Positions 1-64,000 of a DNA stretch of 64,000 nt are shown piece by piece. The stretch is from Microcystis wesenbergii NRERC-220 (lineage in GTDB: Bacteria; Cyanobacteriota; Cyanobacteriia; Cyanobacteriales; Microcystaceae). Every line of letters begins with the position of its first letter. Within the stretch, counting starts at the first letter, position 1. The translations under genes were made by a program, and so were the position numbers. The notes under the pieces were generated by a model. The model worked only from the letters and a program-made list of their open reading frames with translations. It did no database searches and was not told the DNA's origin. The stretch covers positions 4,414,001 to 4,478,000 of the forward strand of contig NZ_JAVSJA010000001.1 of the NCBI RefSeq assembly GCF_032027425.1. The letters run 5' to 3'.

Positions 1-756
1 TACTTCGTTAATAAAGCTAATTTTGGTGGCTAGGAAGGCATTAGCGGCGTATTTAATCATTTCCGCCGAACTGAGATCCGTAACCACCACGGGAACGGGA
101 GGTAAGGAGGGATCTTCAGAGAATTGGCGTTCAACCAAAGGCGCGTACAATTCCTTCATCATTTCAATGGCTTTCGGGTTATTACTGCCTAAAACAATGC
201 GATCGGGGTTAAAAGTATCATAAACCGCCGAACCTTCCCGTAAAAATTCGGGATTGCTGACCACATCGAATTCCGCTTCGATACGTTCTAATGTACTAAT
301 ACCGCCCCCAGCGGCCACGAGATTTTTTTGTCTCTCGGCCACGCCATCGAGGACGATCATCCGTACCCAATCCCCAGAACCGATGGGAACGGTCGATTTA
401 TTGACGATTACTTTATAACCACCGTTGAGATGGGCCCCAATACCCCGGGCCACCGCTTCCACATAACGAGTGTCACTTTCTCCCGTGGGTAGTGCTGGTG
501 TACCAACAGCGATAAAGAGGATTTCACCGTGTTTAACTCCCGCTTCTAGGTCCGTGGAGAATTCCAGATTGCCGGAGGCTGCGGAAGACTGCATTAATTC
601 CGATAACCCTGGTTCATAGATGGGAGATTGTCCCGATTTCATCAATTTGACTTTTTCTTCATTGTTGTCAATACAGATGACATGATGGCCGATATGTGCT
701 AGACAAACCCCAGTGACTAAACCCACATAACCCGTTCCGATAACACAAACACGCAT
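1..756 (-). CDS. ugd: UDP-glucose 6-dehydrogenase, 3' end beyond left edge
   Basis: Oxidises UDP-glucose to UDP-glucuronate with NAD+ in the cytoplasm, supplying precursors for exopolysaccharide. The frame is open for 252 codons from the ATG at 756 to the window edge, so the C-terminal half is missing. The start reads MRVCVIGTGYVGLV, the NAD-binding Rossmann glycine motif of the UGD family. It is followed by the family stretches FIAVGTP and NKSTVPIGSGDW, then NPEFLREGSAV. The next gene upstream on the same strand is a UDP-glucuronate decarboxylase, which would use its product, so the two probably form an operon with a 49-bp gap. The catalytic-cysteine region lies outside the window. Confidence 0.95.
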   Translation of the reverse strand, partial: MRVCVIGTGYVGLVTGVCLAHIGHHVICIDNNEEKVKLMKSGQSPIYEPGLSELMQSSAASGNLEFSTDLEAGVKHGEILFIAVGTPALPTGESDTRYVEAVARGIGAHLNGGYKVIVNKSTVPIGSGDWVRMIVLDGVAERQKNLVAAGGGISTLERIEAEFDVVSNPEFLREGSAVYDTFNPDRIVLGSNNPKAIEMMKELYAPLVERQFSEDPSLPPVPVVVTDLSSAEMIKYAANAFLATKISFINEV

Positions 757-805
757 GATAATTACTCCAGTGAGTGACAATTAAGTTAAGTTCATTGATT
801 AGGGA

Positions 806-1732
806 TTAGCTGAGACGAGAACGGAAATCCTCGATCGTCATTTTCAAACCCTGGCTTAGAGGAATAGTTGGACTCCAATCTAGATAGGTTTTAGCACGAG
901 TGATATCCGGTTGTCGTTGCTTGGGATCATCTTCCGGCAGTGGTTTATAGACCAATTCGGCCTCGGGATTAATCATGCCTTGGATCACTTGCGCTAATTC
1001 CAAAATTGTGTATTCGTCGGGATTGCCTAAATTAACCGGCCCGATAAAGTCCCCATTCATCAAACGCATTAACCCTTCCACCAGGTCAGAAACATAGCAA
1101 AAACTGCGGGTTTGGGAACCTTGACCATAAACCGTTAAGGGTTCACCGCGCAAAGCTTGCACGACGAAATTACTCACCACTCGACCATCGTTTTCCAACA
1201 TTCGCGGGCCGTAGGTGTTGAAAATCCGGGCCACCCGGATATCGACTTTATGCTCCCGATAATACTCAAAAGCCAGGGTTTCCGCCACCCGTTTACCTTC
1301 GTCATAACAGGAACGCGGTCCAATGCAGTTAACATTACCTCGATATTCTTCCGTTTGCGGATGCACATCGGGATCGCCGTAGACTTCCGAGGTAGAAGCG
1401 AGCAAAAATCGCGCTTTTACCCTTTTAGCTAACCCCAACATATACATAGTCCCTAAAACATTCGTTTTAATCGTTTTGACGGGATTATATTGATAGTGGA
1501 TCGGGGAAGCAGGACAGGCCAGGTGATAGATCTGATCGACTTCTAAACGGATCGGCTCGGTGATATCGTGACGAATTAGCTCAAAATAAGGATTTCCTAG
1601 CCATTTAACGATATTTCTGCGCGTCCCCGTGTAGAAGTTATCCAGACAGATCACTTCTTGACCCTGTTCCATCAAGCGATCGATTAGATGGGAACCAATA
1701 AAACCCGCACCGCCTGTAACTAGGATTCTCAT
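806..1732 (-). CDS. UDP-glucuronate decarboxylase (UDP-xylose synthase family), NAD-dependent epimerase/dehydratase
   Basis: A 308-residue extended short-chain dehydrogenase. The N-terminus [10 protein letters not shown] is the NAD-binding motif and YDEGK the catalytic Tyr-x-x-x-Lys, preceded by the family stretch [22 protein letters not shown] and [13 protein letters not shown] match UDP-glucuronate decarboxylases closely, so the likely reaction is UDP-glucuronate to UDP-xylose. It lies immediately upstream of ugd on the same strand, which makes the substrate. Length is normal for the soluble bacterial form. A different UDP-sugar epimerase is possible but less likely given the partner. Confidence 0.9.
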
Positions 1733-1918
1733 GCAATCGCAAAGTAAACATATAAAATTATTCTCAAAATACCCTTACGCTGGTTTTTTGGCAAATATTT
1801 TTTTTGACGGGGTGTTATCAGCGATCAGTGATCAGCGATCGCCGATGCCAGGCTAATGGCTGAATAATGGCTCGGTAATCCTTAAAATGGAAATAACACG
1901 CAAATTTGAGACTAGATT

Positions 1919-4789
1919 ATGAACAGTGGCGAGCAAAATAAGTTATTTATCCTGATTGATGGGCATTCTTTGGCTTTTCGTGCCTATTATGCCTTTGCTA
2001 AGTCTCGTTCTGGTCCTCTGCGTACTTCTACCGGCATTCCCACCAGTGTTTGTTTTGGGTTTTTAAATTCTCTGCTGCAGTTACTAGAAACTCAAAAACC
2101 CACTTATTTAGCAGTGGCTTTTGATTTAGCAGCTCCTTCTTTTCGCCATGAAGCTGATGTCAATTATAAGGCTAATCGGCAAGAAACTCCCGAAGAATTT
2201 CGCCCCGATTTAACTAATCTGCAAAGTCTCTTGACAGTGATGAATATTCCTATTGTGACTTCCCCCGGTTACGAAGCAGATGATGTTTTAGGAACTTTGG
2301 CAAAACAAGCCGGTGATCATGGTTATACTGTTAAGATTTTAACAGGCGATCGAGATTTATTCCAATTGGTAGATGAGGAGAAAAAAACCACGGTTCTCTA
2401 TCTGGATATTAATGCGGTCAAAAGTACCTCTGGCCAGGGTTATACAGAATTTAATTCCCAAGCTGTCACGGAAAAGTTAGGGGTGACACCAAAACAGGTA
2501 GTAGATTTTAAAGCTCTTTGCGGTGACAAGTCTGATAATATACCCGGGGTGCGCGGAATTGGCGAAAAAACAGCGATAGATTTATTAAAAAAATACGATA
2601 ACTTAGAGGATATATATACCAATCTGGAATCGATTAAGGGAATGGTAAAAACTAAATTATTAGAGGGAAAACCCGCCGCCGAAAGTTCTCGCTATTTAGC
2701 CAAAATTGCCCTTGATGCCCCCGTTAGTCTCGAAGAGGATAAATTTCGTCTCCGAGGTTTTGATCGGCGTTTAGTTAAACCTTTATTGGAAAGATTAGAG
2801 TTAAAGAAAATTCTCCAGAAACTCGATCAAATTCAACAGCATCTAGGTGGCACTCCTACCCTAGAATTAACTAGCGATGCTGATTCTAATCAATTGTCTC
2901 TGTTTGATTTACCCCCTATTTCTCTACCAGTTCTAATTGCTCCGGAAATTATTGATACTCTTCCTAAGTTAGATGCTTTACTGGCCAAATTAACAACTTT
3001 CACTAATCCACATTTTCCTGTCGCTTGGGACACCGAAACCACGGATTTAAATCCTCGTGTAGCCAAATTAGTCGGGATCGGTTGCTGTTGGGGAAAAGAA
3101 TTAAATTCTATGGCCTATATTCCCATCGGCCACCAGAGCGGTGATAATTTAAATCTAGAGATAGTCCTCGAAAAATTACGCCCAATTTTAGCCAGTGATA
3201 ATTATCCGAAAGTCTTCCAGAATGCGAAATTTGATATTGATGTTTTTTATCATCAAGGAATTACCGTTAAAGGTCTAGTTTTTGATACTATGGTGGCTAG
3301 TTATGTCCTCCATCCCGAACTAACTCATAATCTCGAAGATTTATGCGATCGCTATTTAGACGGTATCACTTCCCTTAGTTATAAAAGTCTCGGTATTCCT
3401 ACGGGAAAAACTATCGCTGATTTAGATATTACCACCACTGCCAACTACTGCGGATTAGATGCCTACGCTACCTATTTACTTCGAGAAAAATTACAGGCAG
3501 AATTAACTAAAATTCCCCCTTTGTATCAATTATTCTCAGAGGTAGAATCTCCCTTAGTGATGGTGCTGTGGCAGATGGAAAATTATGGTATAAAAATTAA
3601 TATCAATTATCTAAAAAACTTTTCCCAGCAACTAGAAAGAGACCTAGCAGACATAGAAAAAAATGCCTACGAATCTATCGGAGAAACTTTTAATCTTAGC
3701 TCTCCTAAACAGTTAAGTGAAATCCTTTTTGATCGATTGGCACTCAATCGCAAAAAATCCAGAAAAACTAAAACAGGTTACTCTACCGATCAAAGTGTTT
3801 TAGAGAAACTACAAGGAGATCATCCCTTAGTTGATTATATCCTTGAACATCGCACCTTATCCAAATTAAAATCCACCTATGTGGATGCTTTACCGAAATT
3901 AGCCGAACCAAAAACCGCAAGAGTACATACAGATTTTAATCAAACCATCACCAGCACCGGACGCTTATCATCCTCCAATCCTAACCTGCAAAATATACCC
4001 ATTCGCAGTGAATTTTCCAGACGAATTCGTCAAGCTTTTATTCCCGAAGATGGTTACTTATTAGTGTCAGCGGACTACTCACAAATCGAGTTAAGAATTC
4101 TCGCTCATCTCAGCCAAGAACCAGTTTTATTAGAAGCCTATCGTAGTAATCAAGATGTTCATAAAGTCACCGCTCAATTGCTCTTTGATAAAGGGGAAAT
4201 TACCCCCGAAGAACGCAGTTTAGGAAAAACAATTAACTTCGGAGTTATTTATGGCATGGGAGCGCAAAAATTCGCCCGTGAATCGAAATTAACCGTAGAA
4301 CAGGGCAGAAAATTTATTGAAAAATATCATCAACGTTATGCCCAAGTATTTGAGTATTTAGAGAATAGTAAAAAACAAGCGATCGCTCAGGGATATGTGG
4401 AAACAATTTTGGGCAGAAGACGTTATTTTAACTTCGATAATCCCCTCTTAAAAAGACTGCGGGGACTGTCCTTACATGACATCGATTTAGATAGCCTCAA
4501 ACTCAACAACGAGGAAGCACAATTATTAAGATCGGCCGCTAATGCGCCCATTCAGGGTTCCAGTGCTGATATTATTAAAGTAGCGATGGTAAAATTAGCC
4601 GAGGTACTGCAAAATTATCGAGCGAGATTACTGCTGCAAGTCCATGATGAATTAGTCTTGGAAGTACCGAGGGAGGAATGGCCATCCCTAGAGTCAAAAA
4701 TCAAGACGACTATGGAAGAAGCTGTCTCCTTGACGATCCCTCTCTTGGTAGAAATTAAAGCCGGTGACAATTGGATGGAAACCAAATAA
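1919..4789 (+). CDS. polA: DNA polymerase I
   Basis: A 956-residue, three-domain repair and lagging-strand polymerase. Residues 1-300 are the 5'-3' flap nuclease (LIDGHSLAFRAYYA, YEADDVLGTLA, TGDRDLFQL, GVRGIGEKTA). Residues about 350-540 are the 3'-5' exonuclease. Its acidic motifs look intact: WDTETTDL near 371, NAKFDIDVF, and YCGLDAY, so proofreading is probably active, unlike Taq polymerase. Residues 570-956 are the polymerase, with motif A DYSQIELRILAH near 719, motif B RSLGKTINFGVIYG and motif C VHDELV near 909. A short gene follows 4 bp after the stop and may be cotranscribed. Confidence 0.97.
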   Translation: MNSGEQNKLFILIDGHSLAFRAYYAFAKSRSGPLRTSTGIPTSVCFGFLNSLLQLLETQKPTYLAVAFDLAAPSFRHEADVNYKANRQETPEEFRPDLTNLQSLLTVMNIPIVTSPGYEADDVLGTLAKQAGDHGYTVKILTGDRDLFQLVDEEKKTTVLYLDINAVKSTSGQGYTEFNSQAVTEKLGVTPKQVVDFKALCGDKSDNIPGVRGIGEKTAIDLLKKYDNLEDIYTNLESIKGMVKTKLLEGKPAAESSRYLAKIALDAPVSLEEDKFRLRGFDRRLVKPLLERLELKKILQKLDQIQQHLGGTPTLELTSDADSNQLSLFDLPPISLPVLIAPEIIDTLPKLDALLAKLTTFTNPHFPVAWDTETTDLNPRVAKLVGIGCCWGKELNSMAYIPIGHQSGDNLNLEIVLEKLRPILASDNYPKVFQNAKFDIDVFYHQGITVKGLVFDTMVASYVLHPELTHNLEDLCDRYLDGITSLSYKSLGIPTGKTIADLDITTTANYCGLDAYATYLLREKLQAELTKIPPLYQLFSEVESPLVMVLWQMENYGIKININYLKNFSQQLERDLADIEKNAYESIGETFNLSSPKQLSEILFDRLALNRKKSRKTKTGYSTDQSVLEKLQGDHPLVDYILEHRTLSKLKSTYVDALPKLAEPKTARVHTDFNQTITSTGRLSSSNPNLQNIPIRSEFSRRIRQAFIPEDGYLLVSADYSQIELRILAHLSQEPVLLEAYRSNQDVHKVTAQLLFDKGEITPEERSLGKTINFGVIYGMGAQKFARESKLTVEQGRKFIEKYHQRYAQVFEYLENSKKQAIAQGYVETILGRRRYFNFDNPLLKRLRGLSLHDIDLDSLKLNNEEAQLLRSAANAPIQGSSADIIKVAMVKLAEVLQNYRARLLLQVHDELVLEVPREEWPSLESKIKTTMEEAVSLTIPLLVEIKAGDNWMETK

Positions 4790-4793
4790 AACT

Positions 4794-5039
4794 ATGATCG
4801 AAAACAGACAATTTTTAACCCCAGAAGAATCCGCAGATGTGGACGCTGCCCTCTTAACTTCTCCCGAAAAATTCCTGACTCGTTTAACGATTTCTTCCCT
4901 ACGCTTACTAAAAATAATCGCCGAAGATACGGGAGTAACCCTAGAAGAACTAACCCATAAACAGGTCATTCAATGGCTAGAAAAAGATAGTAAACTGCGT
5001 CGGGAACAGGGGATCGAAGCGGCAGTGCTGAAATGGTAA
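4794..5039 (+). CDS. Small conserved-type protein of unknown function
   Basis: An 81-residue protein beginning MIENRQFLTPEES. I do not recognise the family. It is acidic at the N-terminus and probably all alpha-helical (EKFLTRLTISSLRLLKIIAEDTGVTLEEL), with no membrane segment or signal peptide. An upstream in-frame TTG start would overlap polA; the ATG at 4794 is preferred because it lies only 4 bp after the polA stop, suggesting translational coupling. The stretch around residues 40-65 (ITVELTH-like helix, then VIQWLEKDSKLRREQG) could be a small DNA- or protein-binding helical bundle, but this is only an impression. Confidence 0.65.
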   Translation: MIENRQFLTPEESADVDAALLTSPEKFLTRLTISSLRLLKIIAEDTGVTLEELTHKQVIQWLEKDSKLRREQGIEAAVLKW

Positions 5040-5114
5040 ATAAACTCTTAAAAAATCAGCTACCCCTGACAATTTATGCTAGTTTTTAGCTATGAAGTTA
5101 CTGGAGTTACAACA

Positions 5115-5324
5115 ATGACAATTACCCTAAAAGTGCCTAGTATTGCCTGTGAAGGTTGCGCTAATACCATTACTAAAGCGATTAACAATCAGCAACCGGC
5201 AGCCCAAATATCGGTGGATGTAGCCAATAAAATCGTCACGGTAGAAACCACCGCATCCCCCGCAGAAATTACCCAATGGATCAGCGAAGTCGGCCATACT
5301 GTTGAGTCTAGCAGTGAGGGTTGA
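5115..5324 (+). CDS. Heavy-metal-associated domain protein, copper-chaperone-like
   Basis: A 69-residue single HMA-fold protein with the metal-binding Cys-x-x-Cys in IACEGCANTI near residues 11-15, as in CopZ/Atx1 proteins that deliver Cu(I) to P-type ATPases such as PacS and CtaA in cyanobacteria. The usual Met before the first Cys is replaced (SIACEGC). The start at 5115 is chosen because a GGAG ribosome-binding site sits about nine bases upstream; a longer frame from 5076 adds residues foreign to the family. The stop codon TGA lies inside a TTGACATCCTC motif shared with the right ends of the two tnpB elements in this window, so the last residues may have been altered by an old insertion. 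Confidence 0.85.
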   Translation: MTITLKVPSIACEGCANTITKAINNQQPAAQISVDVANKIVTVETTASPAEITQWISEVGHTVESSSEG

Positions 5325-5340
5325 CATCCTCCCCCGTTAA
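5322..5340. mobile_element. Possible remnant right end of an IS605-type element
   Basis: The motif TTGACATCCTC also begins the right end of both tnpB elements at 39594 and 58565, where it is followed by a GC-rich hairpin. Here only this motif and a short CCCCCG stretch are visible, with no tnpB. It overlaps the stop codon of the preceding HMA gene. It may be a scar, or a chance match of 11 bases. Confidence 0.35.
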
Positions 5341-5387
5341 AAATAAACCTCTGGTAAAAATCCAGGGTAGTTCTATTTTTGTGTTGC

Positions 5388-5515
5388 TCAGATTAGTTTG
5401 ACTCCCAAGCTTTCTAGTTGTTGGTTTATCCAAGCGGTTGCCGTTTCTTCCTCGGTTTCTATCGCTTTTTCTACTCCTATTTTAGCAATTTCTAGCAGTT
5501 GTTTGGATTTTTGCT
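5388..5515 (-). repeat. Tail copy A: duplicated 3' end of the restriction-modification gene
   Basis: Read on the minus strand this encodes QKSKQLLEIAKIGVEKAIE and then WINQQLESLGVKLI followed by a stop. That is the C-terminus of the restriction-modification fusion at 8381-11953, at near nucleotide identity, but with no gene body attached. The bases after the stop resemble the start of the MNT gene at 5844-6155. It is one of three detached tails (A, B, C) beside the parental one at about 8429-8530. Confidence 0.85.
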
Positions 5516-5527
5516 TTTAAAGCACTC

Positions 5528-5854
5528 TTAGAGTAAGGGTGCGATCGCTTTTAAAAGTTCTGTTAATTTATTTTCAACTATGTCCCATACCACATCCAAA
5601 TCAAGCTGATCGTATTTATGAACAATGACATCTCGCATTCCAGCCATTTCTCGCCAAGGAATTTCTGGATGTTGTTGACGGAAGATTACAGAAAGACGTT
5701 TAGTCGCTTCACCAATAATGGTAATTTGGTAGAGGATGGCAGACAATTTTTCATCATTGGTTTCCAATTCTGATTTACCGATACCATCGGTATAGCGCAA
5801 AATACGTCTAATAGAATTTACAATGTCGATTAGAGATTCTTGATCACGAAGCAT
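5528..5854 (-). CDS. hepT: HEPN-domain RNase toxin, HepT/DUF86 family
   Basis: A 108-residue helical protein. It carries the Arg-x4-His-x-Tyr motif of HEPN ribonucleases in MRDVIVHKYDQLD near residues 78-88. In the HepT/MntA family the HEPN protein cleaves RNA and is silenced when its nucleotidyltransferase partner adenylylates the motif tyrosine; that residue is present here. The partner gene at 5844-6155 lies directly upstream and overlaps by 11 bp, the usual order. ITIIGEATKRLS is a typical DUF86 stretch. Toxin activity is inferred from family and pairing. Confidence 0.88.
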   Translation of the reverse strand: MLRDQESLIDIVNSIRRILRYTDGIGKSELETNDEKLSAILYQITIIGEATKRLSVIFRQQHPEIPWREMAGMRDVIVHKYDQLDLDVVWDIVENKLTELLKAIAPLL

Positions 5855-6155
5855 ATATAATCTGTGCTGATTCTAAAATGTTTTTACATCTTAGCCAGTT
5901 ATCACTCCGTTTGAGTGCTGCTTTCACAATTAAATCTACTTTTCGATCAAAAATTGCTTGCAGTTCATCGCGCATTTGTAGGGTTTCAGTTAAACCTCGT
6001 TTAGCAGTTGGGGAAAAGGTAATTAAAATATCAATATCGCTATCTGAACGGAAATCTTCGCGTAAAACTGAACCAAATAATGCCAATTCGGTGACTTGCC
6101 ACTTTTGACAAAATCCTTTAATTTGTTCCATTGGTAGATTTATTTTTGTGTTCAT
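5844..6155 (-). CDS. mntA: Minimal nucleotidyltransferase antitoxin, MntA family
   Basis: A 103-residue MNT protein with the nucleotidyltransferase signature Gly-Ser-x10-Asp-x-Asp in LFGSVLREDFRSDSDIDIL, complete with both acidic residues. MntA proteins AMPylate the HepT toxin tyrosine and act as the antitoxin. The start ATG at 6155 overlaps the stop of the truncated PemK-like gene and sits inside tail copy B of the restriction-modification gene. So this module is joined to a detached restriction gene tail, as is the paralogous module at 7241-7859. Confidence 0.88.
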   Translation of the reverse strand: MNTKINLPMEQIKGFCQKWQVTELALFGSVLREDFRSDSDIDILITFSPTAKRGLTETLQMRDELQAIFDRKVDLIVKAALKRSDNWLRCKNILESAQIIYAS

Positions 6156-6198
6156 CAGATTAGGTTTACTCCCAAGCTTTCTAGTTGTTGGTTTATCG
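6141..6198 (-). repeat. Tail copy B: restriction-modification gene tail fused to a PemK-like gene
   Basis: Encodes INQQLESLGVNLI plus a stop and about 20 downstream bases shared with tails A and C. Upstream identity ends abruptly where the PemK-like reading frame begins, so this copy forms the C-terminus of the 6155-6367 gene and the leader of mntA. Confidence 0.85.
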
Positions 6199-6367
6199 AA
6201 AAGGATCGATTACGATTAGAGGTAAAAGGAACAACCATTACATCATCTAAAATTTGATTAATATCATTAGCTGATACGATAACAGCAGCAGGAAGCTTAA
6301 ACTGTTGAAATTGACTGGATGGTATGGGTACTTGACACAATACTACATCACCCTTTTGTAATTTCAT
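6155..6367 (-). pseudogene. PemK/MazF-like toxin with its C-terminus replaced
   Basis: The 70-residue frame starts MKLQKGDVVLCQVPIP and continues ...VVPFTSNRNRSFS, resembling the N-terminal part of PemK/MazF endoribonucleases (GDVV start, then PAAVIVSA and VVPFTS strands). The family is usually about 110 residues. Here, after about 57 residues, the frame enters a copied restriction-modification tail (INQQLESLGVNLI) and stops, so the C-terminal strands and helix are missing. The start ATG at 6367 overlaps the antitoxin stop, as expected for a toxin gene. A toxin cut this way is probably inactive. Confidence 0.7.
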
Positions 6368-6560
6368 CGGCAAAAATCTCGTCGTAGATGTCATGATCAG
6401 AACTAACCCATTCTTGATAAGCTTGAGAGGTAATTTGTTCAGTAAAGTTAAGTGTATTTGGGTTGTTATTTTGTAATTTTACTGCTAACTCTAACAATGG
6501 TCTTAATTGTTCATCGGAGAGATTTTGTGTTACTAAAGATAGTTTTTGTTTAATATTCAT
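6348..6560 (-). CDS. Antitoxin-like protein paired with the PemK-like gene
   Basis: A 70-residue protein, MNIKQKLSLVTQNLSDEQL onward, with an acidic C-terminus (VSSDHDIYDEIFADEITKG) that looks like a toxin-wrapping tail. It overlaps the start of the PemK/MazF-like gene by 20 bp, the usual antitoxin-first order. No clear DNA-binding fold is recognised by eye, so antitoxin assignment rests on size, position and overlap. Confidence 0.6.
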   Translation of the reverse strand: MNIKQKLSLVTQNLSDEQLRPLLELAVKLQNNNPNTLNFTEQITSQAYQEWVSSDHDIYDEIFADEITKG

Positions 6561-6602
6561 GGGTGGTTAGTCCAATTAATAGCTGTTACAATTATAATCT
6601 GT

Positions 6603-6953
6603 TTACTGTTGTTCATAGTCTGTAATAATGCTTTGAATATCCTTTACCGCCATATCAACTTGTTCAGATTTCGTGTAAATAGTTAACAGAATGATTGCCG
6701 TTGCAGTTTTGACGTAATAAATTAAACGGTATCCCCCACTTTTGCCTTTTTGAATATCACTATTTCGGACTCTCAACTTGAAGACAGTATAACCAATACT
6801 AGGTATTTTATCGCCAGGTAATTCTCCTTGCTCAAGTTGTTCAATCATAGGTTGAATATCATCTCGAATACTGCGATATTTCTTAGCAAGTGTGCGGAGA
6901 TTTCGCTTGAATGTTGCCGAGGCTAAAACTTGAATTATCGGTTGATTAGTCAT
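6603..6953 (-). CDS. RelE/ParE-superfamily toxin
   Basis: A 116-residue protein with the RelE/ParE layout: N-terminal helices (ATFKRNLRTLAKKYRSI), then strands ending GKSGGYRLIYYVKTATAIILLTIYTKSEQ. The basic KGKSGGYR stretch and the terminal YTK are typical of ribosome-dependent mRNA interferases of the RelE/HigB type. Its start overlaps the upstream antitoxin gene by 8 bp. A target other than mRNA (gyrase, as in ParE) cannot be excluded. Confidence 0.82.
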   Translation of the reverse strand: MTNQPIIQVLASATFKRNLRTLAKKYRSIRDDIQPMIEQLEQGELPGDKIPSIGYTVFKLRVRNSDIQKGKSGGYRLIYYVKTATAIILLTIYTKSEQVDMAVKDIQSIITDYEQQ

Positions 6954-7182
6954 CTTCTAACCCTTCCCAAAGTTGAGAAACGGGAATGGTTTGTCCTGTC
7001 ATGGCTTCATGCCAAGATTGCCGAAAGTCTGCTAAAATTTCTGCTTGAGATGTATCTTGGGTTTCCTCCTCTGGGATGAGAATAATAACTTCTACACGGC
7101 TGTTTTTGTCTATGATTAAAGGATGATCTAGGGTTAGTTGTCCTTGTTCATCAATGGTTGCCATAACCTTGAGTGCTTTCAT
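6946..7182 (-). CDS. Antitoxin of the RelE/ParE-like pair
   Basis: A 78-residue protein, MKALKVMATIDEQGQLTLDHPL onward, with a beta-strand N-terminal region reminiscent of cyanobacterial SpoVT/AbrB-like or DUF2281-type antitoxins, and an acidic tail (SQLWEGLEDD) likely to bind the toxin. It precedes and overlaps the toxin by 8 bp. The GAGAGAAAC-type ribosome-binding site directly before 7182 supports the start. Confidence 0.75.
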   Translation of the reverse strand: MKALKVMATIDEQGQLTLDHPLIIDKNSRVEVIILIPEEETQDTSQAEILADFRQSWHEAMTGQTIPVSQLWEGLEDD

Positions 7183-7240
7183 GTTTCTCTCCTTCAGTGG
7201 GTTAGTTCAATATCTAAATGCTGCTAATTTTCCCAAAGTT

Positions 7241-7579
7241 TTACCTGATCAGAATCTTTTCTAGTTCTTTAACTAAAAATGGTAAATCATTTTTAACGGT
7301 ATTCCAAACAATATCTTCATCAACATTTAAGTAATCGTGTACTACTTTACTCCGCATTCCGACGACTGCTTGCCAAGGAATTGTTGGATAATTCTCCCGA
7401 AAGTCTGGTGATACACGACGCGCTGCTTCTCCGATAATTTGCAATAAATGGGTGAGGGATAACCGTAAAAGTTCGTTATTATCAAAATCTTCTCGACTGA
7501 CACCTTCTACAAAGCTAAGTGCTTTATTTGCTGTGTCAATCATGTGTTCAACATACACTTGATTATCTTTCTGCGACAT
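7241..7579 (-). CDS. hepT: HEPN-domain RNase toxin, HepT/DUF86 family (second copy)
   Basis: A 112-residue paralogue of the 5528-5854 gene. The Arg-x4-His-x-Tyr motif is present in MRSKVVHDYLNVD, and LLQIIGEAARRVSPDFR matches the DUF86 core. It overlaps its upstream MNT partner by 17 bp. The two copies in this island are clearly diverged in protein sequence, so they are separate modules and not a recent tandem duplication. Confidence 0.88.
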   Translation of the reverse strand: MSQKDNQVYVEHMIDTANKALSFVEGVSREDFDNNELLRLSLTHLLQIIGEAARRVSPDFRENYPTIPWQAVVGMRSKVVHDYLNVDEDIVWNTVKNDLPFLVKELEKILIR

Positions 7580-7859
7580 AACACACCTCTGCTGTTGCTA
7601 AAACACGCTCACGAATATGATGATTAAGAGATTTGATGGTAACGAGATCAATAGTACGTCCATCAAATAATTGAGATAGTTCTTCTTGAATTTGATGAAG
7701 TTTGAGAAAACTAGGGGTAAAACCAAGTTCAAACTCAACGAGCATATCAATATCACTATCTGCGGTGAAATCATCTCGTAAAACTGAACCAAATAAGGAA
7801 AGTTTATGAATATGCCAATGTTGGCAAAGTTGTGAGAGTTTTTCTTGAGGAATTTTCAT
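7563..7859 (-). CDS. mntA: Minimal nucleotidyltransferase antitoxin, MntA family (second copy)
   Basis: A 98-residue MNT protein with LFGSVLRDDFTADSDIDMLVEF, giving the full Gly-Ser-x10-Asp-x-Asp signature. The ATG at 7859 lies at the edge of tail copy C of the restriction-modification gene; the AACACAAAAAT leader before it is shared with copies A and B. Predicted to adenylylate and neutralise the HEPN protein encoded next. Confidence 0.88.
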   Translation of the reverse strand: MKIPQEKLSQLCQHWHIHKLSLFGSVLRDDFTADSDIDMLVEFELGFTPSFLKLHQIQEELSQLFDGRTIDLVTIKSLNHHIRERVLATAEVCYVAER

Positions 7860-7981
7860 ATTTTTGTGTTGATCAGATTAGTTTGACTCCCAAGCTTTCT
7901 AGTTGTTGGTTTATCCAAGCGGTTGCCGTTTCTTCATCGGTTTCTATTGCTTTTTCTACTCCTATTTTAGCAATTTCTAGG
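7859..7981 (-). repeat. Tail copy C: duplicated 3' end of the restriction-modification gene
   Basis: About 120 bp that encode IAKIGVEKAIE through WINQQLESLGVKLI and a stop, almost identical to the end of the gene at 8381-11953, followed by the leader of mntA at 7563-7859. Its upstream edge is a short CCCCCC/GGGGGG repeat at 7989-8022, so the copy is separated from any gene body. Confidence 0.85.
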
Positions 7982-8012
7982 CGTTAAATTTTCCCCCCTT
8001 TTTAAGGGGGGA

Positions 8013-8384
8013 TTAAGGGGGGATCGAAAGATTTAGCTGCTCACAAACCGCCTCAAAATTTCTTAATACCTGCGAATTCGTGAATCTAATAACCTTTAAT
8101 CCATAGCTTTCTAATCGCGCAGTTCTCTCTTTATCATAGGCTTTTCCCTCATCCGTAAAGTGAGTATCTCCATCAATTTCAATCACAAGTTTGAGGCTAG
8201 GGCAATAAAAATCAACAATGAAATGATCAATGGGGCGTTGTCTTAGGACTTTGAATTTGAAATTTTTTAGATAGGAATACCACAGCCTTTTCTCTGCTAA
8301 GGTCATGTTCTTTCGCAGTTCTTTCGCTCTGGCTACTAGGGCAGTATTATAAGGTAGATGAAAGTCGCTGTTGTTTAGGGTCAT
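8013..8384 (-). CDS. DUF559-domain nuclease-like protein
   Basis: A 123-residue protein of the DUF559 family, related in fold to very-short-patch repair (Vsr-like) and PD-(D/E)XK nucleases. The probable catalytic residues are in IDHFIVDFYCPSLKLVIEIDG (Asp followed by Glu-x-Asp), and RLESYGLKVIRF is the typical closing stretch. Its ATG overlaps the stop of the restriction-modification gene. These proteins often sit in mobile or defence regions; the substrate is unknown. Both ends of the gene lie against CCCCCC/GGGGGG short repeats, so it may have arrived by repeat-mediated recombination. Confidence 0.8.
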   Translation of the reverse strand: MTLNNSDFHLPYNTALVARAKELRKNMTLAEKRLWYSYLKNFKFKVLRQRPIDHFIVDFYCPSLKLVIEIDGDTHFTDEGKAYDKERTARLESYGLKVIRFTNSQVLRNFEAVCEQLNLSIPP

Positions 8385-11300
8385 TGATCCCCCCTACCCC
8401 CCTTAAAAAGGGGGGAAATGTCTAAGGATTCTAGTTGTTGGTTTATCCAAGCGGTTGCCGTTTCTTCATCGGTTTCTATCGCTTTTTCTACTCCTATTTT
8501 AGCAATTTCTAAGAGTTGTTTCGATTGCCAATTAGTTTGATTAAAACTCTCAACTTTTAATTGAATTAAATTTCCAATATTTTCCATTATATTTTCAGAA
8601 AAAACTGGAATACTTAGCTTTTTTAAAGCTCCAAGACTTAAAAATGGATTAATTTGTCCAGTAGATGCTTTTTCAATGAGTAGCTTTCCTAACTGAGAAT
8701 TGAGAAAGCCTATTAAATAGTAAGGATTGAATCCAGATTTGAGGCGTAGCAATGCTACATCTTGATTGATATTAACCAATTTATTTAAGTTCTCAACAAC
8801 TGCGGCATTTCCAACTTTACCTTTAATTGTTATCAGAATATCTCCATTTTTTATCTGTGTTCGTTTTAGTTCGTTGTGATGATGGAAGAGTAAAATGCGT
8901 TTCTGCGTTTCATAATTTATTTGAAAATCATCAATATGTTCGGCAGTTAAAAACTTTACATCTCCAAGACTCAAATCATGTCTTAAAGGAGTATGACCAT
9001 TTGTAATGGTAACTAATATATCCTCAAGTTGAATAATATTTGAAGGATTAAGACTATTGATTTGTGCTAAAGCTTGATCATATTTCGGTTGATAATACTC
9101 AGCATCCAAGCGTCCAGAAGACAAAAAAGACTCAGAAAAACTCTTAACGGCGATGCTTTCTTCGGTGGGTTTCCAATCTTTTAAACCAAGTTCTGTTAAT
9201 AGTAAATCTTCAGCTTGTTGGTAGATTATTTTACTTTTTTTCACTTCTATAGATGATTGATTGACTAACCGTTCTATTATTTTCTGAAAGTAATCAGACA
9301 GAACGGGAAAAAGAATATTTTTTAAGTAGTAAGGTGCTACTTCAGGCTGTACGCCTCCATACATCCCCTTGTTAATTTGCTCTTTTCCATAAATAGTATT
9401 TAGAAAAACTGCTAGAAATGACTGGTTAATTATTTTGTTTCTTAAGATCAAAACGTGAGATGATGCAATCGCTTGTATTTCCTCATTAAAAATTAAAGTA
9501 TCTCCAAAATTTGCACCAGTTCTTGTGATCAGAATATCATTTTTTTTTATTTCATTCTTAGATAATTTTTCCGCATCTTCTAGAGATATATATACCTGAT
9601 TCGATAAATCGACTCTTAACGGACGTAAGTTTTGAGTTCTAAAAAACAAGACTCCTGATAAATCATCTTCTACATACTCTCGCTTAATTTCTGTTGGATG
9701 AATAATTATAGGTTGTGTTTCACTCAGTCTCATAGATTGGGGTAATTCATTAATTTTGTCCTCAATCTGAAAGTATTTTCTTTTAAAAAACTCACTATCA
9801 AATCGAAAATTAATATTATGCTCAAGTACCTGAATAAATGAAATTTCTGTTGCTTCCAACCTATCCATTAACTGCTGATATTTAACCGCATCAAAAGCTC
9901 CCCCCCTGTCCCCCTTATTAAGGGGGGTGGCGTTAGCCGGGGGGATCTCAAAAAAACTTAAATTCTCCTTTTTAGCAAACTCAATAAAAGCCTCAGCGAT
10001 ACCATCTTCCGTTAATCCATCATGATTAAAAAGATCATGATCCACAATCCAATGATTATGTTTATCTAAGAGAAAATCCCCCGAATCATCAGACACTTTA
10101 ACATAAACTTTTTCTCCAGAATTATCCTTGCCTGACTTCTGCATCGTCGCAAAAAAGATATTATAATCATCCTGACGAGGACAAAGTGCGCCTATTTTGG
10201 GATCATCATTCCATTTTTGCACCAATAACACCGAGGTTTTTGTTCCCGTATGGGGTTTAAAAGTATTACCATGTAATCCCACCACTGCCAAAATTCGACA
10301 TCTTTCGGCAATAAAATCCCGAATATTCTTATCAGAAGAATTATTAAAGCGTCCTTGGGGTAAAACTATCGCCATTCTTCCCCCCGGTTTCAAAAAGTCT
10401 AGATTGCGCTCAATAAATAAAATATCGCGTCCGACTCCCTTTGTTTTTTCAGCTTTATCTTTGGTTAGCTCATAACGAGCAATTATGCGCCGTTCTCTGA
10501 TATCACCCGCAAAAGGTGGATTTGCCATCAAAATATCGAATTGAAACTCTCGATAATCCTTACTGCCTTTGGGTCTAAGTTTTTTGAGACGATTAAATCC
10601 GGCAAAATAAACATTTTGCCAATCATCTTCTTTAGTAACCTCATCCCATAATTCATAATCTAGGGTGTTTAAATGTAGTACGTTTGTTTGTCCATCTCCA
10701 GCAATCAGATTGAGGGTTCGTGCTACCCTTACCGCTTTTTCATCAAAATCAATAGCAAACACCTTTTCTTCGACATATTCCTTACAACGGGGTGGCTTTT
10801 CTTCCAATGAAAATAAATGACTTGCTTCTAATCCCTCATCCTCTAGAATCTGCCGCCAAACATGAAAGATCGTATGTACTGGAAAACCCGATGAACCAGC
10901 TGCGGTATCAATCATATATTCATCTTCTTGGGGGTTAAGCATCTTCACACACAGATCAATCACATAACGAGGGGTGAAAAACTGTCCTTTTTCCCCTTTA
11001 CTGCTTTGATTGATTAAATACTCAAATGCTTCATCAATTACATCTAAATTAGAGTTAAATAGCTTCGCATCCTCCAACGATGACACACACACCGATAGAT
11101 GAGAGGGAGCAAGGCCAATCTTGACATCCTCACTAAATATACCTGGCCACTTTTTCTTAGCCCTATCAAACAAATCCTGAATCTTATTCTTGAGGGCGGC
11201 TTCCGTCTGTCCCGTATTGCGAAACTCTAGAAGGCGCGTCCTGCGGCGGTTTCCTTGCCCAGAATACCATTCATCGTAGAGCTTGGCAAAAATCAGCTTA

Positions 11301-11953
11301 AATAATTCCTCAAAGACATCTACCCCCGCATTTGCTAATACCTCATCTTCCATTTCTTCGATTAGCGTTTTCAGAGATTTATTCCTCTTCACCAACTTAT
11401 CATTGGCGATTAAATCATCTAAAGTGAACTTAATCTGGAGAATATCTGCTAGGGTTTGATTAGAGTTAGGGATATCTGAAATATCTTCAAAATAATTGGG
11501 ATCTTTGCGTTGATAATAGGAAATCTGATCGCCATTCGTCCAGACAGCCATCGGCGAACCTGTGCCGTTACAATAGGAACGTAGTTGTGCTTTTCCATCC
11601 TTCCACTTCGGACTCTTTACCTCTACCAAAATATAAACTGTGTTCAGGCGATCTTTGTCCATCACCGCAATATCTGCTCGTTTTACCTCCCTGCCAAAAT
11701 TCACCCCATACTCCACCTGAATGCGACTGAGAGGATAATTTAAGCGATCGCTTAAAACCCTTAAATATAATTGTCTAATCGCTTCTTCTGGGGTAAGTTT
11801 AATCTCTTTTTTCCGTACTAAGCAAATTGTATAGGGAGCTTCCCCATTTTTCGTCTTTTTCAGCGTAATTGTCTGCTCTAATTGCTCAATTTCCGTCGGC
11901 GTAAACTGGGACAACTTATAACTTGAGTCTTTGAGAATATCAGCTAATTTCAT
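8381..11953 (-). CDS. Single-chain restriction-modification-specificity protein (type IIG/type I-like fusion)
   Basis: A 1190-residue fusion. Residues about 20-165 form a type I HsdR N-terminal-like nuclease domain, with Asp in ADIAVMD and Glu-x-Lys in LVEVKSP near 111. Residues about 280-630 are an N6-adenine methyltransferase, with SAM motif MIDTAAGSSGFP near 348 and catalytic NPPF near 479. Residues about 700-1180 hold two HsdS-like target-recognition halves (EIKKNDILITRTGANFGDT and QIKNGDILITIKGKVGNAA), each followed by a helical spacer. One chain can therefore recognise, methylate and cut DNA. Two short GC-rich repeats have altered it: one in frame near residue 670, one replacing the native end SLGVKLI seen in tail copies by SLDISPLFKGGRGDQ. 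Confidence 0.88.
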   Translation of the reverse strand: MKLADILKDSSYKLSQFTPTEIEQLEQTITLKKTKNGEAPYTICLVRKKEIKLTPEEAIRQLYLRVLSDRLNYPLSRIQVEYGVNFGREVKRADIAVMDKDRLNTVYILVEVKSPKWKDGKAQLRSYCNGTGSPMAVWTNGDQISYYQRKDPNYFEDISDIPNSNQTLADILQIKFTLDDLIANDKLVKRNKSLKTLIEEMEDEVLANAGVDVFEELFKLIFAKLYDEWYSGQGNRRRTRLLEFRNTGQTEAALKNKIQDLFDRAKKKWPGIFSEDVKIGLAPSHLSVCVSSLEDAKLFNSNLDVIDEAFEYLINQSSKGEKGQFFTPRYVIDLCVKMLNPQEDEYMIDTAAGSSGFPVHTIFHVWRQILEDEGLEASHLFSLEEKPPRCKEYVEEKVFAIDFDEKAVRVARTLNLIAGDGQTNVLHLNTLDYELWDEVTKEDDWQNVYFAGFNRLKKLRPKGSKDYREFQFDILMANPPFAGDIRERRIIARYELTKDKAEKTKGVGRDILFIERNLDFLKPGGRMAIVLPQGRFNNSSDKNIRDFIAERCRILAVVGLHGNTFKPHTGTKTSVLLVQKWNDDPKIGALCPRQDDYNIFFATMQKSGKDNSGEKVYVKVSDDSGDFLLDKHNHWIVDHDLFNHDGLTEDGIAEAFIEFAKKENLSFFEIPPANATPLNKGDRGGAFDAVKYQQLMDRLEATEISFIQVLEHNINFRFDSEFFKRKYFQIEDKINELPQSMRLSETQPIIIHPTEIKREYVEDDLSGVLFFRTQNLRPLRVDLSNQVYISLEDAEKLSKNEIKKNDILITRTGANFGDTLIFNEEIQAIASSHVLILRNKIINQSFLAVFLNTIYGKEQINKGMYGGVQPEVAPYYLKNILFPVLSDYFQKIIERLVNQSSIEVKKSKIIYQQAEDLLLTELGLKDWKPTEESIAVKSFSESFLSSGRLDAEYYQPKYDQALAQINSLNPSNIIQLEDILVTITNGHTPLRHDLSLGDVKFLTAEHIDDFQINYETQKRILLFHHHNELKRTQIKNGDILITIKGKVGNAAVVENLNKLVNINQDVALLRLKSGFNPYYLIGFLNSQLGKLLIEKASTGQINPFLSLGALKKLSIPVFSENIMENIGNLIQLKVESFNQTNWQSKQLLEIAKIGVEKAIETDEETATAWINQQLESLDISPLFKGGRGDQ
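9899..9945. repeat. GC-rich short repeat inserted in frame in the restriction-modification gene
   Basis: A CCCCCC...TTATTAAGGGGGG...GGGGGG block that encodes PPANATPLNKGDRGGA between the methyltransferase and first recognition domain. The same style of repeat occurs at 7989-8022, 8384-8419, 39560-39590, 39836-39918, 44814-44852 and 46318-46382. The reading frame is preserved, so it adds a linker peptide. Confidence 0.8.
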
Positions 11954-12451
11954 AGGTTAAAGATGATAGAGATAATTAACAAATTTGGAGATATTAATCT
12001 GAGTAGCTTTTATCTCATCTCAGTTCTGAGAGTAGGATAAAAGTTTTTATACCAAGCATTGAAAGTAATCCCAGCCTTGACAAATTGAGTTAAGTAATCT
12101 ATTTATGCAAGACTTTTCCCTGTACCAGCCAGTAGGCATGACTTGAAATCATTGTATTCTTGGCTATTAACTTAAGTTAAAGGTATATGGGGACTTAACT
12201 TTCCATTGGATCAAATTTTTTAAGATTCTTTCGATGTTCGCGGTTTCTCATCTCGGCAAAAGCGAGCAAACAGCGATCGCATTTGGCGCAGCTTTGCTGT
12301 GGCAATTGTCCGTGACTCAATATCTGTAATAATCTAATACAGCCCTTGTAAACCTTCTTTAAGCTCTGGGTTTTCGTCTTGATCGAGATGCACAAAATCG
12401 CCCTTAGATGAGAATTAGTTTACAAAAATTTACATTTGGAGATAAGGAGCA
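11954..12451. other. Intergenic region, probably holding the petC promoter
   Basis: About 500 bp between the divergent restriction gene and petC. It contains one GCGATCGC octamer and no convincing gene. A weak minus-strand frame at 12195-12395 has a Cys-rich stretch (SCAKCDRC) but no start signal or family resemblance. The promoter of petC must lie here; I see GATAAGGAG as its ribosome-binding site just before 12452. Confidence 0.5.
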
Positions 12452-12991
12452 ATGAGTCAAGTTTCCGGTACAGATGTTCCCGATTTGGGGCGTCGTCAAT
12501 TTATGAACCTGTTGACCTTTGGTACAATTACCGGAGTAGCAGCGGGGGCTTTGTATCCGATTGTTAAGTATTTTATTCCCCCCTCGGCCGGTGGTACGGG
12601 TGGCGGTGTCACCGCTAAAGATGCCCTAGGCAATGATGTGATTGTCAGTCAATTTCTGACCAGCCATAACGCTGGCGATCGCACCTTAGCCCAAGGTTTA
12701 AAAGGCGACCCCACCTATTTAGTCGTCCAAGAGGACAAAACCCTGGCCAACTACGGAATTAACGCCGTCTGTACCCACTTAGGTTGTGTGGTGCCTTGGA
12801 ATGCCAGCGAAGAAAAATTCATGTGTCCTTGCCACGGTTCCCAGTACAATGCCGAAGGAAAAGTAGTTCGCGGTCCAGCGCCTCTATCCTTAGCCCTCGC
12901 CCATGCCAACGTCACCGATAATGATAAAGTCGTCTTCTCCACTTGGACGGAAACCGACTTCCGCACCGGTGAAGAACCCTGGTGGTCCTAG
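12452..12991 (+). CDS. petC: Cytochrome b6f Rieske iron-sulfur protein
   Basis: A 179-residue subunit of the thylakoid cytochrome b6f complex that passes electrons from plastoquinol to cytochrome f through a [2Fe-2S] centre. Ligands are visible: CTHLGC at 107-112 and CPCHGS at 125-130, including the disulfide cysteines. A single membrane anchor follows a twin-arginine-like [23 protein letters not shown] stretch in the first 40 residues, which stays as the membrane helix. A strong ribosome-binding site (AAGGAG) precedes the ATG. petA follows after 43 bp, the standard cyanobacterial petCA operon. Confidence 0.98.
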
Positions 12992-13034
12992 ATTATTCAA
13001 TGTGACGAGATTTGGAATTATTCAACCGATAGAG

Positions 13035-14021
13035 ATGAGAACATTCAACTTTTTAAGCTTCCCGCAAGTCCACAGACAGGCCCTAGTGAAAGCCGTCCTC
13101 GTGGCGATCGCTACCGTTTCCCTACTCCTAACCAGCGATGTCATTAACCCCCAATCTGCCCAAGCATATCCTTTTTGGGCGCAACAAACCGCCCCGGAAA
13201 CCCCCAGAGAAGCAACCGGTCGGATTGTCTGCGCGAACTGCCATTTAGCCCAAAAACCCGCCGAAATTGAAATCCCTCACTCGGTATTACCCGATACCGT
13301 CTTTGAAGCAGTAGTAAAAATCCCCTACGATCCCGCCAGTCAACAGGTGTTAGGAGACGGATCGAAGGGGGGTTTAAACGTCGGTGCAGTCTTAATGCTA
13401 CCGGATGGTTTTAAAATCGCGCCCCCCGATCGCATTCCCGAAGAAATGCAGGAAAAACTCGGTGGAGTCTATTTCCAATCCTACAAAGAAGGTCAAGATA
13501 ACGTGGTTATCGTCGGCCCCTTACCCGGTGATCAATACAAAGAAATCGTTTTCCCCGTCCTGGCCCCCGATCCTAGCCAAAATAAAGGTATTCACTTCGG
13601 TAAATATGCTGTGCATTTAGGGGCCAATCGTGGTCGCGGTCAAGTGTACCCCACCGGTGAACCCAGCAATAATAACGCTTTCAAAGCTTCTACCGCAGGT
13701 ACAATTAGCCAGATCAGCAAAACCGAAGCCGGTGGTTATGAAGTCACCATCACTTCCGAAGCTGGCCCCGTGGTGGAAAATATTCCCGCAGGTCCTGAGT
13801 TAATCGTCTCGGAAGGTCAAGCGATCGAAGTGGGACAATTTTTAACCAGTAACCCCAATGTCGGCGGTTTTGGTCAAAAAGAGACGGAAGTTGTCCTACA
13901 AAATCCCGGCCGGATCAAAGGATTAGTTTTATTCCTCGGTGGCATTATGTTATGCCAAATCCTCTTAGTTATTAAGAAAAAACAAGTGGAACAAGTACAA
14001 GCGGCCGAAATGAATTTCTAA
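13035..14021 (+). CDS. petA: Apocytochrome f
   Basis: The c-type cytochrome of the b6f complex, 328 residues from the ATG at 13035. A signal peptide of about 44 residues ends in AQA before mature YPFWAQQ, whose Tyr1 amine is the axial haem ligand in this family. Haem attachment is CANCH. The C-terminus has one membrane helix ([18 protein letters not shown]) and a short basic tail. A longer in-frame start at 12903 would overlap petC and add residues unlike the family, so it is rejected. A hairpin terminator follows at 14050. Confidence 0.98.
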
Positions 14022-14049
14022 TCGCAATATTTCGGTTATTTTTGCTAGA

Positions 14050-14074
14050 AAGCGGGTTATTTGCCCGCTTTTTA
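14050..14074 (+). terminator. Rho-independent terminator of petCA
   Basis: AAGCGGG and CCCGCTT form a stem around a TTATTTG loop, followed by TTTTAG, 28 bp after the petA stop. Confidence 0.85.
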
Positions 14075-14154
14075 GCTTTGAGTCAGGAAAATGCTCACCC
14101 CTCGCTGCCGTCTGATACAATCGGTTCAACTTAACCGATAAGTGTCAATTTTTT

Positions 14155-15216
14155 ATGAATCAGTCGCTTGTTCCAGTCATTCTCGCCGGTGGTAAAGGGG
14201 AACGTTTTTGGCCTCTCAGTCGTCTAGCGCGTCCGAAACAGTTTCTCTGTCTTGATGGTAGTGGTCGCAGTCTTTTACAAGCAACGGCCGATCGTCTATT
14301 ATCTTTAGGGGCAGGTTGGGAAAATCTCTGGGTAATTACCGCTAGTGCGATCGCTGATGGTGTCCGCGAACAACTGCCCGATTTACCGGAGAGTAACCTA
14401 TTAGTGGAACCGGTGGGCAAGGATACGGCCCCGGCTGTGACTTGGGCCACCTTAGAAGTGATAAAACGTTATGGTAAGGAAGTGGCGATCGGTTTTTTTC
14501 CTGCCGATCATTATATTGGTAATCAAGAGGCTTATATTAACACTTTAAAAGCGGCCGTAGAAGTGGCCGTCAGCCAAAAAGCGATCGTTACTTTAGGGAT
14601 TAAACCCGATTATCCCTCCACCGGTTACGGTTATATCGAACAGGGAGAAAATCAGGGCGAATTTAATGGTTTACCCGTCTATAAAGTGAGTCGTTTTACG
14701 GAAAAACCAGATCGCACCACGGCCGAAAAATTCCTAGAAACGGGACTTTTTAGCTGGAATAGCGGAATGTTTATCTTTCAGGGACAAGTGGTTTTAGAGG
14801 AGCTAAAAACCCACGCTAATAATATTTTACAACCTCTGATCGATCGGGGCATCGCTGCCTATGAGGATTTAGAGAAAAAAAGTATCGATTATGCTTTGAT
14901 GGAAAAAACCCAACTCGCTTACGTTTTACCCGCTAATTTTGGTTGGGATGATCTGGGAGATTGGAATTCTCTGGAAAGATTACTAGAAGCAAAGGGCAAA
15001 AATATTGAACTGGCCAATCATGTCGGTTTGGATACGGAAGGCTCTATTATCTATGCTAGTGATGAGGAAGAAGCGATCGTTACTATTGGTTTAAAAGATC
15101 TGGTAATTGTTCGCGACGGTAAAGCAACTCTCGTTGTCCACAAAGATCGTACCCAAGATATTAAACAAGTTCTCAAGCACTTACAAACCGATCCCAAATT
15201 AGAGAAATTGTTATAG
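14155..15216 (+). CDS. manC: Mannose-1-phosphate guanylyltransferase
   Basis: Makes GDP-mannose from mannose-1-phosphate and GTP for polysaccharide and glycan synthesis. The 353-residue protein begins with the nucleotidyltransferase signature LAGGKGERFWPLSR followed by RPKQFL. Further family stretches are VEPVGKDTAPAV, FFPADHYI, FTEKPDR, WNSGMFIF and GWDDLGDWNSL. It lacks the phosphomannose-isomerase extension of long ManC/AlgA proteins, so it is the short monofunctional form. It stands alone on the plus strand between petCA and a repeat region. Confidence 0.93.
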   Translation: MNQSLVPVILAGGKGERFWPLSRLARPKQFLCLDGSGRSLLQATADRLLSLGAGWENLWVITASAIADGVREQLPDLPESNLLVEPVGKDTAPAVTWATLEVIKRYGKEVAIGFFPADHYIGNQEAYINTLKAAVEVAVSQKAIVTLGIKPDYPSTGYGYIEQGENQGEFNGLPVYKVSRFTEKPDRTTAEKFLETGLFSWNSGMFIFQGQVVLEELKTHANNILQPLIDRGIAAYEDLEKKSIDYALMEKTQLAYVLPANFGWDDLGDWNSLERLLEAKGKNIELANHVGLDTEGSIIYASDEEEAIVTIGLKDLVIVRDGKATLVVHKDRTQDIKQVLKHLQTDPKLEKLL

Positions 15217-15352
15217 GATCGATATTAGTTACCAGCTTTTTCAGTAATCAGTGATCAGTAAACAGTAATCAGTAATCAGTGAAAAGACAGTAGGAAACTT
15301 CTATTTAATACTGCTAACTTAAAACTCAAATCTGATCACTGATAACTTCCCC

Positions 15353-15385
15353 ACTGATAACTGATAACTGATAACTGATAACTGA
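15353..15385. repeat. Heptanucleotide tandem repeat
   Basis: Direct copies of the 7-mer CTGATAA, a short tandemly repeated repetitive sequence typical of cyanobacterial intergenic DNA. Degenerate units (AGTAATC type) are visible upstream from about 15241. Confidence 0.9.
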
Positions 15386-15477
15386 AAGGGGTACATCTCA
15401 TTTTTGTAAATCTACTAAGTTGGGATTTTTTAAGGGAAACTCTCTACTAAAATCGGGCGTTACTTTCGGTTTTATCG

Positions 15478-15625
15478 CTCAATCCAAGCTTTTGGGGGGT
15501 TCTACCCCCCAAACCCCCCGTCGGGGGACGAAGCGCCTCCCCCGAACCCCGGAGCGCATTAGTTTTTTTGTGGGATGCTTACACGCAGCTGCTGATATAT
15601 CTGTAATAATTTAAGAGTCACTGAT
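15478..15625. repeat. Dispersed GC-rich repeat, copy 1
   Basis: About 145 bp that begin CTCAATCCAAG and carry GGGGGGTTCTACCCCCC, a second GC-rich inverted segment and GGGATGCTTACACGCAGCTGCT. A second copy with the same order of blocks is at 62469-62615. No gene is present. Confidence 0.85.
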
Positions 15626-15690
15626 AATTGCTGATTATCGGTATTTCTGCAAATGTGGGATGCAGCCATCGATAAGTACCTAACTTCCCC

Positions 15691-15797
15691 ACTGATAACT
15701 GATAACTAATAACTAATAACTGATAACTGATAACTGATAACTGATAACTGATAACTGATAACTGATAACTGATAACTGATAACTGATAACTGATAAT
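15691..15797. repeat. Heptanucleotide tandem repeat abutting a start codon
   Basis: About fifteen consecutive CTGATAA units (two variants read CTAATAA). The array ends four bases before the GTG start of the ABC1-kinase gene, so it displaces the normal ribosome-binding-site region. Confidence 0.9.
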
Positions 15798-15800
15798 ACC

Positions 15801-17450
15801 GTGTTCTCACTCCCCCAAACCAGTCAAAGACAAAAAGAAATCCTTGAGATAGTTCTCGGCAACGGTTGGGACTATATGCGCGGGGTTTTAACCCTAGGAA
15901 AAACAGAAAATCCCCAGATTCCTACCCCAGAAGTTCTCAAAAAAATCCTTGTGGAATTGGGTCCTTTTTATGTCAAATTGGGACAGTTACTTAGTACCCG
16001 TCCCGATCTGCTACCTGCTAATTATATCGAGGCTTTAACTGCCCTACAAGCGCAAGTTCCTCCCGTTGCTTGGACGGATATAGAAATAGTCATCACCGAA
16101 CAGTTAGCAAAACCGATCAAACAGGTATTTAAATATATTAATCCCCAACCGATCGCCGCAGGCTCGATCGGGCAAATTCATCGGGCAACTTTATTATCTG
16201 GGGAGGAAGTAGCGATTAAAGTCTTGCGTCCGGGGATCGAAAAAATTGTCGCCCAAGATAGTGCCTTAATTAAGGGAATTGCTGATTTAGTTGCCCTAAC
16301 AGAATTTGGTCAAAGTTACGACGTTGTTAACTTAGCAGAGGAGTTTATTAAAGCAGTCAATGCGGAATTAGATTTTACCCAAGAAGGTCATTATACTGAC
16401 AAATTACGCTATAATTTAACCCAGAGTCGTTGGTCAGAACCAAAACAGTTAGTTATTCCTAAAATTTATTGGGACTTAACTAATTCCAAGCTATTAGTGT
16501 TAGAATGGTTAGAAGGAAAACAAATTTTAGAAGCCGATGTTTCTAGACCGCCAACTGAGCAAGCAATTTCCCAAAGAAAAAGCGAAATAACTAGGATTTT
16601 GTTTCGGTCATTTTTTCAACAAATTTATATTGATGGCTTCTTTCATGCCGATCCTCACCCGGGTAATATTTTCTATCTTGACGATGGTAGAGTAGCTTTA
16701 ATTGACTGTGGTATGGTGGGCAGATTAGACCCGCAAACTCAACAAATTTTAACAGAATTGTTATTAGCAATTGTTGACTTAGATGCGAAAAGATGCAGTC
16801 AACTAACTATTAAACTATCCGAGTCAGTAGTCCCGATTACTTTAGTACAATTAGAGGTGGATTATGAGCGGATGCTGCGAAAATATTATAACCTCAATTT
16901 AAATCAAATTAACTTTAGTGAGGTAGTTTATGAACTTTTGCAAGTTGCCCGTCGTAACAGAATTAAACTTCCGGGTAATTTAGGTTTATTCGCCAAAAGT
17001 CTCGCTAATTTAGAAGGAACTGCCCGAAAATTTAATCCTGATATCAATATCCTGGAAGAAGTCAAACCGCTATTAACTAATATTCTTGAACAACAGTTAA
17101 TCGGTAGCACTCCCCTACAAACTGCCCTAAGAACAGTTTTAGACTTGAAATCTTTTTCCCTGAAATCTCCCCGTCAAATCGAAGTTTTACTAGATGGTTT
17201 AACCTCGGAAACTTTAAATATTAATCTGAAAATTCGCGACTTAGATAATCTCCGTCGCAGTTTAGATAATTCCGCCAATCGACTAGCTTTTAGTGTGATT
17301 ATTGGTTCCTTAATTATCGGGGCCGCCATTGTCACAGCCAGCACCCAATCTCGGCAATTAACTATTATTAGTACCGTATTATTTGCTACAGCTAGTTTTA
17401 TCGGTTTATGGTTAGTTGTCGGTATCCTGCGATCGGGGAGATTGCGCTAG
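15801..17450 (+). CDS. ABC1/UbiB-family protein kinase-like protein
   Basis: A 549-residue atypical kinase of the ABC1 (AarF/UbiB/ADCK) family, linked in other organisms to quinone lipid metabolism. Family stretches are KLGQLLSTRPDLLP (the KxGQ motif), AAGSIGQIHRA (alanine-rich nucleotide loop), VAIKVLRPG, the catalytic FFHADPHPGNIF and ALIDCGMVG. Two C-terminal membrane helices follow (LAFSVIIGSLIIGAAIV and STVLFATASFIGLWLVVG). The frame opens with GTG at 15801 and is closed upstream by a repeat-derived stop, so no earlier start exists. With the repeat array directly upstream there is no evident ribosome-binding site; an internal ATG (MRGVL) is the alternative start. Confidence 0.92.
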   Translation: MFSLPQTSQRQKEILEIVLGNGWDYMRGVLTLGKTENPQIPTPEVLKKILVELGPFYVKLGQLLSTRPDLLPANYIEALTALQAQVPPVAWTDIEIVITEQLAKPIKQVFKYINPQPIAAGSIGQIHRATLLSGEEVAIKVLRPGIEKIVAQDSALIKGIADLVALTEFGQSYDVVNLAEEFIKAVNAELDFTQEGHYTDKLRYNLTQSRWSEPKQLVIPKIYWDLTNSKLLVLEWLEGKQILEADVSRPPTEQAISQRKSEITRILFRSFFQQIYIDGFFHADPHPGNIFYLDDGRVALIDCGMVGRLDPQTQQILTELLLAIVDLDAKRCSQLTIKLSESVVPITLVQLEVDYERMLRKYYNLNLNQINFSEVVYELLQVARRNRIKLPGNLGLFAKSLANLEGTARKFNPDINILEEVKPLLTNILEQQLIGSTPLQTALRTVLDLKSFSLKSPRQIEVLLDGLTSETLNINLKIRDLDNLRRSLDNSANRLAFSVIIGSLIIGAAIVTASTQSRQLTIISTVLFATASFIGLWLVVGILRSGRLR

Positions 17451-17462
17451 AAATTATCGCCA

Positions 17463-17870
17463 TTAAATTAAGATTTGTTGTTGTAAAAATTTCGCCCACC
17501 GACTAGCCAATTCAACTTCAGTAAAGGGAATTTTTTCAGGAGATCGCTCCTTAAAGATAAATTCTAGGAAAGGGGAACCCTGCGGGGGAAGAGCATCTAA
17601 ATCCACCACTTGATTATTAACTAACAAACGGATTTCTTTTACCTCCTCTAGGGAAAAAGTTTGTAAATTAATCACTCCCTTACGAGTTGGTTTTCCCCAA
17701 GTGATAATTTTATCTTTTTGACCTAAGACAGAATATATATCATACTTAGCTCGCTCGAAGTTTTCCGCCCATTGTCGATAGATTTCCACTTTTTGGTATT
17801 CATTCCAACCACTCCAGGCCAACCAAATAAACAGAATTAATAAAGGTGTCCACAATAAACCGCGTTCCAT
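17463..17870 (-). CDS. Membrane-anchored protein of unknown function
   Basis: A 135-residue protein with one N-terminal membrane helix (LLWTPLLILFIWLAWSGW) and a soluble remainder with mixed charged helices and strands (ISLQTFSLEEVKEIRLLVN-like). I do not recognise the family, though it resembles small cyanobacterial proteins of this size. It converges on the ABC1-kinase gene with a 12-bp gap and is divergent from argJ. Confidence 0.7.
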   Translation of the reverse strand: MERGLLWTPLLILFIWLAWSGWNEYQKVEIYRQWAENFERAKYDIYSVLGQKDKIITWGKPTRKGVINLQTFSLEEVKEIRLLVNNQVVDLDALPPQGSPFLEFIFKERSPEKIPFTEVELASRWAKFLQQQILI

Positions 17871-18050
17871 AAACTATCTCTCCAAAATTCTGGCCAATTA
17901 ATCGTATTTTAGGCTAATTTGCAGCCAGGAATTATCAGCCGTCGGCCTTTTTTCCCCACTTCCCAACCCGCAACGGTCAAACCCTTTGCTAATTTTTGGC
18001 TTTTTACTTGCTATAATCGAGTGTCGAATTTGAGTAGGAGACGGGAGAAA

Positions 18051-19292
18051 ATGGCCGATTGGCAGGAAATAGAGGGGGGGATCACGGCCCCAAAAGGATT
18101 TAAATCCGCAGGGATGGCCGCGGGCCTAAAACCGTCCGGTTTGCCCGATTTAGCCCTCATTGTCTCGGAAACAGAAGCGATCGCCGCCGGAGTCTTTACC
18201 ACCAGTCAAGTGCGGGCCGCTTGCGTCGATTATTGCCGTCAACGCCTACAAACTAAAGCCAGCGCCAGGGCGATTTTGTGTAATGCTGGCCAAGCAAACG
18301 CCGCCACGGGGGAAGCTGGATGGCAAGACGCTCTCGATAGTGCCGCCGCCTTGAGCCAAGTTTTAGGGATTCCCGCCGATGCAATTTTGCTGGCTTCTAC
18401 GGGAGTGATCGGGCAACGGATTCGCATGGATGCGTTAACCGCCGCTTTACCGACCTTAGCGGGTTTATTGTCGGAAAATGGTGGCGAAAGCACGGCCCGG
18501 GCGATTATGACCACGGATCTAGTCCCCAAATCGATCGCCTTGCAAACCACCATCGATGGTCGTCCGGTCACAATTGGGGGAATTGCCAAGGGATCGGGGA
18601 TGATTCACCCGAATATGGCGACGATGCTCTCCTTTATCACCTGTGATGCCGCAGTATCGACGGTTCTCTGGCAAAATATGTTAAGTCGGGCGGCCAATAA
18701 AAGTTTTAATCAGATCACGGTGGATGGGGACACCAGTACCAATGACAGTCTGATCGCCTTGGCTAACGGTCAATCGCGCACCACAGCCATCACAGAAATG
18801 GGCCGGGATGCCCAAAAGTTAGAGGCCATGTTAACGGAAGTTTGTCAATACTTGGCTAAAGCGATCGCCCGGGATGGGGAAGGAGCCACCTGTTTAATAG
18901 AAGTGCGGGTTTCGGGGGCGGCTGATGATCAGTCCGCTCGTCAGATTGCTCGCACCATTGCCGGTTCTTCCTTGGTAAAATCGGCGGTTTTCGGTCGAGA
19001 TCCCAACTGGGGACGAATTGCGGCGGCCGCGGGCCGGGCCGGGATAGTCTTCCATCAAGAAGACCTGCAAATCAAGTTAGGCGACTTCGTGATGATGGAA
19101 AATGGTCAACCTCTGGCGTTCGATCGAGCTAGTGCCAGTAATTACCTGAAAGCGGCAGCAAGCGGGGCTTATTTACGAGAAGATACCGTTTTAATGTCTA
19201 TCTGTATCGGTAACGGTTCGGGAACAGGTACGGCCTGGGGTTGCGATCTTAGTTACGATTACGTCAAAATTAACGCCGAGTACACCACCTAG
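18051..19292 (+). CDS. argJ: Bifunctional ornithine acetyltransferase / N-acetylglutamate synthase
   Basis: A 413-residue enzyme of arginine synthesis that moves acetyl from N-acetylornithine to glutamate. It is autocleaved before a Thr; the cleavage region is KGSGMIHPNMATMLSFITCD, with the nucleophile in ATML. DGDTSTNDS and GRDPNWGRI are family hallmarks. The ATG at 18051 is preferred because GGAGACGGGAG precedes it and the product starts with the family-like GGITAPKGFKSAG; the longer frame from 17919 has non-homologous residues. The stop directly abuts a MITE. Confidence 0.96.
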   Translation: MADWQEIEGGITAPKGFKSAGMAAGLKPSGLPDLALIVSETEAIAAGVFTTSQVRAACVDYCRQRLQTKASARAILCNAGQANAATGEAGWQDALDSAAALSQVLGIPADAILLASTGVIGQRIRMDALTAALPTLAGLLSENGGESTARAIMTTDLVPKSIALQTTIDGRPVTIGGIAKGSGMIHPNMATMLSFITCDAAVSTVLWQNMLSRAANKSFNQITVDGDTSTNDSLIALANGQSRTTAITEMGRDAQKLEAMLTEVCQYLAKAIARDGEGATCLIEVRVSGAADDQSARQIARTIAGSSLVKSAVFGRDPNWGRIAAAAGRAGIVFHQEDLQIKLGDFVMMENGQPLAFDRASASNYLKAAASGAYLREDTVLMSICIGNGSGTGTAWGCDLSYDYVKINAEYTT

Positions 19293-19576
19293 GGTTTGCT
19301 GAAAAAGCTTTTCCTGGGGGCAGGGTGTGGGGTGTGGGGTGTGGGGTGTGGGGTTTTACCCATTTTCAGGACGTTCGGCGAAGCTCAGTCGTAGGACGGT
19401 GAGCTTGTGGACGGTGAGCTTGTCGAATCCGTCGAACCGCCGTGGTCAATTACCTAATTTTCAGGGAAAAAGTACCTGAATTTTCCCCCCAATCACTCCA
19501 AAGGTCGGCACTTTTTGAGGGAAAACAAGTCTAAAAACCCTATCCAACAAGGTTTTTAGATTTATTCAGCAAACAC
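19293..19576. repeat. MITE-like element, copy 1 (TTTGCTGAA ends)
   Basis: Imperfect terminal inverted repeats GTTTGCTGAA and TTCAGCAAAC bound about 280 bp without a gene. The interior has GGTGTGGGGTGTG and GGACGGTGAGCTTG short repeats, then the block AATTACCTAATTTTCAGGGA shared with copy 2 at 44566-44761. It begins at the last bases of argJ. Confidence 0.8.
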
Positions 19577-19600
19577 CACCTAAAGCCGCCCAAAAATTAA

Positions 19601-19626
19601 GGAGAGACCAAATAACTGGTCTCTCC
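19601..19626 (-). terminator. Terminator of psbM
   Basis: GGAGAGACCA and TGGTCTCTCC form a ten-base-pair perfect stem. On the minus strand it is followed by TTAATTTTT, 10 bp after the psbM stop. Confidence 0.85.
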
Positions 19627-19635
19627 AGGCCTAAT

Positions 19636-19743
19636 TTAACCCTCGGTTTCCTCTCTGGTTTGGATAAACAGAATCAAGAGGAAAACGGTGGGGACTAGGA
19701 CGAATAGGATACTAGCGATAAAGCCGAGATTATTTACTTGCAT
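19636..19743 (-). CDS. psbM: Photosystem II protein M
   Basis: A 35-residue single-helix subunit at the photosystem II dimer interface. It reads MQVNNLGFIASILFVLVPT and then a hydrophobic run ending LFIQTREETEG, a clear PsbM match at the normal length. It lies on the minus strand with AGGGAG as ribosome-binding site (before 19743) and a perfect hairpin terminator after it. It is easily missed because of its size. Confidence 0.96.
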   Translation of the reverse strand: MQVNNLGFIASILFVLVPTVFLLILFIQTREETEG

Positions 19744-19871
19744 GAGTTAACTCCCTTAAGTGACAACGGATTTACATTAAAGATTAACTCCTAGAATATC
19801 ATCCCAGAGGGCGTTGCTGATTTGAGAGGGGAACTGGGGAAGTGGCAGAAAGTCCCGAGGTTTCCTTCCCC

Positions 19872-19991
19872 ACACCCTACACCCCACACCCTACACCCCA
19901 CACCCTACACCCCACACCCTACACCCCACACCCCACACCCCACACCCCACACCCTACACCCTACACCCCACACCCCACACCCCACACCCTC
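19872..19991. repeat. CACCCTACACCC-type simple repeat
   Basis: About 120 bp of alternating CACACCC and TACACCC units with no gene signal. It lies between psbM and the 3' end of kdpD. GTGTGGG units on the same theme lie inside the MITE at 19293. Confidence 0.9.
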
Positions 19992-20006
19992 TTTCAAGTC
20001 AGGTAG

Positions 20007-21125
20007 TTACCTTTTCACCCCCTTGGCTCGCGCGTTTTTAATCGGTACTTTTGGCTCGGTGGCGATGATGTGAAGATCGATATTTTTCTGCCAGATCAGG
20101 CGCATAAGTTTTTGGGTGAAAGAACCTTTGATTAAATGCTTCCAGCGCGATTGAAGGCTCTCCCCGATCACGATCTGGGTGATTCGTTCGCGCTCGGCCA
20201 CTTCGGCGATCGCTGCCGCCACCTGATAGCTTTTAACTCGTAAGAATTTCCCCTCGAATTCCCGACATAAACGTTCGCAGGTTTCGATATGTAAAGCCTC
20301 CTCTTTGGTGAGAAAGCGATCGGGGTTATCGACGAAAATCACAAAAAATTCCGCGTTCATATACCCCGCTATCCGCGCTCCCCGACGTAATAATCGTAAA
20401 GAGTTTGGATAGGTGGAAATACAGACTAATACCCGTTCGTGAACGGGACAGGATTGACCGATAAATTTGGTGGAATTACTCGCTTCTTCTTCCACCGTAT
20501 CGGCCACTTCGCGCAGGGCGAGTTCCCGTAGGGCGATTAAATTGCGCCGTTGAAAGAAATTATTTAAAGATTGTTCGATCTTTTCGGGAGCGTAGATTTT
20601 TCCTGCTAATAATCTTTCCTCTAGGGTTTCGGCGGTAACATCTACCACGACCACTTCATCAGCTTCCTCCAAAATTCGATCGGGTATTCGCTCTCGCACC
20701 ACCACCCCGGTGATTCGGGCAACCAGATCGTTTAAACTCTCGATATGCTGGATATTCACGGTCGAGTAAACATCGATTCCCCGGGATAAAATTATCTCCA
20801 CGTCCTGAAAGCGTTTCTCTCGCTCCGAACCGGGTGCGTTCGTGTGGGCTAATTCATCGATGAGACACAGCCGGGGTGAGCGGGCGATAATCGCTTCTGT
20901 ATCCATTTCCGAGAGAGTAAATCCCTCTTTCTCTAGGATTTTTCTCGGTACGATTTCCAATCCCTCGGCTTTTTCGGCGGTCTCTTTCCGTCCGTGGGTT
21001 TCGAGCAGTCCAATCACCACGTCGGTTCCCTGCTTTCTGAGGCTATGGCCCTCCTCCAGCATCTTATAGGTTTTCCCGACCCCCGGGGCCATCCCGATAA
21101 AAATTTTATGTCTTCCCCGTCGCAC
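20007..21125 (-). CDS. kdpD: Short KdpD (osmosensor N-terminal domain plus USP domain, no kinase)
   Basis: A 372-residue protein matching only the cytoplasmic N-terminal part of KdpD. The ATP-binding Walker A is GMAPGVGKT near residues 11-19 and Walker B is LCLIDELAHTNAPG. A universal-stress-protein domain follows from about 230 (ERVLVCISTYPNSLRLL to IVIGESLQSRWKHL). The four membrane helices and histidine kinase of the E. coli protein are absent, as known for other cyanobacteria. No kdpA, kdpB, kdpC or kdpE lies next to it; upstream is a broken nuclease gene. Its role in K+ control is inferred from family. Confidence 0.9.
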   Translation of the reverse strand: MRRGRHKIFIGMAPGVGKTYKMLEEGHSLRKQGTDVVIGLLETHGRKETAEKAEGLEIVPRKILEKEGFTLSEMDTEAIIARSPRLCLIDELAHTNAPGSEREKRFQDVEIILSRGIDVYSTVNIQHIESLNDLVARITGVVVRERIPDRILEEADEVVVVDVTAETLEERLLAGKIYAPEKIEQSLNNFFQRRNLIALRELALREVADTVEEEASNSTKFIGQSCPVHERVLVCISTYPNSLRLLRRGARIAGYMNAEFFVIFVDNPDRFLTKEEALHIETCERLCREFEGKFLRVKSYQVAAAIAEVAERERITQIVIGESLQSRWKHLIKGSFTQKLMRLIWQKNIDLHIIATEPKVPIKNARAKGVKR

Positions 21126-21255
21126 AATTGTCTCCTTTTTGGCAACTTGCCTTGTAGATTAAGATAATTCGATCGTAGCCGGGGGAATTGAATATCATCA
21201 ATGATTCGTGCATTTTTCCTCTGTTTAGTTCACTTAATCCAGAAAACTATTGAGA

Positions 21256-21690
21256 CTATTGTTCCAAAAATTGCCGCAACTCCTCAAAAGAATTAACGGT
21301 TAGTGCCGATTTCAGTAACTTGTCTAAAATCGATAATACGGAAATTGTATCGACCGCTTGCTCAATTTCTATTGGAATGTCACCCCATCGCATTTTTAAC
21401 ACCATCTTAACATAGTTACGAGCATTTTCTCGCTCCAATTTTCCTTCCTCGTAACTCTATATTACTTATTAAAGGCATGGTTCTTTCCTCCTCAAATTGT
21501 TTGATTTTACTCTCTAAACTTGACTGCAATTCAGGGGATAAAGTCATCATCTTGTCGATGATTTCAAACAGTTTAATTATCTATTCCCTCTCGAACTCCT
21601 TTTCATACAATCCCCTGATTAACTTCCATTTCCACTGTTCCCGTTGTGGCAGTTTCCAGAAAACGGTCCGAGAAACCCGTTTTCTCTGTG
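21256..21690 (-). pseudogene. Broken Rpn-family nuclease/transposase-like gene
   Basis: On the minus strand the frame reads KLPQREQWKWKLIRGLYEKE, then FERE, a TAG stop, and continues IIKLFEIIDKMM to MPLISNIEL, where a one-base shift leads into the last open part (ERENARNYVKMVLKMRWGD to RQFLEQ). These are the C-terminal parts of Rpn/PD-(D/E)XK proteins common in Microcystis. The N-terminal catalytic part is missing, so it is a remnant. Confidence 0.75.
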
Positions 21691-21698
21691 TGGCTAGG

Positions 21699-24600
21699 TT
21701 AATTTATCAGTGTGAAATCAGCCGCTATCAGGGTAGGAACAGTCAACAAATTGGCAAATTCAGAGCCACTTCCTAAGCCAGCAGCACTACCATTTTGATT
21801 GTAGTAGATACTGCCACTGCTGTTACTGTAAACGATAAAAGCACTGCTAGTGGCGACTAAATCATCGTCAGCGACGCTGGCAAATTCAGCCGCTTGACTG
21901 AAGCCATTGCCAATGCTACTTTGCAAAGCGGAAAAGATGGCTTTACTTAATACTATTTTATCACTGCCTGGGGTGAAATCGCTGATGGCATCGATTCCTA
22001 AATTACTACTGTTGAAGATAAAGTTATCGCTACCATTACCACCAGTGAGTAAATCATCGCCGGAACCACCAATTAAACTATCGTTTCCGTCTTGACCGGT
22101 TAATTGATCGTTGCCGCCACCACCAGTTAGAGTATTATTAAGGCTATTCCCGGTTAGTCGGTCATTACCGCTATCGCCAATAATATTTTCGATGGTGTTA
22201 TTTGCCGAAAAAGTCAATCTTAGATTATTGGTGACGACGGTTTGGTTTGTAGTAATCCCTAAGTTAACTCTTACTGCGGTATTTGTCCCAGTAAAGTCGA
22301 GGGTATCGATACCGCCGGTGGTAGTTTCTTGGATGATATCGCTTCCTAATGGGGTTGAAGCATTGAAACAGTAAATATCGTTACCATTAGCACCAGCGAG
22401 GATATTGTTACCGCTATTTCCGGTGATTTTATTGTCACCAGCGTTACCTGTACCGTTAATATTATTACTGCCAATTAGTCTGAGGTTTTCGACATTGTTG
22501 GGTAAGGTGCGAGTAATTGCGCTTTGTAGGGTGTCAGTAATAATTACTTGTCCAATTGCTTCCTCGGGATTGATGGTAGCATTAACGGGATTTGATAGGG
22601 TTACTGTAAAGGCTTCATCGGCTTCGTTGAGGTTATCATTGAGGATGGGAATGCTAATAGTAGCGGTGGCAGTATTAGGTGCAATGGTGAGGGTTCCTGT
22701 CTGGCTAGTGTAATCTACATTGGCGGTAGCATCAATGGCTGTAGTGGTATAGTTGACAGTAATTTGTTGTGGATTGGGGTTATCAACCGTAACGGTGAGG
22801 ATTGCATTACTATCTTTACCTTCCACCACGGTGATGTCATTGATGGAGAGTTGGGGGAAATCATCATTGGTAATTGTCCCCGTCACTGCGGTAGTTGTCC
22901 CAACTGTATAACCAGTCCCAGAAGCAAGAGTTAAAATAACAGTTTCATCACTTTCTACTGTAGTATCAGCAGTGGGGTCAACTGTTACAGTAGCAGTGGA
23001 TGAACCAGCAGCAAAGGTGACACTGGTGGGAATAGAAGTGTAATCGGTTCCATTAGTAGCTGTTCCCCCAACTGTATAGTTAGCGGTTAAGGCGCTGGTA
23101 GTAGAACCGGTACGAGTAAAGGTATAGACTAAGTTAGTTGTCCCATCTTCAGTTACGCTTGCGGGAGAGACAGCAAGAGTAATACTGGGGAAATCATCAT
23201 TGGTAATCGTCCCCGTCACTGCGGTAGTTGTCCCAACTGTATAACCAGTCCCAGAAGTAAGAGTTAAAGCAACAGTTTCATCACTTTCTACTGTAGTATC
23301 AGCAGTGGGGTCAACTGTTACAGTAGCAGTCGCTGAACCAGCAGCAAAGGTGACACTGGTGGGAATAGAAGTGTAATCGGTTCCATTAGTAGCTGTTCCC
23401 CCAACTGTATAGTTAGCGGTTAAGGCGCTGGTAGTAGAACCAGTACGAGTGAAGGTATAGACTAAGTTAGTTGTCCCATCTTCTGTCACACTACTGGGAG
23501 AGACAGCAAGAGTAATACTAGGGAAATCATCATTGGTAATCGTCCCCGTCACTGCGGTAGTTGTCCCAACTGTATAACCAGTCCCAGAAGCAAGAGTTAA
23601 AGCAACAGTTTCATCACTTTCTACTGTAGTATCAGCAGTGGGGTCAACTATTACAGTAGCAGTCGCTGAACCAGCCAGAAAATTCACTGTCCCAGTTGTA
23701 CTGGTATAACTAGCTGCACCGGTTTGAGTGTAATCTGTGCTAAAAGTAGCTGTTCCCCCAACTGTATAGTTAGCGGTTAAGGCGCTGGTAGTAGAACCAG
23801 TACGAGTGAAGGTATAGACTAAGTTAGTTGTCCCGTCTTCATTGACACTACTGGGAGAAACCGCAAGAGTAATACTAGGGAAATCATCATTGGTAATCGT
23901 CCCCGTCACTGCGGTAGTTGTCCCAACTGTATAACCAGTCCCAGAAGCAAGAGTTAAAGCAACAGTTTCATCACTTTCTACTGTAGTATCAGCAGTGGGG
24001 TCAACTATTACAGTAGCAGTCGCTGAACCAGCAGCAAAGGTGACACTGGTGGGAATAGAAGTGTAATCGGTTCCATTAGTAGCTGTTCCCCCAACTGTAT
24101 AGTTAGCGGTTAAGGCGCTGGTAGTAGAACCGGTACGAGTAAAGGTATAGACTAAGTTAGTTGTCCCATCTTCTGTCACACTACTGGGAGAGACAGCAAG
24201 AGTAATACTAGGGAAATCATCATTGGTAATCGTCCCCGTCACTGCGGTAGTTGTCCCAACTGTATAACCAGTCCCAGAAGCAAGAGTTAAAGCAACAGTT
24301 TCATCACTTTCTACTGTAGTATCAGCAGTGGGGTCAACTATTACAGTAGCAGTCGCTGAACCAGCCAGAAAATTCACTGTCCCAGTTGTACTGGTATAAC
24401 TAGCTGCACCGGTTTGAGTGTAATCTGTGCTAAAAGTAGCTGTTCCCCCAACTGTATAGTTAGCGGTTAAGGCGCTGGTAGTAGAACCAGTACGAGTGAA
24501 GGTATAGACTAAGTTAGTTGTCCCATCTTCTGTCACACTACTGGGAGAGACAGCAAGAGTAATACTAGGGAAATCATCATTGGTAATCGTCCCCGTCACT

Positions 24601-27600
24601 GCGGTAGTTGTCCCAACTGTATAACCAGTCCCAGAAGCAAGAGTTAAAGCAACAGTTTCATCACTTTCTACTGTAGTATCAGCAGTGGGGTCAACTATTA
24701 CAGTAGCAGTCGCTGAACCAGCCAGAAAATTCACTGTCCCAGTTGTACTGGTATAACTAGCTGCACCGGTTTGAGTGTAATCTGTGCTAAAAGTAGCTGT
24801 TCCCCCAACTGTATAGTTAGCGGTTAAGGCGCTGGTAGTAGAACCAGTACGAGTGAAGGTATAGACTAAGTTAGTTGTCCCGTCTTCATTGACACTACTG
24901 GGAGAAACCGCAAGAGTAATACTAGGGAAATCATCATTGGTAATCGTCCCCGTCACTGCGGTAGTTGTCCCAACTGTATAACCAGTCCCAGAAGCAAGAG
25001 TTAAAGCAACAGTTTCATCACTTTCTACTGTAGTATCAGCAGTGGGGTCAACTATTACAGTAGCAGTCGCTGAACCAGCAGCAAAGGTGACACTGGTGGG
25101 AATAGAAGTGTAATCGGTTCCATTAGTAGCTGTTCCCCCAACTGTATAGTTAGCGGTTAAGGCGCTGGTAGTAGAACCGGTACGAGTAAAGGTATAGACT
25201 AAGTTAGTTGTCCCATCTTCTGTCACACTACTGGGAGAGACAGCAAGAGTAATACTAGGGAAATCATCATTGGTAATCGTCCCCGTCACTGCGGTAGTTG
25301 TCCCAACTGTATAACCAGTCCCAGAAGCAAGAGTTAAAGCAACAGTTTCATCACTTTCTACTGTAGTATCAGCAGTGGGGTCAACTGTTACAGTAGCAGT
25401 CGCTGAACCAGCAGCAAAGGTGACACTGGTGGGAATAGAAGTGTAATCGGTTCCATTAGTAGCTGTTCCCCCAACTGTATAGTTAGCGGTTAAGGCGCTG
25501 GTAGTAGAACCAGTACGAGTGAAGGTATAGACTAAGTTAGTTGTCCCATCTTCTGTCACACTACTGGGAGAGACAGCAAGAGTAACAGTTTGTGGATTGG
25601 TAAACTCACTCACATCAATAATCTGCAATCCGCCTTCACGCGCAGCTACATAAGCATAACTACCGACTACTTTCACATCAAAAGCATAGTCATAGTTGTT
25701 TTGATAATTACCTTTGATAGTGGGATTAGTAGGGTTGCTGATGTCGATGATTTGCAGTCCACCTCCTCCAGCAGCTAGATATGCGTAATTCCCTACTACT
25801 TGCACATCAGTAGCCTCGCCGGAACTATAATAATTGCCTTTTAATATGGGGTTGGTGGGATTGCTGATGTCGATGATTTGCAATCCTGAATCATAATCAG
25901 CCAAATATGCGTAATTTCCCACTACTTCCACATCCCTAGCATTACCGGAACTATAATAATTGCCTTTTAATATGGGGTTGGTGGGATTGCTAATGTCGAT
26001 GATTTGCAGTCCTGAAAAATAATCAGCTATATAAGCATAATTCCCCACTACCTGTACACCATCAGCAAAACCAGAACTATCATCATAACTGCCTTTTAAT
26101 ATGGGGTTGGTGGGATTGCTGATATCGATGATTTGCAGTAATGAATTCCCATTAGCCAAATATGCGTAATTCCCCACTACTTGCACATCACCGACTGCAC
26201 TAAAATTGTCATAATTACCGATGAAAGTGGGGTTGGTGGGGTTACTGATGTTGATAATTTGTAGTCCTGAACTCCCATCAGCTAGATATGCGTAATTCCC
26301 CACTACTTCCACATCCCAAGCGCCGTCAGTATCATAATTGCCTTTGAAAATGGGGTTAGTGGGGTTACTGATGTCGATGATTTGCAGTCCTGAATCATAA
26401 TCAGCCAAATATGCGTAATTTCCCACTACTTCCACACCAAAAGCCCATCCAGGAGTATCATATTTGCTGATGAAAGTGGGGATAGGGGGGTTGATATCGT
26501 CATTAATTGTTCCCGTCACTGTGGTGGTTGTCCCCACTGTATAACCAGTCCCCGAAGCGAGGGTTAAAGTTACAGTTTCATCCGGGTCAGCTATATTATC
26601 TACTGTCGGGTCAATTGTTACGGTAGCATTATTAGCATTAGCGGCGAAAGTCACTGTCCCTGTTGTCCCATTAAAACTCGCTGCACCGGTTTGGCTGTAG
26701 TCTGTATTAAGGGTAGCTGTCCCCCCAACTGTATAGTTAACTGTCAAAGCATTGGTTGTTACACCCTCGCGGTAGAAGAAGTAAGCTAAGTTGGTTGTCC
26801 CATCTTCGGTAACAAGACTAGGAGAAACCTGAAGAGTAACACGGGTATCATCATTGAGAATCGTCCCCGTCACTGGAGTAGTTGTTCCAACTGTATAGTC
26901 AGTCCCAGAAGTGAGGGTTAAGCTGACGGTTTCGTCATCTTCAACAGTTGTATCAGCCGTGGGGTCAACTGTTACAGTAGCAGTCGCAGAATTAGCAGCA
27001 AAAGTCACTGTCCGTGTTTCACTTGGGAAACTTGGGAAACTGGCTGCACCAGTTTGACTGTAATCTGTGTTAAAGGTAGCTGTCCCCCCGACTGTATAGT
27101 TGACGGTTAAGGGATTGGTTGTGTCTCCTGTGCGGGTGAAAGTGTAAACTAAATTAGTTGTTCCATCTTCAGTAACACTGGTGGTGGAAACTGCTAAGGT
27201 GACACTTGGTAAAGGCGATGGGTTATTGAAGTTACTGACATCAATAATCTTTAAACCGTCAAAATAATCAGCTAGATATGCGTAATTCCCCACTACTTCC
27301 ACACCATAAGCAACGGTAGAAAAATCATTGTAATAGTCGATGAGAGTGGGGTTAGTCGGGTTGCTAATGTCAATGATTTTCAGTCCTGCCATATCATCAG
27401 TTAAATAAGCGTAGTTCCCCACTACTTCCACATCACCAGCAACGCCGTTAGTATCATAATTGCCTTTGAGAGTTGGGTTAGTGGGGTTGCTGATGTCGAT
27501 GATTTGCAGTCCTCCATCCCAACCATCAGCTACATAAGCGTAGTTGCCTACTACTTCCACATCACTAGCAATGCCAGGAGTATCATAATTACCTTTCAGA

Positions 27601-28646
27601 GTGGGGTTTTCCGGGTTACTGACATCGATAATTTGCAGTCCTGACTCATAATCAGCTACATAAGCGTAATTACCGATTACTTGGACTTCCAAAGCTCGAC
27701 TAGAAGTATCATAATTGCCGATGAGAGTGGGGTTGCTTGGATTGCTGATGTCGATGATTGTCAGTCCTTGATAATCACTAGCTACATAAGCGTAGTTTCC
27801 CACTACCTCCAGCCCATAAGCCGAACCAAGAGGCCAATCAGAATAATTGCCTGTCAGAGTGGGGTTAGTGGGGTTACTGATGTCGATGATTTGCAGTCCT
27901 GACGCATAATCAGCTACATAAGCGTAATTGCCGACTATTTGCACATCCATAGCGAAGCCAGAAGTATCATAATTGCCAATGAGAGTGGGGTTAGTAGGGG
28001 TGCTGATGTCGATGATTTGCAGCCCTAAACTAAAATCAGCTACATAAGCATAGTTTCCCACTACATAAACCCCATAAGCATTGCCAGGAGTATCATAATT
28101 ACCCACTAAAGAAAGAGTAAATACTCCCTGATAAGTAGCTAAAGTCTCTCCATTAAACGCCAAGGAAATATTCAAATCTTGCTCACTTTCAGCGGGAGAA
28201 ACTATTACCTCTAACTCCCAATCTCCTCCCCCTCGACTACTTCCCGTAGGTGTCGCTGAAGCCATCACCGTCGCACCCGTCAACTGATGTAACTTCTCAA
28301 TAAACTCTTCCCCTGCATCTCCCGCTGCTACCTGACAACCGTACAGTAGAATACGATTAATCTTTGCCCAATTCTGTAACTGTTGGCGGTAATCGTAAAT
28401 ATTTGTTAAATTAAGTTGACAATTCCCTAAATATAAGCATCCAGGCGCACCATGGGAAACGAGGTGAATGGTGGTAATCTGGGGATTTTGTTGTAAAAAA
28501 GCGGTGATTTGCTCGATTCCGTCTTCCTTGGCAGAGAGAATAACGGTGGCGATTCCGGGGATTACTCCAGCTTGGAGACTTTGATAATCGGTGACACCAG
28601 CATCGAGGAAAACTACGGACTGGTTGAGATTGGTTTGGCGAGACAT
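21699..28646 (-). CDS. Giant secreted-type repeat protein: DUF4347, LVIVD, Calx-beta and RTX repeats
   Basis: About 2315 residues. An N-terminal DUF4347 (residues 9-170) has IHLVSHGAPG and ILLYGCQVAAG. Seven LVIVD-type repeats (VGNYAYVADxxxGLQIIDIS) follow, then two Calx-beta domains, seven more LVIVD repeats, eight nearly identical Calx-beta domains (SITLAVSPSSVTEDGTTN) and one divergent Calx-beta. A C-terminal RTX calcium-binding block (GNDRLTG, GGGGNDQLTG, GGSGDDLLTGG) ends the protein. RTX proteins are usually exported by type I secretion with an uncleaved C-terminal signal, so it is probably cell-surface or extracellular. The ATG at 28646 fits the DUF4347 start better than the in-frame one at 28691. 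Confidence 0.9.
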   Translation of the reverse strand: MSRQTNLNQSVVFLDAGVTDYQSLQAGVIPGIATVILSAKEDGIEQITAFLQQNPQITTIHLVSHGAPGCLYLGNCQLNLTNIYDYRQQLQNWAKINRILLYGCQVAAGDAGEEFIEKLHQLTGATVMASATPTGSSRGGGDWELEVIVSPAESEQDLNISLAFNGETLATYQGVFTLSLVGNYDTPGNAYGVYVVGNYAYVADFSLGLQIIDISTPTNPTLIGNYDTSGFAMDVQIVGNYAYVADYASGLQIIDISNPTNPTLTGNYSDWPLGSAYGLEVVGNYAYVASDYQGLTIIDISNPSNPTLIGNYDTSSRALEVQVIGNYAYVADYESGLQIIDVSNPENPTLKGNYDTPGIASDVEVVGNYAYVADGWDGGLQIIDISNPTNPTLKGNYDTNGVAGDVEVVGNYAYLTDDMAGLKIIDISNPTNPTLIDYYNDFSTVAYGVEVVGNYAYLADYFDGLKIIDVSNFNNPSPLPSVTLAVSTTSVTEDGTTNLVYTFTRTGDTTNPLTVNYTVGGTATFNTDYSQTGAASFPSFPSETRTVTFAANSATATVTVDPTADTTVEDDETVSLTLTSGTDYTVGTTTPVTGTILNDDTRVTLQVSPSLVTEDGTTNLAYFFYREGVTTNALTVNYTVGGTATLNTDYSQTGAASFNGTTGTVTFAANANNATVTIDPTVDNIADPDETVTLTLASGTGYTVGTTTTVTGTINDDINPPIPTFISKYDTPGWAFGVEVVGNYAYLADYDSGLQIIDISNPTNPIFKGNYDTDGAWDVEVVGNYAYLADGSSGLQIINISNPTNPTFIGNYDNFSAVGDVQVVGNYAYLANGNSLLQIIDISNPTNPILKGSYDDSSGFADGVQVVGNYAYIADYFSGLQIIDISNPTNPILKGNYYSSGNARDVEVVGNYAYLADYDSGLQIIDISNPTNPILKGNYYSSGEATDVQVVGNYAYLAAGGGGLQIIDISNPTNPTIKGNYQNNYDYAFDVKVVGSYAYVAAREGGLQIIDVSEFTNPQTVTLAVSPSSVTEDGTTNLVYTFTRTGSTTSALTANYTVGGTATNGTDYTSIPTSVTFAAGSATATVTVDPTADTTVESDETVALTLASGTGYTVGTTTAVTGTITNDDFPSITLAVSPSSVTEDGTTNLVYTFTRTGSTTSALTANYTVGGTATNGTDYTSIPTSVTFAAGSATATVIVDPTADTTVESDETVALTLASGTGYTVGTTTAVTGTITNDDFPSITLAVSPSSVNEDGTTNLVYTFTRTGSTTSALTANYTVGGTATFSTDYTQTGAASYTSTTGTVNFLAGSATATVIVDPTADTTVESDETVALTLASGTGYTVGTTTAVTGTITNDDFPSITLAVSPSSVTEDGTTNLVYTFTRTGSTTSALTANYTVGGTATFSTDYTQTGAASYTSTTGTVNFLAGSATATVIVDPTADTTVESDETVALTLASGTGYTVGTTTAVTGTITNDDFPSITLAVSPSSVTEDGTTNLVYTFTRTGSTTSALTANYTVGGTATNGTDYTSIPTSVTFAAGSATATVIVDPTADTTVESDETVALTLASGTGYTVGTTTAVTGTITNDDFPSITLAVSPSSVNEDGTTNLVYTFTRTGSTTSALTANYTVGGTATFSTDYTQTGAASYTSTTGTVNFLAGSATATVIVDPTADTTVESDETVALTLASGTGYTVGTTTAVTGTITNDDFPSITLAVSPSSVTEDGTTNLVYTFTRTGSTTSALTANYTVGGTATNGTDYTSIPTSVTFAAGSATATVTVDPTADTTVESDETVALTLTSGTGYTVGTTTAVTGTITNDDFPSITLAVSPASVTEDGTTNLVYTFTRTGSTTSALTANYTVGGTATNGTDYTSIPTSVTFAAGSSTATVTVDPTADTTVESDETVILTLASGTGYTVGTTTAVTGTITNDDFPQLSINDITVVEGKDSNAILTVTVDNPNPQQITVNYTTTAIDATANVDYTSQTGTLTIAPNTATATISIPILNDNLNEADEAFTVTLSNPVNATINPEEAIGQVIITDTLQSAITRTLPNNVENLRLIGSNNINGTGNAGDNKITGNSGNNILAGANGNDIYCFNASTPLGSDIIQETTTGGIDTLDFTGTNTAVRVNLGITTNQTVVTNNLRLTFSANNTIENIIGDSGNDRLTGNSLNNTLTGGGGNDQLTGQDGNDSLIGGSGDDLLTGGNGSDNFIFNSSNLGIDAISDFTPGSDKIVLSKAIFSALQSSIGNGFSQAAEFASVADDDLVATSSAFIVYSNSSGSIYYNQNGSAAGLGSGSEFANLLTVPTLIAADFTLIN
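22848..25590. repeat. Tandem DNA repeat encoding eight near-identical Calx-beta domains
   Basis: Units of about 320-350 bp are nearly identical at the nucleotide level. Two unit types alternate: type A encodes TNGTDYTSIPTSVTFAAG and type B encodes FSTDYTQTGAASYTS. In protein order they run A A B B A B A A. Identity this high in third codon positions points to recent duplication or gene conversion. Confidence 0.92.
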
Positions 28647-28848
28647 AATACAAGGGTTCCTGGTGAGTGGTGTAGGGTGGGCATTGCCCACAAGCTGCTT
28701 TAATATTATTTATTCAGTCGAGTCAGCCTGTTTTCCGCAACCGCAGCCAGTCGAGGTTAGGCTTGAAGACTGTCAAACCATCAATTAATCGTTTCTACCA
28801 TCTTGAGAGCGTTTTTTTCTACCGTCAATAGAATATAAAATATGCTTA

Positions 28849-28866
28849 TTTTTTTTTTTTTTTTTC
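28849..28866. repeat. Homopolymer T run
   Basis: An uninterrupted run of at least 17 T in the gap between the giant gene and the region at 28.9 kb. Such a run is prone to slippage and to sequencing error. The flanking 28647-28914 shows nothing else recognisable beyond AT-rich DNA. Confidence 0.8.
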
Positions 28867-28914
28867 ATCAGGTTTATTCATGAATCAGAGAAAATCAAAT
28901 TAAATTCGGTGCAG

Positions 28915-29381
28915 TCAAACCTTAACCAAGGCATCAGAAAACGGGTTTCTTGAAGAAACCCGTTTTATTGAAGAGAAATCCGTTTTCTCGTTGTTACTTT
29001 TGTCTGAGAGTTTTAAGGTGAATTGGTAGGCAGTGTATAGTCCTTTGAATACATCTATAAAATCAAAAGGTATATCGGAGAAATATGGACTAATAAAATC
29101 ATACAAATTATCATAAAACTCTCCCAATTAAATTGGCTTCTTATCTCCAATTGTTGAAAATAAAAGATTTTGTAAATCAGTATAATTATTGCTAAAACAG
29201 ATTTTTGGGCTTCATATAAATGAGGTTTTGTCGAGCGAATATTAATATCATCAATATATTTATATTCCACAGACTCTTTTAAAGATAGCTCTAATTTTCC
29301 ATCAATACAGGTGGGAGGCGGATCTAAACTACATTGAGCAGCCGCCTTTAAAACCCATTCTGCTTTATTCAATGACTCCAT
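28915..29381 (-). pseudogene. Frameshifted gene of unknown function
   Basis: From the ATG at 29381 the frame reads MESLNKAEWVLKAAAQCSLD to LAIIILIYKIFYFQQLEIRS. Near 29125 a second frame takes over (GEFYDNLYDFISPYFSDIPF to KLSDKSN) and ends in the inverted repeat at 28.93 kb. Joined across one frameshift this makes a protein of about 150 residues. The family is not recognised. A MITE lies directly upstream, and the coding frame at 29568-29804 on its other side may once have been part of the same gene. Confidence 0.4.
28925..28983. repeat. Inverted-repeat cluster (AAAACGGGTTTCTT)
   Basis: AAAACGGGTTTCTT is followed by its complement GAAGAAACCCGTTTT, and a third related arm (GAGAAATCCGTTTTCTC) follows. 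A related fragment is in the broken gene at 21670-21685. It could act as a terminator for the minus-strand frames to its right. Confidence 0.7.
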
Positions 29382-29382
29382 A

Positions 29383-29597
29383 CATAAGTACCTAAGCAAA
29401 ATTAATTACACATATCTAAACACCTCTTGCCGTTCGGCGGTTCGGCGGTTCGGCGGTTCGGCTGAGCTCACCGTCGAAGCCTGAGCTCACCGTCGAAGCC
29501 TGAGCTCACCGTCGAAGCCTGAGCTCACGGCCGAAGCCTCTTGCCTCTTGCCTCTTGCCTATCTTCACTAGGAAATTAATTTTGCACGACTACTTAT
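29383..29597. mobile_element. MITE with ATAAGTA...GCAAAATTAATT ends, copy 1
   Basis: Terminal inverted repeats ATAAGTACCTAAGCAAAATT and AATTTTGCACGACTACTTAT (inverted, few mismatches), flanked by TA on both sides (29381-29382 and 29598-29599). The interior has TTCGGCGG and TGAGCTCACCGTCGAAGCC direct repeats. Copy 2 is at 37178-37377, and a solo right end is at 37988-38019. The ends also flank a decayed IS630-type transposase there. Confidence 0.82.
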
Positions 29598-29804
29598 TAT
29601 AGTCACTTCGCTTCGTGCAGAGAACACATTACCTACATCTAGTTTAATCTCTAGAAGTAATCCTTTACATTCGTATAGAGTATTAGAACTAATTACTCTA
29701 ATGTCATAAGAACCAGCAGCTAGTGACATTGAATTCAATTCATTTACCAGCAAAAAGGGAAAGAGATAAAATAAAATGCTTTTATTTCTTTGTTTATTTT
29801 TCAT
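29568..29804 (-). CDS. Short exported-type protein, C-terminus supplied by a MITE
   Basis: A 78-residue frame starting MKNKQRNKSILFYLFPFLLV, a plausible signal peptide ending near SLAAGS. The last residues (SRAKLIS) are encoded by the terminal repeat of the MITE at 29383-29597, so the native end has been lost. No family is recognised. It may be the N-terminal remnant of the gene whose other half lies left of the MITE. Confidence 0.45.
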   Translation of the reverse strand: MKNKQRNKSILFYLFPFLLVNELNSMSLAAGSYDIRVISSNTLYECKGLLLEIKLDVGNVFSARSEVTIISSRAKLIS

Positions 29805-29981
29805 GATAAAAATTTCGATTTAATGGGACATGGTTAAGTTAAAATTTTATCATAATATTTTCCCAATTGTTCATTCAAATAACAAGAAAAATTTTAAGGT
29901 ATCTTAAGTTAGCAGTAGTAGATTAAAAAGGTTTTATTTAACTATTATTTTTAAAGTATTTCCCTGTATTTCAGTAAAGTA

Positions 29982-30000
29982 GGGGGCTTATTCAGCCCCC
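29982..30000 (-). terminator. Probable terminator of gltS
   Basis: GGGGGCT and AGCCCCC form a perfect stem with a five-base loop, about 10 bp after the gltS stop. The T tract on the minus strand is weak (CTACTTTACTG). Confidence 0.65.
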
Positions 30001-30009
30001 CATAAAACC

Positions 30010-33000
30010 CTAACTACCGCCAATCCTTGCCACATCGCGGGCGTTGGCTTCAAAAGCGGCATCGAGGGCAGAATCGCCGGTTAAACCAGAATCTAACGCC
30101 TCTTTAATACACTGCAACATCCGCTTATAATCCTTGGGCATTACTTTAACAAACTTGGGCAACATTTCCGACCAATTTGCTAAAACTAGGGACGCTTTTT
30201 GACTTTGGGTGTAATCAGCATGGCGTTGAATTAACTCGCGTAAATCGTCGATTTCTTCCCCTTCTAGCGCCTCTAAAGCCACCATTTGGGTATTGCAACG
30301 AGTGGCGAAATCCCCCGACTCATCGAGGACGTAGGCGACACCACCACTCATTCCGGCGGCGAAATTGCGACCAGTGGGCCCTAAAACAACGACTTTACCC
30401 CCCGTCATATACTCGCAAGCGTGGTCGCCAACGGACTCAACCACCGTAGTCACCCCAGAGTTACGCACCCCAAAACGTTCCCCAGCAACCCCAGAAATAT
30501 ACACCTCACCACTGGTTGCACCGTATAAAGCCACATTACCGATGATAATATTATCCTCGGCCACAAAAGTGGAACCTTTGGGCGGATAAACGATGATTTT
30601 GCCACCGCTTAAACCCTTACCCACATAATCATTGGCATCCCCTTCTAACTCCAGTGTCACCCCTTTGGGAACAAAAGCACCGAAACTCTGCCCCGCGCTG
30701 CCCTGAAAATGGAGATGTACGGTATCTTCGGGTAAACCCTCCCAGTGACGTTTAGTGATTTCGTTGCCTAAAATCGTCCCCACCACGCGGTTAATATTTT
30801 TAATCGGTAGTGTCGCCTTGACTTTTTCGCCTTTTTCAATGGCATCTTTGCATAAATCCAGTAAAACGGTTATATCCAAGCACTTATCTAAACCGTGGTC
30901 CTGGGGAATCTGACAATAACGCCCTACCTCTGCATCTACCTCCGGTTGATAGAGAATCGGAGTTAGGTCAATTCCTTTCGCTTTCCAATGTTCTACAGCC
31001 TGTTTTGGCTCTAATACATCAGTTCGCCCCACCATTTCATTTAAGGTGCGGAATCCCAATTCGGCCATAATTTCCCGCACTTCCTGGGCGATAAATTTCA
31101 TGAAATTCACCGTATATTCGGGATCCCCGATGAAATTCTTCCGTAATAACGGATCCTGGGTCGCTACCCCCGCCGGACAGGTATTAAGATGACAAACCCG
31201 CATCATAATACATCCTAACGTCACCAGTGGCGCGGTCGAAAAACCGAATTCTTCAGCCCCCAATAGGGTTGCCACCACCACATCGCGGCCGGTTTTCATC
31301 TGGCCATCGGTTTCCACCGCGATGCGACTGCGAAGATTATTTAACACCAATGTTTGATGGGTTTCTGCTAGTCCCAACTCCCAGGGTAAACCCGCGTGTT
31401 TAATCGAGGTTTGGGGTGAAGCACCGGTCCCACCATCGAAACCAGAGATTAAAACCACGTCAGCGTGAGCTTTAGCGACTCCGGCGGCGATTGTGCCAAC
31501 TCCCACCTCAGAAACCAGTTTTACGCTCACTCTGGCCGCACGATTGGCATTTTTTAGGTCATGAATCAACTCCGCTAGGTCTTCAATCGAGTAGATATCG
31601 TGATGGGGTGGGGGAGAGATTAAACCAACTCCGGGGGTGGAGTGACGGACTTTGGCAATCCAAGGATAGACTTTTTTACCAGGTAATTGACCGCCTTCGC
31701 CAGGTTTTGCCCCCTGGGCCATTTTTATCTGCAATTCTCGCGCTTGGGAAAGGTAAAGACTGGTGACACCAAAACGGCCGGAAGCTACCTGTTTAATGGC
31801 ACTATTTTTCGAGTCTCCCCGTTCATTTGTCCAAGTGTAGCGCTCGGAATCTTCGCCCCCTTCTCCGGTGTTCGACTTGCCACCGATACGATTCATGGCA
31901 ATAGCGAGGGATTCGTGGGCCTCTTTGGAAATGGAACCGTAACTCATGGCCCCGGTTTTAAAGCGTTTCATAATCGCTTCAATCGGTTCCACTTCTTCGA
32001 TGGGGATACTTTCCCGGTTTTTAAAGGTTAATAGTCCCCGCAGAGTGAAGAATTTTTGATTTTGTTGGTTGACCAGTTGGGAATACTTCTTAAAGAGGTC
32101 GTATTTGCCCAATTTTACCGCTTGTTGCAGGGTATGAATGGTTTCTGGGCTAAAAAGATGGGCTTCCCCGTCTTTACGCCATTGATATTCACCGCCAATA
32201 TCGAGGGTATGCACATTAACATCCCGGTCGGGGAAAGCGTGGCCGTGTCTGAGTAAGGATTCTTTGGCAATAATTTCTAAATCGGCCCCTTCAATGCGGG
32301 AAGCTGTCCAAGTAAAATAGCGATCGACTACCGATCGATTTAAGCCAATAGCCTCGAATATTTGCGCCCCACGGTAGCTTTGCAGGGTAGAAATGCCAAT
32401 TTTAGAGGCCACTTTAATTACGCCCTTGGTGGCGGCTTTTATGTAGTTTTTACAGGCGGTCTGGTGGTCAACTCCTACCAATAAACCTTCCTCGATCATA
32501 CTGCCGAGGGTGGCAAAGGCTAGATAGGGATTAATCGCACCGCAACCATAACCGAGTAAAAGGGCGTAGTGATGCACTTCCCGGGGTTCGCCGGATTCCA
32601 GGACAAGGCCGACTCTGGTGCGGGTTCCCTGCCGGATGAGGTGGTGGTGTAACCCGGCAACCGCCAGCAGTGAGGGAATCGGGGCGTGATTTTTATCGAT
32701 ACCTCGATCGCTTAAAATAATAATGCTCGCGCCCGCTAAAATTGCCTCGTCCACCTCTTGACAAATTGCCTCAATTGTGCTACGCATCCCCTCGACTCCC
32801 GAAGTGGGATCGAAGAGAATGGGAATAGTCACGGTTTTAAATTCGCTATTGCCTTGTAAACGCGCTAATTGGGCATTAGTGAGGATGGGAGAGTTAAGTT
32901 TAATCAGGTGACAGCTTTCGGGCTGCGGATCCAAGAGATTTCTCTCAGCACCGATAGTGGTGATGGGAGAGGTGATAATTTCTTCGCGAATTGAGTCAAT

Positions 33001-34584
33001 CGGGGGGTTAGTGACTTGGGCGAATAACTGCTGAAAGTAATCATAAAGCAGTTTTGGGCGATCGGACAAGACGGCTAGGGGTGTATCGGAACCCATGGAA
33101 CCCACTGCTTCCACTCCATCCCGGCCCATGGGGGCTAATAAAAGACGTAATTCCTCAAAAGTGTAACCGAAAGCGGTTTGCTGTTGAATTAGGGAAACAG
33201 CAGTTTCAGGTGGGGCAGTTTCAACGGCCGGTAAATCGTCTAAATTGACTAAATTTTCGTTTAACCACTGACGATAGGGTTTGGCTTTGGCAATACCTTC
33301 TTTTATCTCCTCATCGGCCACGATACGACCTTCTTTCATATCCACAAGAAACATCCGGCCGGGTTGCAGACGACCTTTAAAAGCGACGCGTTCCGGTTCA
33401 ATGGGTAAAACTCCCGCTTCCGATGCCATAATTACTAGGTCATCTTTGGTGACGTAGTAACGGGAAGGACGTAAACCATTGCGGTCTAACACTGCTCCCA
33501 TCATCGTACCATCGGTAAAAGCGATCGAGGCCGGACCATCCCAGGGTTCCATCAAACAGGAATGGTATTCATAAAAAGCTTTTTTCTCATCACTCATCGA
33601 TTCGTGGGCTGCCCAGGGTTCAGGAATCATCATCATGACAGCGTGAGGAAGAGAACGCCCCGATAAAACCATTAATTCTAGGGCATTATCAAAAATTAAG
33701 GAGTCACTACCCTCGATATTAATAACCGGCTGGATTCTTTTGATGTCTTCCCCGAATAAGGGTGAGGCAAACATCGACTGACGGGCGTGCATCCAGTTAA
33801 TATTACCTCGCAGGGTATTAATTTCGCCATTGTGGGCAATATAACGGTAAGGGTGGGCGCGTTCCCAACTGGGGAAGGTATTGGTACTAAAACGGGAATG
33901 GACTAATCCTAAAGCACTTTGAAAGTCGGGGTCGTGTAAATCGGGGAAATAGTCACCCACCTGTACCGGCATTAATTGCCCTTTATAGACAATGGTACGA
34001 CTAGAAATACTGCAAGGATACCAGTAACGATTAAAGGATTGACGACTGAGGTGGGAACGTTTGCGAATAACGTATAATTTGCGTTCAAAGGCCATATCAT
34101 CGCTTAAATTGGCATCGCGTTCGATGAAAACCTGTTCGATAAAAGGTTCGGTAGATCTGGCCGAATTGCCTAAACTAGAGTTATCCGTGGGAACATCACG
34201 CCAACCGAGAACTTTTAACCCCTCTTCGGCGGCGATTTTCTCGAATTCCTGGCGACTTTTCCCGCGAATTTCGGCATCAGGGGCCGTGTAGAGCATTCCT
34301 ACCCCGTATTGTCCCGCTGCTGGTAAGGTAAAACCTAGATTACTGGTCACTTTCCGGAAAAATAGGTCGGGGATTTGGCACAAAATACCCGCCCCATCTC
34401 CGGTATTTTTTTCCGCACCGCACGCGCCACGGTGATCGAGGTTTAGTAAAATTGTTAAGGCTTGTTCAACAATATCGTGGGACTTTTTACCCGTTTTATG
34501 AACGATAAAACCGACACCACAAGCATCATGTTCAAATCGGGGATCGTATAGTCCTTGTTTCCGTGGAGTTTGATTGTTATTCAT
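30010..34584 (-). CDS. glsF: Ferredoxin-dependent glutamate synthase
   Basis: A 1524-residue enzyme that makes two glutamates from glutamine and 2-oxoglutarate with electrons from reduced ferredoxin, central to ammonium assimilation. The N-terminal nucleophile is Cys22 in [10 protein letters not shown] after a short propeptide. The amidotransferase spans about 22-430. The FMN-binding synthase domain lies around 830-1230 ([40 protein letters not shown]). The [3Fe-4S] ligands are in [13 protein letters not shown], the Cys-x5-Cys-x4-Cys pattern. The C-terminal GXGXG beta-helix follows. No small NADPH-dependent subunit gene is adjacent, consistent with the ferredoxin type. A petF lies 7 kb away. 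Confidence 0.95.
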
Positions 34585-34793
34585 CTTGTCTAATAGCCTA
34601 GCAGTCTGGAAGGGAATGGCCTAGAGGGTGAGCCAGAGTAGCGATTCTAGGTATATCAATTTTGTATCCAGACTGGACCTTCGGTCTTATATCTTAAGGA
34701 AATGTTTCGATGTGACAAGGGTTCCTTTACACCGAATCCAACTTCCGACCATTCTAGAACCTAAAAATGGGTCACGGCGATTTTTCTTGGCGA

Positions 34794-35141
34794 TTAAATA
34801 TATCGAACTTGGTTTCGCATTTCGTCCGCAGTCACTCGATCAAGAATAACCAGTAAACGGTTCGCCATCTCTCGCGGAGGGCGACGGACAGCGAAAATCA
34901 CCCCGTAATGGGTTCGATTGGCATCGAAGTAATCGCGAACCAGTTCTTCAAAATCGGTTCGGTTGTGAGTGACTAAGGTTCTCCCCTGACTCACCGCGTG
35001 AGCGAGTTGTGCTTTATCTGTGGCGTTAAGTTGTCCCGCATCCCTCGCAGTAATCGCGTCAAACCCCCTCGCTCTCAACAACTCGGCGATTAAAACGTTA
35101 ACATCTTCATCTAGATAGAGACGGATAAAGAGATTATTCAC
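34794..35141 (-). CDS. DUF5615 PIN-like toxin
   Basis: A 115-residue protein with the PIN-like start LYLDEDVNVLIAELLRARGFDAITARDAG and the second acidic cluster TLVTHNRTDFEEL. These acidic positions resemble metal-binding residues of PIN ribonucleases. It overlaps the upstream DUF433 gene by 4 bp; DUF433/DUF5615 pairs are a recognised putative toxin-antitoxin type. RNase activity is inferred. Confidence 0.85.
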   Translation of the reverse strand: MNNLFIRLYLDEDVNVLIAELLRARGFDAITARDAGQLNATDKAQLAHAVSQGRTLVTHNRTDFEELVRDYFDANRTHYGVIFAVRRPPREMANRLLVILDRVTADEMRNQVRYI

Positions 35142-35419
35142 GAATTTTTTAGCAGCGGATCGATTAAGTCGTCGGGAATGTGGTTACGCTCGATATAAGC
35201 GTTAATTTCCTCTAGATGGTCGCTGTAATAGGTCAACGCACTGAAAATCTGACTTAACGTCAGATGGGGCATTCCTAGGGGTATTTCTTCGGGAGCGACC
35301 CCCAGACGCCAAGTTTCGACGATAGCGCGGACGGGTGTACGGGTTCCTTTGATAATTGGTTCCCCGTGTAAAATCTCGTCGTCTCGAACGATATAGAGAT
35401 ATTCGGTCGCTTGAACCAT
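35138..35419 (-). CDS. DUF433 antitoxin
   Basis: A 93-residue protein with the DUF433 stretch GEPIIKGTRTPVRAIVETWRLGVAPEEI and a helix-turn-helix-like TLSQIFSALTYYSDHLEEIN. DUF433 proteins are predicted DNA-binding antitoxins and repress their own operon. It directly precedes the PIN-like toxin gene. The ATG at 35419 follows a weak GAAAAC leader with no clear ribosome-binding site. Confidence 0.85.
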   Translation of the reverse strand: MVQATEYLYIVRDDEILHGEPIIKGTRTPVRAIVETWRLGVAPEEIPLGMPHLTLSQIFSALTYYSDHLEEINAYIERNHIPDDLIDPLLKNS

Positions 35420-35503
35420 CGCGGTTTTCTGGAGTGGATATCGTTTAGTTTATCGTATCGATCGAACCCCCGACTATTCCCCATAAATATCGGTTCGGTT
35501 ACT

Positions 35504-35671
35504 TCAGCCACCCGATCTCACTTGCGGCGATTGTTTCGCTCTTTCTCGCCATTTTTTTGAATTTTCTGTAATTACCTCGCCCATCGATCGGGCTTTTTCC
35601 GCCGCATCCCGCGCCATTTCCAGAATTTCCTCTAGTTCCCGTTCATTTAGTCCTGTTTCTTTTTCGTCCAT
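35504..35671 (-). CDS. Small charged helical protein of unknown function
   Basis: A 55-residue frame starting MDEKETGLNERELEEILEMA and continuing with alternating acidic and basic residues (KARSMGEVITENSKKWRERA). It is predicted to be a long amphipathic helix, perhaps an orphan antitoxin or regulator. No family is recognised. It lies upstream of the DUF433 gene on the same strand, 85 bp away. Confidence 0.45.
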   Translation of the reverse strand: MDEKETGLNERELEEILEMARDAAEKARSMGEVITENSKKWRERAKQSPQVRSGG

Positions 35672-35785
35672 CACCGTAAACCCTGCAAGCGATTTTTAAC
35701 CTTATTCTAGTTTCTAAAATACGTCCGAGCTATGATAGCTTGACTCTAGAGCTAAAGTAGAGATAGGGTTTAATTGGAGCCATGT

Positions 35786-36007
35786 ATGGAAGCGATCGAA
35801 TTTAGGACGGTTATTCATAAGGGTCAGGTGAGCGTTCCCCCCCGATATTCTTCTCGATGGGAAGGTAAGATGATACGCGTGATTGTTGTGGATGACTCGG
35901 AAATAGTCCCCGATCCGAGCCAGAAAACTGAAAAAACGATGTTCGAGGCGATTTCTTTAAATACACGGGGATTTAGATTCGATCGGGACGAGGCTAATGC
36001 CCGATAA
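35786..36007 (+). CDS. AbrB-like small antitoxin-type protein
   Basis: A 73-residue protein, MEAIEFRTVIHKGQVSVPPR onward. The N-terminal part, especially GQVSVPPRYSSRWEGKMIRVIVV, resembles the beta-strands of cyanobacterial AbrB-like or DUF2281-type antitoxins. A TTG-initiated form from 35774 is possible, but the ATG at 35786 fits the family better. It overlaps the start of the next gene (35997), the remains of a PIN toxin, so this antitoxin may now be orphaned. Confidence 0.7.
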   Translation: MEAIEFRTVIHKGQVSVPPRYSSRWEGKMIRVIVVDDSEIVPDPSQKTEKTMFEAISLNTRGFRFDRDEANAR

Positions 36008-36134
36008 AGTTTTTTTTGATAGTTTAATACTGGCCAGCGCTCTGGAAGCGGGCTGTCAAATTCTCTACAGTGAAGATTTACAACATGGTCAGCGAATCGA
36101 GAATCAATTGATGATCGTTAATCCCTTTGGTTAA
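35997..36134 (+). pseudogene. PIN-domain toxin collapsed by an internal deletion
   Basis: The 45-residue frame joins a PIN N-terminus (MPDKVFFD) directly to the typical PIN C-terminal half (SLILASALEAGCQILYSED then LQHGQRIENQLMIVNPFG). In intact proteins about 90 residues separate these parts, including the second catalytic acid. The junction FFD-SL falls where both flanks can read FFD or FWD, so recombination between short similar sequences is plausible. The frame overlaps the antitoxin stop, as in an intact operon. Activity is very unlikely. Confidence 0.7.
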
Positions 36135-36175
36135 GTAGGTAGGTGTTAAAAGTTGTCAGACACCCCCCTTGATAA

Positions 36176-36203
36176 GTAGGGTTGATTCATGAATCAACCC
36201 TAC
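36176..36203. repeat. 28-bp perfect palindrome, GTAGGG...CCCTAC
   Basis: A perfect palindrome with GTAGGG at one end, TTCATGAA at the centre and CCCTAC at the other end. A related palindrome with different internal bases but the same design is at 49052-49079. A partial copy (ATGAATCAACCCTA) follows directly. The rest of 36135-36408 holds CCCCCCTT and further short GC-rich repeats but no gene. Confidence 0.85.
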
Positions 36204-36408
36204 TATGAATCAACCCTAGGGACTTGCGTGAGAATAATATCCCAATCGATCGGAGGGCGCAAGCTTTGCGCCCCTACAGTAACGGATTTTGTCGACAATG
36301 TAGGGGCGAACTGCGTTCGCCCAAAAGGTACATTATCAAAGCGCAAGTCCCCTACTATGAGTCAACCCCACCTTGATAAGGAGGGCAGGGGGGATCAGTC
36401 GGTCAAAA

Positions 36409-36990
36409 TTACTTTTCTAGTTTCCGTCCTTTGCACAATAAACCGACCCCGGCAACGGAGAGTAAACCGAGAACCGTCGCCGGTTCGGGAACAGTGGGAG
36501 TGCCAGCCGGGGTCAGGGAATAATTGGCGAGAACGAAGGGTTCGCCGCCTGGAAGAGGAACAGAACCGTAGCCACCGATGGAAGCGAACAGGTCGAACGG
36601 ATTACCAACAACGTTAGGGGGTGAAAAGCCGAATCCACTACTACTACAAGCCGTGTTGTCACAAGCGGCAAAATCTAGTCCCGATCCGTCTAAGGATAGC
36701 ACCGCCTGACCCGTTACAGAACCACTAGAGATGACACCGGCAAAAGAACCTACGAACGGAAGAGCGGGGGCGGGAGAGCCGTTAAAGGTGGTATTACTGA
36801 TAGAACTGACGAATACCGTGTTGTTATCCGGTTGCAGGGTTCCGTCCACCGTCGCAGTGATGGTTCCTAAGCTGGAGGTGTAGGAAAAGTTAAAAGTTGC
36901 GGCGCTGGCAACTGGTGCGAGGGTGGCGGTGGCTACCGTGGCGAGGGCGACGGAATAGCAAAAGGAACTTTTGAGTGGCATAGAAGACAT
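36409..36990 (-). CDS. PEP-CTERM sorting-domain protein
   Basis: A 193-residue exported protein. The N-terminal signal peptide ends near APVASA. The C-terminus is VPEPATVLGLLSVAGVGLL followed by basic CKGRKLEK, the PEP-CTERM tripartite signal processed by exosortase. Between them is a beta-rich region with few charges (FNFSYTSSLGTITATVDGTL) and four cysteines. No exosortase gene is nearby. The ligand or role is unknown; PEP-CTERM proteins often associate with exopolysaccharide. Confidence 0.88.
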   Translation of the reverse strand: MSSMPLKSSFCYSVALATVATATLAPVASAATFNFSYTSSLGTITATVDGTLQPDNNTVFVSSISNTTFNGSPAPALPFVGSFAGVISSGSVTGQAVLSLDGSGLDFAACDNTACSSSGFGFSPPNVVGNPFDLFASIGGYGSVPLPGGEPFVLANYSLTPAGTPTVPEPATVLGLLSVAGVGLLCKGRKLEK

Positions 36991-37177
36991 TGTTTAGCTA
37001 AATTCCCCCGAACTCTACCCCCCCCCGCCCATTTTGTCAAGGTTGTTTCTATTTATATTTATTATGCTTTATCTACCTATTGATTACTCGATTGGGGATT
37101 GAGGGCGATCTCCCAGAGATGCGCGAAGGGGTGCGCTTTTCTGGGGTGCGGGGAGCGATCGGATCGGTAGAATTGAC

Positions 37178-37377
37178 ATAAGTACCTAAGCAAAATTAAT
37201 TACACATCCAAGCCGTCACCCGTCAGCCAAAAGCTTTTTGCTGTGACCAGTAAACAGTGAACTAAAAATTCAAATCTGATCCCTGATAGCTGTCCCGGAG
37301 TCCCCGTCTCCTGACGACCGTCTCCTGACGACCGTCTCCTGTCTCGACTAGGAAATTAATTTTGCACGACTACTTAT
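37178..37377. mobile_element. MITE with ATAAGTA...GCAAAATTAATT ends, copy 2
   Basis: Same terminal sequences as at 29383-29597: ATAAGTACCTAAGCAAAATT on the left and AATTTTGCACGACTACTTAT on the right. The interior differs and holds CGTCTCCTGACGAC direct repeats and a short heptamer-like stretch. The region 36991-37177 before it is GC-rich in part (CTACCCCCCCCC) with no gene. Confidence 0.82.
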
Positions 37378-37382
37378 ACTTT

Positions 37383-37935
37383 AGACGTTCATAATCTGAG
37401 ATTTATTAAACTTCTGAAATCGTAGAGTAAGCAAGGAATACAGTTCTTTTTTATGTTTCAGATGGGCATCATTCAGACATCCATAAATAGTTGAAGAAAA
37501 GTCAGAAAATTTTTCATAATATTTACCATACAAACATTTATTTTTGACAAATTTTCACAACCTTTTAATTAGATTTATATTAGGCAAATAAAGCAGCAAA
37601 TAGAGTAAATATATTGACCAAGAAAGAGCAAATTTATCAACAAAATCCCCTTTTTGATAACAAGCATTATCTAATACTAGATGATGGAAATAGTTATTCC
37701 TAAACTAGGTATTTTTTAAGAAGTTCACAGACTTGAGTTGCCGTAATATAAGTGTCATATGTTACCAGAATAACTTCATGAGTTATCCCATTTAAGGCTC
37801 CTCAAACATTAAAGCGTTTACACCTGGTCGGGGACTTAACGAAAAGTCTCTCAAAACACCAAACAAAAACGAGCTTCTTTCGCCTCATTTAGTCTGGGTT
37901 CTAGCTTTTTTTCTTTGTAAGCTGCCCGCGCATTT
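37383..37935 (-). pseudogene. Decayed IS630-family transposase
   Basis: Read on the minus strand in shifting frames: ITHEVILVTYDTYITATQVC, ELLKKY, LVLDNACYQKGDFVDKFAL, then INLI and YGKYYEKFSDFSSTIYGCLN. These match the DDE domain of IS630-type transposases, including the LVLDNA acidic motif. At least three frameshifts or stops interrupt it. It lies between MITE ends at 37377 and 37988-38019, so the MITEs may be non-autonomous relatives of this element. Confidence 0.75.
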
Positions 37936-37953
37936 AAATTGCTTGTTGAGACG
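37916..37953. repeat. Dispersed 38-bp repeat (CTCAACAAGCAATTTAAATG type), copy 1
   Basis: The sequence CTCAACAAGCAATTTAAATG (minus strand), then GCGGGCAGCTTA, recurs with few changes at 46080-46113 (plus strand) and 50486-50516 (minus strand). It may be the end of an insertion element. Confidence 0.75.
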
Positions 37954-37987
37954 AGGCAAGAGTGCCTCTTGCAAGAGTGCCTATCTT

Positions 37988-38019
37988 CACTAGGAAATTA
38001 ATTTTGCACGACTACTTAT
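37988..38019. mobile_element. Solo MITE/IS right end
   Basis: CACTAGGAAATTAATTTTGC followed by ACGACTACTTAT, identical to the right end of the MITEs at 29383 and 37178. No matching left end lies near, so it may be the outer end of the decayed IS630-type element. Confidence 0.75.
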
Positions 38020-38024
38020 GACTC

Positions 38025-38450
38025 TTAAACTATATTATTGTCTTTGAGTAAAAAATGCCAGTTATAACCGTGCAAAGTATAGCTCAAGAGAGCATAGGCT
38101 ACGATCGCAATCACAATATTAACATCAAATATGTTTGCTCCACCAGATGAAGCAGGACTAATGAATAAGGTGGAAAATGGCGCAATGAAAGGTGCAGATA
38201 GATGATTAATCAACTGAGCAAATTGATTTTGTGGGTTCGCACCAAACAAACGCAGCAAGAACCTCATTACCAGTAGTATTTGCACTATTCCTGCCAGCCC
38301 GAAAATGCTATTAATTATCCAATTTAAGGTATTACTTCGTCTGGCAGTTCGCAGGCGTTTCTCCTCTTGATCAAGTCGAAAAGCCTCTTGATCATGTAGC
38401 AGTTCTTGTCGCCGCTCAAGATTGGTTTCATCATCCCGATCGTGATTCAT
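38025..38450 (-). CDS. YggT-family membrane protein
   Basis: A 141-residue protein. A charged N-terminal helix (ERRQELLHDQEAFRLDQEEK) is followed by two membrane helices (LNWIINSIFGLAGIVQILLV and NIVIAIVAYALLSYTLHGY) around the YggT-type stretch MRFLLRLFGANPQNQFAQLI and LSAPFIAPF. YggT proteins in cyanobacteria are linked to thylakoid or cell-division functions, but this paralogue is shorter and differently arranged. It follows the cyanophycinase gene on the same strand after 89 bp. Confidence 0.8.
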   Translation of the reverse strand: MNHDRDDETNLERRQELLHDQEAFRLDQEEKRLRTARRSNTLNWIINSIFGLAGIVQILLVMRFLLRLFGANPQNQFAQLINHLSAPFIAPFSTLFISPASSGGANIFDVNIVIAIVAYALLSYTLHGYNWHFLLKDNNIV

Positions 38451-38539
38451 TCTTAGACCTCAGAGTCAATATTTTTCTGATTTAAATAAATTCTCCAATC
38501 AGTGGCGGGTACAAGCCACCACTGATTGTTCCCTCCGAC

Positions 38540-39403
38540 CTACTCCCTTTCAACTTCTGCCTCCTTTTTAGGATTGCTATCCTTTAACTCTATTGATCGA
38601 GAGAAAACGGGCTTGCGAGTTTTCAAGTTAAAGCGGAATCCTTGAGGTAAGATGTGCAACCTGACTCCACACACTGCCATCGCTTCATCTTTGAGCAGTT
38701 CGTCTAAATTATCATAAGTTGCTTCTGATTCATCGACAACTGTTACAGCCCCACGCCCCACCACTTTAAATTCGTCACCGTCCACAATTACTGCTGTATC
38801 TTCGTCAATGCCAAAGCCTAAGTTAGCTGGCTGCTGTAAGAGAGCGGAAATCAGGCGACCTAGCCGTCCGCGCTGGGCAAAATGCTGATCGATTACAACT
38901 GAGTGCAGAAATCCCATTCCCGGACCCATCTCTATCGCGTCCATGCGTGGGTTGGTTTCGGAGTCTCCTTCAATAATCATAAGATCGGGCATTATGGCAG
39001 CACCGGCACTTGTCCCACCTACCACCATTCCCTCCCGATTGCGTTGGTGAAGTAAGGTATCTAGCTGAGTTCCCTTGATATGTTCAATGATTAGGGCTTG
39101 ATCTCCCCCGGTAAAAAACGCTCCTGTGGCTTCCTCAATGATTTTCAGGTTTTCTGGATCGTCGGCATCTTCCCTGTGAATGGTATCGAGGACACGCACA
39201 TCCTCGACACCGAGTCGCTCAAACACTCGGGTATAGTTTTCTCCAGCCGAACGAGGCTCGCTTGTTGCCGCCGTTAACACGGCAATTTTAGCTTTAGTCC
39301 CGCCAGCACAGCGAACAAACTCTCGCAAGATTTTACAATCTCCTTCTTTGTCTTCTGCTCCACCAATGATGACTAATTGCCCTCGCTCTTTTGTGGATTC
39401 CAT
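38540..39403 (-). CDS. cphB: Cyanophycinase
   Basis: A 287-residue serine peptidase of family S51 that cuts the nitrogen reserve cyanophycin to beta-Asp-Arg dipeptides. The nucleophile is Ser132 in VGGTSAGAAIMPD. FFTGGDQ and VIDQHFAQRGRLGRL are further family motifs. The start at 39403 has AAGGAG as ribosome-binding site; an earlier in-frame ATG at 39433 lacks one. No cphA (cyanophycin synthetase) lies in the window, so the polymer must be made by genes elsewhere or the enzyme acts on other substrates. Confidence 0.93.
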   Translation of the reverse strand: MESTKERGQLVIIGGAEDKEGDCKILREFVRCAGGTKAKIAVLTAATSEPRSAGENYTRVFERLGVEDVRVLDTIHREDADDPENLKIIEEATGAFFTGGDQALIIEHIKGTQLDTLLHQRNREGMVVGGTSAGAAIMPDLMIIEGDSETNPRMDAIEMGPGMGFLHSVVIDQHFAQRGRLGRLISALLQQPANLGFGIDEDTAVIVDGDEFKVVGRGAVTVVDESEATYDNLDELLKDEAMAVCGVRLHILPQGFRFNLKTRKPVFSRSIELKDSNPKKEAEVERE

Positions 39404-39835
39404 ACAAAAACTCCTTGAATAACTAAACAGCACAACAACATAAAATTAAATTATAATCGTTCACACCTCCCCTACCCAATACCGTTCGGTTGAGCAAACC
39501 AGCCCCCACCCCCCTCAGTCCCCACCCCTCTCTTATCTCCCCTTTCAGGGGAGACGATAGAATTCCCCCTTAAGGGGGATTTAGGGGGTGGGATTGACAT
39601 CCTCACCGCCCTTTTAGGGACGGTGATTCCTAGACCTCACGATCTAGGTTTCTGCTTCTTAGCAGTTGCCTTCACAGACTTACTCTGTTCGGGTCTGACA
39701 CTCGCGACCCAGACTGATACCGCAAGCCCTGCGGCCAAAATGTTTTTACTGGCGTTAACATCCCTGTCATGGCAAGTTCCACATTCAGGACACTCCCATT
39801 CTCGGACACTTAACGGCATTTATAGGCTAATTGTC

Positions 39836-39918
39836 GCCCCCCCAACCCCCCACCCCCCCAACCCCCCACCCCCCCTGCCCCCCCGACATCGGGGGGGGCG
39901 GGGGGGCAAGGGGGGGGC
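39836..39918. repeat. GC-rich repeat inside the tnpB pseudogene
   Basis: CCCCCCAACCCCCCA units, then the palindrome CCCCCCGACATCGGGGGG, then GGGGGGCAAGGGGGG. The intact tnpB has only AGTGATTTCTCC at this position. A relative with CCCCCCGACGTCGGGGGG is at 44820-44850. Confidence 0.88.
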
Positions 39919-40735
39919 AACTAACGTCAGATATTGCCTGAGATAATTTCGGGTTTTTGACCATATTCTTGACGGCTAAATTCTCAACCACAATCGTTTG
40001 GTTTTCACGAACTAATTGAGTGGTTAGCTTGTGTAAATGGTCTTTTCTACTATCGGTGATTTGAGCGTGAATTTTGGCTACTTTGATTCTTGCCTTTTCC
40101 CGATTCTTTGAGTATTGTTTCTTCCTAGAAAGGCTTTTCCGATGCTCTTCGCAGTCTCCGATAATGCTTTTTAAAATGCTTGGGATTAGATACCTTGTCT
40201 CCATCGCTGGTAATCACAAAGCTACTAATTCCTAAGTCAATTCCGATGGCTTTATCTGTTACTGGTAAAGGCTTAATCGTTGGGTCATCAAATCTTATTG
40301 AGAGCTGCCAACGTCCAGAAGGATGTAATCTGACTGTTACTGTGCTTGGTTCACATCCGTCTGGTATTTGTCTTGACCATCGAATAGCTAAAGGTTCTGT
40401 GCATTTAGCTAAATAGATTTGTTTGTCTTTAAATTTAAAGGCTGATTTGGTAAATTCGGCACTTCCTCCTTGATGTTTTTTCTTAAAGCTAGGATACTTA
40501 GTAAGACCAGCAAAGAAGTTAGTAAAAGCTGTTTGTAAATGTCTTAACCCTTGTTGTAAAGGTACACAGCTAACTTCGTTTAAAAAGTCTAATTCTTCTT
40601 GCTTTTTCCAATCGGTTAGCATTGAAGACGTTTCAGCATATCCTACTCTTTCTTGTCTTTCGTACCATGCTTGTGTTCTGACATGGAGAGCTTTATTGTC
40701 AACCAATCTTACACAGCCCAATGTGCGCCGCAATA

Positions 40736-40828
40736 TAGCGGTGTGCAGTCGTATGAGGTACAGTGTCACGAGCTATAAACCATGCTAGGCAAAGCTTGGT
40801 TTGTATCTCACTCAAGCGCTTACCGCTA
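40736..40828. mobile_element. 93-bp MITE with TAGCGGT ends inserted in tnpB
   Basis: Left end TAGCGGTG and right end TACCGCTA are inverted repeats. TA is duplicated on both sides (40734-40735 and 40829-40830). The intact copy 2 reads CGCAATAGCGACTC across the empty site, so the insertion and TA duplication are seen directly. The element has no gene; TA duplication suggests mobilisation by an IS630/Tc1-type transposase. Confidence 0.92.
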
Positions 40829-40945
40829 TAGCGACTCTTGTTCGGGTGTGGGGTAAAATCGGAACGAGTAGGCTTTTTCCATGTCTCACTAGTATTTAAC
40901 GGTAAAGCCAACCTAGAACGGCGGGGTTTCAGACCCAAATTTTCG

Positions 40946-41323
40946 ATGACTGTTATTGACTAAATAGGCTAGATGACTATCGGTGTGGCCAGGAGTAGCG
41001 ATCGCTTTGATGGTGATATTTCCTAGCAACAATTCCTCTCCATCCGCCAGATGGCGATCAGCACAGGCTACTTGAGCATTTTCGGGAACTATACCCTGAC
41101 AGCCTGTGATTTGCCTTAACTTTCCAGTTCCTGTGACGTGATCGGCGTGAATATGGGTTTCTACACAATATTTTAGCGTTAATCCTAGCTCCCGTAATTG
41201 CTGACCGTCCCTTTCCACCTGTTCCCGCACTGGATCCACCAATACCGCTTCCTTGCTGACGGGATCGGCAATCAAATAAGTATAAGTGCTGGTTTCGGGA
41301 TCGAACATCTGACGGAATAGCAT
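40946..41323 (-). pseudogene. Truncated metallo-beta-lactamase-fold hydrolase (ETHE1/persulfide-dioxygenase-like)
   Basis: The first 126 residues of a protein starting MLFRQMFDPETSTYTYLIAD, with metal ligands in THIHADHVTG and the next His in ATPGHTDSH. These fit the ETHE1/GloB-like group that acts on glutathione persulfide or thioesters. The gene ends at the left terminus of the tnpB element, whose end supplies the foreign tail RKFGSETPPF. The second metal site and C-terminal half are absent, and no continuation is found beyond the element. Confidence 0.85.
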
Positions 41324-41450
41324 GATCTCTGACTCTCTTTGTATAACTTAATAGCTATACTACCATATAATTATAAATTTGGGAGAGACCTCTGGCAGGA
41401 TTAATTTTTGGGCTGTATCTCACTGTTGAGTCAAGAGGCAAAAATACAAA

Positions 41451-41487
41451 TAAAGCGAGAACTGTCGCTCTTGCAGTTCCCGCTTTA
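41451..41487 (-). terminator. Terminator of petF
   Basis: TAAAGCGAGAACTG and CAGTTCCCGCTTTA form a 14-bp stem with one mismatch around a nine-base loop, about 48 bp after the petF stop. A-T pairs at both bases make it potentially bidirectional. Confidence 0.8.
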
Positions 41488-41534
41488 TTCCTGTTGTATT
41501 GTTGGACTGTCTAACGCCCGAATATTGAGTTAAA

Positions 41535-42119
<585 letters not shown>

Positions 42120-42890
42120 TTAATCCCGCAAAAAAGCGGGGGGATAACTCATATTCTCAGCAAAGCCCAAGATACCTCGATCGCGATGCTCATAGAGTAA
42201 ATTTCCTTGATTATCAAATAAAAAGGTCCCTCCCCGTTGGGTGAGATAACTACTATCGGGGATATATGTTGACCAATTGCCCAAAACTTGACCCATATTA
42301 CGCAGTCTCAGGGTGGCTAATTCAAAAGGTCGCTGAAAACCTTGACCCCCGGCAAAATTGAATAGGGAACCCCGGAAAGGTGGTAAAGGCCGCGCTTGCA
42401 TTGTTTCCTCCTCGGCAATTAATTGGGGGGCTTTGCGATCGCCAAGATAACCCCGCAGCACTTCGGCCAGAGTACCCGGACTACCCACACCCGCACACAT
42501 CAACATTAGATTTAACCAAGCATTTTGCCCGGGGGAAAATCCAGGTAATTTTAACGATAAACCCCGATAAAGTCCTAATAAATTGTGTAATTCGGCTTTG
42601 GGGTCAACAAAAAGCCAATCTTGCCGAAATTTCGTATATTCAGCGAATTTTAAACCTGAATTGCGATCGCCGATACCGATGGCACGAATGGTTATCCCGG
42701 CATTTTGCCAAAGGGCTGCCTCTTTTTCTAACCACCAAGCGTATTCGAGACTATCAAAATCTCCCAATTGCGGCCAAACAAGAATTAAAAGACGTTTATA
42801 CCCAGTACAATCGCTTAAAATTGGCACTATTTGCCCATCGCTGACCCTTTGGCGTTGACTTGTTGAAAATATTTCATAAATGCTGCTCAT
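42120..42890 (-). CDS. Peroxiredoxin-like (AhpC/TSA-type) protein without the usual peroxidatic Cys
   Basis: A 256-residue protein of the thioredoxin-fold peroxiredoxin-like group found in cyanobacteria. The fold is suggested by [21 protein letters not shown], where the active-site Cys-Pro of true peroxiredoxins would lie, and later [20 protein letters not shown] near the C-terminus. Here the site reads VWPQLGDF with no Cys, so peroxidase chemistry is doubtful. It overlaps anmK by 4 bp, so the two are cotranscribed. Confidence 0.75.
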
Positions 42891-44023
42891 AGATAAATTT
42901 CTCCTAATAAAACCGCTGCTTTTGCCCCCGTGACTTGCGGTAAATTACCGGGGAAATTGTGCCAGCGCCAATAGGCCAAGAGGGCAAAAGCGATCGCTTC
43001 TTTAAAATCGCTATTTAATCCTAGCTCATCGGTGGTCAAAAGCTTGACATTTGACCCCAAATGTGCTAAGAGTCGTTGCCGCAGGTAGGCATTACGAGCG
43101 CCACCACCGCAGAGCAGCACCTCCGCGGGCATTTCCGGCAAAAAGGTTTGATAGCTGTGGGCGATCGAAATGGCGGTTAAATCGGTTAAACTCGCCAACC
43201 AGTCGGCATCACTCAGGGAATAAGCTTGGGCATCCTGGTGCAATTGGGCTAGATAGGCGGGGCTAAATAACTCTCTGCCAGTGGATTTAGGGGGATATTG
43301 TTGAAAATAAGGCTCCTGTAGCCATTTATGAACTAATTCGGAGCAGGGTTGACCCTGGGCCGACCATTGACCGTTATGGTCGTAGGTTTGTTGGCCTTGG
43401 CTCAAAAATTGTACAGCCAAATCGATGAGGACATTGCCGGGGCCGGTATCCCAACCGAAAATGTTTTGCTGCCAATTTTCCGTTTTTCGGGGGGGTAGAT
43501 AGGTTAAATTGCCAATACCGCCGATATTTTGGACGCAGCGGGCTTTAGTGGGGTGAGAAAGCAGATAAGCGTCAATTTTCGGCACTAGGGGCGCACCGTG
43601 ACCAGCTTGGGCGATATCGGCAGCGCGAAAATTACTAATGGTGGGAATACGGGTATTTTTTGCGATCGCCGCTCCCCGTCCTAATTGTACCGTGTAACCG
43701 AGGCGATCGTTGGCGGGGGGTCGATGAAAAACGGTTTGACCGTGACTGCCGATTAATTGGGCTTTTGGGGTTTCTTTTTGGATATTTAAAGCGGCTTGGG
43801 CGAATTCTTCGGCGATATCATCATCTAAGCTGGCTAAAGCTTCAAGGTCGAGCTTTTCTCCCCCACAGACTTGTAAAATTGTCTCTCGTAATCGGGGGGA
43901 ATAGGGATAGGTTTCTCCAGCTAATAACTGCACCTGTGGAGATTCCACTGTACCGCTAATCTCCACTAAAGCGGTATCGATGCCATCCACCGATGTGCCA
44001 CTAATTAAACCGATAACTAACAA
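42887..44023 (-). CDS. anmK: Anhydro-N-acetylmuramic acid kinase
   Basis: A 378-residue kinase that phosphorylates and opens 1,6-anhydro-MurNAc, recovering cell-wall sugars. The N-terminus [20 protein letters not shown] is the family phosphate-binding start. [37 protein letters not shown] and [10 protein letters not shown] are conserved blocks. It lies between thiS (33 bp upstream) and the peroxiredoxin-like gene (4-bp overlap) on one strand. Confidence 0.95.
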
Positions 44024-44056
44024 GTTTTTTCCCTCAACTGTCGATTGTTGATTATT

Positions 44057-44266
44057 TTATCCCCCTCCGACAATAGTAACAATTTCTAATTTATCTCCCT
44101 CCTTGATTTCCGTGTTTTCCCAATACTGACGATGGAGGATTTCCCCGTTATATTCCACTGCAACTAACCGAGGATTCATGCCCAAATTTTCTAATATTTG
44201 CGGTAGTTTAGTTTCCGGTAAACAGGTTTGAGTTTTGCCGTTAATTTGCAGGGTTATTTCTGACAT
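44057..44266 (-). CDS. thiS: ThiS-type sulfur carrier protein
   Basis: A 69-residue ubiquitin-fold protein ending in GGG, the C-terminus that is adenylated and thiocarboxylated to give sulfur for the thiazole of thiamine. The start MSEITLQINGKTQ at 44266 matches family length; a 15-residue longer frame is unlikely. No thiG or thiF lies beside it, which is unusual outside cyanobacteria. A MoaD-like role cannot be excluded by sequence alone. Confidence 0.85.
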   Translation of the reverse strand: MSEITLQINGKTQTCLPETKLPQILENLGMNPRLVAVEYNGEILHRQYWENTEIKEGDKLEIVTIVGGG

Positions 44267-44565
44267 AGTTTTGAAAGTAAAAGGCTCTCCCGTACTTGTG
44301 GTGATAAGCAAAAGTTATCTAAGGCAGGGCTTAGGCCATAAGTCCCCACAGAACTACTAACCTAGGGTAATGTAGGGGCATAATGCTTGCGCCCACAATG
44401 TAATGTTCACCAATACTTTACACCATGATGTCGAGAGAGCCAAGTAAAAAGGGGTGATAGGGAGACTTTTCGGTGATCAGCTTCTGAAGGCAAGAGTCAC
44501 TCATACAAGAGGCAAAAGAAAGAATCTGGCAATTCTCCTCCCTAAAAAGAAGGTTAGAAACTAAG

Positions 44566-44761
44566 TAGGGTTTACTGAAAAAGTTTTTCGTGGGCTGTAG
44601 GGTGTCGGGTTTTAGCCATTTTCAGGGGGTTAATTACCTAATTTTCAGGGAAAAAGTATCTGAAATTTCCCCCCGATCACTCTCGGCTGGCACTTTTTGA
44701 TGGGAAAAAAGTCTAAAAGTCTTATCCAAGAAGATTTTTAGATTGATTCAGCCCACCCTAC
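44566..44761. repeat. MITE-like element, copy 2 (TTTACTGAA ends)
   Basis: TAGGGTTTACTGAA on the left and TTCAGCCCACCCTA on the right are imperfect inverted ends. The interior block AATTACCTAATTTTCAGGGA and the end TTTTTAGATTGATTCAG are shared with copy 1 at 19293-19576. No gene lies in 44267-44894. Confidence 0.8.
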
Positions 44762-44770
44762 TTAAGACTG

Positions 44771-44885
44771 ATACCATTTTTCATAAGTAATGGCAGAGAT
44801 GGTTAATCGCCCTCACCCCCACCCCCCCGACGTCGGGGGGGCAACGGGGGGTAAGATACCTGCCAAGAATAAAGAAAAATGGTAT
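44771..44885. mobile_element. 115-bp MITE with ATACCATTTTTC ends beside hemC
   Basis: Perfect 12-bp terminal inverted repeats ATACCATTTTTC and GAAAAATGGTAT. The interior holds the palindrome CCCCCCGACGTCGGGGGG. The right end lies 9 bp from the hemC stop, so its hairpin could act as that gene's terminator. Confidence 0.85.
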
Positions 44886-44894
44886 GATCACTGA

Positions 44895-45854
44895 TTATCG
44901 TCCCACTTCAGCGAAAATCTCGGCTAAAATCTCTCCAGCACCAGCCTCGCGCACTTTATGGGCTAAATCTCGTCCTAAGACTTCCCCATGGCTAGGATCA
45001 CCGCTAACCGAGTCCTTAATCAGGCGCTTACCGTCGAGACTAGCCACCATACCCGTTAAAGTTAGGATACCATCCTCGATCGCCGTATTCACTCCGATGG
45101 GAACTTGACAGCCCCCCTCCAACTCGCGTAAAAAAGCGCGTTCAGCATAGCATCTATCGCGACTAGGGGCGTGTTCCAACACTTTTAGGACTTCCAAAAC
45201 CTCCGCATCTCCATCGCGGCATTCTATCCCTAAAGCACCCTGTCCCACCGCATGGAGAGAAATTGCCGACGGAATAACCTGATGAACTCGATCGCCTAAT
45301 CCTAACCTTTCCAATCCCGCTACTGCCAGAATAATCGCGTCGTATTCTCCCGCGTCCAGTTTTGCCAGACGGGTGTTGACATTGCCGCGCACATCTTTAA
45401 AAGTCAGATGAGGATAATGGTAACGCAACTGGGCCAATCGCCGCAGGGAAGAAGTCCCCACCACCGCACCTTCCGGTAAAGTGTCTAATTGATAGTCTTG
45501 ATTTTGGCTATTTACCACCAAAGCATCGGCCGGATTAACTCTTTCGGTGACGCAACCCAAGATTAAGCCTTCGGGCAAATTAGTGGGCAGATCCTTGAGA
45601 GAATGGACGGCAAGATCGATCGATCTATCCAACATTCCCACTTCTAGTTCTTTGGTAAATAAACCCTTATCACCGATTTTCGCTAGGGCCACATCGAGAA
45701 TTTTATCGCCTTGGGTACTCATCGTCTCCACCTCAAACTGTCGATGGGGGTGGTGTTTACTCAATTCTGCCTGTACCCAATAGGTTTGTACTAGGGCTAA
45801 CTGACTTTTACGCGAACCGATACGCAGGGAACGAGGAGGACTAGAAACGGACAT
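44895..45854 (-). CDS. hemC: Porphobilinogen deaminase (hydroxymethylbilane synthase)
   Basis: A 319-residue enzyme that joins four porphobilinogens for haem and chlorophyll. The N-terminal [13 protein letters not shown] and [23 protein letters not shown] are family motifs. The dipyrromethane cofactor Cys is in [22 protein letters not shown] and [13 protein letters not shown] bind substrate and cofactor. It stands alone, with a MITE at its 3' end. Confidence 0.96.
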
Positions 45855-46429
45855 ATCTGAAGTAGGAATTTAACTAAACATCTATCGGACTGCTCGATCT
45901 AGACTATCCTGATCTCACCCCTGTTGAGTAATCACTTTCTAGGTTAGGCATAAATAGTTACATCTCTTAATATTTTTAGGCAAATAGGGGGATGGGGTGA
46001 TGGGGTTTTCGGGAAATAGTCATAGGTTTGTTTAATCTCTCCCAATCCCTTTACTATGGCCTCTTGCCTCATCTCAACAAGCAATTTAAATGTGCGGGCA
46101 GCTTATTAGAATGGGATGATGAGGTAAGAGTTTTTGCGGCTATAGGTTGGATTAAACATAGCAAAACCATTATTCCCCACTGACAGCAAAGCTGAAAGCC
46201 TAGGTTAAAATAGAGGGACAAACGTTGCAACAGGGTCTAACTAATGACAATGTTTGAACGGACAAATTGGCTAAGTAGCTGGTTATAATTAAATTAAAAA
46301 TGGATTTTAGGTTCGATCCCCCCTGCCCCCCTTGATAAGGGGGGTGCCGATAGGCGGGGGGATCCCCCTTAATAAGGGGGGCATCTGATAATTTTTAACG
46401 CCTACCTACTTAATTCAGGAGTTATTATT
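45855..46429. other. Repeat-rich intergenic region upstream of the kinase gene
   Basis: Contains the dispersed CTCAACAAGCAATTTAAATG repeat (46080-46113), a stop-limited 14-codon frame from 46243 (MTMFERTNWLSSWL, not recognised) and GC-rich repeats at 46318-46382. No supported gene. Confidence 0.6.
46318..46382. repeat. GC-rich short repeats (CCCCCCTTGATAAGGGGGG)
   Basis: Two stems, CCCCCC TTGATAA GGGGGG and CCCCC TTAATAA GGGGGG, separated by GGGGGGAT. Same family as the in-frame insertion at 9899-9945. They lie 50 bp before the kinase start. Confidence 0.85.
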
Positions 46430-48796
46430 ATGCTAGACCAAATGATGAGGATGTTAGAAGGGCAACAAATCGGCCCCTATCATCTTAATAAATTTCTCGG
46501 TGCGGGTGGTTTTGGTGGTGTATTTCATGCTAGTGAAATGGTCAGAAATACATCGGTTCAAGAAGTTGCTATTAAAGTTATCCCCGAAAGTAGCGATGAT
46601 AAATTAATTGAGTTAAAAAATGCCAGAAAGTTAGAACATTCTAATTTAATTAAGGCTTATTCAGTGGGGGAATTTACTTTTCTCAATACTGAAATGCTTT
46701 ATTTAGTGATGGAATTGGCACAGGGTAGCCTAGAAAATCACATCGCCAAAGGCGGTTTATCATCGGATGAAATTAAAAATATTACTGCTCAAATCGCCCA
46801 GGGCTTAAATTATCTTCATGGACAAAATAAAGTCCATCGAGATTTAAAACCGGGTAATATCCTCAAGGTTAATCAACAATACAAGTTAGCAGATTTTGGC
46901 TTAATTAGAACTTTAAATAACAAAAGCCACACTCAAACCGTCCACAATAGCGGTACAATTATTTATATGCCTCCCGAAGCCTTTAGGGGGGATATTTCCT
47001 CGGCTTGGGATCTGTGGTCATTAGGTATTATGTTAATCGAAATGACGACTAATCAACTTCCCTATAAGTTTAATAATGATATTCACCAGTTAATGGCCAA
47101 GGTGATGAATTGTGAGCTACAAATCCCCAGTTTACCGAAAGAGTTTAAACAGATTATTGAAGGGTGTTTGCAAAAAGATAGAAAACAAAGATGGACAGCA
47201 CAACAGGTTTTAAATGCCTTACAACCTGTGGGATGGAATTCTCCCCCGTCACCTCCACCAGCACCGGCAGCAGTCAAAAAGCCTGTTTCACCAATACCCC
47301 TAATTGCTTCACCTACTCTATTTACCGAAAAACTACCCAATCGAGTCACACTGGAGATGGTGAGCTTACCAGCAGGTGAGTTTCTCATGGGTTCTCCTGA
47401 CAGTGATCCCAATGCTGCAAGTGATGAAAAACCTCAACACCAAGTTAAAGTCAACAGTTTTGCGATTGGCAAATATCCAGTGACTCAGGCACAATATGAA
47501 GCGGTAATGGGAATCAATCCCTCTGAGTTTAAAAACAATCCCCAAAATCCGGTAGAACAGGTTAGTTGGAATGATGCTCAAGCTTTTTGTCGGAAATTGA
47601 GTCAAATAACAGGGAAAACCTATCGCCTACCGACGGAAGCGGAATGGGAATATGCTTGTCGTGCGGGGACTACTACTCGCTTTTATTTTGGTGATGATGC
47701 TAATCAGTTAGGAGATTACGCTTGGTATGACGGAAATTCTCAGGATAAAACTCATCCTGTGGGCCAGAAAAAGCCCAATGCTTGGGGACTCTATGACATG
47801 ATTGGCAATGTTTGCGAGTGGTGCGAGGACAATTGGCATGATAGCTATGAGAATGCGCCAAGGGATGGCAGTGCTTGGCTGATAAAGGATAAGGGTCTTC
47901 AAATAGCGCGGAGCAGTTGTTGGAGGCGCAGTCCATATAACTGCCGTTCCGCTTGCCGCGACCGCACCGGCCCCCATGCCAACTTCGACAACCTCGGTTT
48001 TCGGGTGGTGTGTGGTGTGGGGGGGGAAAGTATCGCTACTGTAACATCTACACCCCTACCTAAAGAATCGCCAACTCCACTGACAAACTTTATCGAAAAA
48101 CTGCCCAAGGCAGTAACACTAAAGATGGTGAGCTTACCAGCAGGTCAATTTCTCATGGGATCTGCTGACAGTGATAATGAAAAGCCTCAACACCAAGTTA
48201 AAGTCAACAGTTTTGCGATTGGTAAATATCCAGTGACTCAGGCACAATATGAATCGGTAATGGGAAAAAATCCCTCTCACTTTAAAAACAATCCCCAAAA
48301 TCCGGTAGAAAATGTTAGTTGGAACGATGCTCAAGCTTTTTGTCAGAAATTGAGTCAAATAACAGGGAAAACCTATCGCCTACCGACGGAAGCGGAATGG
48401 GAATATGCTTGTCGTGCGGGGACTACTACTCGCTATTATTTCGGTGATGATGCTAATCAGTTAGGAAATGACGCTTGGTATAACCGAAATTCTCAGAAGA
48501 CAACTCATCCTGTGGGCCAGAAACAGCCCAATGCTTGGGGACTGTATGATATGAGTGGCAATGTTTGGGAGTGGTGCGAAGACGATTGGCACGATAACTA
48601 TATCGGAGCGCCAAAGGATGGATCTGCGTGGCTTATCAAGAACGATAATCGTTCTCAGTCTCTTAAGTGTCTGCGCGGCGGTTCTTGGTACGACTACCCT
48701 AATCTCTGTCGTTCTGCCAACCGCAGCGGGGGCAACCCCCTCGGCGACTACATCAACTACGGTTTTCGGGTTGCGTGTGTCTCCCCAGGACTTTAA
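46430..48796 (+). CDS. Ser/Thr protein kinase fused to two FGE-sulfatase (C-type-lectin-fold) domains; candidate DGR variable protein
   Basis: A 788-residue protein. Residues about 15-270 are a Hanks-type kinase: glycine loop GAGGFGG near 24-30, VAIKVI, catalytic HRDLKPGN near 136, ADFGL near 153. A proline-rich linker follows (SPPSPPPAPAAVKKP). Two formylglycine-generating-enzyme-like domains follow at about 303-535 and 565-788 (MVSLPAGEFLMGS, AQAFCRKLSQITGKTYRLPT, EWEYACRAGTTTR, GNVCEWC / GNVWEWC). Such FGE domains in bacteria often serve as ligand-binding C-type-lectin folds. The last 40 residues of each domain differ strongly from each other although the rest is near identical. No membrane segment is seen. 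The ribosome-binding site is CAGGAG. Confidence 0.92.
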   Translation: MLDQMMRMLEGQQIGPYHLNKFLGAGGFGGVFHASEMVRNTSVQEVAIKVIPESSDDKLIELKNARKLEHSNLIKAYSVGEFTFLNTEMLYLVMELAQGSLENHIAKGGLSSDEIKNITAQIAQGLNYLHGQNKVHRDLKPGNILKVNQQYKLADFGLIRTLNNKSHTQTVHNSGTIIYMPPEAFRGDISSAWDLWSLGIMLIEMTTNQLPYKFNNDIHQLMAKVMNCELQIPSLPKEFKQIIEGCLQKDRKQRWTAQQVLNALQPVGWNSPPSPPPAPAAVKKPVSPIPLIASPTLFTEKLPNRVTLEMVSLPAGEFLMGSPDSDPNAASDEKPQHQVKVNSFAIGKYPVTQAQYEAVMGINPSEFKNNPQNPVEQVSWNDAQAFCRKLSQITGKTYRLPTEAEWEYACRAGTTTRFYFGDDANQLGDYAWYDGNSQDKTHPVGQKKPNAWGLYDMIGNVCEWCEDNWHDSYENAPRDGSAWLIKDKGLQIARSSCWRRSPYNCRSACRDRTGPHANFDNLGFRVVCGVGGESIATVTSTPLPKESPTPLTNFIEKLPKAVTLKMVSLPAGQFLMGSADSDNEKPQHQVKVNSFAIGKYPVTQAQYESVMGKNPSHFKNNPQNPVENVSWNDAQAFCQKLSQITGKTYRLPTEAEWEYACRAGTTTRYYFGDDANQLGNDAWYNRNSQKTTHPVGQKQPNAWGLYDMSGNVWEWCEDDWHDNYIGAPKDGSAWLIKNDNRSQSLKCLRGGSWYDYPNLCRSANRSGGNPLGDYINYGFRVACVSPGL
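47906..47995 (+). other. Candidate DGR variable region 1 (first FGE domain)
   Basis: Thirty codons encoding ARSSCWRRSPYNCRSACRDR then TGPHANFDNL, before the invariant GFRV. Aligned without gaps to region 2, 20 codons change the amino acid and the changes fall mostly in the first two bases. Flanking parts of the two domains are almost identical in DNA. Confidence 0.65.
48671..48760 (+). other. Candidate DGR variable region 2 (second FGE domain, gene 3' end)
   Basis: Thirty codons encoding LRGGSWYDYPNLCRSANRSG then GNPLGDYINY, before GFRVAC. Variable codons end in C or T (TAC, GAC, CTC, AAC, AGC, GGC, ATC), as expected if an AAC-rich template is copied with changes at adenines. Its place at the very 3' end is the usual site in DGR target genes. 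Confidence 0.65.
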
Positions 48797-48829
48797 CCCT
48801 TTGTTCTTTTGCTCTTTTGCCCTTTGTCT

Positions 48830-48858
48830 CCCGCCCTTAGGCGGGTCGATTTTTTTTA
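48830..48858 (+). terminator. Terminator of the kinase-FGE gene
   Basis: CCCGCC and GGCGGG form a perfect stem with a CTTA loop, followed by TCGATTTTTTTT, 34 bp after the stop. DGR target genes often carry a hairpin just after the variable region, so it may have a second role. Confidence 0.85.
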
Positions 48859-48863
48859 CCCTT

Positions 48864-48963
48864 GTTTCAAGGCTCTGCCTTGAAACACAATATTTAAGGC
48901 TCTGCCTTAAAGCAATATTCAGGTAGAACCTGAAGAGAGCGTTCCCAGGTAGAACCTGGGAAC
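48864..48963. repeat. Four consecutive small hairpins
   Basis: Stems at 48864-48886 (GTTTCAAGG/CCTTGAAAC), 48893-48911 (TTTAAGG/CCTTAAA), 48918-48934 (TTCAGGT/ACCTGAA) and 48941-48963 (GTTCCCAGGT/ACCTGGGAAC). The first two share a CTCTG-type loop and the last two share AGA-type loops, so they look like two duplicated pairs with compensating changes. Confidence 0.85.
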
Positions 48964-49051
48964 GAGATAACCTACGATCTACTTAATTAGAGTTTGCATA
49001 GAAGATTCAATTTTCAATTTCTGTCGATGGCGTTTGGAACTGAAACCCTTG

Positions 49052-49079
49052 GTAGGGACAATTCATGAATTGTCCCTAC
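49052..49079. repeat. 28-bp palindrome, GTAGGG...CCCTAC, second type
   Basis: Perfect palindrome with TTCATGAA at the centre. It matches the layout of the palindrome at 36176-36203 but with ACA/TGT in place of TTG/CAA. Its right half is the first part of the 33-bp tandem unit that follows. Confidence 0.85.
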
Positions 49080-49474
49080 ATTTTCGGAGTATAAATCATG
49101 AATTGTCCCTACATTTTCGGAGTATAAATCATGAATTGTCCCTACATTTTCGGAGTATAAATCATGAATTGTCCCTACATTTTCGGAGTATAAATCATGA
49201 ATTGTCCCTACATTTTCGGAGTATAAATCATGAATTGTCCCTACATTTTCGGAGTATAAATCATGAATTGTCCCTACATTTTCGGAGTATAAATCATGAA
49301 TTGTCCCTACATTTTCGGAGTATAAATCATGAACTATCCCTACATTTTCGGAGTATAAATCATGAACTATCCCTACATTTTCGGAGTATAAATCATGAAT
49401 GTCCCTACATTTTCGGAGTATAAATCATGAACTATCCCTACATTTTCGGAGTATAAATCATGAACTATCCCTAC
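49064..49474. repeat. 33-bp tandem repeat, about 12.5 units
   Basis: Units run CATGAATTGTCCCTAC then ATTTTCGGAGTATAAAT, twelve copies plus a final half. Later units read CATGAACTATCCCTAC; one unit has lost a T. The run gives an artificial repetitive frame (HELSLHFRSIN), but there is no ribosome-binding site, and the single-base loss breaks the frame. Not a CRISPR, because the whole unit is repeated with no unique spacers. Confidence 0.93.
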
Positions 49475-49640
49475 GTCTGGCTCTTCTCGACTTTGTGTGA
49501 TAAATTTAAATTATATAAGAGTGATCGATCTTTGTGTCCTTTGTGTCTCTGTGGTTCCTTCCACTCACTGCCCTAAGACTGTATCTTAGAATACATTTTA
49601 CCCACCAAACCCAAGAGATGCCACTGACCACCTTGCACCC

Positions 49641-50460
49641 CTACAAGGTTTCATCGGGATTAATGCCTAATTCTCTTAATCTTGCCGTTAATTGCTCAAT
49701 TTTTTGTAAAGCCAGTTCTTTTTGTTGACGTTCAGATTCTTTTTGCTGACGTTCGTATTCTTGTTGCTGTAAAGCCAGTTCTTTTTGTTGACGTTCAGAT
49801 TCTTTGGCCTGTTTCTCCAGAAGAGCGGCTTCCTCAGGTGTTGGGATTAACTGACCCCTAGGACTAAAATAACGCAATTTATCGGCGTATATCCCTAAAT
49901 ATAAGCCCAATTCTTCACTCCATAACCAACCCTTCGGCCTGGCTCAGGGCAAGCCTTGCTGATTGGGTTCAATCGGTTGATATTTTCCCCTAATTAACGT
50001 ATATCCTTCAAACTCTAAACTATAGGGGTCAAACCAGAAATAATCAGGAGTCCTAAATGTATTTTGATAAATTTCTTTCTTTTCTTCCCTATCAGTCTTA
50101 GCGGTACTTTCAAAAGAGGATTTCTATAATCACATTAGGATATTTTCCCTCTTCTTGCCATACTACCCAACTTTTCCGGTTTTGGTTTCTAGTTGTTCCC
50201 AATACTACAAAAAAGTCGGGTCCTCTAAAGTATTCTGATTTTTTCTGATTGGGACTGTAGTAGATGGTTAAATTCCCGGTTGCAAAGTAATCTTCTCTAT
50301 CTTGCCATAACCATTCTAGGCATTTTATCAATAAAATAATCTGAGTTAGATGTAAATTACTTTCCAATGGCGGTTCATCACTCCAAAATTCGCCCTTGGG
50401 GAAGATTATCTCATCTTTTTGGGCGGTTTGGCTAGGGGATAGGGGTTGAGTTGTAGTCAT
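49641..50460 (-). pseudogene. Broken Uma2-family (DUF820) endonuclease-like gene
   Basis: The first part (50460 to 50110) reads MTTTQPLSPSQTAQKDEIIF to KYPNVIIEILF, matching the N-terminal half of Uma2 proteins. A one-base shift at about 50110 leads to ESTAKTDREEKKEIYQNTFR, then PDYFWFDPYSLEFEGY. A short GC-rich insertion near 49945 breaks it again before GLYLGIYADKLRYFSPRGQL and the coiled-coil tail of repeated ESERQQKELALQ. Uma2 genes are very numerous in Microcystis; this one is dead. Confidence 0.82.
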
Positions 50461-50485
50461 GGTTATCTGCTATGAATAATAAGCT

Positions 50486-50516
50486 GTCCGTGTATTTAAA
50501 CTGCTTGTTGAGATGA
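50486..50516. repeat. Dispersed CTCAACAAGCAATTTAAATG-type repeat, copy 3
   Basis: Minus-strand CATCTCAACAAGCAGTTTAA then ATACACGGACAGCTTA, similar to the copies at 37916 and 46080. It lies between the broken Uma2 gene and the next gene. Confidence 0.7.
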
Positions 50517-50649
50517 GACAAGGGGCAACAGTAAAGGTATTGGCTAAGATTCAGCTAATCTAAGGATAGGCGGTTAAAATGCGTCTTAGCCTATTATTTG
50601 TGTTAATCTCATCTTTACAGATCAAAACCCTCAATCGTCTAAGGAGACA

Positions 50650-51573
50650 ATGGCCGCCAATTCTCGGAATAAATCGCCCGTTTTTCTCGGCTGTTCCGGC
50701 AGGATCGCTATTTTTTGCCTCTTGATGTTATTATCGGCGGCAATAGGCTGGTTAATCGGGAAACAGTGGGTTAAACACAGCAATCAAACCCAAACCGTTA
50801 AACCCGTTTTTGCCACGGAGGAAAATAATTTTAATTCTGCCACAGATCGGGCATGGCAACGGAAAGCCGAGATGAGAAAGCGCCGTCTAGAGTTGGGAAT
50901 TGATGGTCAGTTTTTTAAAAATCTCGTCAATGAATTGTTTAGCCTCCGCTATGGGGATATCAAAGAGGAAAAACAGAAACAGGAACAAAGAGATATTTTA
51001 GCAGCAGAAATCCTCGATCGCTTAGACCGTCTCGATTCTGGCACTAGAGAAGCATTAGGTAGCTACGATGAGCAACAGCGAGAAAAATGGCGAGAACAAG
51101 TGAATCAGTTACGTTTAAGCAGTAGAGTCCTTAATTTACTCACTGATACTGCTTTTTTTCGGCTATTTCCCGAATTGACAGAAAGACCAAATTTTGATAG
51201 CGGCTTAGGTCAACTATGGAGTGGTTTGGCCTGGAATCAGTTACAATCTTTACAGTCGGGCCTATCCTACCAAGCGATCGAAAGTTTAGACGCGGGGGGA
51301 GAGGAAGTGATCGAGGCAATTCTCAGCGAGGGACAAGGAAAAGCCTATGCAATAAAATTGCGTTCCAGTGATCGGTTAGACTTAAATTTAGAGACGGAAG
51401 GCGAAGTTTTACTATCTTTCTACTCTCCCACGGGTAATATTACCCTTTTAGACAAGTCTAGCGATCGGCAATGGTCCGGTCAATTACCCGAAGAGGGATT
51501 TTATGAATTAGTTATTCTCCCCCAATCTTCTACCCCCGTTCACTTTCGCTTGCAGTTAAAAGTAAGTCAATGA
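50650..51573 (+). CDS. Membrane-anchored protein with C-terminal PPC-like domain
   Basis: A 307-residue protein. One N-terminal membrane helix (IAIFCLLMLLSAAIGWLIG) is followed by a long charged helical region (residues about 75-165, QRKAEMRKRRLEL to EREKWREQVNQLR-like) and a C-terminal beta domain (YAIKLRSSDRLDLNLETEGE, SGQLPEEGFYELVI). That domain resembles bacterial pre-peptidase C-terminal (PPC) folds. Probably facing the periplasm. The function is unknown. A GGAGAC ribosome-binding site supports the start. Confidence 0.75.
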   Translation: MAANSRNKSPVFLGCSGRIAIFCLLMLLSAAIGWLIGKQWVKHSNQTQTVKPVFATEENNFNSATDRAWQRKAEMRKRRLELGIDGQFFKNLVNELFSLRYGDIKEEKQKQEQRDILAAEILDRLDRLDSGTREALGSYDEQQREKWREQVNQLRLSSRVLNLLTDTAFFRLFPELTERPNFDSGLGQLWSGLAWNQLQSLQSGLSYQAIESLDAGGEEVIEAILSEGQGKAYAIKLRSSDRLDLNLETEGEVLLSFYSPTGNITLLDKSSDRQWSGQLPEEGFYELVILPQSSTPVHFRLQLKVSQ

Positions 51574-51584
51574 CTTTAACCGTC

Positions 51585-51640
51585 AGGAGACAGTTATCAG
51601 TTATCAGTTATCAGTTATCAGTTATCAGTTATCAGTTCAC
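51585..51640. repeat. AGTTATC heptamer tandem repeat
   Basis: Six to seven AGTTATC units, then degenerate ones up to about 51665. Further CTTCCCCA and AATTTATAATTCATA simple repeats fill the gap to glyQ at 51771. Confidence 0.85.
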
Positions 51641-51770
51641 TGTTTACTGTTTACTGATCACTGAAAAGCTCCCCACTTCCCCACTTCCCCACTTCCCAAT
51701 TTATAATTCATAATTTATAATTTATAATTCCCACTTCCCCAACCCCTAATCTGCTTTTTTACTTTTTCCC

Positions 51771-52646
51771 ATGTCTCTAACTTTCCAAGCTGTTATCGCT
51801 AAATTAAATGAATTTTGGGCCGATCGCGGTTGTTTAGTTGCTCAACCCTATGATACAGAAAAAGGTGCGGGAACCATGAGTCCCCACACTTTTTTAAGGG
51901 CAATTGGTCCGGAACCTTGGGCAGTTGCCTATGTGGAACCCTGTCGTCGTCCTACGGATGGCCGTTATGGCGAAAATCCCAATCGTTTTCAGCATTACTA
52001 TCAATATCAAGTCCTAATTAAACCCTCTCCTGATAATATTCAGGAAATCTATTTAGACTCCCTGCGGGTGTTAGGAATTCACCCAGAAGATCACGATATT
52101 CGCTTCGTGGAAGATAACTGGGAATCTCCCACCCTCGGTGCTTGGGGTGTGGGTTGGGAAGTGTGGTTAGATGGTATGGAAATCACTCAGTTTACCTACT
52201 TTCAACAGTGTGGGGGCATCGATTGTCGTCCCGTGGCGATCGAAATTACCTACGGTTTAGAAAGATTAGCCATGTATCTGCAAGATGTAGAGGCAATTAA
52301 TAAAATTCAATGGAATGAAAATATCCTCTACGGTGATATTTTTCTGCAAAATGAAATCGAACAATGTACCTATAATTTTGAGGCTTCTAATCCTGAGTTA
52401 TTATTTAGTTTATTCAGTTTATATGAACAGGAAGCCAAACAATTAATCGATCGCTCTCTGGTGATTCCCAGTCTAGATTATGTTCTCAAATGTTCCCATA
52501 CTTTTAATTTACTCGATGCTAGAGGTGTGATTGCTGTAGCCGAAAGAACCCGTTATATCGGCAGAATTCGCAATTTAGCTCGACAGGTTGCTCAATTGTA
52601 TTTACAGCAACGAGAAGCTTTAGGTTTTCCCCTACAAAGGGTTTAG
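51771..52646 (+). CDS. glyQ: Glycyl-tRNA synthetase alpha subunit
   Basis: The 291-residue catalytic-domain subunit of the bacterial alpha2beta2 glycyl-tRNA synthetase. [57 protein letters not shown] and [14 protein letters not shown] are family motifs. The beta subunit gene glyS is not next to it, as is usual in cyanobacteria. It converges on the str operon across a shared terminator. Confidence 0.97.
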
Positions 52647-52772
52647 CAATCTGGTGCATCTTTGGCGATGCACCCCTAGCAATTGTATTGGCCCTCGTTT
52701 AATAACTTTTTTTTATAAAAAATCCTATTTATACTAAATCTTGTTTAAAAAGTATAGGATAGTGGGAAAGAA

Positions 52773-52800
52773 AAAAAGATGTTATCGCTAACATCTTTTT
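52773..52800. terminator. Bidirectional terminator between glyQ and rpsJ
   Basis: AAAAAGATGTTA and TAACATCTTTTT form a perfect 12-bp stem with loop TCGC. A and T tracts on opposite sides let it end both converging transcripts. Confidence 0.9.
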
Positions 52801-52805
52801 GGCAT

Positions 52806-53123
52806 TTACAATTTAACTTCAATATCAACCCCTGCGGGTAAATCTAATTTCATCAAAGCATCGATTGTCTTAGAAGAGGGTTGGTAAATATCAATAATGC
52901 GGCGATGGGTGCGGGTTTCAAAATGTTCACGGGAGTCCTTGTCAACGTGAGGGGAACGCAGGACACAATAAATCTTTCTTTTTGTCGGTAGGGGAATCGG
53001 TCCGATCGCTGTGGCGTTAGTTCTATTGGCAGTATCGACAATCTTCTCGCAGGAAGTGTCAAGTAAGCGCTGGTCAAAAGCTTTCAAACGAATGCGAATT
53101 TTCTGTTGTTGTAACGTAGCCAT
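52806..53123 (-). CDS. rpsJ: 30S ribosomal protein S10
   Basis: A 105-residue small-subunit protein, also NusE in antitermination. [40 protein letters not shown] and [12 protein letters not shown] are conserved. The start at 53123 gives the normal length; the frame from 53147 adds eight non-conserved residues. It is the last gene of the str operon here, 92 bp after tuf, an arrangement common in cyanobacteria. Confidence 0.97.
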
Positions 53124-53215
53124 AATTTCACCTATTGCAATTGTCAAGGTACAAAATAAAGACAGTAACGGAGCAGTTTTTTATCATTAACTGCCCCGTT
53201 AATTAATAGATTAGC

Positions 53216-54445
53216 CTACTTGATAATTTTCGAGATAACGCCGGAACCGATGGTGCGACCACCTTCGCGAATAGCGAAGCGCATACCCTGTTCAATAGCG
53301 ATCGGGTTGATCAGTTCCACGGTCATTTTGATCCGGTCTCCCGGCATGACCATTTCTACAGTGCTGCCATCATCGGCGGTGTAGTCTTGGATAGTGCCAG
53401 TTACGTCGGTTGTCCGTACATAGAACTGAGGACGATAGTTTTTAAAGAAAGGAGTGTGACGACCACCCTCTTCTTTACTTAACACATACACCTCACCTTC
53501 AAACTGGGTGTGGGGTTTGATTGTACCCGGTTTAGCGATAACCATGCCGCGCTCGATGTCGGTTTTTTGGATACCACGCAGGAGGATACCAGCGTTGTCA
53601 CCGGCCATCCCTTGGTCAAGACTTTTCTTGAACATTTCGATCCCGGTGACGGTGGTGGCGCGGGTATCTCTGATCCCCACCAATTCCACGTTATCACCCA
53701 CTTTCACAATACCGCGTTCGATCCGACCGGTAGCCACCGTCCCCCGACCAGTAATCGAGAATACGTCTTCTACCGCCATCAGGAAGGGTTTATCGATATC
53801 CCGTTCAGGGGTGGGGATATAGCTATCTACCGCTTCCATTAATTCATAAATTGCGTCCACCCACTCGTTATCGCCTTTTTGGGCCTTGGGGTTTTTGGTC
53901 ATGTAATCGAGGGCTTCTTTAGCAGAACCGGCAATAATGGGGATTTCGTCGCCAGCGAAGTCGTAATTGGTGAGAAGTTCGCGTACTTCCAGTTCTACGA
54001 GTTCCAGTAACTCCTCATCGTCCACCATATCTTTTTTGTTGAGGAAGACCACGAGGTTAGGTACACCCACCTGACGAGCCAGCAGGATATGTTCCCGGGT
54101 TTGGGGCATCGGGCCATCAGCGGCCGAGACCACGAGAATACCACCGTCCATCTGTGCCGCACCGGTGATCATGTTTTTTACATAGTCGGCGTGGCCAGGG
54201 CAGTCAACGTGAGCGTAGTGGCGATCAGCAGTTTCGTACTCAACGTGAGCGGTGTTGATGGTGATCCCGCGGGCCTTTTCTTCGGGAGCGGCATCGATTT
54301 CATCGTATTTTTTAGCTTGGGCATTACCCAGGGCCGCTAGGGTCATAGTGATAGCGGCGGTGAGGGTAGTTTTGCCGTGGTCAACGTGACCGATCGTACC
54401 GATGTTAACGTGGGGTTTCGTCCGTTCAAATTTAGCGCGTGCCAT
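53216..54445 (-). CDS. tuf: Elongation factor Tu
   Basis: A 409-residue GTPase that brings aminoacyl-tRNA to the ribosome. [10 protein letters not shown] (P-loop), DCPGHADY and NKKDMVD are the GTP-binding motifs, and [12 protein letters not shown] is switch I. The length matches cyanobacterial EF-Tu. The single tuf gene seen lies between fusA and rpsJ. Confidence 0.99.
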
Positions 54446-54597
54446 TTACTTTCTGTTCCTTTGTTTTTTTTCTTCTTCAGGTCGGTGAACAGTAATCAGT
54501 CGCCAGAGATCAGTTTTAAGTTAGCAGTTATTAGGGTTGACCGATCAAATTTAAATGATCGGTTTATTCTCACTGCACACTGGTCACTGGTCACTGA

Positions 54598-56673
54598 TTA
54601 GCCGTTCCCTTTACTTTTGGTGATAATCGTCTCGGCCACGTTGCGGGGGACTTCTTCGTAATGGCTAAATTCCATGGTGAAGATGCCCCGTCCTTGGGTT
54701 TTGGAGCGAATATCAGTGGCGTAACCGAACATTTCCGCTAGGGGAACTTTAGCGGCCACTTTGGCGATGCCGGCCTCGGTTTCTTGACCTTCGATTTGTC
54801 CCCGACGGGAGTTAAGATCACCGATGACGTTACCGATGAAGTCTTCGGGTACTTCCACTTCCACCTTCATCATCGGTTCTAGGAGAACGGGAGCGGCTTT
54901 CATCACCGCTTCCTTGATCGCCATGGAACCGGCAATCTTAAAGGCCATCTCGGAGGAGTCCACATCGTGGAAAGAACCATCCACAAGGGTTGCTTTCAGG
55001 TCGATGACGGGATAACCCGCGACGATCCCCGATTCGCAAGCTTCTTTCATCCCTTGTTCTGACGGGTTGATGTATTCTTTGGGGATAGCACCACCGACAA
55101 TTTTGGAGACGAAGACAAAGCCGGATCCCGGTTCCCCCGGTTCGAGTTCGATGACGACGTGGCCGTACTGTCCTTTACCGCCACTTTGACGGATAAATTT
55201 ACCCTCGGCGCGCACGGGTTTCCGCACGGTTTCCCGATAGGCAACTTGGGGAGCGCCCACGGTTGCTTCGACTTTGTATTCCCGCAGCATTCGATCGACG
55301 AGGATTTCCAGGTGCAGTTCTCCCATCCCGGCGATTACCGTTTGATTGGTTTCGGGATCAACTTTGACCCGGAAGGTGGGATCCTCATCGGAGAGAGCTT
55401 GCAGAGCTTTGCTGAGTTTCTCGATGTCCTGTTTGGTTTTCGGTTCCACCGCCACGGAGATCACCGGTTCGGGGATAAAGAGGGATTCTAGGATAACTGG
55501 GTTTTTCTCATCACAGAGGGTATCCCCGGTAATGGTGTTTTTCAGTCCGATCGCTGCTCCTAGATCACCGGCGCGCAGTTCATCCACTTCGATCCGTTCG
55601 TTGGATTTGAGGACGATCAGGCGAGCGATCCGTTCTTTGGTTCCTTTGGTGGAGTTGTAGGCGTAGCTGCCTTTGGCTAACACACCGGAATAGACCCGCA
55701 GGAAGGTCAAACGACCGAAGGGATCGGCCATGATTTTGAAGGCGAGGGCGGAGAAGGGCGCATCGTCCTTGGCTTCCCGGATTGCCTCGCTGCCATCGGG
55801 AAGAATCCCTTTAACGGCGGCTACTTCCGATGGCGAGGGTAGGTAATCTACCACGGCATCAAGGAGCAGTTGTACCCCTTTGTTTTTGAAAGCCGAGCCG
55901 CAGAGGACGGGAACAATTGTACCTGCAATCGTCCCTTCTCTGAGACCGCGTTTGATTTCGGCTTCGGTGAGTTCTTCACCTTCTAGATATTTTTCTAGGA
56001 GTTCTTCATCGGCTTCCGCTACAGCTTCCACCAGCTGCAGGCGGAATTCTTCGGCCTTTTTCAATAAGTCTTCGGGAATGTCGGTTTCTTCTATGTCTTT
56101 CCCTAGATCGTCCTTATATATATAGGCGCGCATCTTGACGAGATCAACGATCCCGCTCAGTTCGCTTTCTGCGCCGATCGGCATTTGGATGGGAACGGCG
56201 TTAGTTCTGAGGCGATCTCTTAATTGTTCGTAAACTTTGAAGAAGTTCGCTCCCGTTCTGTCCATTTTGTTGACAAAGGCAATCCGGGGTACTTTGTACC
56301 GATCGGCTTGTCTCCAGACGGTTTCCGATTGGGGTTGTACACCACCAACAGAGCAGAAAACTGCCACCACGCCATCGAGTACCCGCATGGAACGTTCCAC
56401 TTCAATGGTGAAATCGACGTGGCCGGGGGTATCAATGATGTTGATGCGATGATCTTGCCAACTGGTACTGATGGCGGCGGCGGTGATGGTGATTCCTCGC
56501 TCCCGTTCCTGTTCCATCCAGTCGGTAATTGCCGTTCCGTCGTGGACTTCGCCCAGTTTATGAGCGACTCCCGTGTAGAACAGGATTCTTTCTGTTGTCG
56601 TTGTTTTGCCCGCGTCTATATGAGCGGCGATTCCGATGTTTCGCACTCTCTCTAGCGGGATAGTCCGTGCCAC
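54598..56673 (-). CDS. fusA: Elongation factor G
   Basis: A 691-residue translocase GTPase. [24 protein letters not shown] and [10 protein letters not shown] are the GTP-binding motifs. The C-terminal domains IV-V follow ([29 protein letters not shown]). It is between rpsG and tuf in the str operon. The 152-bp gap to tuf contains GGTCACTGGTCACTGAT and other short repeats. Confidence 0.99.
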
Positions 56674-56816
56674 AGCAACCTCCTTGCTTTGCTTGCCAGT
56701 GATGGGATTTTGTTCTAGGATTTTTTACACTATTTACAATTCTATACTTTTCTTGACAGTTTTTTGGCGGCATCGGTGTGGTCCACCGCCCTTAAAGTAT
56801 CTTTAAAGTATCTTTC

Positions 56817-57287
56817 TTAGTAACGATAGTGGGCAAAGGCTTTGTTTGCCTCTGCCATCCGGTGGGTTTCTTCCCGTTTTTTGATCGTGCCGCCGGTTTC
56901 ATTGGCCGCATCCATGATCTCGTTGGCTAGTTTACCTGCCATGGTTTTGCCACCTCTGGTTCTGGCATAATGGACTAACCAACGTAGTGCTAATGTACTG
57001 CCACGGTTGCTGCGTACTTCCATCGGTACTTGATAGGTGGCTCCACCGACCCGGCGGGCTTTCACTTCCACTAGGGGAGTGGCGTTTTTAACGGCTTTTT
57101 CAAATACTTCTAGGGGTTCTTGACCGGTACGTTCGCCGACGGTTTTCAGGGCATCGTAAACGATGTTAGCGGCTAGGGATTTTTTACCCGAGCGCATGAT
57201 CCGGCGGATGGTCATGCTGACTAAACAGCTATTATAGACGGGATCGGGGGGAATAGGACGTTTTTTGACGTTTTTACGGCGAGACAT
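56817..57287 (-). CDS. rpsG: 30S ribosomal protein S7
   Basis: A 156-residue assembly protein of the small-subunit head that binds 16S r[54 protein letters not shown] and [15 protein letters not shown] are conserved along its length. It lies between rpsL and fusA. Confidence 0.98.
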
Positions 57288-57443
57288 CGGAATATTCCTT
57301 GATTTTCTAGGTTAACTTTAACTTTTGGTTGACAGTCGGATGATTACAGCCCATCTCAAACCCTCTCCTGCGAGTCTTCAGTCTCTTGGGTTAACCTTGA
57401 CCGACTCGGTGGGAGTATTTTTTTTGGTTAATCAATCCCCTGT

Positions 57444-57827
57444 TTATTTAGCGGCGGGTTTGGGGCGTTTGGTTCCGTACTTAGACCGCGCCTTTTGACG
57501 GTTTTTCACCCCGGTGGCATCGAGGGTGCCGCGAATGATGTGATATCTGACTCCGGGTAGATCTTTGACCCGACCGCCCCGAATCAGGACGACCGAGTGT
57601 TCTTGTAGGTTATGACCGATGCCCGGGATGTAGGCTGTCACCTCAAATCCAGAGGTCAAACGTACCCTAGCCACTTTCCGTAGGGCTGAGTTGGGTTTTT
57701 TCGGTGTGGTGGTATATACTCTTGTACAAACTCCCCGGCGTTGGGGGCATTGTTTGAGGGCGGGAGATTTGGTTTTTCTTTTCGCTTTGGATCTTTCGTC
57801 GCGTATTAATTGCTGAATGGTGGGCAT
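57444..57827 (-). CDS. rpsL: 30S ribosomal protein S12
   Basis: A 127-residue decoding-centre protein and first gene of the str operon. The streptomycin-related lysines are the wild type: [12 protein letters not shown] and [13 protein letters not shown], so ribosomal streptomycin resistance is not suggested. The operon promoter should lie in 57828-58000. Confidence 0.98.
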
Positions 57828-58198
57828 GATAGGGCTGTATCTAAGGTTACTCTGAACTCCTATTACCGAAGGTCAAATCGTTGACAAAAGGTCATTATAG
57901 CAAATTGTCGCTCTTGTTGTCAAGTCCGCGATTGTGCTTTTCTCCGGTTTAGATGTTAGAGATTGTCTTTTTCTTGGGCGGCGGCGGCACTCAATTCGGG
58001 CGTTATTAGGCGATAAAATTACAGCTTCGTTGTTTTGGCTTGGTTATGCGATTCTAGCAATAATTATCACCTGATTAATCGGCTAATGTCTGAAAAACTG
58101 TCTCTAGCTAACCTCATTTTTAGAACTGGTGTCTAGACTATTAGCTCTTAACGCTATATTTAGAGCTTTTGTACTGGATGCACCACAGGCTACCATAA
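57828..58198. other. Divergent intergenic region between rpsL and higB
   Basis: About 370 bp. It must contain the str operon promoter (minus strand). I see no gene, no tRNA and no clear promoter boxes. Confidence 0.5.
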
Positions 58199-58229
58199 AA
58201 TATTGTTAACCTCAAAGGTTAACAATATT
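58199..58229. promoter_or_regulatory. Operator palindrome upstream of higB
   Basis: Perfect 14-bp arms AATATTGTTAACCT and AGGTTAACAATATT with a CAA spacer, 17 bp before the toxin ATG. This is the expected site for autorepression by the helix-turn-helix antitoxin encoded downstream. Binding is inferred from position and symmetry. Confidence 0.75.
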
Positions 58230-58245
58230 ACAAGGGTCATCTACA

Positions 58246-58564
58246 ATGGATATTGTATTTAAGGAAAAAAAATTTGAGAACGAATGCAATAGCCAAAGAC
58301 TACTGAAAAAACAGTATGGAGAGAAGATGGCTAAGAAAATCAGGCAAAGACTCGATGACTTAAAAGCAGTTATTGTCCTGGAGGAAATGCGATCGCTGCC
58401 GGGACGTTGCCACGAATTGTTACATAACCGTGCTGGACAACTATCTCTAGATTTAGTTCATCCTCTCAGACTAATTTTTGAGCCAGCTAATATACCGATT
58501 CCTCGAAAAGCAGACGGGGGAATTGATTGGCAGAAAGTAACCGCAGTCGTAATTATTGGCATAG
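58246..58564 (+). CDS. higB: HigB-like toxin, 3' end interrupted by a tnpB element
   Basis: About 106 native residues of a RelE/HigB-superfamily toxin: MDIVFKEKKFENECNSQRLL, YGEKMAKKIRQRLDDLKA, LPGRCHELLHNRAGQLSLDL, HPLRLIFEP, DWQKVTAVVIIGI. The element begins at 58565 and the frame runs on through its end to 58875 with foreign residues. Removing the element (58565-59886) would give the ending GIDD with TAA overlapping the higA start, so only about two native residues were lost. The toxin core appears complete, with a long antisense tail. Confidence 0.8.
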
Positions 58565-59886
58565 TTGACATCCTCGCCGCCGTAAAACGGACGGCGATTC
58601 CCAAACCTCACGATTTGGGTTTCTGCTTCTTTCCCGAAGGATTTTTCGCACCTGCCGCCCCAGATTTACTCTGTTCTGGTCTTATGGTCGCTCTACAGAC
58701 TGACACCGCAAGCCCTGCGGCCAAAATATTTTTACTGGCGTTAATATCTCGGTCATGGTGTGTCCCACAGTCTGGACAATCCCATTCTCGAACATTTAAC
58801 GGCATTTTCTCAGCAATATACCCGCAATTACTACACCTTTTAGAACTGGGAAACCATCTATCTATTTCGATGTAATTTCTGCCATACCAACGGCATTTAT
58901 AGGCTAATTGTCGAGTGATTTCTCCCCAACTAACGTCAGATATTGCCTGAGATAATTTCGGGTTTTTGACCATATTCTTGACGGCTAAGTTCTCAACCAC
59001 AATCGTTTGGTTTTCACGAACTAATTGAGTGGTTAGCTTATGTAAATGGTCTTTTCTACTATCGGTGATTTGAGCGTGAATCTTGGCTACTTTGATTCTT
59101 GCTTTTTCCCGATTTTTTGACCCTTTCTGTTTTCGAGAAAGATTTTTTTGCGCTTTTCGCAGTCTCCGATAATGCTTTTTAAAGTGCTTAGGATTAGATA
59201 CTTTATCGCCATTGCTGGTAATTACTAGGCTACTAATTCCTAAGTCAATTCCGATGGCTTTATCGGTTGGGGGTAATGGCTGGATTGTTGGGTCATCAAA
59301 TCTTATTGAAATATGCCAACGTCCAGAAGGATGTAATCTGACTGTTACTGTGCTTGGTTCACAGCTTTCTGGTATTTGTCTTGACCATCGAATAGGTAAA
59401 GGTTCTGTGCATTTGGCTAAATAGATTTGTTTGTCTTTGAACTTAAAAGCAGATTTGGTAAATTCGGCACTTCCTCCCTGATGTTTTTTCTTAAAGTTAG
59501 GATACTTAGTCCGACCAGCAAAGAAGTTAGTAAAAGCTGTTTGTAGGTGTCTTAACCCTTGTTGTAAAGGTACACAGCTAACTTCGTTTAAAAAGTCTAA
59601 TTCTTCTTGTTTTTTCCAATCGGTCAACATTGAAGAAGTTTGAGCGTAGCATACTCTTTCTTGCTTTTCGTACCAAGCTTGTGTTCGTTCGTGGAGAGCT
59701 TTGTTGTAAACTAATCTTACACAGCCCAATGTGCGCCGCAATAGCGACTCTTGTGTTGGTGTGGGGTAAAATCGAAACGAATAGGCTTTTTCCATACCTC
59801 ACATTTTAGCATATATTTCGTAAACGATGCTCATATTTAACAGTAAAGCCGTCGTAGAACGACGGGGTTTCAGACCCAAATTTTCG
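58565..59886 (-). mobile_element. IS605-type element with intact tnpB only, copy 2
   Basis: Right end TTGACATCCTC with hairpin CGCCG(T)AAAACGGACGGCG, left end GTCGTAGAACGAC hairpin and TTCAGACCCAAATTTTCG. Both ends match copy 1 at 39594-40945. The boundaries assume the right end stops at TCAA on the minus strand, as in related elements, and the target is GTCAT or similar. There is no tnpA. The region between the tnpB stop and the right end would hold the guide (omega) RNA scaffold of TnpB systems. Confidence 0.85.
58608..59795 (-). CDS. tnpB: TnpB RNA-guided nuclease of IS605 family (OrfB)
   Basis: A 395-residue protein starting MEKAYSFRFYPTPTQESLLR. The RuvC-like catalytic residues are all present: Asp in IGIDLGISSLVIT, Glu in IVVENLAVKNM, Asp in HDRDINASKNI. 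The zinc finger CSNCG...CPDCG is complete. TnpB proteins of this family are RNA-guided DNA nucleases whose guide RNA comes from the element's right end and which help retain the element. This copy appears intact, unlike the 39.6-kb copy. It lies antisense between higB and higA. Confidence 0.93.
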   Translation of the reverse strand: MEKAYSFRFYPTPTQESLLRRTLGCVRLVYNKALHERTQAWYEKQERVCYAQTSSMLTDWKKQEELDFLNEVSCVPLQQGLRHLQTAFTNFFAGRTKYPNFKKKHQGGSAEFTKSAFKFKDKQIYLAKCTEPLPIRWSRQIPESCEPSTVTVRLHPSGRWHISIRFDDPTIQPLPPTDKAIGIDLGISSLVITSNGDKVSNPKHFKKHYRRLRKAQKNLSRKQKGSKNREKARIKVAKIHAQITDSRKDHLHKLTTQLVRENQTIVVENLAVKNMVKNPKLSQAISDVSWGEITRQLAYKCRWYGRNYIEIDRWFPSSKRCSNCGYIAEKMPLNVREWDCPDCGTHHDRDINASKNILAAGLAVSVCRATIRPEQSKSGAAGAKNPSGKKQKPKS

Positions 59887-61050
59887 ATGACTAATACTAT
59901 TGAGAACAGATATGCACCGGATTTTATTTCTCCACCGGGAGAAACCCTTGCCGAAATCCTAGAAGAAAGAAATATGTCTCAATCGGAACTCGCCCAACGC
60001 ATGGGCAGACCAAAAAAGACTATCAATGAGATCATAAAAGGTAAAGCGGAGATTACTATCGATACCGCCTTACAGATAGAGTTAGTGTTAGGAACTCCCG
60101 CCAGTTTCTGGATAGAGCGCGAAAGACTTTATCGGGAATATTTAGCGAGAAAAAATGAGAATCAAAGATTAAAAGGTTATTTAGGCTGGTTAAAACAAAT
60201 TCCTTATCGGCAGATGACTGAATTAGGCTGGCTCAAGTTTGATGAGGATAAAATAGAGCAATTACGAGAGAGCTTGAATTTTTTTGCCGTTGTCTCCCCT
60301 GAGCAATGGGAGGAGATTTGGGGGAGAAATTTATCGATTGATTTTAGAAAGTCTCAAGCATTTGATAGCGATCGAGGGGCAATAACGGCATGGTTACGTC
60401 AAGGAGAAATAGAAGCATCGAAAATTAATTGTGCTGATTACAACGAGTTGAAATTCAGAGATGCCTTGCGACAAATTCGTTCGTTAACTATTAAGTCTAT
60501 CGAGGTATTTCAACCGCAAATGATCGAGCTTTGTGCGGCAGCGGGGGTTGCCTTAGCCTTTGTCCCTGAACTTCCGAAAACAAGGGTACACGGTGCTACC
60601 CGTTGGTTAGGTTCTCACAGAGCTTTAATTCAATTGAGCGATCGATACAAAACAAATGATCATTTTTGGTTTTCTTTTTTTCATGAAGCTGGTCATATTT
60701 TATTACATGGGAAACGAACTTTATTTTTAGAGGGGCAAGATAAAGATATTCGAGATAAAATTAAAGAAAAAGAGGCGGATGTTTTTGCGGCTAATTTCTT
60801 AATTGATCCTGGAGATTGGCAGAGATTTATCGCCAATAATTCTCTGAATAGAAAAGCTATTAATCAATTTGCCGAACAACTAGGAATACACCCTGGTATT
60901 ATTGTTGGTAGAATGCAACATGAGCAAATTACTTCTTATCAAAACTATAATGATCTTAAGGAGAAATATTGTCTAAATACGCAGGATTCCTTTTTGGTAT
61001 TGACGAGCGACTCCCCAAAAGGAAAACTTCCTATCTCACCATTAAGATAA
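59887..61050 (+). CDS. higA: HigA-type antitoxin: XRE helix-turn-helix plus ImmA/IrrE (M78) metallopeptidase-like domain
   Basis: A 387-residue protein starting MTNTIENRYAPDFISPPGET. Residues about 15-75 are a helix-turn-helix (LAEILEERNMSQSELAQRMG, KTINEIIKGKAEITIDTALQ). The C-terminal part has the zinc motif HEAGH in FFHEAGHILLHGKR near 265, and KEKEADVFAANFLI, as in ImmA/IrrE peptidases. The ATG at 59887 lies directly at the left end of the tnpB element, so its normal operon link to higB is cut. A longer frame from 59827 starts within the element and is artefactual, unless the element now supplies translation signals. Confidence 0.88.
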   Translation: MTNTIENRYAPDFISPPGETLAEILEERNMSQSELAQRMGRPKKTINEIIKGKAEITIDTALQIELVLGTPASFWIERERLYREYLARKNENQRLKGYLGWLKQIPYRQMTELGWLKFDEDKIEQLRESLNFFAVVSPEQWEEIWGRNLSIDFRKSQAFDSDRGAITAWLRQGEIEASKINCADYNELKFRDALRQIRSLTIKSIEVFQPQMIELCAAAGVALAFVPELPKTRVHGATRWLGSHRALIQLSDRYKTNDHFWFSFFHEAGHILLHGKRTLFLEGQDKDIRDKIKEKEADVFAANFLIDPGDWQRFIANNSLNRKAINQFAEQLGIHPGIIVGRMQHEQITSYQNYNDLKEKYCLNTQDSFLVLTSDSPKGKLPISPLR

Positions 61051-61158
61051 CTGCTGTAAGCGGAGATTACTAAGGATAAATTTGGCAATAATTGACAAAA
61101 TTAGCCTTAGAGACAGGAAATTGCGATAACATCAAAAAAAGTCAGGGAGAGGATAGCT

Positions 61159-62355
61159 ATGCTTGATCTTGCGAAATTAGCGGCAAAAATGCCAGGGATC
61201 AGTCAACATTTTCAACAGGAAGTGACAGCTAGTCGCGAGCGAGTGCAACGGGCTAAAATTCTTTTAGAACAAGCTCAACAGCAACAGGAAAAACTGCTAG
61301 AACTCTATCATAACTGGCACGATCGCCTAATTTTCTCCGTAGCGCTACCGATCGAACCTCTCGACACCCGCGTTAGTATCCTTCCCCCTCCCGAAAGTCA
61401 TAGCGTTTTTGCCACGGATGGTTCCCAAATTGCCCCTTCTCACCACGAAATCGCCTACTGTTATCTAATTAATATCGGTAGGATTATGTTGCACTATGGT
61501 CAAAATTTGCACCCTCTCCTCGATAGCATTCCCGAAGTCTATTACAAATCAGAAGACCTCTACATTTCTAAACAGTGGGGTATTCGCGTGGATGAGTGGA
61601 TGAGTTATCGTCGGACGGTATTAGAAAGCCAAATGTTAGCGGAAATGGCTACTCGTTGGGTAAAACCCCCCGGGGCCCATTATGAGCCAAATTTAGCCCT
61701 CGTGGATGGTTCTTTGATCTATTGGTTTATCGATAGTCTCCCCCCGGAAGCAAAAGATTTAATTTTGCCACCGATTTTTCAGTCTTGGGACGATTTAAAA
61801 TCAGCTAGAATCCCGCTTATAGGTTATATTAGTGCTTCTCGTAGCACGGAAAGTTTAAATTTCCTGCGTTTACAATCTTGTCCCCATGATACTCCCAATT
61901 GCTTGATCAATTGCGGTGATTTAGACCCAGAAAAAACCCCTTGTCGCGTTGTCGATCCTCTCCGGGATGCTTCTCTCTGGGGTTATTTATTGGAACCGGG
62001 GCAAAGAAGTCCTTTTTGGCGCAGTTCTTTGAAGATACTCGATTTTTATGGGGATGAGCATCGCATTTACTTCTGTTATCTCCATGTGGGGACGGAAATC
62101 GCTAGGGTAGAGGTTCCTGCTTGGGTGGTGGAGGAGCGCGAATTACTCGATCGCTCTTTGAGTATTTTACTGGCCCAGGTGTTAAAAGGTTATGGTTATC
62201 CGATCGCCTTAGCGGAAGCGCACAATTTAGCGGTGATTAAAGGTGGCGATCGCTTGCGTTTTTTTGCCCTTTTGGAACAACAGATGATTAAAGTCGGTTT
62301 ACAGGATGTGGGAACATCTTATAAGGAAGCGAGAAAGCGCAGTAGTATCGCTTAA
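61159..62355 (+). CDS. NurA-domain nuclease
   Basis: A 398-residue protein with the NurA fold. VFATDGSQIAPSHHE and NLALVDGSLIYWF carry the Asp residues that bind metal in NurA nucleases, and LLDRSLSILLAQVLKGYGYP with AEAHNLAVIKGGDR is the usual C-terminal signature. A coiled-coil (RVQRAKILLEQAQQQQEKLL) precedes it. In archaea NurA works with the HerA helicase in DNA end resection; in cyanobacteria its partner is usually encoded elsewhere. No herA is seen here. The ribosome-binding site is GGGAGAGGA. Confidence 0.9.
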   Translation: MLDLAKLAAKMPGISQHFQQEVTASRERVQRAKILLEQAQQQQEKLLELYHNWHDRLIFSVALPIEPLDTRVSILPPPESHSVFATDGSQIAPSHHEIAYCYLINIGRIMLHYGQNLHPLLDSIPEVYYKSEDLYISKQWGIRVDEWMSYRRTVLESQMLAEMATRWVKPPGAHYEPNLALVDGSLIYWFIDSLPPEAKDLILPPIFQSWDDLKSARIPLIGYISASRSTESLNFLRLQSCPHDTPNCLINCGDLDPEKTPCRVVDPLRDASLWGYLLEPGQRSPFWRSSLKILDFYGDEHRIYFCYLHVGTEIARVEVPAWVVEERELLDRSLSILLAQVLKGYGYPIALAEAHNLAVIKGGDRLRFFALLEQQMIKVGLQDVGTSYKEARKRSSIA

Positions 62356-62468
62356 TTGAGGAGACAGGGAGTGGGGAGTGGTTATGCTAAATCCAGTTAT
62401 TGCGTGAGTGCCTCTCTTGATATGTAGCCCATACTCAACGGATGGCCGTATTACTTCCCACTTGATCA

Positions 62469-62615
62469 CTCAATCCAAGTCTTTGGGGGGTTCTACCCCC
62501 CAAACCCCCCGTTGGGGGCGTGGCGCCGCCCCCAAACCCCCCGCGCATTAGTTTTTCGGTGGGATGCTTACACGCAGCTGCTAATACATCTGTCACAATT
62601 TAACAGTCACTCCAC
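62469..62615. repeat. Dispersed GC-rich repeat, copy 2
   Basis: Same block order as 15478-15625: CTCAATCCAAG, GGGGGGTTCTACCCCCC, a GC-rich inverted segment (GGGGGCGTGGCGCCGCCCCC here) and GGGATGCTTACACGCAGCTGCT. The middle palindrome differs but stays self-complementary. It lies between NurA and an IS remnant. Confidence 0.85.
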
Positions 62616-62668
62616 TTGCAGGAGTGCCTCTCCTGATATGTAGCTTATCTCAAGGGGTGACAGAAAGG

Positions 62669-63187
62669 TTAAAGAGCTTGCTTGATAAGGCTCATAGCCG
62701 TTAACCCTTTGGAGAAATAAGGGTTTTTCTGGGGTTTGAGGCGTATCAAAGAAAGGGCAAGTTCCGAAAAAATATCCATCGACTCAACCCAAAAAGTACC
62801 ATAAGTCCCTATCCAAAAATCACTATGTCTTTCAGCAGAACGATTAGATTCTTTGAGGCGACAAATATAAACACGGTGGGGTAAAATATTGAGTTGTTGA
62901 CCCCGTATTGTATTTAAAGAATAGGCGATAGCAATTAATAAAACAAGAGCTAAAAAACGCGGTTCGCTAACTTTAGTTTTCTCGATATTATAACCTCCCG
63001 TTTTACAATCTTTGAACATTGCTTCAATGCCAAAACGAGATTCATATAAATTTAAAGTCTCATCCAAAGAGTCAAGATTAGTAAGAAGATACCAAGGAGC
63101 TTCGGCTTGTTTACTACGGTAGCGTCTTTTCCAGCGAGTGGCCAAATTAAAAGGGCCAAGTTTATGAGCAGATGTATGATATGGCAT
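62669..63187 (-). pseudogene. IS4-type transposase, C-terminal part only
   Basis: A 172-residue frame containing the IS4 Tyr-Arg-Glu-Lys signature in YESRFGIEAMFKDCKTGGYN with the Lys in IEKTKV. The N-terminal catalytic Asp residues are missing. The frame begins where an IS630-type element starts (about 63190), so it was probably interrupted by that insertion; the remainder may lie beyond the right edge. Confidence 0.8.
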
Positions 63188-63189
63188 AG

Positions 63190-64000
63190 AACGAGTTAGT
63201 TAGGACAGATGCCTGAAGGCTTTACTCACAGCATCCACAAGGTTTTCACTATCATTGATAATCTGACTAACATAGTTTTTCAATCTAGCCCAGAACTTTT
63301 CAATTTTGTTGAGGTCTGGAGAATAGGCGGGTAAAAATAGCACTTCACATCCCGCTTTAGCTAACAATTTTTTGATTCTCTCTTTGGGATGAAAACTGGC
63401 GTTATCAATGATGATAATTTGACCGGGTAGTAGTTCGGGTAATAGCAATTGTTCTATCCACTCACACACCAACTCTGTATTACAGTACCCCTCAAACACC
63501 ATTGGCGCGATCGTGGAACCACGCCACCAACCGCTGATCACACTAACTCGTTCGCTACAGTGACCTAACTTTAAAGCCTCAAATCTTTCTGATTTGTGAC
63601 AATATCCATAAGGATAATCGATGGTGTTATCTATTCCAGCTTCATCAATATAGACAAATCTTTCCGGGGCATAACCTCTGATTTTTTGGAGAAACTCTTT
63701 TCGGGCTTCTTCATCTCTTTCTCTGTAGCCATAAGTTTTTTTTTTCTAGTAAATCCAATTCTTTTGAGCGCTTGACCAATTCTCATCCTACTGACTGGGT
63801 TAGCCCATTTTTGCGCCATTTTTTCTTGGGTCAAATGCCCATATTGTTCGGCCAACTTTTGAAAGGCTTCTAAATCGTCAATTTTGGGCTTCGGCCCTCG
63901 ACGATAGTTAGTTTTAGCGGCCACCGTCCCAGTTTGTTTCTTCCGTTTCAGCCATAGGTCTAATGTATTACGACTAATATTGAGGGTGCGACAGACATGG
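63190..64000 (-). mobile_element. IS630-family element with two-frame transposase, runs off right edge
   Basis: The helix-turn-helix half reads HVCRTLNISRNTLDLWLKRK and KPKIDDLEAFQKLAEQYGHL to KRIGFTRKK from beyond 64000 to about 63740. The frame then changes at a run of ten A on the minus strand (63738-63747). The catalytic half continues RDEEARKEFLQKIRGYAPER, FVYIDEAG, IIIIDNASFHPKERI and YSPDLNKIEKFWARL, giving the Asp, Asp, Glu triad, and ends near 63200. Such IS630 elements often use programmed frameshifting on A runs. Confidence 0.85.

What the first reader, a model, noticed from the sequence alone, without database searches (positions are those of the whole stretch)
46430..48796. Kinase-FGE protein with two hypervariable segments shows the fingerprint of a diversity-generating retroelement
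The two FGE domains are near identical in DNA over long stretches, but their last 30 codons before GFRV (47906-47995 and 48671-48760) differ at 20 amino acids without a single gap. In almost all changed codons the third base is kept as C or T and the first two bases vary (TGC/AAC, TTC/TAC, GAC/ATC, CTC/TAC, GGC/AAC, ACC/GGC, CAT/CTC). Unchanged codons sit where a C-type-lectin scaffold must be fixed (TGG, TGT CGT TC, GCC, CCC). This is what adenine-directed mutagenesis of AAC codons would leave, and FGE/C-type-lectin domains are established DGR targets. A protein kinase carrying two such domains would be a signalling receptor with a changeable sensor. No RT or template lies within the window.
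Basis: partly seen in the sequence, partly recalled or inferred. Interest (0 to 1): 0.88.

Follow-up and report, generated by a model that had tools for sequence, protein, structure and literature searches.

The report
Orphaned target of a retroelement mutator
A bloom-forming cyanobacterium carries a signalling-kinase gene whose sensor end was rewritten by a mutation-making retroelement that this genome does not have, although some sister strains still carry it, one of them on a plasmid.

Summary
The gene at 46430-48796 (Ser/Thr kinase plus two FGE/C-type-lectin domains) is real, and the DGR reading holds with a correction. The own genome (100% complete) has no DGR: RT matches are group II-like, Avd matches are below cut-off, and the 5 and 8 matches to two sibling templates all lie in FGE genes. 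RT, Avd and template together occur in 4 of 12 Microcystis genomes searched, one on plasmid p1FD4. Against G002's template, segment 2 has 16 substitutions in 96 bases: 15 at adenines, none at third codon positions; its 3' acceptor and hairpin are kept. Segment 1 is eroded and lacks the hairpin. Segment 2's core is base-identical to a segment in G002's related gene, so it looks inherited and moved by recombination, with no sign of present change. Kinase-lectin targets, orphans and tandem variable domains are each published. Segments of this kind in RT-less Microcystis phages did not turn up in my paper searches.

The parts
46430..48796 (+). Orphaned DGR target gene: Ser/Thr kinase - FGE - FGE, 788 aa
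   Evidence: ORF; Pfam
46478..47215 (+). Protein kinase domain, residues 17-262; glycine loop, AIKV lysine, HRDLKPGN, DFG present
   Evidence: Pfam PF00069 E 2.1e-53; motifs located, their meaning recalled
47354..48010 (+). FGE/CLec domain 1
   Evidence: PF03781 at G000:C1:4461354-4462010
47909..48004 (+). Variable segment 1 (VR1), eroded: scaffold RGGSW reads RSSCW
   Evidence: 16/28 adenine against 11/68 other changes on the best gapped TR; no hairpin found in the 170 bases after it
48122..48775 (+). FGE/CLec domain 2
   Evidence: PF03781 at G000:C1:4462122-4462775
48674..48769 (+). Variable segment 2 (VR2): DGR-type copy of a template like that of G002
   Evidence: 15/31 adenine against 1/65 other changes, 0 of 32 third positions changed
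48761..48800 (+). IMH-like 3' acceptor, target version GGACTTTAACC (the G002 template reads GTACTTTCCCT)
   Evidence: Alignment; 88 of 90 bases after the VR match the G002 target
48830..48845 (+). GC hairpin followed by a T run; retrohoming hairpin and/or terminator
   Evidence: -8.1 kcal/mol as DNA, z -3.9; also scores as an intrinsic terminator

Best explanation
The gene is an orphaned remote target (variable protein) of a cyanobacterial DGR. Shown: its second FGE/CLec domain ends in a copy of a template repeat that still lies beside an RT in a sister Microcystis genome, changed almost only at template adenines; the acceptor sequence and hairpin 3' of it are kept; a DGR-type RT, a template and Avd were not found in this genome. 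Inferred: in this lineage or in a donor of the segment, a DGR reverse-transcribed the template with errors at adenines and wrote the copy into an FGE gene, giving the kinase a new ligand-binding face; the DGR is now absent, the variant was kept, and segments have since been inherited and moved between similar FGE modules by ordinary recombination. VR1 is an older, eroded segment or comes from an unsampled template. The protein most likely works as a cytosolic sensor in which two lectin-fold domains gate a Ser/Thr kinase; ligand and output are unknown.
For: VR2 against the G002 TR: 15/31 against 1/65, 0 of 32 third positions; none of 200000 draws limited to codon positions 1 and 2 reaches 15 adenines, and within changed codons alone it is 15/22 against 1/14, p 3e-4. 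The G002 DGR target gives 13/31 against 0/65 on the same TR. Target-type acceptor and hairpin kept. RT, Avd and TR together in G002, G003, G004, G010, one set on plasmid p1FD4. In the own genome RT matches are group II-like, Avd matches sub-cut-off, TR matches all in FGE genes. VR2's core is identical to one in G002 while the FGE bodies are 93.6% identical; two VRs shared by the five-FGE genes of G000 and G011, one in a shifted position.
Against: VR1 does not show a clean signature. One non-adenine change in VR2 (G to C) is unexplained except by drift of the template. G002 owns RT and TR and still keeps the same allele, so freezing may not be due to loss of the DGR. No transcription or retrohoming was measured. 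A plasmid missing from the own assembly cannot be excluded. The hairpin may be only a terminator. The no-transmembrane call rests on a simple hydropathy scan.
Confidence: 0.86

Rival explanations
1. The gene is an active DGR target: a DGR on a plasmid missing from this assembly, or one visiting from neighbours, still rewrites VR2 in this lineage.
For: Acceptor and hairpin are intact; DGRs of this clade sit on plasmids in Microcystis and other cyanobacteria; targets acting in trans are published (PMC10907252, passages).
Against: No RT, TR or Avd in the own genome; same-species genome G011 lacks them too. Of four loci paired by best match between G000 and G011, two have identical segments, one differs by one residue, and the fourth differs over the whole FGE domain. 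VR2's core is shared base for base with G002.
Confidence: 0.08
2. VR2 was imported ready-made: this lineage never hosted the DGR, and recombination with a relative brought in an already diversified FGE module.
For: Segments do move between domains and genes: VR2 of the window equals VR1 of the G002 gene; shared alleles occur across genomes. This is compatible with the best explanation and only fixes where the mutagenesis happened.
Against: Eleven of 14 FGE domains in the own genome carry such segments, which is easier with a past resident DGR; the own genome keeps the left flank and a truncated copy of the target gene of the G002 DGR locus. Neither point is decisive: G005 has that target gene with no DGR RT.
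Confidence: 0.3
3. No retroelement: diversifying selection plus gene conversion among FGE paralogues made the two segments differ.
For: Many similar FGE modules exist and segments are moved by recombination.
Against: It does not explain 15 of 16 changes at adenines of a repeat lying just after an RT gene, with 0 of 32 third positions changed, nor the difference between target and template versions of the acceptor.
Confidence: 0.01

Closest known systems
Cyanobacterial remote DGR variable proteins of CLec-kinase type (Vallota-Eastman et al. 2020, PMC7517822: abstract, sections 5, 6 and 7, and passages seen)
   Same: Kinase plus C-terminal CLec with a VR near the 3' end; remote from the DGR; an orphan with remnant TR homology and no nearby RT (all3226 of Nostoc PCC 7120) is described there
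   Different: Two tandem FGE/CLec domains; no RT or TR anywhere in the genome (all3226's genome has two DGRs); Microcystis is named there only for orthocaspases and in a reference
Thiohalocapsa PB-PSB1 DGR targets (Dore et al. 2024, PMC10907252: passages seen)
   Same: Tandem VR-containing CLec domains in one protein; targets diversified in trans
   Different: N-terminal vWA domain in place of a kinase; RTs present in that genome
Microcystis plasmid p1FD4 and Fischerella plasmid AP018301 DGRs
   Same: Same template scaffold and the machinery this gene lacks: target, Avd-type gene, RT, TR
   Different: They hold RT and TR; the window genome does not
Treponema denticola variable protein 1 (PDB 2y3c)
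   Same: FGE-type fold family by sequence, E 2.7e-33; its C-terminal segment aligns with VR2; that this segment is its VR is recalled
   Different: No kinase in the solved chain; from a different phylum

Membership tests
DGR variable protein (target) | VR differs from a template almost only at template adenines | tested here: met
   VR2 15/31 against 1/65 on the TR of sister genome G002; VR1 not clean (16/28 against 11/68)
DGR variable protein (target) | Acceptor (IMH) distinct from the template's IMH*, with a hairpin downstream | tested here: met
   VR2 only; VR1 has no hairpin in the 170 bases after it
DGR variable protein (target) | VR in a CLec/FGE-type fold | tested here: met
   By sequence: PF03781, PDB 2y3c and FGEs; the structure model was too poor to use
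DGR variable protein (target) | Active mutagenic retrohoming | not testable with these tools
   Needs sequencing of clonal populations or an assay; shared alleles argue against recent activity
Complete DGR in this genome | DGR-type reverse transcriptase | tested here: not met
   Four RVT_1 places; L001 over the group II cut-off, both fragments with group II as best match; L002 not scanned with NCBIfam, but it ends in the same tail as L001
Complete DGR in this genome | Template repeat | tested here: not met
   5 and 8 own matches to two Microcystis TRs, all in FGE genes
Complete DGR in this genome | Accessory protein Avd | tested here: not met
   Two matches of 27.9 and 24.0 bits against a cut-off of 80
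Hanks-type Ser/Thr kinase | Kinase domain with catalytic motifs | tested here: met
   PF00069; motifs located (motif meaning recalled)
Formylglycine-generating enzyme (as an enzyme) | Catalytic residues of FGE | not tested
   Only the domain family was matched; catalytic site not checked

The most novel reading that the evidence does not exclude
In Microcystis, DGRs are transient visitors, at times plasmid-borne, that write new binding faces into a standing set of FGE/CLec sensors and then leave. The segments are kept as stable alleles, shuffled by recombination among similar tandem modules, and also held by Microcystis phages: Ma-LMM01 gp037 and MaMV-DC gp040 carry the same kind of segment with no RT in the phage. 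Sensors in the host and free lectin domains in the phage would then be two sides of one recognition contest.
Probability: 0.3. Interest if true: 0.78.

Novelty: new member of a known kind. Interest (0 to 1): 0.52.

Why it matters
It shows, base by base, a DGR product outliving its mutator. All 12 Microcystis genomes searched hold places matching the templates, but only 4 hold RT, TR and Avd together. That makes it testable how often DGR-made sensors are fixed rather than re-mutated, and whether plasmids deliver the mutator. The phage-borne segments hint at what the sensors may be for.

Tried and rejected
Searching the own genome with VR2 gave 21 matches up to E 10; the best after VR2 itself is 73% over 109 bases, in an FGE gene, and no TR was seen (its short low-scoring matches were not each examined). 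A degenerate TR-like pattern hit two variable segments and one non-VR FGE end, C1:925474. The viral-contig scan with the G002 RT found nothing and genome contigs gave 3 relatives, none Microcystis; both scans use short patterns, so this is no evidence of absence. The structure model of FGE2 was poor (mean pLDDT 58, under 50 over residues 169-238), so I made no fold search. The test 'internal VRs decay faster than terminal ones' was not significant: median non-adenine rate 0.066 (n 14) against 0.046 (n 48), p 0.087, with L037 and one row with 7 gaps left out of the 64. A hairpin pattern follows 31 of those 48 terminal VRs and 0 of 14 internal ones. One search aligned 64 FGE ends from the stretches I had, not all that exist in the 12 genomes; one row (L072 8693) was cut short by my end pattern, and one search gives its ungapped value, 16/28 against 0/71. 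G001's weak RT match (49% over residues 309-351) is counted as a remnant at most. Gene conversion without a retroelement was rejected for VR2 (see rivals).

Full report
What is there. The ORF 46430-48796 (788 aa) has a Pkinase domain (residues 17-262) and two FGE-sulfatase stretches. Kinase motifs are present and a hydropathy scan shows no membrane-like stretch. Each FGE domain ends in a GC-rich, NNC-codon segment followed by GFRV.

Is there a DGR in this genome? None was found. RVT_1 has four places. One full-length RT exceeds the group II cut-off and the two fragments have the group II model as best match; the other full-length RT was not scanned that way but ends in the same tail as the first. 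The Fischerella DGR RT (AP018301) finds only the two full-length places in G000, at 33% and 31% identity. Own matches to two Microcystis TRs number 5 and 8, and all 13 lie in FGE genes (read). The two Avd matches are far below cut-off.

Is there one in siblings? Yes. Of 12 Microcystis genomes (own included), four (G002, G003, G004, G010) have full-length DGR-type RTs at 67-75% identity to the Fischerella RT, Avd over cut-off and a TR just after the RT. In the region read from G010's second contig, 10,001 of 10,001 bases match p1FD4, a 43,611-base plasmid of Microcystis aeruginosa FD4, and the contig has that length. Partial RTs lie in G010, G003 and G007. The same-species genome G011 has neither RT nor Avd matches. 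Where G002 carries its DGR, the own genome keeps the left flank and a truncated target gene (181-aa ORF), followed by ORFs that read as transposases (my reading of the translations). G005 has that target gene although it has no DGR RT. Whether RT and TR were ever at this place in the own lineage is not shown.

The decisive comparison. Against the G002 TR (L074 6228 onward), VR2 of the window has 16 substitutions in 96 bases: 15 of 31 adenines (7 to T, 7 to G, 1 to C) and 1 of 65 other bases; no third position of 32 is changed (Fisher p 3e-8; the TR was the best of four by identity at equal length). Limiting draws to codon positions 1 and 2, none of 200000 reaches 15 adenines; within changed codons alone the contrast is 15/22 against 1/14, p 3e-4. 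The G002 target gene itself has 13/31 and 0/65. After the VR the window carries the target version of the acceptor (GGACTTTAACC), not the template version (GTACTTTCCCT), and 88 of 90 bases match the G002 target, hairpin included (fold). The hairpin with its T run also scores as an intrinsic terminator, so its role in retrohoming is inferred from known DGRs.

VR1 is different: 16/28 against 11/68 on the best gapped TR and 19/31 against 14/65 on G002's, with no hairpin after it. It is an eroded segment or comes from an unsampled TR.

The wider set. In the own genome 11 of 14 FGE domains carry ends of this type: two here, five in one 1672-codon frame at C1:2634817-2638641, and four single ones. 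Eight are clean (non-adenine change rate 0 to 0.074); three are weak: VR1 (11/68), the first repeat of the five-FGE gene (6/62, 5 gaps) and its fourth (13/64). Pooled over the 11: 166/311 adenines against 54/745 others. One FGE end without the signature (L037) gives 19/31 against 21/65; its p of 7e-3 shows that p alone is a weak criterion, and the low non-adenine rate is what discriminates. L036 and L038 did not match the segment pattern. One own VR (C1:1069601) fits the p1FD4 TR at 71 of 71 non-adenine sites, with 20 of 28 adenines changed, although its 3' flank differs from p1FD4's.

Frozen and shuffled. VR2's core is base-identical to the first VR of the G002 kinase-FGE-FGE gene, while the bodies are 93.6% identical. 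G001 and G005 kinase genes share another VR base for base, as do G000 and G001 (L030, L158) and G000 and G011 (L120, L122). The five-FGE genes of G000 and G011 share two VRs, one in a shifted repeat position. Of four loci paired by best match between G000 and G011, two have identical segment proteins, one differs by one residue, and the fourth differs over the whole FGE domain. Synteny in the stretches fetched: G001 and G005 share the downstream flank of the window gene and G009 the upstream flank; G002 shares only the 33-base repeat array and a 141-base piece, so G002's gene is a close relative whose position I could not show to be the same. Because G002 owns a matching RT and TR and still keeps this allele, the freezing need not be due to loss of the DGR.

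Function (inferred). In line with the authors' hypothesis for CLec-kinases (PMC7517822 section 7), the lectin domains would sense a ligand or select a substrate and gate the kinase. Dore et al. (PMC10907252, passages) propose antigen sensing for cyanobacterial DGR targets; p1FD4 has MoxR, TIR and SAV_2336-type genes next to its DGR, which fits that. Among the ORFs listed around the window gene (43000-52000) I recognise no such neighbours.

Phages. Ma-LMM01 gp037 and MaMV-DC gp040 encode FGE proteins annotated 'kinase' that end in segments fitting the p1FD4 TR: 15/28 against 4/71 (one gap) and 16/28 against 5/71 (p 4e-7 and 3e-7). Between these two phages identity is 393/432 before, 79/101 within and 202/208 after the segment. 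None of the six phage records searched has an RVT_1 match at E 1. DL02 45L (12/26 against 5/70) is weaker and MaMV-CH01 42L (14/28 against 11/71) is not clean; Mic1 and the 41L/46L proteins gave no segment by my pattern. Capture from hosts and mutagenesis in trans by a host DGR are both open.

Literature. A full-text search of the held library for DGR with Microcystis gave 5 papers. In PMC7517822 Microcystis is named only for orthocaspases and in a reference; PMC8934634 reports only group II RTs in NIES-843 (passages); the other three I saw in the listing only. Ma-LMM01 with 'formylglycine-generating' gave 0 papers, and with 'retroelement' 1 paper on small RNAs, seen in the listing only; DGR with 'cyanophage' gave 15 papers, 8 listed, none opened. 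Supplementary tables could not be read, so Microcystis may be among the published 31 genera.

Verdict. Ordinary in kind, since kinase-CLec remote targets, orphan targets and tandem VR domains are each known; unusual in state, because this is a DGR product with its acceptor intact in a genome without the mutator.

Noticed in passing
L226:5001-5741 (Ma-LMM01 gp037), L227:5055-5792 (MaMV-DC gp040), L229:6529-7086 (MaMV-DL02 45L): FGE proteins of Microcystis phages, two of them annotated 'kinase', end in DGR-type variable segments fitting the p1FD4 template; no RVT_1 match in the phage records.
   Followed up: partly
G000:C1:2634817-2638641, minus strand (L130): One open frame of 1672 codons with five tandem FGE domains, each with its own variable-type end; the counterpart in same-species G011 shares two of the five.
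   Followed up: partly
G002:C1:2999566-3000006 (L152): A variable-type FGE end lies in an open frame listed as 10870 codons.
   Followed up: no
L073:3022 and L073:6665 (G003:C9): Both target copies beside the G003 DGR lack the VR core between TTGG and GGTAGTCTGC, and an inverted repeat of about 20 bases flanks the place; deletion or assembly collapse.
   Followed up: no
49063-49474: 33-base tandem array, 12.5 copies, downstream of the gene; the same unit lies downstream of the G002 relative.
   Followed up: no
L211:25692-37309 (plasmid p1FD4): DGR next to MoxR ATPase, SAV_2336-type target and TIR-domain genes; a second Avd gene at 10966-11319 of the plasmid.
   Followed up: no
NZ_CP025929.1 36458-37198 and 32818-33753 (L212): Microcystis NIES-2481 plasmid p1 holds an FGE gene and a partial DGR-type RT with no annotated feature under it (70% of the query, 75.7% identity).
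   Followed up: no
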